Below are positions 1 through 44,980 of a DNA stretch of 44,980 nt, piece by piece (position 1 is the first letter of the stretch; each line of letters begins with the position of its first letter). Below the pieces are notes generated by a model. That model was not told where the DNA came from and searched no databases. It was given only the letters and a program-made list of their open reading frames with translations. The translations under genes were made by a program, and so were the position numbers. Location of the stretch: contig SCQT01000032.1 in the NCBI GenBank assembly GCA_004322015.1, positions 1 to 44,980 of the forward strand, written 5' to 3'. This stretch comes from Chitinophagaceae bacterium (GTDB taxonomy: Bacteria; Bacteroidota; Bacteroidia; Chitinophagales; Chitinophagaceae).

Positions 1-51
1 TTCCTCTGATAGGGCAGATAATATCTCCGCCTTGATTTGTGAAGTTTCCAT
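1..51 (-). CDS. N-terminal 17 codons of an unidentified leftward gene (cut by window edge)
   Basis: Reading leftward from an ATG at 49-51, the frame stays open to the window edge and gives a short N-terminus beginning METSQIKAEI. Too little is present to name a family. It would be divergent from the decayed toxin that follows. No Shine-Dalgarno sequence is seen, which is usual for Bacteroidota. It could also be a chance open frame. Confidence 0.3.
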   Translation of the reverse strand, partial: METSQIKAEILSALSEE

Positions 52-204
52 GATTTAATGAGTTGGTTTGCCAAATTTACACCTTTACTCATAAAAAGTG
101 CATTTTGTCATACACCCATCTACGATTTGAGGATGTCTGATTTGAGTGTTTTACAAATCATTAGAACCTTTTCCATTTTAAGCAGATTTTGGGAAGTTAG
201 GATA

Positions 205-402
205 AAGTATTATGTCTCAGGAGAATTTATCCGGGAAGATATTCAAAGATATGAAACGAGGAGAACCGGACGCCTAAGCGGTGAAAAGTCTATTGGGGAA
301 ATAGATAATGCAAAGCGTTTTCTATTTAAAATTATTTACGAAATTCGGGAAGATACAATTATAGTGATAGCTGTTGATCATATAAGCAGAGACAGATTTT
401 AA
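205..402 (+). pseudogene. decayed ParE/RelE-type toxin remnant
   Basis: The last 27 codons read like the end of a ParE-family toxin: a KRFLFKIIYEI strand, then DTIIVIAV and the closing H-x-S-R-D motif. Further upstream, EDIQ-RYETRRTG followed by GEKSIGEI resembles the family's N-terminal 'eDIqeA..WYe.rr.GLGe.Fl.ei' region, but with residues missing. The roughly 30 residues that normally link these two halves are absent. An open frame extends upstream to position 58, but that part has no toxin similarity and contains an intergenic repeat word (GATGTCTGATTT at 132-143). No antitoxin gene is adjacent. I infer an inactive remnant; family resemblance is judged by eye only. Confidence 0.42.
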
Positions 403-1199
403 TTTTTATCTTTTACCAAATAATATACACATGTGGTGACAAAATCCCTGAAATAAGGAATGGAGGCAAGGAGTCTGGATTGTTTCCTGGGCTTCCATCC
501 GAATTTATACTGATAAATAGGGTTGATGAGGTAAAACCTTTTTTTCAAGACCGCATAATTATTTTTCTTCAAAATATGTTCAAACCGCTCTATAGAAATA
601 CCCGTTTCTTTAATTTCCAATAATTCTTTGACAGTACTCTCATTTTCTTTAAAGTTTTTTAAAATACCTCTATATATAGAAGCCGGCAGCAGATGAATAT
701 AGGGCAATACGCTCAGCATTTTATTTTTACAAATCTGTTGATGTCCGCCATGAGGCATATACCAGGGCGGGAATCCCAGAAAAATGACTCCGTCCGGCTT
801 TAATAACTGTTTCAGATAACCCATCAGCTTTTCCTGTTCCGGGATATGCTCTATGGCGTCTTTGAGAATAATGAGGTCGAAACTGTCCTTAAATTCACCA
901 AGAAAATCGAGATCATAGATATTTTGATTGATCAGCCTCAATTGCCCGTTAGAGATATAGTCCCGCAGGAAATCACCGGCCAGGGCTATTCTTGAAGCCA
1001 CCAGATCAACGCCCACAGCAAAGCAACCTTTTTCCATAAAAGGTTTTAATACGCCGCCTTCGCCACAGCCGATTTCCATCACTTTCATCCCTTTGGTTAA
1101 CGGAAACTTTTCTTCTATGAAGGGAACCACATACCTGGCGGAATTATCTACTTGTTGCTGAAACCGTAAACGGGCATCATGATGCTGTGCCAGACTCAT
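399..1199 (-). CDS. class I SAM-dependent methyltransferase
   Basis: This 266-residue protein has the Rossmann methyltransferase signature: motif I VMEIGCGEGG at about residues 40-49, the acidic end of beta-2 at VGVDL (Asp65), and the post-motif segment DLIILKDAIEHIPEQ around 110-122. The stretch after that, KPDGVIFLGFPPW, matches motif III. It therefore probably transfers a methyl group from S-adenosylmethionine to a small molecule, lipid or sugar; the substrate cannot be told from sequence. No signal peptide or membrane segment is seen. It lies 61 bp downstream of the serine-hydrolase gene on the same strand and may be co-transcribed with it. Its stop codon overlaps the end of the decayed toxin on the other strand. 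Confidence 0.85.
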   Translation of the reverse strand: MSLAQHHDARLRFQQQVDNSARYVVPFIEEKFPLTKGMKVMEIGCGEGGVLKPFMEKGCFAVGVDLVASRIALAGDFLRDYISNGQLRLINQNIYDLDFLGEFKDSFDLIILKDAIEHIPEQEKLMGYLKQLLKPDGVIFLGFPPWYMPHGGHQQICKNKMLSVLPYIHLLPASIYRGILKNFKENESTVKELLEIKETGISIERFEHILKKNNYAVLKKRFYLINPIYQYKFGWKPRKQSRLLASIPYFRDFVTTCVYYLVKDKN

Positions 1200-1260
1200 A
1201 AGCGCAAAGAAAAGCTAAAGCAGGGAAATAAAAAATTAATCAAGTGAAAGAAGCGGGAAA

Positions 1261-2460
1261 TTAATCTTCTCCATTATCATCCGTAGCAAAAGTGGCTTCA
1301 TGCAGTACTTTCCATACGGGCTGAACATGATAGACCATTTTATTGAATCGGTTACTTAATATGATCAACGTGGTCGTATCATCAATAAAACGGTAGAATG
1401 AAGAGGTGTTGCCATGCCACCAGCCATTGTGGTACACTACTTTTTCACCATCGGGATAACACAACAAATGCCAGCCTAACCCGTAATTTTTGATTCCCGG
1501 ATGTTCATTGCTATACGGCGTGTATGCCGCTCTGAGGGTAGCTTTAGTAAAAAGTTTTCCGTCATACAGGGCCTGATCCCACTTCAGCAGATCATCTACG
1601 GTGCTGTACACATTTTTATCCCCCACTACCCCGTCAAAACAAACATCGCTTATCGGACGGGTCCTGTAATCATAAGTAATAGCCTGATTCTGGCGTGCAT
1701 TGTCAATATTCGGATTAAAAACATAGGTATGTTTCATGCCCAAAGGCCTGAAGAAAGCTTTTGCCAGATATTCACCTAACCTCATGCCTGTAACCTTTTG
1801 AATAATGGAACCCAACAGGGCATAGTTGGTATTACAGTAGTTATAATGCGTATTGGGCCTGAAAGCGGCTTTAGGATGATATTTTTCCATGATGTTAATG
1901 ACATCTTTATTAGTCATTAATTCCGAATTGTCTTTCCAATATTTATTACAGAAATAAAGATAATTAGGTAATCCGCTGCGATGATCCAGCAAATCCTGAA
2001 TGGTCACACCGGGGTAATCTAATTGGGGAAAATACTTCTGGATCGGATCCTGGATGTTCAATTTTCCTTCCTGCTGCAAATACAGGATAGCCATCGCTGT
2101 GAATGGCTTGGAAGTAGAAGCTAATTGAAAGGTCGTGTTTTCGCTAATAGGAGATTTTGTCGCGAAATCTGAGTATCCCTGATATTTCTCAAAAATAACA
2201 ACTCCTTTGCGTGCGACTAACATTGCGCCATTAAAATTTCTGCCAAGATCATGCTCGTAAAAATCATTTAGTCCCGATACCATCCTGCGCGTAGCCGACG
2301 ACGTCAAGACAGCTTCCCTGTGAAAGGACAGGGAGTCATTATATGCTTTTTCGTTCTTATAACGGTTTTCGCTTGTGTCCTTACCTACCGAGTTTTGGCA
2401 GGATTGATATATCAAACATGCGGGCAATATAGCCGCTAATAATATGATCTTTTTTTTCAT
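1261..2460 (-). CDS. serine hydrolase lipoprotein, class C beta-lactamase / penicillin-binding family
   Basis: The fold is recognised from three active-site motifs: S-T-S-K (Ser115 nucleophile, Lys118), Y-C-N at 208-210, and H-N-G near the C-terminus (YHNGWWHG). An upstream ATG at 2499 would add 13 residues, but starting at 2460 gives a clean lipoprotein signal: MKKK, a hydrophobic core and Cys21 after LIYQS. The mature enzyme is therefore probably an envelope lipoprotein. Family members are D-Ala-D-Ala peptidases, esterases or beta-lactamases, and the substrate here is unknown. About 400 residues is a normal length. It is the first gene of a leftward pair with the methyltransferase. Confidence 0.88.
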   Translation of the reverse strand: MKKKIILLAAILPACLIYQSCQNSVGKDTSENRYKNEKAYNDSLSFHREAVLTSSATRRMVSGLNDFYEHDLGRNFNGAMLVARKGVVIFEKYQGYSDFATKSPISENTTFQLASTSKPFTAMAILYLQQEGKLNIQDPIQKYFPQLDYPGVTIQDLLDHRSGLPNYLYFCNKYWKDNSELMTNKDVINIMEKYHPKAAFRPNTHYNYCNTNYALLGSIIQKVTGMRLGEYLAKAFFRPLGMKHTYVFNPNIDNARQNQAITYDYRTRPISDVCFDGVVGDKNVYSTVDDLLKWDQALYDGKLFTKATLRAAYTPYSNEHPGIKNYGLGWHLLCYPDGEKVVYHNGWWHGNTSSFYRFIDDTTTLIILSNRFNKMVYHVQPVWKVLHEATFATDDNGED

Positions 2461-2660
2461 AGAAACATAGATTACTTTCACCTGCAAAATCTTTGCCAAT
2501 CACTGATTCTCAAAACGTTAAATCAAAACGCAAATTTAAATAAATTATTTTGTTAATATCAAATAAAGAAAGGATCTTATAAAAAAAGATATTTTAGACC
2601 CCTATTTATCCTTTGATCCGGCTTTACATTTACCGGCGGAAAATCGCCCCGCTATTCTCT

Positions 2661-2692
2661 TTTAGTCTCTTAATGAATAATGACTAATTTTG
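2661..2692 (+). promoter_or_regulatory. Bacteroidota-type promoter for the cytochrome b/Moco fusion gene
   Basis: TAATTTTG at 2685-2692 matches the Bacteroidota -7 element TAnnTTTG. A weak -33 element, TTTAG, lies at 2661-2665, giving a spacer of about 19 nt. The coding start is 22 nt downstream. This probably drives the fusion gene and moaA. Confidence 0.5.
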
Positions 2693-2714
2693 CCTGAATC
2701 TTTATTCTTTTCTT

Positions 2715-4394
2715 ATGATTAAGCATCTCAGTTGGAGAGAGCAGGCAGTTCTTTTTCCAAAAGACAGAAAAGTGGTGATGGTACTAAAGCCATATATGTG
2801 GGTAATTTTCGGCTGTATCATTTTAATTCCCATCATTATCGCATGGATTCAGTATGCAGCTTTTGGTTTACCTGCTGATCCGTCCGCACACTTTAATCCG
2901 GTTGGCCCGCAGGTTCCTACAGACCCTGCTGGTTTTCCGGCATGGATTCGTATCAGCCATTGGGTAAACTTTCTTTTTCTGACCCTGATCATGAGAAGCG
3001 GATTGTCCATTTTATTTGATCATCCGCGTTTGTACTTTAACGATGGATGCACACCTCACACAGAATGGATCCGTTTTACTCCGATTAAAGTGCCTGCTTT
3101 TAAAATGTGGACTGCCAAAGAAGATGCAAGATATATTAGTCCGTGGATCGGTTTGCCCGGGTATCGTCATACCATTGGTTTAGCAAGGGTGTGGCATTTC
3201 CTTACCGTTCCTTTTTTCCTGCTGAACGGGGCCATTTTTATCGTTTTGCTGTTTGTTACCAATCAATGGAAACGTTTGGTGCCTCATTCATGGCAAATCC
3301 TTCCGGATGCGTGGAAAGTTTTTGTGCATTATGCCACTTTCCATTTCCCGATTGAGCCTAACGGTTTTTTTCATTACAATGCGTTACAACAGTTAGCCTA
3401 CTTTGCAGTGGTATTTATCCTGGCTCCTTTAGCTTTGCTCACGGGCTTGGCTATGTCTCCTGCAGTTGAAAACCGTTTTCACTGGTATCCTAAATTATTC
3501 GGAAACAGACAATGTGCCCGTTCCGGCCATTTTATGGTGCTGGTAGTCTTTTTTATTTTTATCATCATTCACGTGGCGCTGGTAGCAGCTACCGGATTAA
3601 GCGTGAACATGAATCATATTGTAATGGGTACGAATGCCACTCATAATTATACGGGATTATATATTGGCATTGCTATTGTCTTATTCGTTTGCTTATGTTG
3701 TTACCTGGCTTTATGGCTTTCGTGGCATCATCCGAGACCGTTACAAAAAGCGCAGGCAAATATCAATGGCCGGTTGTGGCGCGGGAGTATCAATATGTTC
3801 AAACCAAGGCCGTACTATACCAAAAAAGATATTTCTCCTTATTTCTGGCCGAACGGCAAATTGCCGGATTCCAGGGAATGGCAGGAATTGGCAAAGAATG
3901 ATTTTAAAGATTATAAGTTGAAAGTGGGTGGAATGGTCGAAAATCCTGTGGAGTTATCCCTGGATGATCTGAAGAAGATTGCCAAGGAGGAAAATATTAC
4001 CATGCATCACTGCATCCAGGGATGGTCCGGCATAGCAGAATGGGGAGGGCTTCCTATCAGTAAATTGGTTGAGATCGTAAAGCCCTATCCCACCGTGACT
4101 ACCGTGGCATTCATCTCCTTTGGGGGAGGGCTTTACGGCGGATTATATTATGATACGCATACCCTGGATAATTGTCTGAAACCGCAGTCCATTCTTGCAT
4201 GGGAAATGAATTATAAACCATTACCTATTGCCCATGGCGCTCCGTTAAGATTGCGTATTGAAAATCAGTTGGGCTACAAAATGGTCAAATGGATCGAATC
4301 CATTGAATTTCTGGAATCTCACGAGCATATCGGTAAAGGTTATGGCGGCAGAAATGAGGATGATGAATATTTTGATCTGTATGCAGATACTTGA
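2715..4394 (+). CDS. cytochrome b561-like / sulfite-oxidase-type molybdopterin fusion protein
   Basis: The 559-residue protein has two halves. Residues 1-340 hold about six membrane helices (near 28-50, 81-100, 157-182, 224-247, 271-293, 313-337). Histidines sit in helices 2, 3 and 5 (ISHWVNF, RVWHFL, GHFMVL, IIIHVAL), as in di-haem cytochrome b proteins. Residues about 395-540 form an oxidoreductase molybdopterin-binding (SUOX/MsrP-type) domain: HHCIQGWSG with Cys433 as the likely Mo ligand, SFGGG, IAHGAPLRLRIEN and GYKMVKWI. The likely role is electron transfer between the quinone pool and a Mo-catalysed redox reaction; the substrate is unknown. No Tat or Sec signal precedes the Mo domain. 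The charge pattern of the loops puts both ends in the cytoplasm. moaA follows 29 bp downstream, so enzyme and cofactor synthesis are linked. Confidence 0.85.
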   Translation: MIKHLSWREQAVLFPKDRKVVMVLKPYMWVIFGCIILIPIIIAWIQYAAFGLPADPSAHFNPVGPQVPTDPAGFPAWIRISHWVNFLFLTLIMRSGLSILFDHPRLYFNDGCTPHTEWIRFTPIKVPAFKMWTAKEDARYISPWIGLPGYRHTIGLARVWHFLTVPFFLLNGAIFIVLLFVTNQWKRLVPHSWQILPDAWKVFVHYATFHFPIEPNGFFHYNALQQLAYFAVVFILAPLALLTGLAMSPAVENRFHWYPKLFGNRQCARSGHFMVLVVFFIFIIIHVALVAATGLSVNMNHIVMGTNATHNYTGLYIGIAIVLFVCLCCYLALWLSWHHPRPLQKAQANINGRLWRGSINMFKPRPYYTKKDISPYFWPNGKLPDSREWQELAKNDFKDYKLKVGGMVENPVELSLDDLKKIAKEENITMHHCIQGWSGIAEWGGLPISKLVEIVKPYPTVTTVAFISFGGGLYGGLYYDTHTLDNCLKPQSILAWEMNYKPLPIAHGAPLRLRIENQLGYKMVKWIESIEFLESHEHIGKGYGGRNEDDEYFDLYADT

Positions 4395-4423
4395 TCTTTG
4401 GTTTTTATTACAATCTCTTGGAT

Positions 4424-5410
4424 ATGTTAGTGGATAATTATGGAAGAAAGTTAGATTATTTACGGTTGGCAGTTACAGACCGGTGCAATTTGCGATGCAC
4501 TTATTGTATGCCCGTCGGTGGCCTCGACTGGATTCGGAAAAGTGAGCTGATGACGGATGAAGAAATGCTCCGGATCTGTTCCCTTTTTGTAGAAATGGGT
4601 ATCCGGAGAATCAGGATTACGGGCGGGGAACCATTTGTAAGAAAGGATTTGATTAAATTCCTGGAAAAGATATCCTCCCTGGCGGCTCTTCATGAGTTAA
4701 CACTTACTACCAATGGGGTGGTTACGGCACCTTTTGTCCCTGAATTGAAAAGAATAGGTGTCAGATCCGTAAATCTTAGTTTGGATACTCTTGATAAAGA
4801 ACGTTTTATCCGCATAGCGCACAGAGATGAGTTGGACAATGTGCTTCGCACGCTGGATGCCTTGCTGAAATATAATGTTGAAATAAAGATCAATGCTGTG
4901 GTGATGGAGAACCTGAATATTGAAGACATTGTTCCCTTGGTTCGACTGTCAAAATCGTTGCCGGTCAGCATTCGCTTTATTGAAGAAATGCCTTTCAACG
5001 GCGGAAGTTATCAAGCGGGACTACACTGGAATTATAAACGGATATTAGCACATATTCGGGAGCATTTCCCGGATATTCAAAAAATTCCGGACGCGCCGAA
5101 TTCCACTTCTTATAATTATCATATTCCCGGACATTTGGGAAATGTGGGGATTATTGCTGCCTGGTCCCGTCTGTTTTGCGGCACCTGTAACCGGATCCGT
5201 ATTACCCCGTCAGGAATCATAAGAACTTGCCTGTACGATAATGGAAAGGTGAATATCAAGGATATATTGCGGGAGGGCGCTTCAGATGAGGGGTTGAAAG
5301 AATGGATCCGACATATCGTTTCTACCAAGGCAAAAGACGGATGGGAAGCGGAAAAGAACAGGGACAATCATGAACCGGTTCATGAGTCAATGGCAACGAT
5401 TGGGGGGTAA
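4424..5410 (+). CDS. moaA: GTP 3',8-cyclase MoaA (radical SAM)
   Basis: MoaA starts molybdenum-cofactor synthesis by rearranging GTP to 3',8-cyclo-GTP, which MoaC then converts to cyclic pyranopterin monophosphate. The radical-SAM cluster is C21-x3-C25-x2-C28 (DRCNLRCTYC). The second, GTP-binding cluster is C252-x2-C255-x13-C269 near the C-terminus. The protein ends in Gly-Gly, the conserved MoaA tail needed for activity. A TTG at 4391 overlapping the upstream stop would lengthen it, but the ATG at 4424 gives 328 residues, the normal family length, and a typical N-terminus (NYGRKLDYLRLAVTDRC). It forms a tight pair with the preceding Moco enzyme gene. Confidence 0.96.
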   Translation: MLVDNYGRKLDYLRLAVTDRCNLRCTYCMPVGGLDWIRKSELMTDEEMLRICSLFVEMGIRRIRITGGEPFVRKDLIKFLEKISSLAALHELTLTTNGVVTAPFVPELKRIGVRSVNLSLDTLDKERFIRIAHRDELDNVLRTLDALLKYNVEIKINAVVMENLNIEDIVPLVRLSKSLPVSIRFIEEMPFNGGSYQAGLHWNYKRILAHIREHFPDIQKIPDAPNSTSYNYHIPGHLGNVGIIAAWSRLFCGTCNRIRITPSGIIRTCLYDNGKVNIKDILREGASDEGLKEWIRHIVSTKAKDGWEAEKNRDNHEPVHESMATIGG

Positions 5411-5468
5411 AAGAGGGAAGGGCAATGATTTGGTTAAGGAAGAAAATTAGGTTGAATACCATGTAACC

Positions 5469-5510
5469 TCTCTATCCGTAGAGATAACCTTATTAATCAT
5501 TCTTGTACAA
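5469..5510. promoter_or_regulatory. inverted repeats upstream of the toxin-antitoxin pair (possible operator)
   Basis: TCTCTA-tccg-TAGAGA (5469-5484) is a perfect 6-bp stem with a 4-nt loop. TTGTACAA at 5503-5510 is a perfect 8-bp palindrome. Both lie between moaA and the antitoxin start. Type II antitoxins usually repress their own promoter through such sites, but the first hairpin could instead weaken read-through from moaA; it has no T-tract. Confidence 0.3.
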
Positions 5511-5531
5511 TAGTGGATAGCAATAAAATAT

Positions 5532-5539
5532 TAACTTTG
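5532..5539 (+). promoter_or_regulatory. Bacteroidota -7 promoter element of the toxin-antitoxin operon
   Basis: TAACTTTG is a perfect TAnnTTTG match ending 14 nt before the antitoxin ATG. No good -33 element is seen at the usual spacing. It implies that the pair has its own promoter, independent of moaA. Confidence 0.45.
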
Positions 5540-5553
5540 GAAAAAATTACCGG

Positions 5554-5784
5554 ATGGAAAAACAGGCAATCTTGGAACGAACTATAGAAGCTATTAGAAG
5601 GCTCCCTAAAGAAAAGGCAGAGGAAATTTCTGACTTTGCTGATTTTGTATTAAGTAAGTATGAAGATCAGACTTTGACTGAGGGCATTCAACAATTGGTT
5701 TCTGAAAGCTCATCATTCCAATTTTTAAAAGATGAAGAAGATCTATATTCTGTATCTGATTTAAAAGAAAGATTCCATGAGTAA
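5554..5784 (+). CDS. antitoxin of a PemK/MazF-type toxin-antitoxin pair
   Basis: A 76-residue acidic protein whose first half (ERTIEAIRRLPKEKAEEISDFADFVLSKYE) resembles small DUF2281-like antitoxins: a helical LP-x-EK..EV.DF..FL module. The charged C-terminal tail ends in DLKERFHE and could wrap the toxin. Its stop codon overlaps the start of the toxin gene by 8 bp, the translational coupling expected of an antitoxin-toxin operon. It is assigned mainly by position and general form; no DNA-binding motif is clear. Confidence 0.7.
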   Translation: MEKQAILERTIEAIRRLPKEKAEEISDFADFVLSKYEDQTLTEGIQQLVSESSSFQFLKDEEDLYSVSDLKERFHE

Positions 5785-6097
5785 AGGTGATATTATTCTT
5801 ATCCCTTTCCCATTTTCTGATCTAAGCGGCAGTAAATTGAGGCCAGCAGTCGTCTTAATTGAAGGTGAAATGGATTTAACCGTTTGTTTTGTGACCTCAC
5901 AATTGAAGTGGCAACACGATACTGATATATTTATCCACCCTGATTCTGTAAATGGATTAAAAAAGAATTCTCTAATTCTTTTAAACAAAATTGCATGCAT
6001 TGAAAAAAAACTTGCATTAGGCAGACTTGGCTGCCTTAACGGACAACAGATCAGTGAATTAAATACAAATTTAAAAAGGCTATTGAAATTAAATTAG
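5777..6097 (+). CDS. PemK/MazF-family toxin (endoribonuclease)
   Basis: The 106-residue protein begins with the family hallmark: GDIILIPFPFSDLSGSKLRP followed by AVVL, i.e. the G-D-I-x-L-x-x-F-P-F core and the K-x-R-P loop. Strands follow (LTVCFVTSQL, NSLILLNKIACIEKKL), ending in the lgrl..l.dlk..L helix pattern. Family members are small SH3-like barrels that cleave RNA to stop growth. It overlaps the antitoxin gene by 8 bp. No frameshift is visible, so it should be active. It interrupts an otherwise continuous run of moa/moe genes and probably arrived as an insertion. Confidence 0.85.
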   Translation: MSKGDIILIPFPFSDLSGSKLRPAVVLIEGEMDLTVCFVTSQLKWQHDTDIFIHPDSVNGLKKNSLILLNKIACIEKKLALGRLGCLNGQQISELNTNLKRLLKLN

Positions 6098-6149
6098 AAA
6101 GTTCTGTGGTATTCTTCTCCATTGAAAGAATTCTGTTATTCGAATCTAT

Positions 6150-6516
6150 ATGAAAATTCTTTTCTTCGGGGCAGGCGTTATAGGCAGTGTCTATGCTTTA
6201 GAGTTATATGAAAGTAGCTGCGATGTACCGTATTGACGAGAAGAGAGCGGCTGCAGATTTTAAAGAAGACCGGTATGCAGATGAGAAAAGATAAAAACGG
6301 CATTTGGGAAATGGTAATGCCTGTTCGTGAAGGACTTAAGGCTTTAAGATCATTGGGGCTATGGCTCCACATGTAAACGCAGCTACAGGTGAGATGCAAT
6401 TAACAGCAAAAAAAGTATTACAAACAGTACATAAATTTTCTGTTAAAACACCCACACTTGATAATTTACTATCTGAATTCATACATGAAAAACAAAACGA
6501 TCATCAACGTGAATAA
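6150..6516 (+). pseudogene. broken ketopantoate-reductase-like gene (ApbA/PanE family)
   Basis: This stretch between the toxin and moeA carries pieces of one protein in different frames. An ATG at 6150 gives MKILFFGAGVIGSVYALEL, the NADPH-binding G-A-G-x-x-G start of the ketopantoate reductase family, and stops after 28 codons. In another frame T-R-R-E-R-L-Q-I-L-K-K-T-G follows, like the family's 'lArg.r...l...G' region. After another shift, PHVNAATGEMQLTAKKVL then KTPTLDNLLSEF, up to the TAA at 6514-6516, matches its C-terminal helical part. Most of the roughly 300-residue enzyme is deleted. The family has many uncharacterised branches, so the original need not have been PanE itself. It is clearly non-functional. 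Confidence 0.65.
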
Positions 6517-6531
6517 AGTTTTTTGAGCCTT

Positions 6532-7737
6532 ATGGAATTTATTACCGTAGAACAAGCAGAATCCATTATTCAATCGCACGTGGAGAGTTTCAGATCGGAA
6601 GAAGTTCCTTTTGAAAGCTCATGGGGAAGAATATTGGCGGAAGATATTTTTGCCGATCGGGATTTACCGCCTTTTAATCACCCTACGGTGGATGGAATAG
6701 CTATTCAGTTTGGCGCATGGGAAGAAGGCATTCTCCAGTTTAACATAAAGGCTACTCAGGCAGCAGGAGAGCACCCTGTTGGAATAGAAAATAAAGCTGA
6801 ATGTGTAGAAATTATGACGGGCGCTGCTTTGCATAATTCGGTTGACACCGTGATCCGCTATGAAGATCTTCGCATAGAGAATGGAATAGCCGTCATTCGC
6901 ATTCCTGAAATAAAAAAAGCCCAAAACGTTCATCCTAAAGGAAAAGATAAAAGACAGGGTGAAAAAGTAGCTGAAAAAGGAATAATTATTGATGCTGTCT
7001 TGACGGGCCTGGCGGCTTCTGTTGGTAAAACTAAATTATCAGTTATGGAATTGCCGCATATCGTAATTATAACTACCGGTAATGAAATGGTAAGTGCAGA
7101 TACAATACCATCCGGATACCAGTTGAGAAGGTCAAATGATTATATGATTAAGACAGCGCTGAAGTCTTTTCAAATTCATGCAGATACTGTTCATTTACAA
7201 GACGATCCGGACCTGATAAAAACCGAATTAAATCGTTGCCTGCAAGCGTATGATGTTATTCTGCTGAGCGGCGGTGTCTCCATGGGGAAATTCGATTATG
7301 TGCCAGAAGCATTACGGGAACTGAGGGTTGAAAAATTATTTCATAAAGTCAGGCAAAGGCCGGGTAAACCATTTTGGTTTGGAAAATATGAGAAACGGGT
7401 ATTGGTATTCGCATTTCCCGGCAATCCCGTTTCAGGTTTTATGTGTCTGCACCGGTATTTTATTCCCTGGTTAAAAAGGTCTTTGCAATGGCGAGGTGAC
7501 ATACCCGAATTTGCCATACTGGCTAATGACATTTACTTTCCTCATCCCCTCCAATATTTTGCCCAGGTAAAACTCTCGGTCAATAAGGAAGGAAAATGGC
7601 TGGCAAGTCCTTTGGAGGGAAATGGTTCGGGAGATTTTATTAATTTGCTTCATACGAATGCATTTATGGAATTACCTTTGGAGAAAGATGAGTTTAAAAA
7701 AGGAGAAGTGTTCAGGGTGTGGAGATATAATAATTAG
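6532..7737 (+). CDS. moeA: molybdopterin molybdenumtransferase MoeA
   Basis: MoeA inserts molybdate into adenylylated molybdopterin. Family features in the 401-residue product are an N-terminal VEQAESIIQSH helix; the PTVDGIAIQF segment, where the usual D-G-Y-A reads D-G-I-A; TGAALHNSVDTVIRYED; TTGNEMV; the substrate loop LLSGGVSMGKFDYV; and FAFPGNPVSGFMC before the C-terminal domain IV. An in-frame TTG at 6523 lies upstream, but ATG 6532 is the natural start. It is followed after 2 bp by moaC. A broken gene and a toxin pair now separate it from moaA, so it may rely on a new promoter or on read-through. Confidence 0.95.
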   Translation: MEFITVEQAESIIQSHVESFRSEEVPFESSWGRILAEDIFADRDLPPFNHPTVDGIAIQFGAWEEGILQFNIKATQAAGEHPVGIENKAECVEIMTGAALHNSVDTVIRYEDLRIENGIAVIRIPEIKKAQNVHPKGKDKRQGEKVAEKGIIIDAVLTGLAASVGKTKLSVMELPHIVIITTGNEMVSADTIPSGYQLRRSNDYMIKTALKSFQIHADTVHLQDDPDLIKTELNRCLQAYDVILLSGGVSMGKFDYVPEALRELRVEKLFHKVRQRPGKPFWFGKYEKRVLVFAFPGNPVSGFMCLHRYFIPWLKRSLQWRGDIPEFAILANDIYFPHPLQYFAQVKLSVNKEGKWLASPLEGNGSGDFINLLHTNAFMELPLEKDEFKKGEVFRVWRYNN

Positions 7738-7739
7738 TT

Positions 7740-8216
7740 ATGGCCGGCTTTACACATTTAAATGAAAAATCTCAACCTGTTATGGTTAACGTGAGTGACA
7801 AAGGCATCACCCATCGCTCAGCTATGGCACAATGTATTGTAACTTTGCCGGAGAAGGTTTTAAAAGCATTACAGGAGAATGATTTTAAGACAAAAAAGGG
7901 ATCGGTGTTCCAGACAGCGATCATTGCGGGTATTATGGCGGCGAAGAAAACAGGCGAATTGATTCCTTTATGTCATCCACTGGGATTGGAAAATTGTGAA
8001 TTGAATGTTCAATTGAATGAGCAGCAGGAATTGGTTATTCAGTGTACGGCAAGTATAGAAGCTAAAACCGGTGTGGAAATGGAAGCATTAACCGGTGCAT
8101 CTGTGGCGGCGCTTACCATTTATGACATGTGCAAAGCATTGAGTCACGATATAGTGATCAGAGAATTAAAACTCATGGAGAAAACGGGAGGCAAACATGA
8201 TTTCAAAAGAAAATAA
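7740..8216 (+). CDS. moaC: cyclic pyranopterin monophosphate synthase MoaC
   Basis: MoaC converts MoaA's product 3',8-cyclo-GTP to cyclic pyranopterin monophosphate. The 158-residue protein has the complete signature: VSDKGITHRSAMA, the catalytic lysine region KKGSVFQTA (Lys53), LIPLCHPLGLENCE at 75-86, TGVEMEALTGASVAALT and IYDMCKAL with the catalytic Asp129. This length is standard. It starts 2 bp after moeA and overlaps mobA by 20 bp, so translation of the three genes is likely coupled. Confidence 0.97.
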   Translation: MAGFTHLNEKSQPVMVNVSDKGITHRSAMAQCIVTLPEKVLKALQENDFKTKKGSVFQTAIIAGIMAAKKTGELIPLCHPLGLENCELNVQLNEQQELVIQCTASIEAKTGVEMEALTGASVAALTIYDMCKALSHDIVIRELKLMEKTGGKHDFKRK

Positions 8217-8817
8217 TTTCCCCGCCATCAACGGATTGGTATTGGCAGGCGGCCAAAGCAAACGGATGGGAAGTGATAAAGGTTTAATGCAATGGCACGG
8301 GAAAGAACAGCGTTATCATGTAGCTGATTTATTAAAAAACTTTTGTGAAGATGTATTTATTTCCTGCCGTGCAGACCAGGAGAAGGAAATAGATACCAAT
8401 TATAAAACTTTGACAGATACCTTTTTAAATTTAGGCCCTTACGGAGGAATCCTTTCGGCGCTTCGTTCGGACAGCACTAAAGCATGGCTGGTGGTTGCCT
8501 GTGATCTGCCATTAGTGGATGAAGCGACTATTAAATATTTAGTAGATAAAAGGAATCCACAGTCCATTGCCACTACTTTTGAAAGTCCGCACGACGGTTT
8601 ACCCGAGCCTTTGATCACTGTTTGGGAGCCACAGAGTTATCCGGTTTTATTAGACTTCCTTGGACGGGGTTACACTTGCCCGAGAAAAGTATTAATTAAT
8701 AGTGATAAAACTATGCTGCAACCTCCGCATCCAGGAGCATTGATGAATGTGAATACGCCGGAAGATGCCGAAAAGGCAAAGAAACAGTTAAAGCAGGATA
8801 AAATGATATCATTTTAA
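8197..8817 (+). CDS. mobA: molybdenum cofactor guanylyltransferase MobA
   Basis: MobA links GMP to molybdopterin to make the guanine-dinucleotide cofactor. The 206-residue product has the nucleotidyltransferase start GLVLAGGQSKRMGSDKG (about 13-29), then LTDTFLNLGPYGGILSAL, the metal-binding VVACDLPLVDE, and MNVNTPEDAEKAK at the C-terminus. The sulfite-oxidase fold enzyme upstream normally uses cofactor without a nucleotide, so mobA suggests another, DMSO-reductase-family enzyme elsewhere in the genome. The start at 8197 lies inside moaC (20-bp overlap), which is the first ATG that keeps the family N-terminus. Confidence 0.93.
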   Translation: MISKENNFPAINGLVLAGGQSKRMGSDKGLMQWHGKEQRYHVADLLKNFCEDVFISCRADQEKEIDTNYKTLTDTFLNLGPYGGILSALRSDSTKAWLVVACDLPLVDEATIKYLVDKRNPQSIATTFESPHDGLPEPLITVWEPQSYPVLLDFLGRGYTCPRKVLINSDKTMLQPPHPGALMNVNTPEDAEKAKKQLKQDKMISF

Positions 8818-8865
8818 CTTCATTGTGAATTTAACTAAAAGCTTTTTACAAGAAAGGGGGATGAT

Positions 8866-9918
8866 ATGAATACCTATGACAATTTCTGGAATTGGTTTGA
8901 GGAGAACAGTCCTGATTTTTTCAATGCGGTGAAGACGGGCAATCGTATTGAAAAATCCTTTTTTCAAAAACTTACTGCAAAACTGGGTGAGTTGAAAGAC
9001 GGTATTTTCTATTTGGCAGGAATGGTGGACGAGAATATTGCCGAATTAATTTTTACTCCTGATGGTGTGGTAAAAAATGTAGTATTTGTGGAAGAACTTG
9101 TACGGGCGGCCCCTTCCGTTGCCGGATGGAAATTTACCGCATTGAAGCAAGAGAGTGAGGTTCAGGATGCCACTATCCAAATGAAAGGCCATACTTTCGA
9201 TAAAGACATACTCTCTTTTTATTCCAATGATCATCCGGAATATCCAGATGCTATTGATATTACTATTATTCACAAAGATTACAAGGAAGAAAATAAAGAA
9301 ATATTCTCCGGCGGCGCCTGCATCTTTTTGGATAATTATTTGGGTGAATTAAATTTCATTAATACCATAGATAATCTGAATGTCATCGGACCGGAACACG
9401 TCCAAAAAGAGCCTGTGCCTGCAGCCAAACTGAAAGATTTTTTAACCTGGAGAGAAAAGGAATTCCTGGAAAAGTATGAAGGTATAAGACATAATACTAA
9501 AAATGACAGATATGCCAGCCTGGAAGGCATCTTGCAAAACGGGAAACCCATCATTGCCATTGTGAATACTACTTTATTGGAGTGGGACAGAAAGGCTTCT
9601 CATCCCTGGATTTTAAAGGCAGGGATTAAATTCGAAGGACATTATAAAACGGGCATGCCGGATGATGATACATACGATTTGCTCAATGCCTTTGAAGAAG
9701 ATATCTCTGAAGAGTTGAAAGATCAGGATGGCTATCTGAATATCGGGAGGCAAACCTCAGACAGTATCCGGGAAATTTATTATGCCTGCAAAGACTTCAG
9801 GAAACCTTCGAAAGTATTATATCAATTGATGTCAGATTATAAGGGAAGGGTGGATTTTATGTATGATATTTATAAGGACAAATACTGGCAATCGTTCGAA
9901 CATCTCAGGCTCCAATAG
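8866..9918 (+). CDS. DUF695-like protein of unknown function
   Basis: This soluble 350-residue protein has no signal peptide or membrane helix. Its C-terminal half (about 200-340) resembles DUF695: EGILQNGKPIIAIVNTTLLEWD, SHPWILKAGIKF, the acidic MPDDDTYDLLNAFEEDISEEL, then LNIGRQTSDSIREIYYACKDF. The N-terminal half (1-190) is rich in aromatic and acidic residues and I do not recognise it. A purine-rich AGAAAGGGGGATGAT directly before the ATG is an unusually good ribosome-binding site for this group. It follows mobA by 48 bp on the same strand. The function is unknown. Confidence 0.75.
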   Translation: MNTYDNFWNWFEENSPDFFNAVKTGNRIEKSFFQKLTAKLGELKDGIFYLAGMVDENIAELIFTPDGVVKNVVFVEELVRAAPSVAGWKFTALKQESEVQDATIQMKGHTFDKDILSFYSNDHPEYPDAIDITIIHKDYKEENKEIFSGGACIFLDNYLGELNFINTIDNLNVIGPEHVQKEPVPAAKLKDFLTWREKEFLEKYEGIRHNTKNDRYASLEGILQNGKPIIAIVNTTLLEWDRKASHPWILKAGIKFEGHYKTGMPDDDTYDLLNAFEEDISEELKDQDGYLNIGRQTSDSIREIYYACKDFRKPSKVLYQLMSDYKGRVDFMYDIYKDKYWQSFEHLRLQ

Positions 9919-9965
9919 ATTGTTCGCCTTATTTTCGCATGGTTGGGTATCGTTAATAAACAAAG

Positions 9966-10391
9966 ATGGGAAAAGAATATAACATCAGTGGTTATACGAT
10001 TATGGTTTCCTTTAAACCAGGAGTTGTGCATATCACTAATGATGAAGCGCTCGAATTTCTGTTATCTAAAAATCCCGATGAAGCTGTGAAGGGATTAATC
10101 CGCCTGATCAAGGGGGATTATTTAATAAAATATAACAAAGCTTTGCGAGTTTCAGATGATTCGATGCTGATTGAGATATATGGTCATGTTTATTTTGAAT
10201 ATTTTACCGTACTGGCTACCAGAATATTCCCATTGCAAATCACTGACAAACTTGCAGGATGGGTGATAAAACGATGCGAAATTATTGACAGCGGGGAAGA
10301 AGGGGTAGATAAGGATCGGAGGTTTTGGAATTCTTTGGTGCCGTTTAAGGAAGCGATTATGACGATACTATCTAAGATGCCCGTCAGATAA
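9966..10391 (+). CDS. hypothetical protein, 141 aa
   Basis: I do not recognise this protein. It is soluble, without signal peptide or transmembrane segment, and mixes short strands (EYNISGYTIMVSF, DSMLIEIYGHVYFEYFTVL) with helices near the C-terminus (ITDKLAGWVIKRCEII, VPFKEAIMTILSKM). Codon use looks like its neighbours and the frame is uninterrupted. It sits 47 bp after the DUF695-like gene in the same direction, before a stress-protein gene, so co-expression with the DUF695-like gene is plausible. A role cannot be inferred. Confidence 0.65.
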   Translation: MGKEYNISGYTIMVSFKPGVVHITNDEALEFLLSKNPDEAVKGLIRLIKGDYLIKYNKALRVSDDSMLIEIYGHVYFEYFTVLATRIFPLQITDKLAGWVIKRCEIIDSGEEGVDKDRRFWNSLVPFKEAIMTILSKMPVR

Positions 10392-10448
10392 TAATGGGGC
10401 CCGCAGTTGTTAATAATTCATTAAGCCGGATAATAGTATGATTTGATT

Positions 10449-10456
10449 TATCTTTG
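10449..10456 (+). promoter_or_regulatory. Bacteroidota -7 promoter element before the universal stress protein gene
   Basis: TATCTTTG fits TAnnTTTG and ends only 5 nt before the ATG at 10462. Transcription would therefore begin at or next to the start codon, suggesting a nearly leaderless mRNA. No strong -33 box is seen. Confidence 0.4.
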
Positions 10457-10461
10457 GTGGG

Positions 10462-10938
10462 ATGAAAAGAATACTCATCGCCTTAGATTATGACTCCTCC
10501 GCCCAAATAGTGGCTGAAAAGGGATTTACCTTAGCTAAATCCATGAATGCCGAAGTGACTTTATTGCACGTGCTTCGTGAAGTGACTTACTATTCTTCCA
10601 TTGAATATTCGCCCATCATCGGTTATGATGCATCGGATAATGCAGCTACATTGTGGGAAAATATCAGCCTGGATGATTTGAAAAAAGCAGCCCATAACTT
10701 CCTCCTGAGATCTAAGCAACATTTGGGAGACGATTCTTTAGCGACCATGTTAAAAGAAGGAGATGTATCCGATGCCATTTTTGAAGCGGTTCATGAATTA
10801 AAGTCTGATATTATTGTGATGGGAATGTACAGCCGGAAGGGATTGGATAAACTGTTGATGGGAAGCGTGGCGGAAAAAGTATTACATCACTCGCATATCC
10901 CTGTTTTTATAATCCCGCTTAAAGAGCATACGCCGTAG
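10462..10938 (+). CDS. universal stress protein, UspA family
   Basis: A single Usp domain of 158 residues. It begins KRILIALDYDSSAQIVAEKG, followed by the VTLLHVLRE strand, and the C-terminal nucleotide-binding stretch is DIIVMGMYSRKGLDKLLMGS then VAEKVLHHSHIPVFIIP. The usual G-x-x-G-x9-G-S/T ATP motif is slightly altered: the second Gly of the loop is Ser (M-Y-S-R-K-G), so ATP binding is likely but not certain. Such proteins help survival under starvation or other stress. It stands in front of the hsp20 gene but is separated from it by 183 bp with its own signals. Confidence 0.9.
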   Translation: MKRILIALDYDSSAQIVAEKGFTLAKSMNAEVTLLHVLREVTYYSSIEYSPIIGYDASDNAATLWENISLDDLKKAAHNFLLRSKQHLGDDSLATMLKEGDVSDAIFEAVHELKSDIIVMGMYSRKGLDKLLMGSVAEKVLHHSHIPVFIIPLKEHTP

Positions 10939-10999
10939 TTCTATTATCAGAACAGAAAATTTTGGAAGCGGAAAGGTTTCGAAAATGTCAGTAATAAAT

Positions 11000-11054
11000 G
11001 TCAAAATGACTTTATGAAATGTAATTTTTTCAGAGATTAATTTAATTTCTGAAA
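11000..11054. promoter_or_regulatory. inverted repeats upstream of hsp20 (candidate operator or usp terminator)
   Basis: TTTCAGAGATTA (11028-11039) and TAATTTCTGAAA (11043-11054) form a 12-bp palindrome with one mismatch and a 3-nt centre. A smaller GTCA-aaa-TGAC repeat lies at 11000-11010, and ATGTCA also occurs at 10985-10990. The large palindrome is 67 bp before the hsp20 start. It is not the CIRCE element of HrcA. It could bind a heat-shock repressor or end the usp transcript; a clean T-tract is missing. Confidence 0.35.
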
Positions 11055-11110
11055 CGGCATTTTAATTGTTTTTTTCCTGATAAAATTATTTAATAAATAA
11101 CTCAAAAAAA

Positions 11111-11117
11111 AGGAGGT
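11111..11117 (+). promoter_or_regulatory. strong Shine-Dalgarno site of hsp20
   Basis: AGGAGGT, fully complementary to the anti-SD of 16S rRNA, ends 4 nt before the hsp20 ATG. Such sites are uncommon in Bacteroidota and suggest very high translation of the chaperone. Confidence 0.6.
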
Positions 11118-11121
11118 AATT

Positions 11122-11574
11122 ATGGCACTTATCAGAAGATCGGACCGCACCTTACCCTCTTTAGGAGGTTGGTTAGATGATTTTTTTATGCGGGATTTTT
11201 TTGGTGGTGGACTGCCTAATTTTTCTTCTACCAATACTTCACTTCCCGCATGCAACATCCGGGAAACAGCCGATAATTACGAGGTAGAGATGGCAGCACC
11301 GGGTATGTCGAAGCAGGATTTTAAAGTAACACTGGATGGCAGTTTATTAAGTATCTCTTCGGAACAATCAGAGCATTCTGAAGACCATGATGACGGAAAC
11401 TACAGCCGCAGAGAGTTCAGCTATCAGGCATTCCAGCGTACGTTCCAGCTTCCTAAAGAAGTAGTGGATGAGGATAAGATCGAGGCAAAGTATAAGAATG
11501 GTATTTTACATCTTACTATTCCAAAACGCGAAGAAGCGAAGCAGAAGCCACCCAAGATGATAGAAGTTGGTTAA
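11122..11574 (+). CDS. small heat-shock protein, Hsp20/alpha-crystallin family
   Basis: An ATP-independent holdase that binds unfolding proteins in the cytoplasm. The 150-residue product has a short N-terminal arm with a Phe/Gly-rich patch (DDFFMRDFFGGGLPNF) and an alpha-crystallin domain from about 45 to 140: ACNIRETADNYEVEMAAPGM, then DFKVTLDGSLLSI, SRREFSYQAFQRTFQLP and the conserved KYKNGILHLTIPK. A C-terminal tail with the usual I-x-V-type end (MIEVG) closes it. It is followed 16 nt later by a strong terminator, so it is a single-gene transcript. Confidence 0.96.
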   Translation: MALIRRSDRTLPSLGGWLDDFFMRDFFGGGLPNFSSTNTSLPACNIRETADNYEVEMAAPGMSKQDFKVTLDGSLLSISSEQSEHSEDHDDGNYSRREFSYQAFQRTFQLPKEVVDEDKIEAKYKNGILHLTIPKREEAKQKPPKMIEVG

Positions 11575-11590
11575 GGTGGAAAGTTTTAAA

Positions 11591-11616
11591 AAAAGGCGGG
11601 ATCTCCCGCCTTTTTT
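11591..11616. terminator. bidirectional rho-independent terminator between hsp20 and fbaB
   Basis: AAAAGGCGGGA (11591-11601) pairs perfectly with TCCCGCCTTTT (11604-11614) around a 2-nt centre, flanked by A-rich and T-rich runs. It ends hsp20 and could equally stop the convergent aldolase transcript. The remaining bases up to 11711 contain nothing I can support. Confidence 0.9.
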
Positions 11617-11711
11617 ATTTAGAAACAATAATGACAATTTAGCTCCTCCTTTCCTGTTTAACTCTGTCCTTGTTTTCTTAGAATTCATAGAAATACTGAT
11701 GCAGATATTTG

Positions 11712-12632
11712 TTACAATATCTGCACTGCTTCTTCCACCGTTTTATTTTCGAGGGTAATGGCATGAATGGCATTGGCCATTTTGATGGAATCCTGCAAAC
11801 TCCGTTGGTGAATATTCCTGCCTGTTCCGCTGCCGCGCGCACCGCCTAAATGGATCTGGTCATGTAATTGTTGGAGAAAAAGTGTTTCGTTCTCTTTGGT
11901 TCCGCCTTCACAAAGCACGCCCGTATTGCCTGCAGCAGCAACAATTTCGTTCATCATATCCGGATTGAACTCCCCGTTCTTTTCCGGCACTTTCAGCTTT
12001 ACGAAATCAGCGCCAAGGCAAGCGCCTATGCCCGCTGCACCCGCTATCAGATGCGGGTCATGCTCGTCACTGACAGCTTTTCCTTTGGGATACATCCATA
12101 ATACGGCAAATAATCCGTTTAGATGTGCCTGATGCACGATCTGTGCTGCTTCCTTTAACATCTCCGCTTCATAATCACTACCCGGATACACGGTATATCC
12201 TACGCCTGCAATTTTTAATCCGGTACTTTCTGCGAATTTCACTACCTGATCCACCGTGAACCAGGCTCTGCTCAAGGGGTCTCTTTGTTTAAAAGAAACT
12301 AAATTGGTTTTGGAATTCAACTTTACCAGATATGGGACATCCGGATATTGCAAAGCGTAGCGACTCATTAATCCTAACTGGGTGGCAAATACACCGATAT
12401 GTGCTTCAGAAGCAATCTGAAAGAGATGCCGGGGATCGGCATCATCCGGAGAAATGCCCTGTCCGTAAAAATCATTGTTGCAATGTTCCAATTTCTGATC
12501 CCCTGCAAATAACATCAACCTCCCTGTATTGCCGGTCGCCCCGTTAAAATTATTTTTAAATGTATCCGTTTTATCATGCGGCACGTCTGCCGGAATAAAA
12601 TGATCCTCTGTTATCTGATCTGTATGATTCAT
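11712..12632 (-). CDS. fbaB: class I fructose-bisphosphate aldolase, DhnA/FbaB (archaeal-type) family
   Basis: The enzyme cleaves or forms fructose 1,6-bisphosphate through a Schiff-base lysine. The 306-residue protein shows the DhnA pattern: AGDQKLEH near residue 44, VPYLVKLNSKTNL, the conserved glycine-tyrosine segment GVGYTVYPGS, the Schiff-base strand ADFVKLKVP with Lys212 as likely catalytic residue, and the phosphate loop GARGSGTGRNIHQR at about 264-277. There is no class II metal motif. It overlaps the upstream HAD phosphatase gene by 4 bp (ATGA). Related aldolases can also act on sedoheptulose 1,7-bisphosphate, so substrate breadth is open. Confidence 0.88.
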   Translation of the reverse strand: MNHTDQITEDHFIPADVPHDKTDTFKNNFNGATGNTGRLMLFAGDQKLEHCNNDFYGQGISPDDADPRHLFQIASEAHIGVFATQLGLMSRYALQYPDVPYLVKLNSKTNLVSFKQRDPLSRAWFTVDQVVKFAESTGLKIAGVGYTVYPGSDYEAEMLKEAAQIVHQAHLNGLFAVLWMYPKGKAVSDEHDPHLIAGAAGIGACLGADFVKLKVPEKNGEFNPDMMNEIVAAAGNTGVLCEGGTKENETLFLQQLHDQIHLGGARGSGTGRNIHQRSLQDSIKMANAIHAITLENKTVEEAVQIL

Positions 12633-13240
12633 GACGTTAAATTTTCAAGAATTTTCTTTGTGGCTTCAAAATTTTCATGATGATATGCCTGCATGCCCTG
12701 TTTTTTGGCAGCCTCGGTCAGCATTAAGCGGTCATCAAAGTAAAGACATTGCTCCGGTTGGGCATGGGCCACCTCCATAGCCAGGTGATATATCCGCGGA
12801 TCAGGCTTTCTCATACGAGCCTGGCAGGAGGAAATGAAGGCATCGAAACATTCATGAAGCCCAAACTTTTTAATGCGGTAATCATTCAGCTCTTTACCTT
12901 CATTATTTAAAGAAAATATCTTTATGCCGCAATCTCTCTTCCATGATTTCAGCCAATCAAGCATTCCCGGCAGTTCGGCGGATTCCGCATACATAAAATT
13001 CATGAATTCCTCCATCGTAAAATCACGGTGGTGATTGAAGACTACGGTTTCCAGATATTCCTCTATCGTAATACTGCCGATTTCATATATATTAAAAATA
13101 AACTGATGTAATACCTCCATTTCCTCATAATTCAACCCGAATTGTTGTGCCGCTTTCCGGCGGGAAACGTGCCCCCAGCCATTAGTCAGTAAAACTCCTC
13201 CTATGTCAAAGAAAATAATTTTAAATTTGTGCATTCTCAT
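12629..13240 (-). CDS. HAD-superfamily phosphatase (YihX-like subgroup)
   Basis: A 203-residue HAD hydrolase. Motif I is FFDIGGVLL with Asp11 as nucleophile; the usual +2 Asp is Gly, as in the YihX-like group that begins D-L-G-N/G-V. Motif II is FSLNNEG, motif III the lysine of RKPDPRIYHLA, and motif IV LYFDDR. A cap of helices lies between about 20 and 90. It likely removes phosphate from a sugar phosphate. Translation is coupled to the aldolase gene (4-bp overlap), and transketolase is divergent 65 bp away, pointing to a sugar-phosphate substrate. Confidence 0.86.
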   Translation of the reverse strand: MRMHKFKIIFFDIGGVLLTNGWGHVSRRKAAQQFGLNYEEMEVLHQFIFNIYEIGSITIEEYLETVVFNHHRDFTMEEFMNFMYAESAELPGMLDWLKSWKRDCGIKIFSLNNEGKELNDYRIKKFGLHECFDAFISSCQARMRKPDPRIYHLAMEVAHAQPEQCLYFDDRLMLTEAAKKQGMQAYHHENFEATKKILENLTS

Positions 13241-13305
13241 AAGTATTCAGGTATGTTAAGGGAACAAAAGAAAAAATAGTTTGTTTAAAAGAAAAAAATC
13301 AATCA

Positions 13306-15297
13306 ATGACAATTCAGCAAAAAAGTATTGACACCATTCGTTGCCTGGCTATGGATGCTGTCCAAAAGGCCAACTCAGGGCATCCGGGAACGCCCATGGC
13401 GCTTGCTCCGGCTGCTTACGAATTATGGATGAACCATCTTCGCTACAATCCCAAAAATCCAAAGTGGTTTAACAGAGACCGGTTTGTACTGTCTAACGGT
13501 CATGCCTCCATGTTGCAGTATGCCGTTTTACACCTGACGGGATATGAAATTTCTCTCGAAGATATTAAAAACTTCAGACAATGGGACAGCATTACACCCG
13601 GGCACCCGGAATACGGCATGACGCCGGGTATAGAAACGACTACAGGCCCTTTAGGCCAGGGGATCATGACGGCTGTAGGTATGGCAATGGCTGAAGCTCA
13701 TCTCGCATCTGTCTTTAATAAGGAAGAAAAAATTGTGGATCATTATACTTATGTATTTTGCAGTGACGGCGACCTGATGGAAGGAGCTTCTCATGAAGCA
13801 GGTTCCCTCGCCGGGCATTTAGGTCTGGGAAAGCTCATTTGCTTATACGACAATAACTATATCACAATAGAAGGCCACACCGACATCACCTATGAAGATG
13901 ATGTTGCCAAACGGTTTGAAGCCTATCACTGGCATGTGCAGGATCTGGGCGATAAAGGGAATGACCTTCAGGCTATTTCTGAAGCCTTCCGAAAGGCAAG
14001 GGAAGTGTCCGATAAACCTTCTATGATACTTTTACGCACTCATATCGGTTTCGGCTCTCCCAACAAGCAGGATACACCTGCCGCACACGGCTCTCCTTTG
14101 GGGGCGGAAGAAATCAGGCTGACCAAAAAGTTTTACGGATGGCCGGAAGATTCACAGTTCCTTGTTCCCGATGATGTAAAAGAACACATGAACGGAATGA
14201 TAGGAAAGGGGGCTGCATTAGAAAAGGATTGGAATGCGTTGATAGGTCAATATAAAGCTAAGCATGCAGATCTTTATCAACAGTTCGAAGGATATTTAAG
14301 TCAAAAATTACCTGTTGGTTGGGATAAAGCGGTAAAAGCATATCAACCTGCCGATGGTCCGAAAGCCACGAGGCAGATCAGCGCTGACTTCCTGAATGCC
14401 GTGGCGCCTCAGCTTCCCTGGCTGATTGGCGGCAGCGGCGATCTGGAGCCTTCCACATTAACCATGATCAAATCTTCCGGCTATTTTGAAAGACAGAACT
14501 ATCAAAACAGAAACATCGCTTATGGTATCCGCGAACATGTCATGTGCGCTGCCAGTTCGGGATTGGCGGTCCATGGCGGCGTTCGTCCTTATGCGGCTAC
14601 CTTCTTTATTTTTACGGATTACGCCAGGCCGGCCATTCGTCTTGCATGCATTATGAAGCTGCCTGTAATTTATGTCATGACCCATGACTCTATTGGTTTG
14701 GGTGAGGATGGAACAACGCATCAGCCTATTGAACATTTAGCATCGTTAAGAGCCATGCCGCATTTACATGTAATACGGCCTGCAGATGCCAATGAAGCAG
14801 CTTACGCCTGGAGAATGGCAATTGAGAGAATGGATGGACCCTCTATGCTTGTATTGACAAGGCAGAAATTGCCTGTATTCGATAGAAGCAAGGTAGCCGG
14901 CGCAGAAGGAGTGAAGAAAGGAGCGTATGTTTTATCGCCTGAACAAGGCAACAGGCCTGATGTTTTATTGATAGCTACCGGATCCGAAGTGTACCTCATC
15001 CTGGAAGCGCAGGCTGCTTTATTAAAAGGAGGGATCAACGCCAGGGTAATCAGCATGCCGAGCTGGGAAGTTTTCAGGGAACAGCCGCAATCCTATCGTG
15101 ATGAAGTATTGCCTCCGTCCTGTACGAAAAGGCTGGCGGTGGAAGCCGGTTCTCCGCAAGGATGGGAAGAATGGGTAGGAGAGAAGGGAAAAGTGATTGG
15201 TATTACCCGTTTTGGTGAATCCGCACCTGAAAAAATATTATTTGAGAAATTTGGGTTTACTGTAGAAAATATTATTAATAAAACAAAATCGTTATGA
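13306..15297 (+). CDS. tkt: transketolase
   Basis: Transketolase moves two-carbon ketol units between sugar phosphates using thiamine diphosphate. The 663-residue length is normal. Visible features: NSGHPGTPMALAPAAYELW at the N-terminus, NGHASMLQY, TTGPLGQGI, the ThDP/Mg motif CSDGDLMEGASHEA followed by LYDNNYITIEG, and THIGFGSPNKQDTPAAHGSP. The central pyrimidine domain has SADFLNAVAPQ, GGSGDLEPST, YGIREHVM and FFIFTDYARPAIRLACIM. The last domain has LLIATGSEVYLI. It overlaps the transaldolase gene by 4 bp. The 65-bp divergent gap upstream is A-rich and has a poor promoter match (TAGTTTG at 13277). Confidence 0.97.
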   Translation: MTIQQKSIDTIRCLAMDAVQKANSGHPGTPMALAPAAYELWMNHLRYNPKNPKWFNRDRFVLSNGHASMLQYAVLHLTGYEISLEDIKNFRQWDSITPGHPEYGMTPGIETTTGPLGQGIMTAVGMAMAEAHLASVFNKEEKIVDHYTYVFCSDGDLMEGASHEAGSLAGHLGLGKLICLYDNNYITIEGHTDITYEDDVAKRFEAYHWHVQDLGDKGNDLQAISEAFRKAREVSDKPSMILLRTHIGFGSPNKQDTPAAHGSPLGAEEIRLTKKFYGWPEDSQFLVPDDVKEHMNGMIGKGAALEKDWNALIGQYKAKHADLYQQFEGYLSQKLPVGWDKAVKAYQPADGPKATRQISADFLNAVAPQLPWLIGGSGDLEPSTLTMIKSSGYFERQNYQNRNIAYGIREHVMCAASSGLAVHGGVRPYAATFFIFTDYARPAIRLACIMKLPVIYVMTHDSIGLGEDGTTHQPIEHLASLRAMPHLHVIRPADANEAAYAWRMAIERMDGPSMLVLTRQKLPVFDRSKVAGAEGVKKGAYVLSPEQGNRPDVLLIATGSEVYLILEAQAALLKGGINARVISMPSWEVFREQPQSYRDEVLPPSCTKRLAVEAGSPQGWEEWVGEKGKVIGITRFGESAPEKILFEKFGFTVENIINKTKSL

Positions 15298-16448
15298 ACA
15301 ACTTAATAGAATTATTAAAATACGGGCAAAGCTATTGGTTAGATAATCTGACGCGTACAAAAATAACCAGTGGCGAAATTGCAAAACGGGTAAATGAACA
15401 GGGTTTACGCGGCATTACTTCTAATCCCAGTATTTTTCACAAAGCATTTGCTGAGGGAAATGAATATGATGCTCAGATAAAATCTTTGGCAAAAGCCGGA
15501 AAAACAGCCCCGGAAATCTATGATGCGCTCACAGTAAAAGATGTGCAGGATGCATGTGATATACTCATGCCCGTTTATGAAAAGTCCGACGGCACTGATG
15601 GCTTTGTGAGTTTAGAGGTGTCACCCTATTTAGCGCGGGATACGGAAGGAACCATAAAAGAAGCACGCAGGCTGTACAAGATGGTTAATAAAGCTAATTG
15701 TTATATTAAAATACCCGGTACTAAGGAAGGTGTTCCGGCTATTGAGCAAATGCTATATGAGGGTGTTAATATTAATATAACCTTGCTTTTTTCCATTAAA
15801 AGATATGAAGAAGTAGCAAAGGCTTACATCAATGCTGTGAAGCGAAGGATAGAGGAGAAGAAACCTGTTGGCAGGACAGTTTCCGTTGCCAGCTTTTTCC
15901 TCAGCAGGATAGACGTACTGGTAGATCAGACGTTGAATCAATATAATATCCCTGTTTTTCAAAAAAAGAAACCCAAACCCGAATCATTATTTGGTAAGAC
16001 GGGTATAGCCAGCGCCAAATTAGCCTACCAGCGCTATAAGCAATTATTTGAAGGGAGGAAATGGGAAAAATTTGCAAAAGCTGGCGCACATGTACAGCGG
16101 TTATTATGGGCAAGTACCAGCACGAAAGATCCCAAATTCAGCGATGTGATGTATGTAGATGCCCTGATAGGTCCCGAAACGGTGAACACTTTGCCGGATA
16201 AAACTATTGATGCCTTTTCGGATCATGGGAAATTGAAAAAAAATGCCATTGAAGATAATTTAAATAAAGCAGAACAGGTCTTCAGTGATCTGAAGCATTT
16301 TGATATTGATATAGATTTCATCACCCGGCAGTTGGAATATGAAGGAGTTCAAAAGTTCATTGATGCGTATGACGATTTGATGAAAGGGTTAGCGGCTAAG
16401 AGGAAAAAGTTTGCGGAAGCAGCGCAATTGGAGAAAGTCAACGGATAG
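15294..16448 (+). CDS. tal: transaldolase (long, about 380-residue subfamily)
   Basis: Transaldolase moves a three-carbon unit between sedoheptulose 7-phosphate and glyceraldehyde 3-phosphate. Family evidence: YWLDNLTR with Asp17, GLRGITSNPSIFHKA, VSLEVSPYLARDT, the Schiff-base strand NCYIKIPGTKEG with Lys139, GVNINITLLFS, SVASFFLSRIDVLVD and RLLWASTSTKDPKF. At 384 residues it belongs to the longer type found in mycobacteria, cyanobacteria and Bacteroidota rather than the 220-residue fructose-6-phosphate aldolase-like type. It is translationally coupled to transketolase (4-bp overlap), completing the non-oxidative pentose-phosphate pair. Confidence 0.95.
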   Translation: MNNLIELLKYGQSYWLDNLTRTKITSGEIAKRVNEQGLRGITSNPSIFHKAFAEGNEYDAQIKSLAKAGKTAPEIYDALTVKDVQDACDILMPVYEKSDGTDGFVSLEVSPYLARDTEGTIKEARRLYKMVNKANCYIKIPGTKEGVPAIEQMLYEGVNINITLLFSIKRYEEVAKAYINAVKRRIEEKKPVGRTVSVASFFLSRIDVLVDQTLNQYNIPVFQKKKPKPESLFGKTGIASAKLAYQRYKQLFEGRKWEKFAKAGAHVQRLLWASTSTKDPKFSDVMYVDALIGPETVNTLPDKTIDAFSDHGKLKKNAIEDNLNKAEQVFSDLKHFDIDIDFITRQLEYEGVQKFIDAYDDLMKGLAAKRKKFAEAAQLEKVNG

Positions 16449-16770
16449 CAACGATATTTACCGGATGACAGCGGAGATGATGCGAGCAAAAAATAAATGT
16501 GATGCCAGAGAAGGATTGGAAAAATGATCCGGAATTTGAACCGTTTAAATCTTAGAATGTTAATAAAAGGATCGTATATCATGCAATCCTTTTTTTATAC
16601 ATCTTATAATCGGGATGCAAGATTAAAAGATATAGTAACAGGAAGGCATATATCAATTTTGAATATTAACTGATGGCTTATTGAAAAAAATATATTTTTA
16701 TCTTTTTTTATTAGTTTTGTTATTTTTATTTCTTACCTTGCAGTGCCAAAGAATTTAAAGTCAGTCAAAT
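16449..16770 (+). other. intergenic region between tal and nuoA
   Basis: This 322-bp stretch has no convincing gene. A 17-codon frame at 16502 (MPEKDWKNDPEFEPF...) is too short to support. It holds a terminator-like hairpin and then very AT-rich DNA with T-runs up to nuoA. TTTTG at 16715-16719 and TACCTTG at 16734-16740 are poor matches to the Bacteroidota -33/-7 pair, with a spacer of only 14 nt. The nuo promoter must lie here, but I cannot place it with confidence. Confidence 0.5.
16565..16596 (+). terminator. probable rho-independent terminator after tal
   Basis: AAAAGGAT (16565-16572) pairs with ATCCTTTT (16586-16593) around a 13-nt loop, followed by more T residues. It lies about 115 bp after the transaldolase stop and separates the tkt-tal unit from the nuo operon. 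Confidence 0.65.
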
Positions 16771-17190
16771 ATGCCTCCTTCTTCATATCCAACCTTATGG
16801 CCTTTTTTAGTGTATGGAATTTTAGTGGTATTGCTGACCGGCGGAATGTTGCTTGCTTCTTACTTTCTTGGTGAACGTCATCAGGAAAAGGAAACGGATG
16901 AAGTATATGAAGCAGGTATTACTGCTACAGGAACCGCCAGGTTTCTTTTCCCTGTGCATTTTTATCTGATCGCCATGTTTTTTGTGATCTTCGACCTGGA
17001 GGCGGTTTTTATCATTTCTTGGGCGATCGCTATCCGGCCTTTGGGATGGACGGGTTATGTAGCTATTGTGATTTTTATTGTCGTATTAGTGGCCGTTTTA
17101 ATTTATGAATGGCGTATAGGAGCGCTCAATTTTGGTCCTGAAGGAAAGAAAATATTGCGTGCATACAAACGTAAAATTAAAAAGAGTTAA
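16771..17190 (+). CDS. nuoA: NADH-quinone oxidoreductase subunit A
   Basis: Complex I membrane subunit (139 residues, three helices near 13-33, 65-90 and 97-120) at the junction with the quinone site. The loop reads [18 protein letters not shown] and helix 2 is [18 protein letters not shown] with the conserved acidic pair. The protein ends with the [13 protein letters not shown] tail. The loop has E-A-G rather than the mitochondrial E-C-G. Loop and tail resemble E. coli NuoA, including R-I-G-A-L, more than the ND3-like form. It is the first gene of the operon; nuoB begins 5 bp after its stop. Confidence 0.97.
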
Positions 17191-17195
17191 TCATA

Positions 17196-17834
17196 ATGAA
17201 GTGGTGGACAAGTAAAATAACCAATCCTACGATAACAACGGCGGGTAGTGGTTCGTTTGAAGAGACAGTGCAGAAATCCGTCGTACTTACCAGGATGGAA
17301 GATCTTATAGCCTGGGGACGAAAAAACTCTATCTGGCCTTTTAATTTCGGTTTGTCCTGTTGCTATGTGGAAATGGCTACGAGTATTACAAGCAAATACG
17401 ACATTGCACGTTTCGGGGCAGAAGTGATCCGGGGAACGCCCAGGGAAGCAGATATGATGATAGTGGCCGGAACGGTATTTATAAAAATGGCCCCTGTAAT
17501 CAAACGGTTGTACGAGCAAATGATGGCTCCACGCTGGGTTATCTCCATGGGATCCTGTGCGAATTCGGGTGGTATGTACGACATCTATAGTGTAGTACAG
17601 GGAGTAGATAAATTTATGCCTGTAGATGTATATGTGCCGGGCTGTCCTCCTCGTCCTGATGCCTTCCTGGAAGGAATATTATTGCTCAGAGAACAGGTTG
17701 GAAAAGAAAAGAGGCCTTTGGGATGGACCATAGGCGATCAGGGAATTATAAAACCGGAAAAGGTATCTATGCGCGATCTGAAGAGAGAAGAAAGGATGAA
17801 AATGACAGAGATAAGGCCACCGGATGAAGTGTGA
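17196..17834 (+). CDS. nuoB: NADH-quinone oxidoreductase subunit B (cluster N2)
   Basis: This 212-residue peripheral-arm subunit carries the terminal 4Fe-4S cluster N2 next to the quinone pocket. The ligands are the tandem Cys55-Cys56 ([10 protein letters not shown]), Cys121 (MGSCANSGG) and Cys150 (PGCPPRP). [20 protein letters not shown] and [16 protein letters not shown] closely resemble E. coli NuoB as I recall it, and the protein ends R-P-P-D-E-V like that enzyme's R-T-P-D-E-I. This supports an enterobacterial-type complex. A 135-bp repeat-filled gap separates it from nuoCD. Confidence 0.97.
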
Positions 17835-17969
17835 TTTGTGATCTCTGATGTCTGATTTTTTGATCTGTGATCTGATGAACAAATAATGAATAACAAACCA
17901 TCAATAATCAATATTCAATCACTGACTTTCGGTATTAACTAAATAACTAATAACCAGTAACAAGCAATC
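17835..17969 (+). repeat. low-complexity word repeats in the nuoB-nuoCD gap
   Basis: The first 45 bases are irregular repeats of TGAT/CTGAT words (for example GATCTCTGATGTCTGATTT). The next part is G-poor A/C/T words such as CAATAATCAATATTCAATC and AACTAAATAACTAATAACC. GATGTCTGATTT at 17847-17858 is repeated exactly at 132-143 of the window. No gene or terminator is visible. Confidence 0.55.
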
Positions 17970-19718
17970 ATGTCCGGAACAGACGATATTGTTTCTGCTT
18001 TACAAAATGGATTTGGAGCAGGTTTTCTTAAGCTTCAAAATACGAAAGACGAATTTCCTACCTGCTGGATATCAGGAGATTGCATTATAGAAGTACTGTC
18101 CTTTTTAAAAAATACTGTTGACCGTCCCTTTAAAATGTTACATGACCTGAGCGCTATTGACGAGCAGGCAAGAAATTATCGTGGAGGTCAGCCGGACAGC
18201 CGTTTTACTATTGTTTATACTTTGCTTTCTTTTGAGAGAAATAGTTTTATCAGGTTAAAGGTGCCTTTGATTTCTGAAAAGCCTTCTGTAAAAACCGCCA
18301 CAAATATATGGAGTTCCGCTAATTGGTATGAACGCGAAGTATATGATATGTTCGGCGTGCATTTCGACGGGCATCCTTACCTGAAAAGAATATTAATGCC
18401 TGAAAGCTGGAAGGGGCATCCCTTACAAAAATGTCACCCGGCCAGGGCTACGGAAATGGGTCCTTTTCAATTGCCTGAAGATAAGCAGGAAGAAGAACAG
18501 GCTTTGCTGCAGTTTAAACCTGAAGAATGGGGATTGGATCAGGTTTCGGGGGATGATGAACTGATGTTTCTCAATCTGGGCCCTCAGCATCCGGGCACCC
18601 ATGGCGTATTGAGACTGGTATTGCAACTGGATGGCGAGCATATCGTCAATGTCGTTCCTGACATAGGCTTCCATCACCGTGGTGCGGAGAAAATGGCAGA
18701 AAGGCAATCATGGCACACCTATATCCCCTATACAGACCGTGTAGAGTATTTGGGTGGCGTAATGAATAATTTCCCTTATGTGATGGCAGTGGAAAAGTTG
18801 GCAGGAATAGAAGTCCCGCCACGTGCCCAGGTTATCCGGATCATGATGAGTGAGTTATTCCGTATTTCGAGCCATCTGGTTTGGTACGGCACGTTCGCGC
18901 AGGATCTGGGAATGATGACGCCGGTATTCCTGACATTTTATGACCGTGAAAAAATTTTTGACATAGTGTCTGCCGTTTGCGGAGACCGCATGCACCCCAA
19001 TTGGTTCCGCATCGGAGGAGTGACACAAGATCTTCCTAAAGGATGGGATACGATGATCAGAGATTTCCTGGATTATTTCCCTAAGCAACTGAAGTTGTAT
19101 GATAAAATGGTGATGAAGAACAGCCTGTTCAAAGCACGTACGGTGGGGATCGGCGTATATACTACAGAAGAAGCCATTGACTGGGGTATTACCGGCCCCG
19201 GATTGCGCGCTACAGGATTTGAATGGGATTTCAGGAAAAAACAACCTTATTCCGGATTTGAGAATTTTGAATTCGATATCCCGACGGGGGAAAATGGGGA
19301 TTGTTATGATCGTGCATGGGTGAGGGTGGAAGAAATGCGGCAGAGCCTGCGGATTATTGAGCAATGTCTGAAAAACATGCCGGAAGGAGATTATAAATCA
19401 TCTCATCCGGTAACGACCCCCCCCCGAAAAGAAAAGACAATGTATGATATTGAAACATTGATCAATCATTTTCTGAACGTAACCTGGGGGCCTGTCATTC
19501 CGCCTAATGAAGCGATATTCGGAGTGGAAGCTACCAAAGGGTATAATAGTTATTATTTAATCAGCGATGGAAGCACTACATCCTATCGTACAAGGATCAG
19601 GACTCCCTCATTTCCTCATTTACAATTTGTGCCATATATTAGTAGGGGATATACCATACCTGATTTAATGGCTATTTTAGGAAGTGTGGATTATGTATTG
19701 TCGGATGTGGACAGATAA
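17970..19718 (+). CDS. nuoCD: fused NADH-quinone oxidoreductase subunits C and D
   Basis: A single 582-residue chain joins NuoC (30-kDa subunit, about residues 1-175, with [19 protein letters not shown] and [15 protein letters not shown]) to NuoD (49-kDa subunit, from about 192). A charged linker ([11 protein letters not shown]) lies between. NuoD features are [17 protein letters not shown], the quinone-site [26 protein letters not shown] and the C-terminal [12 protein letters not shown]. Most bacteria keep nuoC and nuoD separate; fusion is typical of E. coli-type operons. A run of nine cytosines at 19417-19425 encodes part of T-T-P-P-R and could slip. nuoE begins 11 bp after the stop. Confidence 0.97.
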
Positions 19719-19729
19719 TATTTTTTACA

Positions 19730-20209
19730 ATGGCTGAAACAAAAGTAATACCGGACCAGGCAATAAAAGAAATCACAGAACTTTTTCATCATGTGCCCAA
19801 GAAGAGTGCCACATGTATTGAAGCGCTGAAGATTGTGCAGAATCATAACCGATGGGTTTCAGATGATGCTGTGAAGGAACTGGCTACCTTGCTGGAAATG
19901 TCACCGGATGAAATTGACGGAGTGGCTACATTCTATAATATTATTTTTAGGCAACCTGTGGGAAGACATGTTATTCATTTATGCAACAGTGTCAGTTGTT
20001 ATATTTTAGGATACGAAAAGATTGAAGATCATATAAAAAATAAACTGAAAATAGGATTTGGAGAAACGACGCCCGATAAACGTTTTACATTTCTGCCTAT
20101 TCCGTGTCTCGGTACCTGTGATCATGCTCCGGCAATGATCATTGATGAAGATCTATACCGGGATCTGACACCGCAGAAAATAGACGACATACTGGAAAGA
20201 TATCAGTAG
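19730..20209 (+). CDS. nuoE: NADH-quinone oxidoreductase subunit E (2Fe-2S, cluster N1a)
   Basis: This 159-residue thioredoxin-fold subunit of the NADH-input module holds cluster N1a with Cys85, Cys90, Cys126 and Cys130 (CNSVSC and PCLGTC, spacing C-x4-C-x35-C-x3-C). GVATFYNIIFRQPVGRH is the typical segment before the first pair. The length is close to the E. coli subunit. It works with NuoF and NuoG to pass electrons from NADH to the main chain. It is close to nuoCD, but a 213-bp gap full of tandem repeats follows before nuoF. Confidence 0.97.
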   Translation: MAETKVIPDQAIKEITELFHHVPKKSATCIEALKIVQNHNRWVSDDAVKELATLLEMSPDEIDGVATFYNIIFRQPVGRHVIHLCNSVSCYILGYEKIEDHIKNKLKIGFGETTPDKRFTFLPIPCLGTCDHAPAMIIDEDLYRDLTPQKIDDILERYQ

Positions 20210-20254
20210 GCAGGAAGCAGCGACAGTTGGCAGTTGGCAAAAAAACGAATAATA

Positions 20255-20296
20255 ATCAATGCTCAACGTTCAATGCTCAAAGTTCAATGCTCAAAG
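20255..20296 (+). repeat. tandem 14-bp repeat, three copies, nuoE-nuoF gap
   Basis: Three adjacent 14-base units lie at 20255-20268, 20269-20282 and 20283-20296. The consensus is TTCAATGCTCAAAG; copies 2 and 3 are identical and copy 1 differs at two positions. The 14-bp period is not a multiple of three, and no reading frame is supported. Confidence 0.85.
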
Positions 20297-20367
20297 TCTA
20301 ATCCGGTGAAATAGTTAACAGAAAATCCAAAGTATTTAAACAATTATCTGTATATGCGATAACCATC

Positions 20368-20410
20368 AAACCATCAAACAATAAACAACAAACCATCAAA
20401 CAATAAACAA
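20368..20410 (+). repeat. tandem 22-bp-period repeat in a G-free leader before nuoF
   Basis: Two identical 21-base units (AAACCATCAAACAATAAACA plus A) start at 20368 and 20390, one base apart. They lie in a 64-base stretch (20359-20422) with no G at all, directly before the nuoF GTG start. Such a leader would be almost free of secondary structure, perhaps helping ribosome access. Confidence 0.8.
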
Positions 20411-20422
20411 TCAAATCATTAA

Positions 20423-21697
20423 GTGGAAAGGCCTTTAACTGAACATATTAAAAATGACGGCTCTGTACTTTCACTGAAAGAATATGAAGCGGCAGGTGGT
20501 TATCAGGCGTTAAGGAAAGCGTTGAAGATGACTCCGCAGGAAGTGATGCAGATGGTAAAGGATTCCAATCTGCGTGGAAGAGGGGGGGCAGGATTCCCGA
20601 CAGGAATGAAATGGAGTTTCGTACCTATGGGTGATCATGCACCTCATCCAAAGTATATAGTGGCTAACGGAGATGAAATGGAACCGGGGACGTTTAAGGA
20701 TCGCGTGTTGTTGGAGGGTAACCCGCATCAACTGATAGAAGGGATGATTATCAGCGCGTATGCTATTCAGGCGGATATCAGCTACATCTTTTTACGTTGG
20801 GCGTACCATGAAGCTGCGAAAAGAGTAAAAAATGCAATTCAGGAAGCTTACGGGGCAGGATACCTGGGGAAGAAAATTGCCGGGAGTGATTATTCTGTGG
20901 AAATGCATCTGCATACGAGCGTGGGCAGATATATGTGTGGGGAAGAAACCGCCTTGCTGAATGCGCTGGAAGGAAAAAGGGCGAACCCAAGAAGCAAGCC
21001 GCCTTTTCCTCAGGTCAGCGGATTGTTCGGCAAACCTACCATTGTAAATAATGTGGAGACGTTCAGTAATATTGCGCATATCATAGATAAAGGTGTGGAA
21101 TGGTATAAAGCATTGAGTAAATCGCCGGATGGGGGTGGAACGAAGCTTTATGGCGTAAGCGGTCACGTAAAGAAACCTGCTATCTGGGAATTGCCATTAG
21201 GGGTATCTTTGAGGGAACTGATAGAAGAACATGCAGGCGGTATGATGGATGGATATAAATTTCGTGCGGCTTTGCCGGGGGGGGCATCTACTGATTTTCT
21301 GACAGAAGAACATTTGGATGTGGCTATGGATTTTACGAATACAATGAAAGCGGGTAGCAGGATGGGAACCGGGACAGTGATCGTATTGGATGATAAAACC
21401 TGCCCTGTTGGAATGGTATTCAACCTGGAGAAGTTTTTTGCTCAGGAGTCATGCGGATGGTGTACACCCTGCAGGGAAGGCTTGCCCTGGACTGCTAAGA
21501 TATTAGATGCAATTGAACACGGCAGAGGGATGATGAATCAGTTGGATATTTTATCGTTTGAAACCGTTTATATGGCACCCGGCAACACCTTTTGCGCATT
21601 AGCGCCCGGCGCTATGGAACCGTTACAAAGCGCATTGAAGTACTTTAGGGAAGATTTTGAGAGACATATTAAAGAACATAAATGCCCCTGGGATTGA
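20423..21697 (+). CDS. nuoF: NADH-quinone oxidoreductase subunit F (NADH/FMN, cluster N3)
   Basis: NuoF binds NADH and FMN and starts electron flow. Evidence over 424 residues: the FMN/NADH loop LRGRGGAGFPTGMKW (50-64), ANGDEMEPGTFKDR, the cluster N3 ligands Cys344, Cys347 and Cys350 (ESCGWCTPCREG) and Cys391 (FCALAPGA). It starts with GTG at 20423; no ATG lies before the conserved PLTEHIKNDGS segment in this frame. The start follows a G-free repeat leader. Two G-runs, seven bases at 20582 and eight at 21277-21284, encode Gly-Gly pairs. nuoG begins 2 bp after the stop. Confidence 0.97.
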   Translation: MERPLTEHIKNDGSVLSLKEYEAAGGYQALRKALKMTPQEVMQMVKDSNLRGRGGAGFPTGMKWSFVPMGDHAPHPKYIVANGDEMEPGTFKDRVLLEGNPHQLIEGMIISAYAIQADISYIFLRWAYHEAAKRVKNAIQEAYGAGYLGKKIAGSDYSVEMHLHTSVGRYMCGEETALLNALEGKRANPRSKPPFPQVSGLFGKPTIVNNVETFSNIAHIIDKGVEWYKALSKSPDGGGTKLYGVSGHVKKPAIWELPLGVSLRELIEEHAGGMMDGYKFRAALPGGASTDFLTEEHLDVAMDFTNTMKAGSRMGTGTVIVLDDKTCPVGMVFNLEKFFAQESCGWCTPCREGLPWTAKILDAIEHGRGMMNQLDILSFETVYMAPGNTFCALAPGAMEPLQSALKYFREDFERHIKEHKCPWD

Positions 21698-21699
21698 TC

Positions 21700-24396
21700 A
21701 TGGCTAAGATATTTGTAGATAACATAGAATATGAGGTGCCTGATGGTAAAAACCTGCTGGAAGTGTGCCTTTCTTTGGGATTTAACCTGACTTATTTCTG
21801 CTGGCATCCGGCTATGCATTCCGTAGGAGCATGTCGTCAATGCGGCGTGGTCAATTTCAAGGATGAAAATGATAAAAGAGGAAGATTGGTGATGGCCTGC
21901 ATGCAGGCAGCTACCAATGGGATCCGGATTTCTATAGAGGATCCGCGGGCACATGCTTTTCGTGCAGGGAATATTGAGGCTTTAATGCTGAACCATCCGC
22001 ATGACTGTCCGGTCTGCGATGAAGGCGGGGAATGCCATTTACAGGACATGACTTTAATGTCAGGGCATAATTACCGGAGAAATACTTTTAAAAAAAGGAC
22101 TCATTACAATCAATACCTGGGTCCGTTCATCAATCATGAGATGAACCGTTGTATTCAATGTTACCGCTGTGTGCGATTTTATAACGATTATGCAGGTGGA
22201 AAGGATTTTGCAGTCTTCGCAGCACATGATGATGTATATTTCGGGAGGCAGGAAGAAGGCGCGCTGGAGAATGAATTCAGCGGAAATTTAGTAGAGGTAT
22301 GCCCTACAGGTGTATTTACGGACAAAGTATTGAGGAAGCATTATACGCGGAAATGGGATTTGACTTCAGCGCCTTCAGTCTGTCACCAATGCTCATTAGG
22401 TTGCAATATACTGGCAAGCGAACGTTATGGTGGAATACGCAGGATCCTGACCCGTTATAACGGTGATGTAAACGGATATTTCATTTGTGACCGCGGCAGG
22501 TTCGGATATGAATATGCTAACAGCGACAAGCGGATTAAACAGGCTCTGAAAAAATCAGGTAATACTTTGCAGCATTTGAGTAAGGACAGCGCATTACAGG
22601 AAATCAAGGATTTTATTTTTTCAGGAAAGAATATTATAGGAATAGGCTCACCAAGAGCGTCTCTTGAATCCAATTTCATGCTTAAAGAATTAGTTGGTGA
22701 AAATAATTTTTACGGAGGTATTCCTAAGCAGGAGTCTGCTCTGATAAGCCAGGCTATTTCTATTCTTCACCAGGGGAAAGTAAAAACACCTTCGCTTAAA
22801 GAAGTAGAAAGCTATGATGCCGTATTGATCCTGGGGGAAGATATTACCAACACTGCACCTATGCTGGCTCTGGCTGTCAGACAGGCAGCTAAAAACAAAC
22901 CGAGGGAAAAAGCGTATGCTTTAAAAATCCCTCATTGGGATGATGCGGCGGTCCGGGAAATAGTGCAGGGTGAAATCGGCCCCGTATATTTATTAACGAC
23001 CCATCATACGAAATTAGATGAGATTTCTACGAAATCACAATATACCACTCCTGACGATATAGCACGGGCTGGTTTTAGCATAGCGCAACAGATCAACCAT
23101 TCACTGCCAACGGTTGACACAGCAGATGATGCAATGCAGGCTTTTGTGGCTGCTGTTGCCCGGGATCTGCTGAATGCGAAAAGGCCTTTGGTGATATCGG
23201 GCACAAGTCTTTTTAGTTCATCTGTCATACAGGCAGCAGCTAATATTGCCTATGCTTTAAAAGACAGTGGAAAGGACGCCGGATTGGTTTATGCAGTTCC
23301 CGAAGTGAATTCCACGGGCATGTCTATGATGGCCTCGAAAGATTTGGATGATGCAATCGCCAGAGCGAATGAAGGAGGAATAGACGCTTTGATCATTACA
23401 GAAAATGATCTTTATTATAGGATTGAAAAAAACAAGGCAGATGATTTTCTTAAAAATTGCGGTCATGTATTGGTATTAGAAAATTTACAGAATGAGACTA
23501 CGGCAAAAGCAGATTATGTATTGCCGGCAGGCACTTTTGCCGAATCCACCGGGACGGTAGTTAATAATGAGGGCAGGGCACAACGCTTTTATCAGGTATA
23601 TAAGCCCTCCAATGATATCTGCAGTAGCTGGGAGTGGCTGAATGAATTCAGAAATTCAGTAAGTGATACCTATGCAGAGAATTTTGATGCGGTAGTGGAT
23701 GAAATGGTGAAAAGATATCCCGATTTACAAAAAGTAAAATTTGCGGCTCCCGATGCTAATTTCAGGAAGGGGACCCAAAAGATACCGCGTGAGACCGCCC
23801 GGTACAGCGGAAGGACAGCGATGCTCGCCAATATCAATGTAAGTGAGCCAAAACCTCCTGTGGATAAGGATTCACCTTTATCATTTACGATGGAAGGCTA
23901 TCAGGGTATTCCGCCGTCTGCGGATATTCCTTTCTTCTGGTCGCCTGGATGGAATTCGGTGCAATCTATCAACAGGTATCAGACAGAAGTCGGCGGATCA
24001 TTACATGGTGGTAATCCGGGAGTCAGGTTATTAGAGCCTTCTGAAGAAAACAAATCCGGTTACTTTGATAAAATACCCGAGAGATTTACAAAGAAAGAAG
24101 GAGAGTGGTGGATCATTCCTTTTTATCATATTTACGGGTCTGACGAATTAAGTGTAAAAGGCCCCGCCCTTGCAGAGAGAATACCGTCTGCATACATTTC
24201 GATGAATGAAAAAGATTTGAATAAAAATAATTTGAGAGAAGGAGACAAAGTAACAATATCCTTCAGTGGAGATAAAATAAATGTTCCGGTCAAGGAGGAG
24301 AATACTTTACCCGATGGTGTAGCGGGTTTACCTAAAGGATTTGAAGGATTAACGGGTGTTCAATTTCCTTTTTGGGGAAAGATAACAAAGGTTTAA
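21700..24396 (+). CDS. nuoG: NADH-quinone oxidoreductase subunit G
   Basis: This is the largest peripheral subunit. An ATG at 21682 lies inside nuoF; the ATG at 21700 gives 898 residues and the family start MAKIFVDN. Cluster ligands are all present: N1b Cys34/45/48/67; N5 His99, Cys103/106/112; N4 Cys151/154/157/201; and the extra N7 site C228-x2-C231-x3-C235-x27-C263, found only in some bacteria. A molybdopterin-oxidoreductase-like domain follows (about 270-700), ending in a dinucleotide-binding-like domain with DLNKNNLREGDKVTISF. These latter folds do not bind molybdenum in complex I. The stop codon lies within a tandem 7-bp repeat. Confidence 0.97.
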   Translation: MAKIFVDNIEYEVPDGKNLLEVCLSLGFNLTYFCWHPAMHSVGACRQCGVVNFKDENDKRGRLVMACMQAATNGIRISIEDPRAHAFRAGNIEALMLNHPHDCPVCDEGGECHLQDMTLMSGHNYRRNTFKKRTHYNQYLGPFINHEMNRCIQCYRCVRFYNDYAGGKDFAVFAAHDDVYFGRQEEGALENEFSGNLVEVCPTGVFTDKVLRKHYTRKWDLTSAPSVCHQCSLGCNILASERYGGIRRILTRYNGDVNGYFICDRGRFGYEYANSDKRIKQALKKSGNTLQHLSKDSALQEIKDFIFSGKNIIGIGSPRASLESNFMLKELVGENNFYGGIPKQESALISQAISILHQGKVKTPSLKEVESYDAVLILGEDITNTAPMLALAVRQAAKNKPREKAYALKIPHWDDAAVREIVQGEIGPVYLLTTHHTKLDEISTKSQYTTPDDIARAGFSIAQQINHSLPTVDTADDAMQAFVAAVARDLLNAKRPLVISGTSLFSSSVIQAAANIAYALKDSGKDAGLVYAVPEVNSTGMSMMASKDLDDAIARANEGGIDALIITENDLYYRIEKNKADDFLKNCGHVLVLENLQNETTAKADYVLPAGTFAESTGTVVNNEGRAQRFYQVYKPSNDICSSWEWLNEFRNSVSDTYAENFDAVVDEMVKRYPDLQKVKFAAPDANFRKGTQKIPRETARYSGRTAMLANINVSEPKPPVDKDSPLSFTMEGYQGIPPSADIPFFWSPGWNSVQSINRYQTEVGGSLHGGNPGVRLLEPSEENKSGYFDKIPERFTKKEGEWWIIPFYHIYGSDELSVKGPALAERIPSAYISMNEKDLNKNNLREGDKVTISFSGDKINVPVKEENTLPDGVAGLPKGFEGLTGVQFPFWGKITKV

Positions 24397-24424
24397 GGTT
24401 TAAGGTTTGAAGTTTAATGTTTAA
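24390..24424 (+). repeat. tandem 7-bp repeat (GGTTTAA, five copies) covering the nuoG stop codon
   Basis: Units are GGTTTAA, GGTTTAA, GGTTTGA, AGTTTAA and TGTTTAA, exactly seven bases apart. The first unit supplies the last coding bases and the TAA stop (24394-24396) of nuoG. Because seven is not a multiple of three, changes in copy number would leave the first stop intact but change the spacing to nuoH. Confidence 0.85.
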
Positions 24425-24465
24425 TGTTGGCTTTATATAATGTAAATTTAATATTAAGTGTTTTA

Positions 24466-24511
24466 GATGCCTGAAGGCATCGCTCTGAGTAGCTGTGGGC
24501 AACGCCCACGG
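24466..24511. repeat. REP-like double hairpin in the nuoG-nuoH gap
   Basis: Two compact GC-rich hairpins stand in AT-rich DNA. GATGCC-tgaa-GGCATC (24466-24481) is a 6-bp stem with a 4-nt loop. CTGTGGGC-aac-GCCCACGG (24493-24511) is a 6-bp stem with a 3-nt loop, plus an extra G.T and C.G pair. A linker of 11 bases joins them. Paired small palindromes between genes are the form of REP/BIME elements. The function here could be mRNA 3'-end protection or uncoupling of nuoG from nuoH. There is no T-tract for termination. Confidence 0.6.
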
Positions 24512-24546
24512 TTAAAGTTTGTTGAATATTATTTAATATTTATATA

Positions 24547-25503
24547 ATGAATCCGATCTGGGCACATATTCTGACACTTGTACTCGTATTACTGGTTATG
24601 GTGACCATTGCTGCGGGGCTGATCTATGTGGAGAGAAGAATGCTGGCGGTATGGCAGGACAGGCTTGGTCCGAACAGGGTAGGACCTTTCGGACTTTTAC
24701 AGGTCATGGCGGACATGATCAAGATCTTTTTTAAAGAAGACTGGATACCTAAGTTTGCGGATAAACGGGTTTTTGTGTTGGCGCCCATGATCGTGATGAT
24801 AAGTATCCTGATGACATTTGCCGTTATTCCGTTTACTCCGTTAATTTCCGTAGTCAATCTTAATATTGGGTTATTATTCTTTTTGGCCATGTCCTCTTTA
24901 GGTGCCTACAGCATTGTGTTGGCGGGGTGGGCGTCCAATAATAAATACTCCCTTCTGGGAGCTATTCGTGGTTCTGCACAAATGTTATCTTACGAAGTGT
25001 TTATGGGATTATCCCTGATGGGAGTGGTGGTAATGGCCGGCAGCTTCAATTTACATGATATAGTGATGGCGCAGAATAAGGTCTGGTATTTTATTCCCCA
25101 GATCGTTGGATTTGTTGTGTTCTTCATTGCAGGAATTGCTGAAACCCATCGTTTACCATTTGATATACCTGAAGCTGAAAGCGAATTGGTAGCGGGATAT
25201 CACTCGGAATATTCAGGGATGAAGTTCGGGATGTTTTTCGTCGGCGAATATTTGGGTATTACCCTGATATCGGCATTGATCGTAACACTTTATTTCGGTG
25301 GATGGCGGGGACCTCATTTTCTTCCTCCTGTCATTTGGTTCTTGATAAAAATGTTCGTATTTATCCTGATATTTATTTTAATGAGGGCATCATTGCCGAG
25401 GCCCCGGTATGACCAGTTAATGTCTTATGGATGGAAAATCTTGTTGCCGTTGTCTCTTTTGAATTTATTGATAACGGGAGCATGTGTACTATATTTCAAA
25501 TAA
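24547..25503 (+). CDS. nuoH: NADH-quinone oxidoreductase subunit H
   Basis: This 318-residue membrane subunit has about eight helices and forms the quinone tunnel and the first part of the proton path. Diagnostic stretches are [20 protein letters not shown] and [40 protein letters not shown], and [20 protein letters not shown] with its conserved acidic cluster. The C-terminal [20 protein letters not shown] is also typical. It is preceded by 150 bp of repeats and hairpins and followed by a 54-bp repeat-rich gap before nuoI. Confidence 0.97.
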
Positions 25504-25512
25504 AGAATAAAA

Positions 25513-25548
25513 CAGTAAAACAATCAAACAATAAAGCAGTAAAACAAT
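25513..25548 (+). repeat. 24-bp-period repeat in the nuoH-nuoI gap
   Basis: CAGTAAAACAAT occurs at 25513-25524 and again at 25537-25548. Between them lies ACAATCAAACAAT (25520-25532), which also occurs in inverted orientation at 33804-33816, upstream of the leftward EVE gene. The whole gap is A-rich and nearly G-free, like the nuoF leader. Confidence 0.65.
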
Positions 25549-25557
25549 AAAACTAAA

Positions 25558-26073
25558 ATGTTAAGCAATATCAGATCCATGTGGTTGGTGTTCTTGCGGA
25601 TGTTTCACAAAAGAGTGACTGTGCAATATCCGGAGAAGAAGAATTATCTGCCGCCGAGATGGCGTGGCAGAATAGTGTTAACGCGTGATCCTGATCATTC
25701 GGAACGCTGTGTGGCTTGTTATTTATGTGCGGCAGCCTGTCCTGTTGATTGTATTTCCCTGCAAGCCACGGAGGATGAGAAGGGAAGACGATATCCCGAG
25801 TTTTTCAGAATTAACTTTTCAAGATGTATCTTTTGCGGACTGTGTGAAGATGCTTGCCCTACTTATGCCATTCAGTTGGTACCCGATTTTGAGATGGCAG
25901 AATATAACCGCCAGAACCTGGTTTATGAAAAACAGGATCTGCTGATTGACGGGCAGGGTAAATATCATGGATATAATTTTTATAAAGTAGCCGGTGTAGC
26001 CGTGGGTGTTAAAGAAAAAGGCGGCGGAGATAATGAAGACAAACCGGTAGATATCAAAAAATTAATACCCTGA
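25558..26073 (+). CDS. nuoI: NADH-quinone oxidoreductase subunit I (two 4Fe-4S clusters)
   Basis: NuoI carries clusters N6a and N6b, the last steps before N2. Its 171 residues contain two ferredoxin motifs: C51-x2-C54-x2-C57-x3-C61 and C90-x2-C93-x2-C96-x3-C100. [30 protein letters not shown] and the tail [11 protein letters not shown] closely follow E. coli NuoI from memory, including its K-P-I-D-V-K-S-L-L-P end. An extra Cys65 follows the first motif. The stop and the nuoJ start share one base (TGATG). Confidence 0.97.
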
Positions 26074-26606
26074 TGAACGTTATCTTCTATATTGCATCCA
26101 TCATTGCCATTCTGGCCACCATTATGGTGATCACGGGGAGGAATGCCATACATTCCCTCTTATTCCTGATTGTATCGCTGTTGGCAATAGGAGTGGTATT
26201 CTTCACGCTGGGAGCGCCGTTCATGGCCGCCCTGGAAGTGATCATCTATGCTGGCGCCATTATGGTGTTGTTTGTCTTTGTGATCATGATGCTCAATCTG
26301 GGTAAGGCTTATGAAAAGATGGAAGAATCCTGGTTCAGTTATAAAGCCTGGTTAGGACCTGGCATTCTTTGTATCATTTTATTGGGTGAATTAATTTATG
26401 TGTTTACCGTAACTAAAGGCAGCGGCCGGCAGTTAACTGTAATAAGTCCCCAGGAAGTGGGGATGACGCTGTTTGGCCCCTATATTTTAGGTGTGGAACT
26501 GGCGGCCATGCTATTGATGACAGGCATTATAGGCGCTTATCACATTGGCAGGAGGAAGCAAAAAGAATATCACCGGCTTTTACAAAAAGAGGAGGAACCG
26601 GCATGA
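26073..26606 (+). CDS. nuoJ: NADH-quinone oxidoreductase subunit J
   Basis: A five-helix membrane subunit of 177 residues, equivalent to ND6, that shares the proton channel with NuoK. The recognisable block is ITGRNAIHSLLFLIVSLLAI followed by LGAPFMAALEVIIYAGAIMV, with the acidic residue and pi-bulge region G-A-I-M-V-L-F-V-F-V. The C-terminal helix has GVELAAMLLMTGIIGAYHIG. It overlaps nuoI by one base and nuoK by four, indicating coupled translation. Confidence 0.95.
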   Translation: MNVIFYIASIIAILATIMVITGRNAIHSLLFLIVSLLAIGVVFFTLGAPFMAALEVIIYAGAIMVLFVFVIMMLNLGKAYEKMEESWFSYKAWLGPGILCIILLGELIYVFTVTKGSGRQLTVISPQEVGMTLFGPYILGVELAAMLLMTGIIGAYHIGRRKQKEYHRLLQKEEEPA

Positions 26607-26914
26607 TGACACATATTCCAACGAACGAAGGACTTCTGCTGGCGGCAATTTTATTCCTGCTGGGATTGATTGGAACCATGACGAGAAGGAATATCATTTA
26701 TATCTTAATGTGCTTAGAGATCATGTTGAATGCATGCGGACTCGCGTTTGTAGTGGCAGGAGCTAAATGGATGCAGGCAGACGGACAGGTGATGTTCATC
26801 TTTATATTAGCGATGGCGGCTGCAGAAGTATCAGTGGGATTAGCTTTAATACTCCAAATGCACCATCAGCATAAGACGGTGGACGTAAATGCTTTAAACC
26901 AACTAAAGGATTAG
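26603..26914 (+). CDS. nuoK: NADH-quinone oxidoreductase subunit K
   Basis: A three-helix proton-path subunit of 103 residues, equivalent to ND4L. Glu39 (CLEIMLNACGLAF) and Glu75 (AAAEVSVGLAL) match the two buried glutamates essential for pumping in the family. ADGQVMFIF and the short C-terminal H-H-Q-H tail resemble the E. coli subunit. The start could be the first or second Met of the M-M pair. It overlaps nuoJ by 4 bp and is one base away from nuoL. Confidence 0.95.
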   Translation: MMTHIPTNEGLLLAAILFLLGLIGTMTRRNIIYILMCLEIMLNACGLAFVVAGAKWMQADGQVMFIFILAMAAAEVSVGLALILQMHHQHKTVDVNALNQLKD

Positions 26915-26915
26915 T

Positions 26916-28814
26916 ATGGGTATTTATCATCTTCTTTGGATTATACCGGCGTTACCTTTGCTCGGCTTTTTGATCCTGGCAGTTTTTGGATTAAAGATGC
27001 GGGAGAGAGCTATTGGAATTATAGGGTGCGCTTCTATAGGATTAGCCGCTTTGCTGACCATTATTATCGGGATTAATTTTTTAACTGCCCCTCCGGAAGG
27101 ATATTTTTATCAGCAAACCTTATGGACATGGTTTAGTGTCCATGGATTTTCACCGGCTATTTCGTTTTATTTAGATCCTGTTTCTCTCATTTTTACTTTT
27201 GTAGTCACATTTGTCAGTTTTCTCATTCACTGGTATTCCACGGAATATATGCAGGGAGATGAGGGCTACCCGCGCTTTTTCGCCTATATGAATTTGTTTG
27301 TATTCTCTATGCTGACCCTGGTTTTGGCGAATAACCTTTTACTTTTATACTTAGGATGGGAAGGTGTAGGATTGTGCAGCTTCTTACTTATCGGCTTTTG
27401 GTATAAAGATCAGGAAAATTGCTATGCAGCCAGAAAGGCATTCATTGTAACCCGTTTTGGTGATACCGCCATGATCATCGGGTTATTTTTACTGGTTAAA
27501 GATTTTAACACGCTGAATATTCAGGACATCTTAACCAAAGCGCCTTCTCAATGGCAACCCGGCACTTCAACCGCTTTCTGGGCGGCTATTCTTTTATTGG
27601 GAGGAGCTTTAGGAAAATCAGCACAGTTACCTTTGCAAACCTGGCTTCCTGATGCCATGGCAGGTCCAACACCTGTCAGCGCTTTAATACATGCCGCTAC
27701 GATGGTTACAGCCGGTGTTTATTTGATTGCAAGGATGCATGTATTGTATGAATTGGCACCCGTAGTACAATTGATTGTAGCCATTATCGGGGCGGCGACT
27801 TTATTAATAGCCGGTTTTAGTGCATTGGCCCAGCGGGATATAAAAAGGGTACTGGCATATTCCACTATAAGCCAGATAGGGTATATGTTCCTGGCATTGG
27901 GCGTAGGAGCATGGTCGGCTGCTGTTTTCCATTTTATGATCCATGCCTTCTTTAAAGGGCTGCTTTTTCTTGCGGCGGGCGCCGTTATTTTAGCCATGGA
28001 CGAAGAACATGATATGTTTAAAATGGGTGGCTTAAGAAAAAAGATGCCGGTTGTTTTTTGGACTTTTCTTTTCGGTTCCGGTGCATTGGCGGCTATTCCC
28101 TTAATAACGGCGGGATTTTACAGTAAAGATCAAATCTTATTTTTTGCGATGGCATCTGCCAAAGGTAGTTACTGGCTATGGCTTTGCGGATTTATAGGAG
28201 CTTTCCTGACCGCTGTTTATACTTTTAGAATGGTCTTTGTTACATTCTTTGGCGAGCAGAAGAAAGAAATACACCGCATGCCTAAAAACAGTATCAAGAT
28301 TCCTTTGATTGTCTTAGGTATCTTATCGCTTATTGCCGGATTTATTGAGATACCCAAAGCCTGGGGGAATTTTGAACCTTTTTCCAATCTTGTTAATAAA
28401 GTCATGCCTCAGGTGCAATTAGCCGCCGGAATGGAAAATAAGGAGGTGCTGCTGGAAGTGGTCACAGGTATTATTGCATTACTGGGAGTTTATTTAGCCT
28501 GGCAATTCTGTCTTAAATCTCCGAAAGTGTTATATAGGTTTAAAACTACAGGATTAGGTAAAGGAATTGATACATTCTTTTTCAAAGGATTTATGTTTGA
28601 CCGGCTTTATGATATTATATTGGTGAAACCGGTAGTATGGCTTTCTAAAATTGACAAGCATGATTTTGTGGACAGGATATATGAAGCTATTGGCAACCTG
28701 GGATTATTATTGAATAAAATATTCAGTCGCACTCAAAACGGATATCTGCGCTGGTACGTCTGTGGGATTGTATTGGGGATGGCAGTAGCTTTAACTATTA
28801 TTTTATTTGTATGA
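26916..28814 (+). CDS. nuoL: NADH-quinone oxidoreductase subunit L (antiporter-like)
   Basis: The distal proton-pumping subunit, 632 residues with about 16 helices. Its key sites are visible: the channel glutamate in YLGWEGVGLCSFLLIGFWY, the lysine in GALGKSAQLPLQTWLPDAM followed by AGPTPVSALIHAATMVTAG, and the ALAQRDIKRVLAYSTISQIG helix. The C-terminal part contains the long lateral helix region (after LITAGFYSKDQIL). It overlaps nuoM by 4 bp. Confidence 0.97.
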   Translation: MGIYHLLWIIPALPLLGFLILAVFGLKMRERAIGIIGCASIGLAALLTIIIGINFLTAPPEGYFYQQTLWTWFSVHGFSPAISFYLDPVSLIFTFVVTFVSFLIHWYSTEYMQGDEGYPRFFAYMNLFVFSMLTLVLANNLLLLYLGWEGVGLCSFLLIGFWYKDQENCYAARKAFIVTRFGDTAMIIGLFLLVKDFNTLNIQDILTKAPSQWQPGTSTAFWAAILLLGGALGKSAQLPLQTWLPDAMAGPTPVSALIHAATMVTAGVYLIARMHVLYELAPVVQLIVAIIGAATLLIAGFSALAQRDIKRVLAYSTISQIGYMFLALGVGAWSAAVFHFMIHAFFKGLLFLAAGAVILAMDEEHDMFKMGGLRKKMPVVFWTFLFGSGALAAIPLITAGFYSKDQILFFAMASAKGSYWLWLCGFIGAFLTAVYTFRMVFVTFFGEQKKEIHRMPKNSIKIPLIVLGILSLIAGFIEIPKAWGNFEPFSNLVNKVMPQVQLAAGMENKEVLLEVVTGIIALLGVYLAWQFCLKSPKVLYRFKTTGLGKGIDTFFFKGFMFDRLYDIILVKPVVWLSKIDKHDFVDRIYEAIGNLGLLLNKIFSRTQNGYLRWYVCGIVLGMAVALTIILFV

Positions 28815-30319
28815 TATTACTCGATCTCATATTAATTCTGTTGTTTGGCGGATTTGTTTCCTGGTTGATCAGTAAATGGAACCAATTAGCAGGAAGGATT
28901 ATTGCGTTAATCACGGTAATCATTGATCTTATCATCACAATGATTATTTGGATCAGTCATGCTCCCACCGTCAGTTTGCTGAATAAGGGGCCTTGGATAT
29001 CAGACTTCAATCACCGCTGGATACCACAGTTAGGCGTCAGCTTCCATTTGGCTTTAGACGGCTTGAGCCTGGTGATGACTGCACTCACCCTCTTCGTGGG
29101 TGCACTGAGCATTGTCGCTTCCTGGAAGGAAGTCCGGGAAAAAAGCGGATTCTTTCATTTTAATACTTTGTGGTTGTTGGCCGGTATTGTGGGAGTTTTT
29201 CTTTCTATGGATTTATTCCTGTTTTATCTCTTTTGGGAACTGATGTTGGTTCCGATGTTTTTCATCCTTTCAATTTGGGGTTATGAAAATAGAAAATATG
29301 CCAGCATTAAGTTCTTTTTATTTACACAGATCAGCGGGTTACTTATGTTATTGGCGATTCTGGGTCTGTATTTCATTCACGGAAATGCCACCGGCACATA
29401 CACTTTTGACTATTTCGCTTTATTAGGAACCTCTTCCTGGGGCCCTTTGGGATTCTGGCTGATGTGTGGATTCTTAATTGCTTTTTTAGTGAAACTTCCT
29501 GCTGTCCCGTTCCACAGTTGGTTACCGGATGCCTATGTGCAATCACCCACTGCCGGCAGTGTCATTCTGGCGGGATTAATGACTAAGACAGCCGCTTACG
29601 GATTATTGAGATTTGTATTGCCGTTATTTCCACGCAGTGCGCATGCTATTGCACCTCTAATGCTATTATTAGGTGTTATAGGTATTTTATATGGCGCTAA
29701 AATGGCGTATGCACAAACAGATCTGAAAAGATTAGTGGCATTTTCAAGCTTAAGCCACATGGGATTTATATTGGTCGGTGTCTTTTCATTTACCGCATTG
29801 GCATACCAGGGAACATTAATGGAAATGGTTACGCATGGTATTAGCATCAGCGCATTGTTCATTATTGCAGGGGCCATTCATGAAAGAACGAAAGACCGTG
29901 AGATGGGCATGATGGGAAATTTCTGGGAGCAAATGCCGAGGATGGGTGGTATTACGCTCATTTTCGTTTTGGCTTCCTTAGGGTTGCCGGGACTGGGAAA
30001 TTTCATCGCGGAATTTTTAGTGTTAGGCGGAGCCTTCCAGGCACATGCTTTATGGGGTGTGCTCGCCGCTATCGGATTGGTAGGGTCTATGATTTATTCA
30101 TTGGTTATTCTCCAAAGGATCTTTCAAGGGGAAAGCAGAAAAGAATGGAAGCTGGCAGATTTTTCCATCAGGGAATTAATCGTGATGGCATGTTTTATTA
30201 TTGTTATTTTCTGGCTTGGGTTTTTCCCTCAAACTATATTGCATACCACACAACCTGTCTTTGATCATATAGAACAACAAGTAGATATCCATGCTATTCA
30301 ACAAGGAGGTGCATCATGA
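28811..30319 (+). CDS. nuoM: NADH-quinone oxidoreductase subunit M (antiporter-like)
   Basis: A proton-pumping membrane subunit of 502 residues with about 14 helices, equivalent to ND4. Key sites are the glutamate in FYLFWELMLVPMFFI, the lysine in FLVKLPAVPFHSWLPDAYVQ before SPTAGSVILAGLMTKTAAYG, and AQTDLKRLVAFSSLSHMGFI. ASLGLPGLGNFIAEFLVL is also conserved. It overlaps nuoL and nuoN by 4 bp each. Confidence 0.97.
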   Translation: MILLDLILILLFGGFVSWLISKWNQLAGRIIALITVIIDLIITMIIWISHAPTVSLLNKGPWISDFNHRWIPQLGVSFHLALDGLSLVMTALTLFVGALSIVASWKEVREKSGFFHFNTLWLLAGIVGVFLSMDLFLFYLFWELMLVPMFFILSIWGYENRKYASIKFFLFTQISGLLMLLAILGLYFIHGNATGTYTFDYFALLGTSSWGPLGFWLMCGFLIAFLVKLPAVPFHSWLPDAYVQSPTAGSVILAGLMTKTAAYGLLRFVLPLFPRSAHAIAPLMLLLGVIGILYGAKMAYAQTDLKRLVAFSSLSHMGFILVGVFSFTALAYQGTLMEMVTHGISISALFIIAGAIHERTKDREMGMMGNFWEQMPRMGGITLIFVLASLGLPGLGNFIAEFLVLGGAFQAHALWGVLAAIGLVGSMIYSLVILQRIFQGESRKEWKLADFSIRELIVMACFIIVIFWLGFFPQTILHTTQPVFDHIEQQVDIHAIQQGGAS

Positions 30320-31749
30320 TTAACGGTGCAGACATACATTTGCTTTTACCGGAAATTATTCTGGGGCTGGCTGCCATTGTGGTGATGCTTTCCATTGCAG
30401 TGAAAAGATGTCATCTTTTTGCGCATATTTTCAGCCTCGCAGCCTTTGCCCTTGCTTTTATCTCGTTGTTTTTGATCCATGTGAACGGGACACAGGTGAC
30501 AGACTTATTTATTACAGATGGCTACAGCCGGTTCTTTACCGGACTTATTATTGCCGCTGCATTTTTTATAGCAGCGATCTCTTATCCTTATTTTAAGACC
30601 AGGGATATTCATAAAGAGGAATATTATATTTTATTGATACTGGCTACCTTAGGCGCTGTTTCCATGGTTATCAGCAATCACTTTATCTCTTTCTTCCTCT
30701 CTCTGGAGGTCATGAGTGTGTCTATGTATTCGCTCATTGCTTATTTGAAAAATGATAGCATAGGCATTGAGGCAGGTATTAAATATTTAGTGATGGCAGC
30801 CGTATCGGCATCCATTTTGTTGTTCGGATTCGCGCTGATCTATGCACAGACCGGACAAATGGAATTAAGCAAACTGCAGGGTACGATTTCGGCGGCTGTT
30901 GCCAAAGATATTTTATTTATTGCAGGTATGGCTTTAGTGATCGCCGGCATTGGGTTCAAAATGGCATTAGTCCCTTTTCATCTCTGGACGCCTGATATTT
31001 ACGGGGGTGCACCTGCCCCTGTTTCCGCTTTCGTGGCTACAGTGTCCAAAGGTGCGGCGTTTGCTTTTCTGCTGAGATTCTTCCACGATTTGAATGGAAG
31101 CGTGCATAACAGTGTGTGGATTGCTTTTGCAGTCATTGCCATTGCCTCTATGTTGATTGGAAATCTGCTGGCTTTGCGGCAGCAGAATATTAAACGGATA
31201 TTGGCTTATTCATCCATAGGACATTTGGGATATTTGATGGTGGCGCTTTTAGCAGCCAGTGTGGTAGGCATAAAAGCAGCAGTTTTTTATCTGGTTACTT
31301 ATTTCATCAGCATGCTGAGCGCTTTCGGTATTGTCAGCTATCTTTCCGGAAAAGACAATGAGCTGTATGATCTGGATGATTACAAGGGGCTATTCTGGCA
31401 AAGGCCATGGCTGGCGGCTTTGTTCACTATGGTTTTATTATCGCTGGCAGGCATTCCGCTGACTGCTGGGTTTATGGGTAAATTTTATCTGTTGCTATCC
31501 GGCATTGGTTCTTCACTTTGGATATTAACGATAGTATTAGTTGTTTCAAGCTTTGTCGGATTATATTATTATTTGCGGGTTGCATTAATGATGTTCACGC
31601 ATAGTGAATTACCCAGGCAGAAATTTAAAGGTGGATCCTTTGTTCCGGCAAGCATCTTGTTAGCCCTCATGTTTATCTTTCTTTTATGGATAGGTATTTT
31701 CCCGGGAACATTGTTGGATATCATTCAGCATTTGATTCCCGCTATCTAA
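30316..31749 (+). CDS. nuoN: NADH-quinone oxidoreductase subunit N (antiporter-like)
   Basis: The third antiporter-like subunit (477 residues, about 14 helices, equivalent to ND2) ends the operon. Evidence: SLEVMSVSMYSLIAY with the channel glutamate, GFKMALVPFHLWTPDIYGGA with the lysine, PAPVSAFVATVSKGAAFA, RQQNIKRILAYSSIGHLGYL and LAGIPLTAGFMGKFYLL. It overlaps nuoM by 4 bp. A hairpin downstream may end the transcript. Confidence 0.97.
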   Translation: MINGADIHLLLPEIILGLAAIVVMLSIAVKRCHLFAHIFSLAAFALAFISLFLIHVNGTQVTDLFITDGYSRFFTGLIIAAAFFIAAISYPYFKTRDIHKEEYYILLILATLGAVSMVISNHFISFFLSLEVMSVSMYSLIAYLKNDSIGIEAGIKYLVMAAVSASILLFGFALIYAQTGQMELSKLQGTISAAVAKDILFIAGMALVIAGIGFKMALVPFHLWTPDIYGGAPAPVSAFVATVSKGAAFAFLLRFFHDLNGSVHNSVWIAFAVIAIASMLIGNLLALRQQNIKRILAYSSIGHLGYLMVALLAASVVGIKAAVFYLVTYFISMLSAFGIVSYLSGKDNELYDLDDYKGLFWQRPWLAALFTMVLLSLAGIPLTAGFMGKFYLLLSGIGSSLWILTIVLVVSSFVGLYYYLRVALMMFTHSELPRQKFKGGSFVPASILLALMFIFLLWIGIFPGTLLDIIQHLIPAI

Positions 31750-31762
31750 ATCACAATTTGTA

Positions 31763-31794
31763 TTTTATTAAAGACCCTTGCCGGTCAAATAAAA
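31763..31794 (+). terminator. possible terminator after nuoN
   Basis: GACC (31773-31776) pairs with GGTC (31783-31786), and outside an internal loop TTTTATT (31763-31769) pairs with AATAAAA (31788-31794). It lies just after nuoN. It lacks a 3' T-run on the plus strand, so termination strength is doubtful. Confidence 0.35.
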
Positions 31795-31818
31795 GATGCA
31801 AAATTAACCGCCAATAGG

Positions 31819-31826
31819 TAACTTTG
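31819..31826 (+). promoter_or_regulatory. Bacteroidota -7 promoter element for the saccharopine-dehydrogenase-like gene
   Basis: TAACTTTG matches TAnnTTTG, 32 nt before the ATG at 31859. It suggests transcription separate from the nuo operon. No convincing -33 box is seen. Confidence 0.45.
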
Positions 31827-31858
31827 GGGATAATGATCATTCGTTTTATTTTTAAAAG

Positions 31859-33184
31859 ATGAAAAAAATTATTCTTTTCGGGGCAGGAAAATCGGCTACT
31901 TACCTGATTGATTATCTGAAAGAACAGGCGGAAATTTATAACTTTGAAGTGGCTGTCATTGATACGGATTACCGGGCCGCTCTTTTTAAAGTGGGAAATT
32001 CTTCTCATGTGAAGGCGGATACCTTTGATATTCACGACGCTGCTTCACGTGAAAAATGGATACAGGGAGCCGACCTCGTCATTTCATTGTTACCGCCTGC
32101 ATTACACATTTTAGTAGCTAAAGATTGTATCCGCTTTAATAATCATCTTTTGTATGCATCCTATATTTCTCCTGAAATGAAGGCGCTTGAAGAGGATATC
32201 CGGAAAGCCGGTGTGCTTTTTATGGGAGAAATGGGACTGGATCCGGGTATTGATCACATGTCTGCCATGAAAATGCTGGATGGTATTCGCCATAATGATG
32301 GAAAAATAGTATCATTTAAGGGTTATTGTGGCGCCCTGATGGCTCCCGGAAGTGATGATAACCCCTGGAAATATAAAATATCCTGGAATCCGATGAATGT
32401 AGTGCTGGCGGGAAAAGATGGTGCATCTTACAGGGAAGGCGGAAAAGATATAGAAGTCCCTTATGAAAAATTATATGACCACGATGCCACAATTGATTTC
32501 CCTGAAATAGGTAAAATGGCTTTTTATCCTAACAGGGATTCTTTACATTATACTTCGTTATATAAATTAGACGGGGTTCCGTCCATCCTGCGGGCTACGT
32601 TGCGCCATCCTGAATATTGTGAAGGCTGGCAGGCTGTTATAGCTCTCGGGCTAACAGATAACGAAAAAGTGATCAATACAGATCATTTGACTTATAAGGA
32701 TTGGACTATGCAAAAAGTGCCTCATGGCCAGCACCATACCGTGGAAGAAAAAGTGGCCGCTTATTTGAAAACAGAAAAAAACTCCAGGACCATAAAACAA
32801 CTAAAGTACCTGGGATTATTTAATGATGAAGTCATTCATTTGGGTGGAAAAACCAATGCACAGATCATGCTGTATGTGCTGACTGAAAAAATTTCCATGA
32901 AACCTTATGATAAGGATATGGTGCTGATGCAGCATGACGTTATTTATGAACTTCAAAGCAAAACAAAAAAACGCACCGGGTATTTGATCGTCATGGGTGA
33001 AGATATGCTTCATACGGCTATTGCCAAAACGGTAGGTTTGCCGTTAGGGATATTAGCCAAACTGATACTTACCAAAAAGGTAAATTTAACCGGTTTACAT
33101 ATCCCTGTCATGACCGAAGTGTATATACCTGTGTTAAAGGAATTAGAAGAATATGGCATTCGGTTTAAAGAAGCGGAGAGTTGA
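31859..33184 (+). CDS. saccharopine dehydrogenase family protein
   Basis: The 441-residue protein starts with a Rossmann fold, KKIILFGAGKSATYLIDYL, and its second strand ends in VIDTD. ADLVISLLPPALHILVAKDC and GVLFMGEMGLDPGIDHMSAM follow, with SFKGYCGALMAPGSDDNPWK in the substrate domain; these are typical of saccharopine dehydrogenases (Lys9/AASS type). The family links lysine, 2-oxoglutarate and alpha-aminoadipate semialdehyde. Whether this one makes or degrades lysine, or acts on a related substrate such as a polyamine, cannot be told. It stands alone after nuoN, with its own promoter-like element. Confidence 0.88.
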   Translation: MKKIILFGAGKSATYLIDYLKEQAEIYNFEVAVIDTDYRAALFKVGNSSHVKADTFDIHDAASREKWIQGADLVISLLPPALHILVAKDCIRFNNHLLYASYISPEMKALEEDIRKAGVLFMGEMGLDPGIDHMSAMKMLDGIRHNDGKIVSFKGYCGALMAPGSDDNPWKYKISWNPMNVVLAGKDGASYREGGKDIEVPYEKLYDHDATIDFPEIGKMAFYPNRDSLHYTSLYKLDGVPSILRATLRHPEYCEGWQAVIALGLTDNEKVINTDHLTYKDWTMQKVPHGQHHTVEEKVAAYLKTEKNSRTIKQLKYLGLFNDEVIHLGGKTNAQIMLYVLTEKISMKPYDKDMVLMQHDVIYELQSKTKKRTGYLIVMGEDMLHTAIAKTVGLPLGILAKLILTKKVNLTGLHIPVMTEVYIPVLKELEEYGIRFKEAES

Positions 33185-33332
33185 GCGCTTTGTCCTTTCT
33201 CAATATATTCGTTAACTTCTTCGGACCTTTGGCAGCCATGGCCTCAATGGATGTAAATTGCATGCCTGCCCATTCCTCCGGGATCCTTTTCTCAATCACA
33301 TAAACAGGGATATCCAGATGTGAAAGGGCCGT
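33165..33332 (-). pseudogene. possible C-terminal remnant of an unidentified gene
   Basis: On the minus strand the frame between stops reads like real protein for 55 residues (ALSHLDIPVYVIEKRIPEEW, then AGMQFTSIEAMAAKGPKKL and TNIL..). Codon choice resembles the neighbouring genes. It lacks a suitable start, overlaps the end of the dehydrogenase gene on the other strand, and begins just after the EVE gene's stop. I do not recognise the family. It may be the tail of a deleted gene or a chance open frame. Confidence 0.33.
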
Positions 33333-33338
33333 TTAAAA

Positions 33339-33752
33339 TTAAATCCGGGTATCAGCCAGTCCCATAATAGCTACGAATTCTTTTTCTTTGACATCACATA
33401 CGGACAGTCTTCCCTGTCTGATCAGGGAAAAGCCAGCGAAATGCTTGTCTGCCTTCATTTCAGCTAAGGAAACAGGCTTTTTCAATTTCTTCAGGGGCTT
33501 CAGATCTACCACTACCCATCTGTTGTCATCCGTAGTCGGATCCTGGTAATATTCTTTGATGACCGTTGCCAGCCCGACTATTTCCAATCCTTCGTTGCTG
33601 TGATAAAATAAAACCTGGTCGCCTTTCTTCATAGCCTTCAGGTTATTACGTGCCTGGTAATTGCGTACCCCATCCCAAAAAGTCTTGCCGTCTTTTACAA
33701 ATTGTTCCCAGGAATATTTGAAGGGTTCGGATTTAACGAGCCAGTAGTTCAT
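33339..33752 (-). CDS. EVE-domain protein
   Basis: A 137-residue stand-alone EVE domain: MNYWLVKSEPFKYSWEQF at the start, FWDGVRNYQARNNLKAMKKG, DQVLFYHSNEGLEIVGLATV, and LIRQGRLSVCDVKEKEF at the end. EVE is a PUA-like fold; family members include human THYN1, and the fold is thought to bind modified bases in DNA or RNA. No fused nuclease or other effector is present. The upstream 180 bp hold word repeats and a palindrome rather than a recognised promoter. Confidence 0.93.
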   Translation of the reverse strand: MNYWLVKSEPFKYSWEQFVKDGKTFWDGVRNYQARNNLKAMKKGDQVLFYHSNEGLEIVGLATVIKEYYQDPTTDDNRWVVVDLKPLKKLKKPVSLAEMKADKHFAGFSLIRQGRLSVCDVKEKEFVAIMGLADTRI

Positions 33753-33798
33753 TTTAGTAAATAATAGTTATGAGGATATATAATTGAATGGTTTTATG

Positions 33799-33825
33799 GT
33801 TCCATTGTTTGATTGTTCCATTGTT
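33799..33825 (-). repeat. 16-bp-period word repeat upstream of the EVE gene
   Basis: GTTCCATTGTT occurs at 33799-33809 and 33815-33825. Read on the minus strand, the sense strand of the EVE gene, it becomes the same AACAATCAAACAAT-type word found before nuoI and similar to that before nuoF. Confidence 0.55.
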
Positions 33826-33886
33826 GCATTATTCCAAAAATCCCTGTTTACTTCAGTTCACTATTAAACCATTCACCATTCACGAT

Positions 33887-33951
33887 TCAATGTCGTTAAC
33901 CGGTCGGCGAGGACGCCACCATGCCCCATAACCTTACCTAAACGACATTGA
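33887..33951. repeat. nested palindrome at the 3' end of galK
   Basis: TCAATGTCGTT (33887-33897) and AACGACATTGA (33941-33951) are perfect 11-bp inverted arms. Inside is a second GC-rich hairpin, GGT-c-GGCG-agga-CGCC-ACC (33902-33920). One outer arm encodes galK residues near its C-terminus, so the galK stop lies within the element. It looks like a REP-type insertion that now supplies the end of the gene. It could also stabilise or end the mRNA, though no T-tract follows. Confidence 0.6.
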
Positions 33952-35100
33952 TTCATGATTAGCCACCTTCACTCCGTCTTCAATACTTGTAACATATATT
34001 TCCGGTGTTTTGCTATATCTTTCCTCATATTTCTTTTTGATAAAATATGAAAAGCTATCCAACTGATCGGATTTAACTATATTGATAGTGCATCCGCCAA
34101 AGCCCCCACCCATCATGCGCGATCCGGCCACTTCCTCTCTGTCTTTGGTAAGAGAAACTAAAAAATCCAATTCGTCGCAACTGACTTCATAATCTTTACT
34201 TAATCCATCATGCGTTTTATACATCATCTTACCAAAGCCATTCAGATCATTATTCTCCAAATACACACATCCTTTTAACAAGCGGTCATTTTCATTGATC
34301 ACGTAATGACAGCGCCGGTATATTTTTTCATCCATAGAATCCTTAAACCTATTCAGCACCTCTTCCGTCACATCCCGGAGATTCTTTACTTCGGGGAATT
34401 GCTTTTTTATGAGAGCTACTCCTTCTTCACATTGTTGCCTGCGGACATTATATTCGGAAGAGGCCAAAGAATGATGCACCATAGAATTGCAGAGTACGAT
34501 CTTATATTCAGGGAAATGAAAAGGAGAGTAGGTATAGCTTAAGTCGCGGCAATCTAACCGGATCAGTTGATCTTTTTTCCCGAGAAGATTAGCAAATTGA
34601 TCCATGATACCGCACATAACACCCACAAAATTATGCTCGGACATTTGTCCGATCTTAGCCAATTCTTTCCGTTCAATATGAAGATTAAATAATCTGCTCA
34701 ATCCATATCCTGCCGCGCCTTCCACGGCTGCTGAGGATGACAATCCGGCGCCTACCGGAAGATTGCTGTCCAATACTGCATCAAATCCTTTAACAGGATG
34801 TCCTTTTTGTTTTAAATAAAAAACCACACCCATGATATAATTGATCCATCCCCTGGCAGGTCTCTCATTCTCCACGGGAAAAGATATCAACTCGTCAAAA
34901 GCGCTGGCGTAAATATTACATTGATCAGTACCATTGGCAGCCAAAGCTACTATCACATGCTTATCAATGGCAGCAGGCAATACAAAGCCATCATTGTAAT
35001 CGGTATGCTCGCCTATCAGATTTACTCTTCCGGGTGATAAAATGATAATCGGTTCTTTGTGAAATAAAGAAGTAAATTTTTCTTTGACCTGGTTAATCAT
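33934..35100 (-). CDS. galK: galactokinase
   Basis: Galactokinase phosphorylates galactose at C1 with ATP, the first Leloir step. GHMP-kinase motifs are complete: SPGRVNLIGEHTDYNDGFVL near the N-terminus (galactose site), the ATP loop LPVGAGLSSSAAVEGAAG, VGVMCGIMDQFAN and the third motif GSRMMGGGFGGCTINIV. The open frame extends to 35244 inside the transporter gene, but ATG 35100 gives 388 residues, the family length, and lies 29 bp after the transporter stop. The last residues (ESMSFR) come from the palindromic element. No galT, galE or galM is in the window. Confidence 0.95.
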   Translation of the reverse strand: MINQVKEKFTSLFHKEPIIILSPGRVNLIGEHTDYNDGFVLPAAIDKHVIVALAANGTDQCNIYASAFDELISFPVENERPARGWINYIMGVVFYLKQKGHPVKGFDAVLDSNLPVGAGLSSSAAVEGAAGYGLSRLFNLHIERKELAKIGQMSEHNFVGVMCGIMDQFANLLGKKDQLIRLDCRDLSYTYSPFHFPEYKIVLCNSMVHHSLASSEYNVRRQQCEEGVALIKKQFPEVKNLRDVTEEVLNRFKDSMDEKIYRRCHYVINENDRLLKGCVYLENNDLNGFGKMMYKTHDGLSKDYEVSCDELDFLVSLTKDREEVAGSRMMGGGFGGCTINIVKSDQLDSFSYFIKKKYEERYSKTPEIYVTSIEDGVKVANHESMSFR

Positions 35101-35129
35101 TTCCTGAAAATCAATTTTAAAATTATAGT

Positions 35130-36470
35130 TCAAACAGTCACTTCTTCCTTCAAAAGATTTTTTTTCTTTAGTCCTGCCAAATAACCGCCCGTAGCGAAGT
35201 AAAGGATGACGGTATAAGAAGGTATCAATAGGATGTAGGCCCATTGCGGGTGATCTGTCGTTTTATTAGCAATAGCTCCCCATATCAGCGGCAATACAGC
35301 AGCGCCTGCAATAGCCATCACCAGTAAAGCGGCACCAGTTTTGGTGAAGTGCCCCAATTTATTCAAAGCCAATGGCCAAATGGCCGGCCACATCACTGCA
35401 TTGGCAAGGCCGAGCAAAGTAATAAAGAAAACAGTGACCCATCCGCTGGTGAAGATAGCACATATTGAAAAAACGAGTGCTAATATGGAACAGAATTGTA
35501 AGGCTTTCCGTTGAGTAACATATTTAGGAATAAGAATTATTCCGATGATATATCCAATCACCATAAAGCTTAAAGTATAAGTGGTAAAATTTTGATAATG
35601 GCTTATATCATAACCCAGCATTCTTCCATATTGCCCAATTGTATCGCCTGCGAGCACTTCACAGCCTACATAGAAGAAGAGCGCAATGACTCCAAGCCAT
35701 AAGTGGGGAAATTGAAAGATAGAACGACGTTGTTTAATTTCAGGATCATCCTCTTCTTCTTCCTCTTCCTTTTGATCCACCTCCGGTAAATTAGAAAACC
35801 ATATCCAGATAGCCAGTAAAAATAATACGATAGCCATGATAATGTAAGGTCCGATTACTTTGGCAGCTAATCCATTGAGCAGTTGCGCTTTCTCGGCAGC
35901 GTCAGTTGCCACACTGATCTTCTTTTCCAAAATGTCGGCTCCTGAAAGAATCGCTGCGCTTAATATCAGCGGGCTGATTGCGCCGGCCACTTTGTTAAAA
36001 ATACCCATAATGCTGATTCGCTTCGCGGCACTTTCTATAGGTCCCAATATGGTAATGTAAGGGTTAGAGGCTGTTTGCAATACAGCCAGTCCTGTTCCCT
36101 GAATGAATAATCCTAATAAAAATAATCCGTAAGTCCGACTGGTAGCTGCAGGAATGAATATCAGCGCTCCAACTGCCATTACCACTAAACCCACAGACAT
36201 GCCCTTCTTAAATCCCGTTACCTTTAGCACCCATGAGGAGGGGATGGCCATTACAAAATAAGAAATATAAAAGGCAAAGGTGACAAAGAAAAGCACCACG
36301 TTATTGTCTATTTCACAGGCAATTTTCAAAAAATTGATCAACGTACTATTGAGCCAGGTCACAAATCCAAAGACGAAAAATAAGATACCTATAATAATGG
36401 TGGGTATGAGGTAATTGGTTGTTTGCGTCTGAGCTTGCGTCTGACGTGGTAATGATGTTTGACCTGGCAT
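35130..36470 (-). CDS. sugar/H+ symporter, FHS family (FucP/GluP type) of the major facilitator superfamily
   Basis: A 446-residue transporter with about 12 helices. The family signature is FVFGFVTWLNSTLINFLKIA in the first helix, then GLFIQGTGLAVLQTASNPYI with TILGPIESAAKRISIMGIFN, as in glucose/galactose and fucose permeases. A very acidic central loop (EVDQKEEEEEEDDPEIKQRR) lies between the two halves. Its position directly ahead of galK makes galactose or glucose the likely substrate. The two genes probably share a promoter upstream of 36470. Confidence 0.92.
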   Translation of the reverse strand: MPGQTSLPRQTQAQTQTTNYLIPTIIIGILFFVFGFVTWLNSTLINFLKIACEIDNNVVLFFVTFAFYISYFVMAIPSSWVLKVTGFKKGMSVGLVVMAVGALIFIPAATSRTYGLFLLGLFIQGTGLAVLQTASNPYITILGPIESAAKRISIMGIFNKVAGAISPLILSAAILSGADILEKKISVATDAAEKAQLLNGLAAKVIGPYIIMAIVLFLLAIWIWFSNLPEVDQKEEEEEEDDPEIKQRRSIFQFPHLWLGVIALFFYVGCEVLAGDTIGQYGRMLGYDISHYQNFTTYTLSFMVIGYIIGIILIPKYVTQRKALQFCSILALVFSICAIFTSGWVTVFFITLLGLANAVMWPAIWPLALNKLGHFTKTGAALLVMAIAGAAVLPLIWGAIANKTTDHPQWAYILLIPSYTVILYFATGGYLAGLKKKNLLKEEVTV

Positions 36471-36555
36471 AAATTGAAATTAATTTTCGGGCACGAACTT
36501 AGGTAAGTTTTGGGGATTAACCAACGTTTTTGGAGGAAGAGTAACGAAAAATAAT

Positions 36556-37278
36556 TTATCCGTATAATTCCTGGTGGATCATTTTTCTTTCATAGCCAAG
36601 TGTTGTAATGCGCTGTTTGGCTTCGTTGATCATTTCTTTCCATCCGCAAAGATAAAAATGTGCAGGTTGCCTGGCGGTCAGTAACTCTTCATAAATGGGA
36701 TGTACGTAACCGGTCCTTCCTTCCCATTTTTCTCGTGATAAGGTGGGTATGTAATGAAATCTGTCTAATTCCTTTCCCAATTGTAGCATATCATCATGGT
36801 ACAAAAAATCTTTTTGCGTACGGGTACCGTAAATAAGATAAATATTTTCATGTGCAGGACCACCTGTGTCCCGGATATGATGCAGCATGGAACGAAAAGG
36901 AGCTATACCGGTTCCGGTACAAATAAAAAAAAGGTCATGATCTATTTTATCAGGCAGGGTGAATACACCCTGAGGCCCACGTATGGGTATCTCGTCGCCT
37001 TCTTTTGCATGGTTAAATAACCAGGTTGTTCCTGCCCCTCCTTCTAATAATACAATCACTAACTCTATTTCATTGGTGCCATTGGGAGCCGAAGCAATAG
37101 AATAGCTTCGCCAACGTCTGGCTGGCTTCTCATGAATGGGAAATTCAAGGGTCACAAATTGCCCTGCCGTAAAATCGAATTGGTCTATCTCGGGGATCTT
37201 TATCCAGTAACGCCTGGTATTGTATGTTTCCTGTGTGATTCTTGTGAAAAAGCCTTTTCGCCAGGGTGCTAATGCCAT
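36556..37278 (-). CDS. ferredoxin-NADP reductase-like flavoprotein
   Basis: A 240-residue FAD/NAD(P) oxidoreductase. FAD is bound by the R-x-Y-S motif (RRWRSYSIASAPN) and GGAGTTWLF; the nucleotide domain starts FICTGTGIAPFRSMLHHI and continues IYLIYGTRT, ending HFYLCGWKEMI and HQELYG. No ferredoxin or haem domain is attached. It could be a ferredoxin/flavodoxin-NADP reductase, like E. coli Fpr in size, or the reductase partner of a separate redox protein. It is divergent from mfd, 64 bp away. Confidence 0.85.
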   Translation of the reverse strand: MALAPWRKGFFTRITQETYNTRRYWIKIPEIDQFDFTAGQFVTLEFPIHEKPARRWRSYSIASAPNGTNEIELVIVLLEGGAGTTWLFNHAKEGDEIPIRGPQGVFTLPDKIDHDLFFICTGTGIAPFRSMLHHIRDTGGPAHENIYLIYGTRTQKDFLYHDDMLQLGKELDRFHYIPTLSREKWEGRTGYVHPIYEELLTARQPAHFYLCGWKEMINEAKQRITTLGYERKMIHQELYG

Positions 37279-37324
37279 AATTTTTAATTTGGGGAAAAAG
37301 GTATGACAAAATTTTCAATTGTTG

Positions 37325-37332
37325 TAATTTTG
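37325..37332 (+). promoter_or_regulatory. Bacteroidota -7 promoter element for mfd
   Basis: TAATTTTG matches TAnnTTTG and ends 10 nt before the mfd ATG, so the leader would be very short. A TTTG at 37288-37291 is too far upstream to act as its -33 element. Confidence 0.4.
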
Positions 37333-37342
37333 CATCCGCATC

Positions 37343-40300
37343 ATGAATTTGAATACCTTATTGGATGCCTGTCGTGAGGATGACCGCATGAAAACGCTGA
37401 CGGCCAGGCTTTCTATGTCCGGACCTGCCAACCTCTCCCTGCGCGGTTTAACAGGGACCTCTGCTGCACTCATCTCTGGAGCGTTGTGGAATATCACGGA
37501 TCATAACCATGTCTTTATCCTGAATGACAGGGAAGAAGCCGCCTATTTCCAAAATGACCTGGAAAATATCCTGCATGCTTTGGATATTTTCTATTTCCCT
37601 GATTCTTTTAAAAAAGCAGGTTTTTTTGATATCATGAACGGCAGTCACCTGATGCTGCGTACGGAGGCATTGATGAAATTTGCAAATCGTAATGCCCGCA
37701 AAAAAATCCTGGTTACTTATCCGGAAGCTGTTTTTGAAAAAGTGATCCGTCCGGCAGAATTTTCTTCCGCTATGATAGAGCTGAAATCCGGCGTAGGTGT
37801 TCAGATAGATGATTTGTTAAGTCAATTGGTGGGATCGGGATTTGAGCGCAGTGATTTTGTGTATGAACCGGGGCAGTTTGCGATGCGGGGAGGTATCCTC
37901 GATATTTATTCATTTGGGAATGATAAACCTTACCGGATTGAACTCTCCGGCAATGACATAGAATCCATCCGCATCTTTGATCCTGAAACGCAATTGAGTG
38001 AAAGGAAACTATCACAGATTACATTAATACCCAATATGAAATTTAAAAGAGAGGGGCGTGACAAGACTTCTCTTTTTGAATTTTTACCGGAAAATACTAT
38101 ATGGTGGCTCACTGACAAAGCATTCCTTTTGGAAACTATCAGGTCGTTGGAAGACAAATTGCGGCATTTTATGGAATATCCGGGAAAAGATGTCACCATT
38201 GTGAAAGAGACATTGAGCGATCAGGAAGAAGAAAAAGAGGTTGCACTTACTGTAAATGATTTTATTGATTCTGATTCGGTCTCGGCCTGGTTAAAGGAAA
38301 GGAAAGTAGTGCAATTGAACCCGGCCGGCGACTCACTGGGGGATGGTGAATCTATCGAATTCCATACTGCTCCGCAGCCCGCCTTTAACCGGCGTTTTGA
38401 TATGCTGATTGATGATTTAAAGAAATACAAGGATCAGCAATATGCATTATTTATTTTTTCAGATAACCCCAAACAACTTACAAGGATACAGGCCATTTTT
38501 GATGACCTGAAAGCGGAGATTCCTTTTTATCAGATCCCTCTCGCTATCAGCGCCGGTTTTGTAGATCACGATCACAAGTGGGTTTGCTACACAGATCATC
38601 AGATATTTCAGCGGTATCATAAGTACCATGTGAAGCAGGCTTACAACAAAAATAAAGCGCTTACACTAAAGACGCTTCGTGAACTGCAGCCGGGAGATTA
38701 TGTGACGCACATTGATCACGGGGTGGGGGTATTCAGCGGATTGGAGAAAATAGAGACCAACGGCCATATACAGGAGGCAGTCAGGATATTATATAAAGAC
38801 CATGATATTTTATATGTCAATATTAATTCCCTGCATAAGATCAGTAAATATAGCGGCAAAGAAGGCGTGGTGCCGAGAATTAATAAATTAGGCAGCGATG
38901 CCTGGCACAAATTAAAAGAAAAAACTAAAGACAAAGTAAAAGACATTGCCAAGGATCTGATAAAATTGTATGCTGCCAGGAAAGCGGAAAAAGGATTTGC
39001 GTTTTCGCCCGATACTTATTTGGAATCTGAATTGGAAGCGTCGTTTATTTTTGAAGATACTCCCGATCAAAGTAAGGCCACCGGAGATGTAAAAAAAGAT
39101 ATGGAATCCGGTGCACCCATGGACCGCCTGATATGCGGAGATGTGGGTTTTGGAAAAACAGAAATTGCAATAAGGGCTGCGTTTAAGGCAGTGACTGACG
39201 GCAAACAAGCCGCAGTGCTTGTCCCGACTACCATTCTGGCTTACCAGCATTACCAGACTTTTAAAGAACGTTTGCAGGATTTTCCCTGTACAGTGGACTT
39301 CATTAACCGGTTTAAAACAGCCAAGGAAAAAAGAGAAACGCTCCAAAAGCTTAAAGAAGGAAAAATTGATATTATTATCGGGACTCATGCTTTGTTGGGG
39401 AAAGATGTGAAATTCAAGGACCTAGGACTGTTGATCATTGATGAAGAGCAAAAATTCGGTGTTTCTTCCAAAGAGAAGTTAAAGCAGTTAAAAGTGAATG
39501 TGGACACACTTACCTTAACGGCTACGCCTATTCCCAGAACTTTACAATTTTCTTTGATGGGTGCCCGTGATCTCTCCATCATCAATACGCCGCCTCCTAA
39601 CCGGCAACCCATTCAGACTGAAGTGCATGTATTCAATGAAGATTTGATCAGGGATGCCATTTATTTTGAGACTGAAAGGGGGGGGCAGGTATTTTTTATT
39701 CATAACAGGGTCCAGACCATTCGTGAAATGGCAGGCATTATCCAGGGACTATGTCCCGATTTAAACGTTGCTTATGCGCATGGCAAGATGGAAGGTGATA
39801 AACTGGAGAAAACTATTCTTGATTTTATAAACCACCGGTACGATGTGCTGGTTTGCACCAATATCGTGGAAAGCGGAGTGGATATCCCCAATGCTAATAC
39901 CATTATTATAAATGATGCACATCATTTCGGATTGAGCGACTTGCATCAGTTGCGCGGACGAGTCGGCAGAAGCAACAAAAAAGCATTTTGTTATTTATTG
40001 GCTCCTCCCATGAGCACCCTGACTTCAGAATCCAGGAAAAGGTTGCAAACCCTCGAACAGCATAGCGATTTAGGCAGTGGTTTCCAGATCGCTATGCGGG
40101 ATCTGGATATCCGTGGAGCTGGGAATCTGTTGGGTGCGGAACAGAGCGGGTTTATAGCGGAGATCGGTTTCGACATGTATCATAAAATACTGAATGAAGC
40201 CATTCGCGAATTAAAGCGGACGGAGTTTAAAGATTTATTCAAAGAGCAATTGCAGGAGAATCATGATTATATCTCGGATTGTACCTTAGATACCGATCTG

Positions 40301-40771
40301 GAGATACTGATCCCGGATGAATATGTTTCCAATATTACCGAACGACTTAGTTTATACCAGCAATTGGATGACCTGGAAACGGATCAGCAGTTGGAAGATT
40401 TCCGCAAAGAGCTAACGGATCGCTTTGGCCCCATCCCAAAACAAACAGAGGCATTGTTTTCTGCCCTTCGCGTACGAAAGGCGGCCATCAGGATAGGTTT
40501 TGAAAAGATCATTTTAAAAAACCAAAAAGCACGCTGTTATTTTATCAGTGATCCCGAGTCTCCTTATTTTGAATCCGGTATTTTTCATCATATCCTTCAA
40601 TTTATTCAGCAGGAGGTACATCATGTCAGATTGAAGCAGATTGGGAAAAACTTCATGCTGGTAATGGAGGGCATTCACAGCATGAAAGAATTGGATCACT
40701 TACTGCAAAGGATGTTGTTCAAGCAGCCGGTTCCGGATAATAAGGAAATCTTGCAAATCCATGCGGGATAA
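37343..40771 (+). CDS. mfd: transcription-repair coupling factor Mfd
   Basis: Mfd displaces RNA polymerase stalled at DNA damage and recruits UvrA. The 1142-residue length is normal. Domains in order: an N-terminal UvrB-like module (FILNDREEAAYFQNDLENI; SGFERSDFVYEPGQFAMRGG), the RNA-polymerase-interacting Tudor-like domain near 447 (ELQPGDYVTHIDHGVGVFSG), RecG-like translocase motifs with Walker A GDVGFGKTE near 600, I-I-D-E-E-Q near 700, and TATPIPRTLQFSLMGARD. Helicase motifs CTNIVESGVDIPNANTIII and QLRGRVGRS follow, then the C-terminal TRCF domain (LYQQLDDLET). An eight-G run at 39678-39685 encodes Arg-Gly-Gly and could slip. Confidence 0.97.
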   Translation: MNLNTLLDACREDDRMKTLTARLSMSGPANLSLRGLTGTSAALISGALWNITDHNHVFILNDREEAAYFQNDLENILHALDIFYFPDSFKKAGFFDIMNGSHLMLRTEALMKFANRNARKKILVTYPEAVFEKVIRPAEFSSAMIELKSGVGVQIDDLLSQLVGSGFERSDFVYEPGQFAMRGGILDIYSFGNDKPYRIELSGNDIESIRIFDPETQLSERKLSQITLIPNMKFKREGRDKTSLFEFLPENTIWWLTDKAFLLETIRSLEDKLRHFMEYPGKDVTIVKETLSDQEEEKEVALTVNDFIDSDSVSAWLKERKVVQLNPAGDSLGDGESIEFHTAPQPAFNRRFDMLIDDLKKYKDQQYALFIFSDNPKQLTRIQAIFDDLKAEIPFYQIPLAISAGFVDHDHKWVCYTDHQIFQRYHKYHVKQAYNKNKALTLKTLRELQPGDYVTHIDHGVGVFSGLEKIETNGHIQEAVRILYKDHDILYVNINSLHKISKYSGKEGVVPRINKLGSDAWHKLKEKTKDKVKDIAKDLIKLYAARKAEKGFAFSPDTYLESELEASFIFEDTPDQSKATGDVKKDMESGAPMDRLICGDVGFGKTEIAIRAAFKAVTDGKQAAVLVPTTILAYQHYQTFKERLQDFPCTVDFINRFKTAKEKRETLQKLKEGKIDIIIGTHALLGKDVKFKDLGLLIIDEEQKFGVSSKEKLKQLKVNVDTLTLTATPIPRTLQFSLMGARDLSIINTPPPNRQPIQTEVHVFNEDLIRDAIYFETERGGQVFFIHNRVQTIREMAGIIQGLCPDLNVAYAHGKMEGDKLEKTILDFINHRYDVLVCTNIVESGVDIPNANTIIINDAHHFGLSDLHQLRGRVGRSNKKAFCYLLAPPMSTLTSESRKRLQTLEQHSDLGSGFQIAMRDLDIRGAGNLLGAEQSGFIAEIGFDMYHKILNEAIRELKRTEFKDLFKEQLQENHDYISDCTLDTDLEILIPDEYVSNITERLSLYQQLDDLETDQQLEDFRKELTDRFGPIPKQTEALFSALRVRKAAIRIGFEKIILKNQKARCYFISDPESPYFESGIFHHILQFIQQEVHHVRLKQIGKNFMLVMEGIHSMKELDHLLQRMLFKQPVPDNKEILQIHAG

Positions 40772-40786
40772 GAGAGATAACTCTCT
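40771..40786. terminator. weak hairpin between convergent mfd and outer-membrane protein gene
   Basis: AGAGAG-ataa-CTCTCT starts at the mfd stop codon, giving a 6-bp stem with a 4-nt loop. Only 44 bp separate the two convergent genes, and the following bases are T-rich but interrupted, so termination is uncertain. Confidence 0.35.
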
Positions 40787-40815
40787 CTCGGTTTACATTT
40801 TCCTTTTAAAGCAAA

Positions 40816-42363
40816 TTATAACTTGAAGCCGATCGTGAAAACGATATTGCTCGCATTGTATGTTAAATCAGCAGGACTGACTGCTTTATCCTGTAATACA
40901 TAGGGATAATATTGGTCTCCACGGTTGGCATATATATAGGTTAAATCGGTATAAATACCTTTTGAACGAAGCCCTATCCCCGCGCTGTATCGTGTTTGTT
41001 GACCTTTAATATTAGTATCGGAATAAGGACTTCCCATCCAGTCAAAGCCGGCCCGCACATAGAAAATATTAAACTTCAGTTCACCTCCCACACGGATATT
41101 GGAAGCTCCCTTATACATGGAGCTGATGGAGTGATCTAATGAATTCGCAAGCGCCTGATCGGAGGGTGTCGAATTGCTGCCGTTGAAACGATATCTGGCG
41201 GAACCATAATTCACGAATTCATAATCTATATTCAGGAACCCATGTTGTTGCTTTATATCCGGAGAAGTACCGAATATGAAGGATATGCCGCCCATAGCCC
41301 GCCAGGGAGTTGTCAGAGAATAATTATATTCTCCGGGATATCCGCTATTCAGATCAGTGGAACTTTGTTTTTGTACCCCTTGAAAATTCCCGGTATTGGT
41401 GATCATGGAAGTGGAATAATTATCGTGCATAGAATAAGAGGTGGGTGAATAGAATGCCCCTCCGACTCTTATCAAAGGACTTACCATATATATCAACCCG
41501 ATTTTTCCATTTATTCCTACTCCTGTAGTGGAAAGATTATTGGTGACGGAGAAATTCTGAAACCCATTATTACCATTGCTTTTCGTAATACTTTCCGAGT
41601 AGGTATTAACCCGGCTGAATTTAATGGAAGGAATACCTAAACCTAATCCTATGTAGAACTTGTTATCATAATTGCCTGCGAAAGCCAGGGCAAATTCATT
41701 GAGCCCTCCCTTCGTGCTAACGGTGTTTTGTTGAAGAATGCCATTAGAAACAGGCACATAAGACTGGTACCCGATCATATTGCCGGAAGCATTGTCCAAA
41801 GTGTCTATTAAAAACGTGTTGAATGCCAGGCTTGCGCCATAAGGATAATTTTTGGCTGCATCATTCGGGTTAGTGACTTTATCATTGATAAGTTGTTCCA
41901 GGTATTGTTCTGAATAAGACGAGTTTTTATTAATTCCTTGAAAATAGACATTATTATTGAAATTAGCCATTCTGTTTAAACCTATCCCAAAGGTGAAATT
42001 TTGCCAACGGGTGTCGCTTCCGCGTTTCTTATCTGAGGCGATGATCAATCCAAGCTGTTGAATGTGGAGGTCTATTTTTGAATCTGTAGCAGAGGTATTC
42101 AAATAATCAGCCGAGGTGCCGGCGGCTTTCAATCCCGGAGTGATGGAGAGGTCACTTGTCCTGAACAATCCGATTCCTGCGGGATTAAGCGTTATATCGC
42201 CGGCATCTCCGCCTAAGGATATACCTGTGCCTCCAACCGCCTGCATTCTGGCAGTTCCGCCGGGCGTAAGATAGCTGTAGCGTAACGCATCACTTTCATC
42301 CTGGGCAAAGGCAACCCTGAATAGCAGGATACTTACTAAAAATGCAATGATTCTTTTGTCCAT
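40816..42363 (-). CDS. outer-membrane beta-barrel protein, OmpP1/FadL/PorV-like
   Basis: The 515-residue product has a Sec signal peptide (MDKRIIAFLVSILLFRVAFA, cut before QDES). Its N-terminus has the OmpP1/FadL-like hallmark: ALRYSYLTPGGTARMQAVGG, then DAGDITLNPAGIGLFRTSDL. The rest alternates short amphipathic strands with Asn/Ser/Gly-rich loops. FadL relatives transport hydrophobic molecules; Bacteroidota also use the PorV branch in type IX secretion, but nothing here proves that role. It ends just downstream of a strong terminator belonging to the next gene. Confidence 0.82.
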   Translation of the reverse strand: MDKRIIAFLVSILLFRVAFAQDESDALRYSYLTPGGTARMQAVGGTGISLGGDAGDITLNPAGIGLFRTSDLSITPGLKAAGTSADYLNTSATDSKIDLHIQQLGLIIASDKKRGSDTRWQNFTFGIGLNRMANFNNNVYFQGINKNSSYSEQYLEQLINDKVTNPNDAAKNYPYGASLAFNTFLIDTLDNASGNMIGYQSYVPVSNGILQQNTVSTKGGLNEFALAFAGNYDNKFYIGLGLGIPSIKFSRVNTYSESITKSNGNNGFQNFSVTNNLSTTGVGINGKIGLIYMVSPLIRVGGAFYSPTSYSMHDNYSTSMITNTGNFQGVQKQSSTDLNSGYPGEYNYSLTTPWRAMGGISFIFGTSPDIKQQHGFLNIDYEFVNYGSARYRFNGSNSTPSDQALANSLDHSISSMYKGASNIRVGGELKFNIFYVRAGFDWMGSPYSDTNIKGQQTRYSAGIGLRSKGIYTDLTYIYANRGDQYYPYVLQDKAVSPADLTYNASNIVFTIGFKL

Positions 42364-42445
42364 CTCTAAAATCAGTGTTTGTTTAAGGTAAACGGTTTTT
42401 CTTTTTGATTTATTTTTCTTTAGGCTGTTTATAAAAGATATCTAA

Positions 42446-42476
42446 AAAAATACCCCCAAACAACGGGGGTATTTTT
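42446..42476 (-). terminator. rho-independent terminator of the Tyr/Gly-rich lipoprotein gene
   Basis: AAAAATACCCCC (42446-42457) pairs perfectly with GGGGGTATTTTT (42465-42476), a 12-bp stem with a 7-nt loop. On the minus strand it is followed by a run of T, 14 bp after the gene's stop codon. Confidence 0.92.
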
Positions 42477-42490
42477 AAATAATATGTATA

Positions 42491-43570
42491 TCAACGTCCT
42501 CGCGGGCTGAAAATCCTCACAGGGGCTGATTCGGAACTGCCGCTATTGTTAAAGGAAGGGGAAGAAGATTCCGCACGTGGCGGCTGGTAATTAAAGGTTC
42601 TCTCAGGCCTGCTGAAAGTTCTTTCCTGTTGCGGGCGATATACCTCCTGGTTGCTTTGCCTCGTTTGCGGTTCTACATAATTGTTATTCCTTTGAAATAT
42701 CCTAAGGATAGACGGTCTTTTTTCTGCCACTCTTGTATTCGTATTTACGTTTTCAGGATGTTCATTCGGATTAGCGGTAAATACCCTCTCCGGGCTTACT
42801 CTGTTATTCTGAATGACTCTTGCATTTCCTGTACCTGTATTGCCGAAGGTCCTTACCGGAGCCGATCCGTTTACTGTAGTATTGCCGGATGTTCCAAGAT
42901 AGACTCTTGAATTGGAAGTTCTTCTCGGACCATAAGCAGAGGCAGGTCGCGGAGTATAAGCCCCCTGTTTATTATAATAATATCCGTACCCTCCACCGTA
43001 ATACCCGTAATCCATCAGATAAGGAGAATATAAATAGGGAGAATAAAAAGGTGAATACCATCCGCCAAATGCATAGGGATTATACCAGCTTCCCGCCCAC
43101 GGACTACCCCAGGAATAGCCTAGGCCAAAGCCTAAGCTTAGGGAAGGATAACTCCATGAGAAAGGGCTATAACCCCATCCGAAACCTGCACGATAGGGAC
43201 TTCCCAAATAATAAGGGCTGTACATCAATGGGCTGCCAAGCATGAAGGAATTATATGCATAAAAATTATCCGGATTATCAAACAGGTTTATTGCCTGGGT
43301 ATTATACCCTGAGTAGTCGTTCAGATAATTGTAGTTTCCGGAGTTCTCATTGTTATATCCGTTTTCATAGCTCACATAGCTGCCTGCATTCGGATTATTG
43401 TTTTCTGCTGCCACCTCCTGATTATTATCAGATGAAGAAACATAGGTAGTATTATTCTCAGAGGGAGAATAATACACCGCATCGGGGGTCTGTGTATGAT
43501 ATGCTGTACCGCAACCATCGGCGGCAAAAGCTAAAGCCCCTGTCAGTAATATAATTGAGTAGGTTTTCAT
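42491..43570 (-). CDS. Tyr/Gly/Ser/Pro-rich surface lipoprotein of unknown function
   Basis: The 359-residue protein has a lipoprotein signal (SIILLTGALAFAADGC, lipid-modified Cys20). After it comes an Asn/Ser-rich stretch (30-95). The centre (about 105-205) is made of aromatic repeats such as SPYYLGSPYRAGFGWGYSPF and YNPYAFGGWYSPFYSPYLYS with YYGGGYGYYY. The tail is basic and low in complexity, rich in Arg, Asn and Ser. No enzyme motif is visible. The composition suggests an extended, aggregation-prone or adhesive envelope protein. It ends at a strong terminator and is divergent from proS. Confidence 0.78.
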   Translation of the reverse strand: MKTYSIILLTGALAFAADGCGTAYHTQTPDAVYYSPSENNTTYVSSSDNNQEVAAENNNPNAGSYVSYENGYNNENSGNYNYLNDYSGYNTQAINLFDNPDNFYAYNSFMLGSPLMYSPYYLGSPYRAGFGWGYSPFSWSYPSLSLGFGLGYSWGSPWAGSWYNPYAFGGWYSPFYSPYLYSPYLMDYGYYGGGYGYYYNKQGAYTPRPASAYGPRRTSNSRVYLGTSGNTTVNGSAPVRTFGNTGTGNARVIQNNRVSPERVFTANPNEHPENVNTNTRVAEKRPSILRIFQRNNNYVEPQTRQSNQEVYRPQQERTFSRPERTFNYQPPRAESSSPSFNNSGSSESAPVRIFSPRGR

Positions 43571-43716
43571 GGCTTAAAATTTTATCGTCTAAAGTTACGT
43601 ATTTTATTTAGATTCTCCACTACCGTTCGACACAAATTTATAAACAAATTTTCATTAAAATTCAACCATCTGGTTGTTAAACACAAAATCCGCCCATGGG
43701 TTTAATATTTTCATTG

Positions 43717-43724
43717 TAGGTTTG
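43717..43724 (+). promoter_or_regulatory. Bacteroidota -7 promoter element for proS
   Basis: TAGGTTTG is a perfect TAnnTTTG match, 53 nt before the proS ATG. AAGGAGG at 43748-43754 lies in the leader but 23 nt from the ATG, too far to act as a normal Shine-Dalgarno site. The rest of this 207-bp divergent gap shows nothing else. Confidence 0.5.
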
Positions 43725-43777
43725 CAACGTTTTCCTTTAGATTACTTAAGGAGGCGTTTTCACTCTTTTATATATTT

Positions 43778-44980
43778 ATGAACAAAGAAATTACCCCCCG
43801 AAGCAAAGATTACTCCCAGTGGTACAATGATCTTGTTATCAAAGGAGGCCTGGCAGATTATTCTGCCGTAAGAGGATGCATGGTAATTAAACCGCATGGT
43901 TTTGCATTATGGGAAAATATGAGAGAGGTACTTGACGGGAAATTTAAGGAAACCGGTCATCAAAATGCCTATTTTCCGCTTTTAATCCCCAAAAATTTCT
44001 TCAGCCGCGAGGCGGAACATGTCGAAGGATTTGCCAAGGAATGCGCTGTAGTGACACATTACAGGCTTAAAAACGACAAGGAATCCGGAGGTTTAGTGGT
44101 TGATCCCGATGCCAAATTAGAGGAAGAATTAATCATCAGACCTACTTCGGAAACCATTATCTGGGATACTTATAAAAGCTGGATACAATCCTACCGTGAC
44201 CTGCCTTTGCTGATAAATCAATGGGCCAATGTGGTGCGATGGGAAATGAGGACGAGGCTTTTCCTGCGTACGGCAGAATTCCTGTGGCAAGAAGGGCATA
44301 CGGCACATGCTACCGCTGAGGAGGCTGTGGCTGAAGCACGTCAAATGCTGGAAGTCTATGCAGATTTTGCAGAAAATTACATGGCTATGCCGGTAATCAG
44401 GGGAGTTAAATCCCCTTCCGAAAGGTTTGCAGGTGCATTGGATACCTATTGCATAGAAGCGCTTATGCAGGACGGAAAAGCTCTGCAGGCCGGTACTTCC
44501 CATTTTTTGGGACAAAATTTTGCCAAAGCATTCGGAGTACAGTTCTTAAATAAAGATAATCAGCTGGATTACGTGTGGGCTACCTCCTGGGGCGTTTCTA
44601 CCCGCTTAATTGGTGCTCTGGTGATGGCACACAGTGATGATGACGGCTTGATTCTACCACCTAAAATTGCCCCCCTTCAGGCTGTCATCGTACCCATCTA
44701 CAAAGGCCCTGAGCAAAAAAGTGTGATTGACGAAAAAGCGCTGCAAATAAAAAATGAATTACAAAAGGCGGGTATTCGCGTTAAATACGATCAGGATGAT
44801 TCTGCACGCCCCGGATGGAAATTTGCGGAATATGAAATGAAAGGAGTGCCAGTCAGAATTGTAATCGGCGCCAGGGACCTGGAACAAAACCAGGTTGAGG
44901 TATCCCGCCGCGATACCCGGGAGAAAATTTATTTGCCGTTAAGTGAGTTATCGAAAAGTATCCGATCTCTCCTGGAGGAT
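43778..44980 (+). CDS. proS: prolyl-tRNA synthetase, archaeal/eukaryotic type (3' end cut by window)
   Basis: ProRS charges tRNA-Pro. The first 401 codons are present and open to the window edge. Class II motifs: [18 protein letters not shown] (motif 1 region), [35 protein letters not shown] (motif 2) with EGHTAHAT, and [20 protein letters not shown] (motif 3). The anticodon-binding domain starts near [16 protein letters not shown]. The large editing insertion found between motifs 2 and 3 of the E. coli-type enzyme is missing, which defines the shorter archaeal/eukaryotic-like form common in Bacteroidota. About 90 further residues, including the C-terminal domain, should lie beyond the window. 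Confidence 0.96.

Follow-up and report, generated by a model that had tools for sequence, protein, structure and literature searches.

In a Chitinophagaceae bacterium, a single polypeptide joins a di-haem cytochrome b to a sulfite-oxidase (SO)-fold molybdenum domain, and this domain apparently faces the cytoplasm. The gene lies in the window, the whole stretch of 44,980 nucleotides analysed here, which belongs to contig C291 of a genome assembled into 300 contigs and 4.5 Mb in size (Table 1). We propose that the protein is a quinol-driven, cytoplasm-facing, single-chain Mo reductase with a polarity like that of NarGHI and, as its likeliest substrate, a nitrogen oxide; this reading as a whole is given a probability of roughly 0.38. 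Its parts differ in strength: the architecture and topology of the six-helix, cytoplasm-facing fusion are highly probable, the reducing direction is somewhat favoured, and nitrate or nitrite as the substrate is a tentative choice, albeit the best single guess. A first-pass annotation of this DNA survives in part: the fusion, the histidine pairs and the charge-based topology are borne out; the comparison with MsrQ is not, and a fused haem-Mo membrane family was known already.

Table 1. Features of the fusion gene and of the Moco genes downstream (positions in the window).
Feature	Position	Strand	Basis and remarks
Fused di-haem cytochrome b/SO-fold Mo protein	2715..4394	+	ORF, Pfam, AlphaFold2 model; 559 aa
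TM1, residues 27-45, extra N-terminal helix, family motif PxDRR ahead	2793..2849	+	Hydropathy, alignment
His82, invariant, predicted periplasmic-side haem ligand, putative partner His286	2958..2960	+	Alignment; pairing by analogy with FdnI/HyaC
TM2-TM5, residues 83-291, HyaC/FdnI-type four-helix bundle, apparently inverted	2961..3587	+	Pfam, fold, loop charges
His103, invariant, cytoplasmic interface	3021..3023	+	Alignment
His152, invariant, cytoplasmic interface	3168..3170	+	Alignment
His161, invariant, predicted cytoplasmic-side haem ligand, putative partner His272	3195..3197	+	Alignment
His272, invariant, predicted cytoplasmic-side haem ligand	3528..3530	+	Alignment
His286, invariant, predicted periplasmic-side haem ligand, 14 residues after His272	3570..3572	+	Alignment
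TM6, residues 317-335, extra helix bringing the chain back to the cytoplasm	3663..3719	+	Hydropathy, model
Oxidored_molyb domain, residues 395-536, nearest MsrP by sequence	3897..4322	+	Pfam, sequence comparison
Cys433 in HHCIQGWSG, predicted Mo ligand, invariant 77/77	4011..4013	+	Alignment
moaA	4424..5410	+	Profile matches; first called start TTG 4391, ATG 4424 likelier
moeA	6523..7737	+	Profile matches
moaC	7740..8216	+	Profile matches
mobA-like nucleotidyltransferase	8197..8817	+	100.3 bits, below the TIGR02665 cut-off of 151.85

The reading frame is intact and opens with an ATG. Two Pfam families exceed their curated cut-offs, Ni_hydr_CYTB (PF01292; residues 74-291, 42.2 bits vs 30.1) and Oxidored_molyb (PF00174; residues 395-536, 103.3 bits vs 24), which together with two histidine pairs of the b-haem type upholds the earlier view that cytochrome and SO-fold Mo domain share one chain. 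Structure prediction and a domain-architecture search had been put forward as checks. Hydropathy delimits six hydrophobic segments ahead of the Mo domain (residues 27-45, 83-101, 163-181, 227-245, 273-291 and 317-335), and an AlphaFold2 model calculated with the family alignment as input (pLDDT 82.8, pTM 0.81) agrees, placing helices at these positions and adding the Mo fold. The window protein has no N-terminal export signal recognisable by eye, as the first reading had it, no arginine pair (RR) before TM6 and no Tat motif ahead of the Mo domain.

The same architecture recurs widely. A genome_contigs scan returned 186 relatives, of which the best 80, covering nearly the whole query, were fetched, a choice that biases the sample towards full-length copies. 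With phylum labels assigned from record titles, these 80 comprise Bacteroidota, Ignavibacteria, Planctomycetes (including a complete Brocadia), Verrucomicrobia, Acidobacteria and one Chloroflexi MAG; the nearest among them, L002, is 93% identical and comes from a MAG titled Chitinophagaceae. Four frameshifted loci (L010, L022, L037 and L039) were kept for neighbour counts and left out of the alignment and residue counts, which hold 77 sequences including the window protein, at 54-93% identity to it. Recurrence of the fusion at this identity, in records titled as six phyla, is therefore beyond chance. L060 and L061 seem to be a single locus represented in two MAGs.

For the cytochrome half, the PF01292 match provides the significant evidence of family; single profile alignments fall short of significance (E values of 0.083 for HyaC, 0.092 for E. 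coli MsrQ and 0.38 for FdnI). The HyaC alignment, not significant by itself, sets H82, H161, H272 and H286 opposite H22, H63, H184 and H198, and the four histidines of the window family are each invariant in all 77 aligned sequences, as are H103, H152, H431, H432 and C433. The last pair is spaced by 14 residues in the window family, in HyaC (184/198) and in FdnI (155/169), where we take these residues to be haem ligands. In a second structural comparison, residues 68-310 superpose on FdnI (Z 9.5, 180 residues, 3.7 Å) and residues 74-295 on HyaC (Z 8.1), values that are middling for helical bundles and were counted only jointly with PF01292; among the Foldseek matches listed, all those with an E value of 0.001 or better are to the Mo domain. 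The membrane half is thus best described as a HyaC/FdnI-type bundle that would carry two b haems on four invariant histidines, the predicted ligands. As no MsrQ model occurs among the Pfam or NCBIfam hits of the window protein and the match is to Ni_hydr_CYTB, the first-pass comparison with MsrQ finds no backing in the membrane half.

The orientation of the bundle was read from the distribution of lysine and arginine residues. The window protein has 18 of them in loops on the predicted inner side versus four on the outer; across the family the means are 16.9 and 4.6, and the inner count is the larger in 77 of 77 aligned members. FdnI and HyaC, both of N-in topology, served as controls: from the N- to the C-terminus their segments hold 5, 1, 7, 2, 12 and 2, 2, 7, 1, 6 positive residues, respectively, and the matching segments of the window family show the reverse (means 1.3, 8.4, 2.0, 4.0 and 1.3). 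Most members carry PxDRR ahead of TM1 (R18 in 71/77, R19 in 69/77; RK at 18-19 in the window protein), a positive charge that fits an inward N-terminus. The stretch after TM6 is positive as well, with a mean of 4.3 K+R in 26 columns. An RR pair occurs in the TM5-TM6 stretch of only 4/77 members, and within five residues of TM6 in 1/77 (L055, five residues before it; L064, L067 and L069 have theirs 18 residues before it).

By this charge pattern both termini and the Mo domain apparently lie in the cytoplasm, a computed topology that matches the earlier placement by positive-inside loops. Most simply, TM1 would flip the bundle and so turn the side that is periplasmic in HyaC and FdnI towards the cytoplasm, where the Mo domain attaches. 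In a recount, the inner loops proved richer in invariant residues, with 30 among 114 positions, than the outer segments, with 13 among 107; contact with the Mo domain may account for the density inside. The same recount led us to abandon conservation as an argument for a quinol site on the outer side.

The Mo domain is nearest MsrP by sequence (8.7e-15), ahead of plant sulfite oxidase (1.8e-11), SorA (6.7e-10) and yeast nitrate reductase (5e-6), and by fold these enzymes score close together (SorA Z 14.7, yeast nitrate reductase 2bii 13.9, MsrP 13.5-13.6). Cys433 aligns with the MsrP cysteine, at the position of the Mo ligand. The protein falls well below the cut-off of the NCBIfam MsrP equivalog (68.9 vs 207), and its Pfam hits include no dimerisation-domain family. 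In excerpts from PMC4228395, MsrP is described as lacking sulfite oxidase activity and as weakly reducing DMSO, TMAO and methionine sulfoxide. With MsrP nearest and its chemistry reductive, the Mo domain leans towards a reductase.

Moco genes follow directly downstream, as noted before: moaA, probably in the same operon as the fusion gene, then moeA, moaC and a mobA-like gene, in a run that is broken by a small ORF and, after it, a gene for a PemK-type toxin. The genome encodes one PF00174 protein and one PF00384 protein, the latter being NuoG, inside the window; it has no PF02738 protein and no PF01568 match at 1e-8. It also encodes NirB, NirD and three NirK, all over cut-off. Apart from NuoG, the search thus turned up no Mo enzyme of the DMSO-reductase or xanthine-oxidase type. 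Among the three Mo-enzyme families searched, the fusion is the only Moco customer found in this nitrite-using genome, which fits a working enzyme.

A phylogenetic profile was drawn from 294 genomes of the same family, with the fusion in 15 (counting G451, where it is in two fragments, and G504, with one internal TAG), NirB in 67, NirK in 32 and an enzyme that we label NasA-type in 52, the label standing for a PF01568 match below 1e-29 in an open frame of about 1145-1250 aa. By Fisher tests that ignore kinship among these related genomes, and with several gene families tried (NirB, NasA-type, any PF01568, NirK), carriers are richer in NirB (9/15 vs 58/279 others, p 0.0016), in NirK (5/15 vs 27/279, p 0.015) and in both together (4/15 vs 5/279, p 0.0005). 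They are also richer in NasA-type enzymes (6/15 vs 46/279, p 0.03) and in any PF01568 protein (11/15 vs 89/279, p 0.0017), so the link with NirB and NirK may reflect a general Mo or nitrate capacity. Six of the 15 carriers have no NirB, and five have neither NirB nor NirK. The profile speaks for a link with nitrogen or with Mo use in general and does not single out a substrate. A simple replacement of assimilatory nitrate reductase was rejected: a NasA-type enzyme is present in six carriers, and 12 of the 15 genomes with NirB and no NasA-type enzyme do without the fusion, the other three including two of one genus.

Neighbour HMMs were built from frequent neighbour clusters of the loci themselves, which makes the enrichment exploratory, and were run on 81 loci and on 33 control regions; 49 carrier genomes were reached, and 20 of them supplied the controls (L091 spans only 5.7 kb, and L104 partly overlaps the flank of L060); a Pfam scan covered 257 of the 285 nearest neighbours, the remainder being set aside for size. 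Cupin (19/81 loci vs 0/33 controls), TM_HPP (HPP; 18/81 vs 0/33), Crp/Fnr (16/81 vs 0/33), ScdA and DUF488 (each 12/81 vs 1/33) and NnrS-like families (11/81 vs 0/33) stand out, while a histidine-kinase group (16/81 vs 2/33) and a sigma factor (8/81 vs 4/33) are less enriched or not at all. Of eight NnrS-like neighbours scanned, three exceed the Pfam cut-off, one falls below it and four have no hit; among the 49 carrier genomes, NnrS occurs in 14 and ScdA in 31.

HPP, NnrS-like or ScdA genes accompany 21 of 23 Acidobacterial loci, compared with none of 12 control regions from carrier Acidobacteria, and in 13 of these loci HPP is directly downstream in the same direction. Gene orders seen there include Crp/Fnr-ScdA-fusion-HPP-NnrS (L059) and ScdA-fusion-HPP-NnrS (L054), and at L081 NirK lies between two NnrS genes near the fusion. 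ScdA is a stress-repair protein. HPP has been described with a role in nitrite transport (excerpts from PMC7438415). The likeliest interpretation is that the fusion belongs to a module for handling nitrite and NO, in Acidobacteria if not elsewhere. HPP and NnrS-like neighbours are confined to that phylum; cupin and DUF488 genes are found repeatedly in both Bacteroidota and Acidobacteria, DUF488 in Verrucomicrobia too. In Bacteroidota, just 6 of 37 loci have an HPP, NnrS-like, ScdA or hemerythrin neighbour. None of 14 recurrent neighbour families occurs at the window locus or in its closest kin (L002, L003, L004, L007 and L008), and 24 of the 81 loci are devoid of them. In a paper on the NO regulon (PMC1274295), the strings 'molybd' and 'sulfite' are absent from the main text.

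Among known systems, NarGHI shares the presumed polarity: quinol is oxidised outside and the Mo subunit sits inside, although that subunit belongs to the DMSO-reductase family, carries FeS clusters and is one of three chains. Eukaryotic assimilatory nitrate reductase shares the SO-fold Mo domain and is a cytoplasmic, soluble enzyme with cytochrome b5 and FAD domains, driven by NAD(P)H. HyaC and FdnI share the four-helix bundle, with four histidines at ligand positions; they are separate subunits whose catalytic side is in the periplasm, whereas the window family shows the opposite loop charges and has bundle and enzyme in one chain, orientation not being a defining feature of the Pfam family. 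MsrP/MsrQ (YedY/YedZ) combine the nearest Mo domain with a haem partner in the membrane, yet MsrP is a separate, Tat-exported protein (excerpts from PMC4228395) and the window Mo domain is fused C-terminally to six helices. MsrPQ in one chain was accordingly rejected as a description, on the missed MsrP cut-off, the topology and the PF01292 membrane half.

Haem-binding helices joined to a Moco domain were already known, which corrects the earlier reading, where the comparison was with the separate proteins of MsrP/MsrQ pairs. Excerpts from PMC5449189 describe Sco3746, with five TMDs and RR before TMD5, as a member of a dual Sec/Tat haem-Moco membrane family, reporters fused after TMD5 being exported by Tat. 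Sco3746 and the window protein share the order of haem helices and Moco domain in one chain; unlike the window family, with six helices and a Mo domain predicted inside, Sco3746 has RR directly before the last of its five TMDs and its Mo domain outside. As loose stand-ins for Sco3746 we read 13 of 16 Chloroflexota fusions fetched (L148, L155 and L156 left out), and in 11 of them RR stands 2-7 residues ahead of the final hydrophobic segment that precedes the Mo domain. These fusions carry the motif C(I/V)SN and have more sequence in the C-terminal domain, compared with HHCIQGWSG and a short C-terminus in the window family, and are without obvious conserved haem histidines, so they may not be true Sco3746 orthologues. 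Prokaryotic SO-fold enzymes are mostly described as exported, and a literature search of titles and the beginnings of abstracts found no description of a six-helix, cytoplasm-facing haem-Mo family. What appears new relative to known haem-Mo fusions is the combination of six helices, an apparently inverted hydrogenase-type bundle and an MsrP-like Mo domain in the cytoplasm.

We infer the haem pairing, quinol site, direction and substrate of the enzyme. Quinol would be oxidised near the periplasmic haem (H82/H286), electrons would pass through the membrane to the haem on the cytoplasmic side (H161/H272) and from there to the Mo-pterin at Cys433, and the latter would take oxygen off a substrate inside the cell; with NarGHI polarity, turnover in the reducing direction would build membrane potential. 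The odds given above were lowered a little because conservation gives no preference to the outer side and because the window locus is without nitrogen neighbours.

A Mo domain outside the cell, with the last helix Tat-inserted as in Sco3746, would make the protein a single-chain periplasmic system resembling MsrPQ. A fusion of this sort has its precedent in Sco3746, and the four relatives with RR before TM6 could be read in favour of the idea, but no other member has RR in the TM5-TM6 stretch, on which ground a Tat-inserted last helix was rejected, and the arrangement needs five or seven helices, or an outward N-terminus, against the charge pattern of the entire alignment. The positive stretch after TM6 also fits the inside, though the same is seen in Tat-inserted helices (excerpts from PMC5449189), and overall we consider an external Mo domain very improbable. 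A cytoplasmic sulfite dehydrogenase feeding electrons into the quinone pool, comparable with SoeABC in place and not in fold, is improbable to a lesser degree. Its attractions are SorA as the top fold match and two kinds of neighbour that could mean sulfite: TauE, of the sulfite exporter family, adjacent to the fusion in four loci titled Planctomycetes or Kuenenia (which also share an aminotransferase), and SLAC1, no more than 200 bases away in six Bacteroidota loci. TauE and SLAC1 families carry other anions as well, however; the Mo domain is nearer by sequence to MsrP, with its reported lack of sulfite oxidase activity, than to sulfite oxidases; and with the quinone on the outer side, sulfite oxidation would be expected to spend membrane potential.

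Rather more plausible, if still doubtful, is a cytoplasm-facing S-oxide or organic N-oxide reductase of the MsrP type, performing quinol-driven reduction or repair of methionine sulfoxide, DMSO or TMAO-like compounds, with the nitrosative context in Acidobacteria reflecting general stress regulation. The proximity of the Mo domain to MsrP, the weak activities reported for the latter and the stress-repair neighbour ScdA are consistent with this, as is the C-terminal DEYFDL of the window protein, which resembles DEYGFYAN of E. coli MsrP (a short stretch, read by eye). Against it, MsrA and MsrB are commonly present in the cytoplasm already, the 25 commonest Pfam families listed for either neighbour set include no methionine sulfoxide reductase, and HPP and NirK neighbours point to nitrogen oxyanions, as the preferred reading of a nitrogen-oxide reductase would have it. 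The most far-reaching form of that reading, an additional kind of respiratory nitrate (or nitrite) reductase in prokaryotes in which one SO-fold polypeptide with an inverted hydrogenase-type cytochrome b does the three-subunit job of NarGHI, charge separation included, we hold to be unlikely.

A widespread, strictly conserved, cytoplasm-facing single-chain version would amount to a minimal redox-loop enzyme, and its bundle to an example from nature of a cytochrome b inverted through the addition of a single helix. Should nitrate or nitrite be the substrate, genomes currently recorded as being without nitrate reductase would need re-scoring. The fusion is carried by the culturable genera Pedobacter, Arachidicoccus, Chitinophaga and Mucilaginibacter, in which the claim is directly testable.

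Besides the four predicted haem ligands (H82, H161, H272 and H286), the fusion protein retains His103 and His152 in all 77 aligned sequences (the window protein included; drawn from the best 80 of 186 relatives, without frameshifted copies), and these two histidines could possibly bind one more cofactor or form part of a route for electrons. The inner loop between the second and third predicted transmembrane helices may pack against the Mo domain, since 18 of its 61 residues are invariant in the aligned family and several of the Mo-domain fold alignments start within it, at residues 114–133.

Features of the fusion protein and its downstream neighbourhood (window coordinates)
Feature	Position	Strand	Remark
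TM2–TM3 inner loop	3018-3200		residues 102–162
His103	3021-3023		cytoplasmic membrane interface, invariant
His152	3168-3170		cytoplasmic membrane interface, invariant
Small ORF	5554-5784	+	5′ of toxin gene, overlapping it
PemK/MazF-type toxin gene	5777-6097	+	between moaA and moeA
mobA-like gene	8197-8817	+	

Downstream, the position of the small ORF makes it a likely antitoxin gene. At 6178-6516, in the gap that separates the toxin gene from moeA, lie short frames that overlap one another and are possibly the remnant of a gene. SO-fold enzymes should not require a guanine dinucleotide cofactor; despite the mobA-like gene, no DMSO-reductase-type Mo enzyme besides NuoG was found in the genome containing the window.

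Among relatives, the order fusion–cupin–DUF488 (the last a Pfam domain of unknown function) recurs at loci L014, L015, L021 and L039, in genomes titled Ferruginibacter or Chitinophagales. The MAGs of L009, L019 and L057, titled Eubacteriaceae, Desulfobulbaceae and Kuenenia, are probably misbinned or mislabelled: their fusion copies resemble those of Bacteroidota or Planctomycetaceae, and L057 has its gene order in common with L052/L053. Two separately named MAGs (L060 and L061) have identical neighbourhoods and coordinates and probably represent a single organism.

The genome containing the window encodes three NirK genes (L166, L167 and L168); the one on contig C36 adjoins a 1441-aa ORF that, judged by eye only, resembles Cas9.
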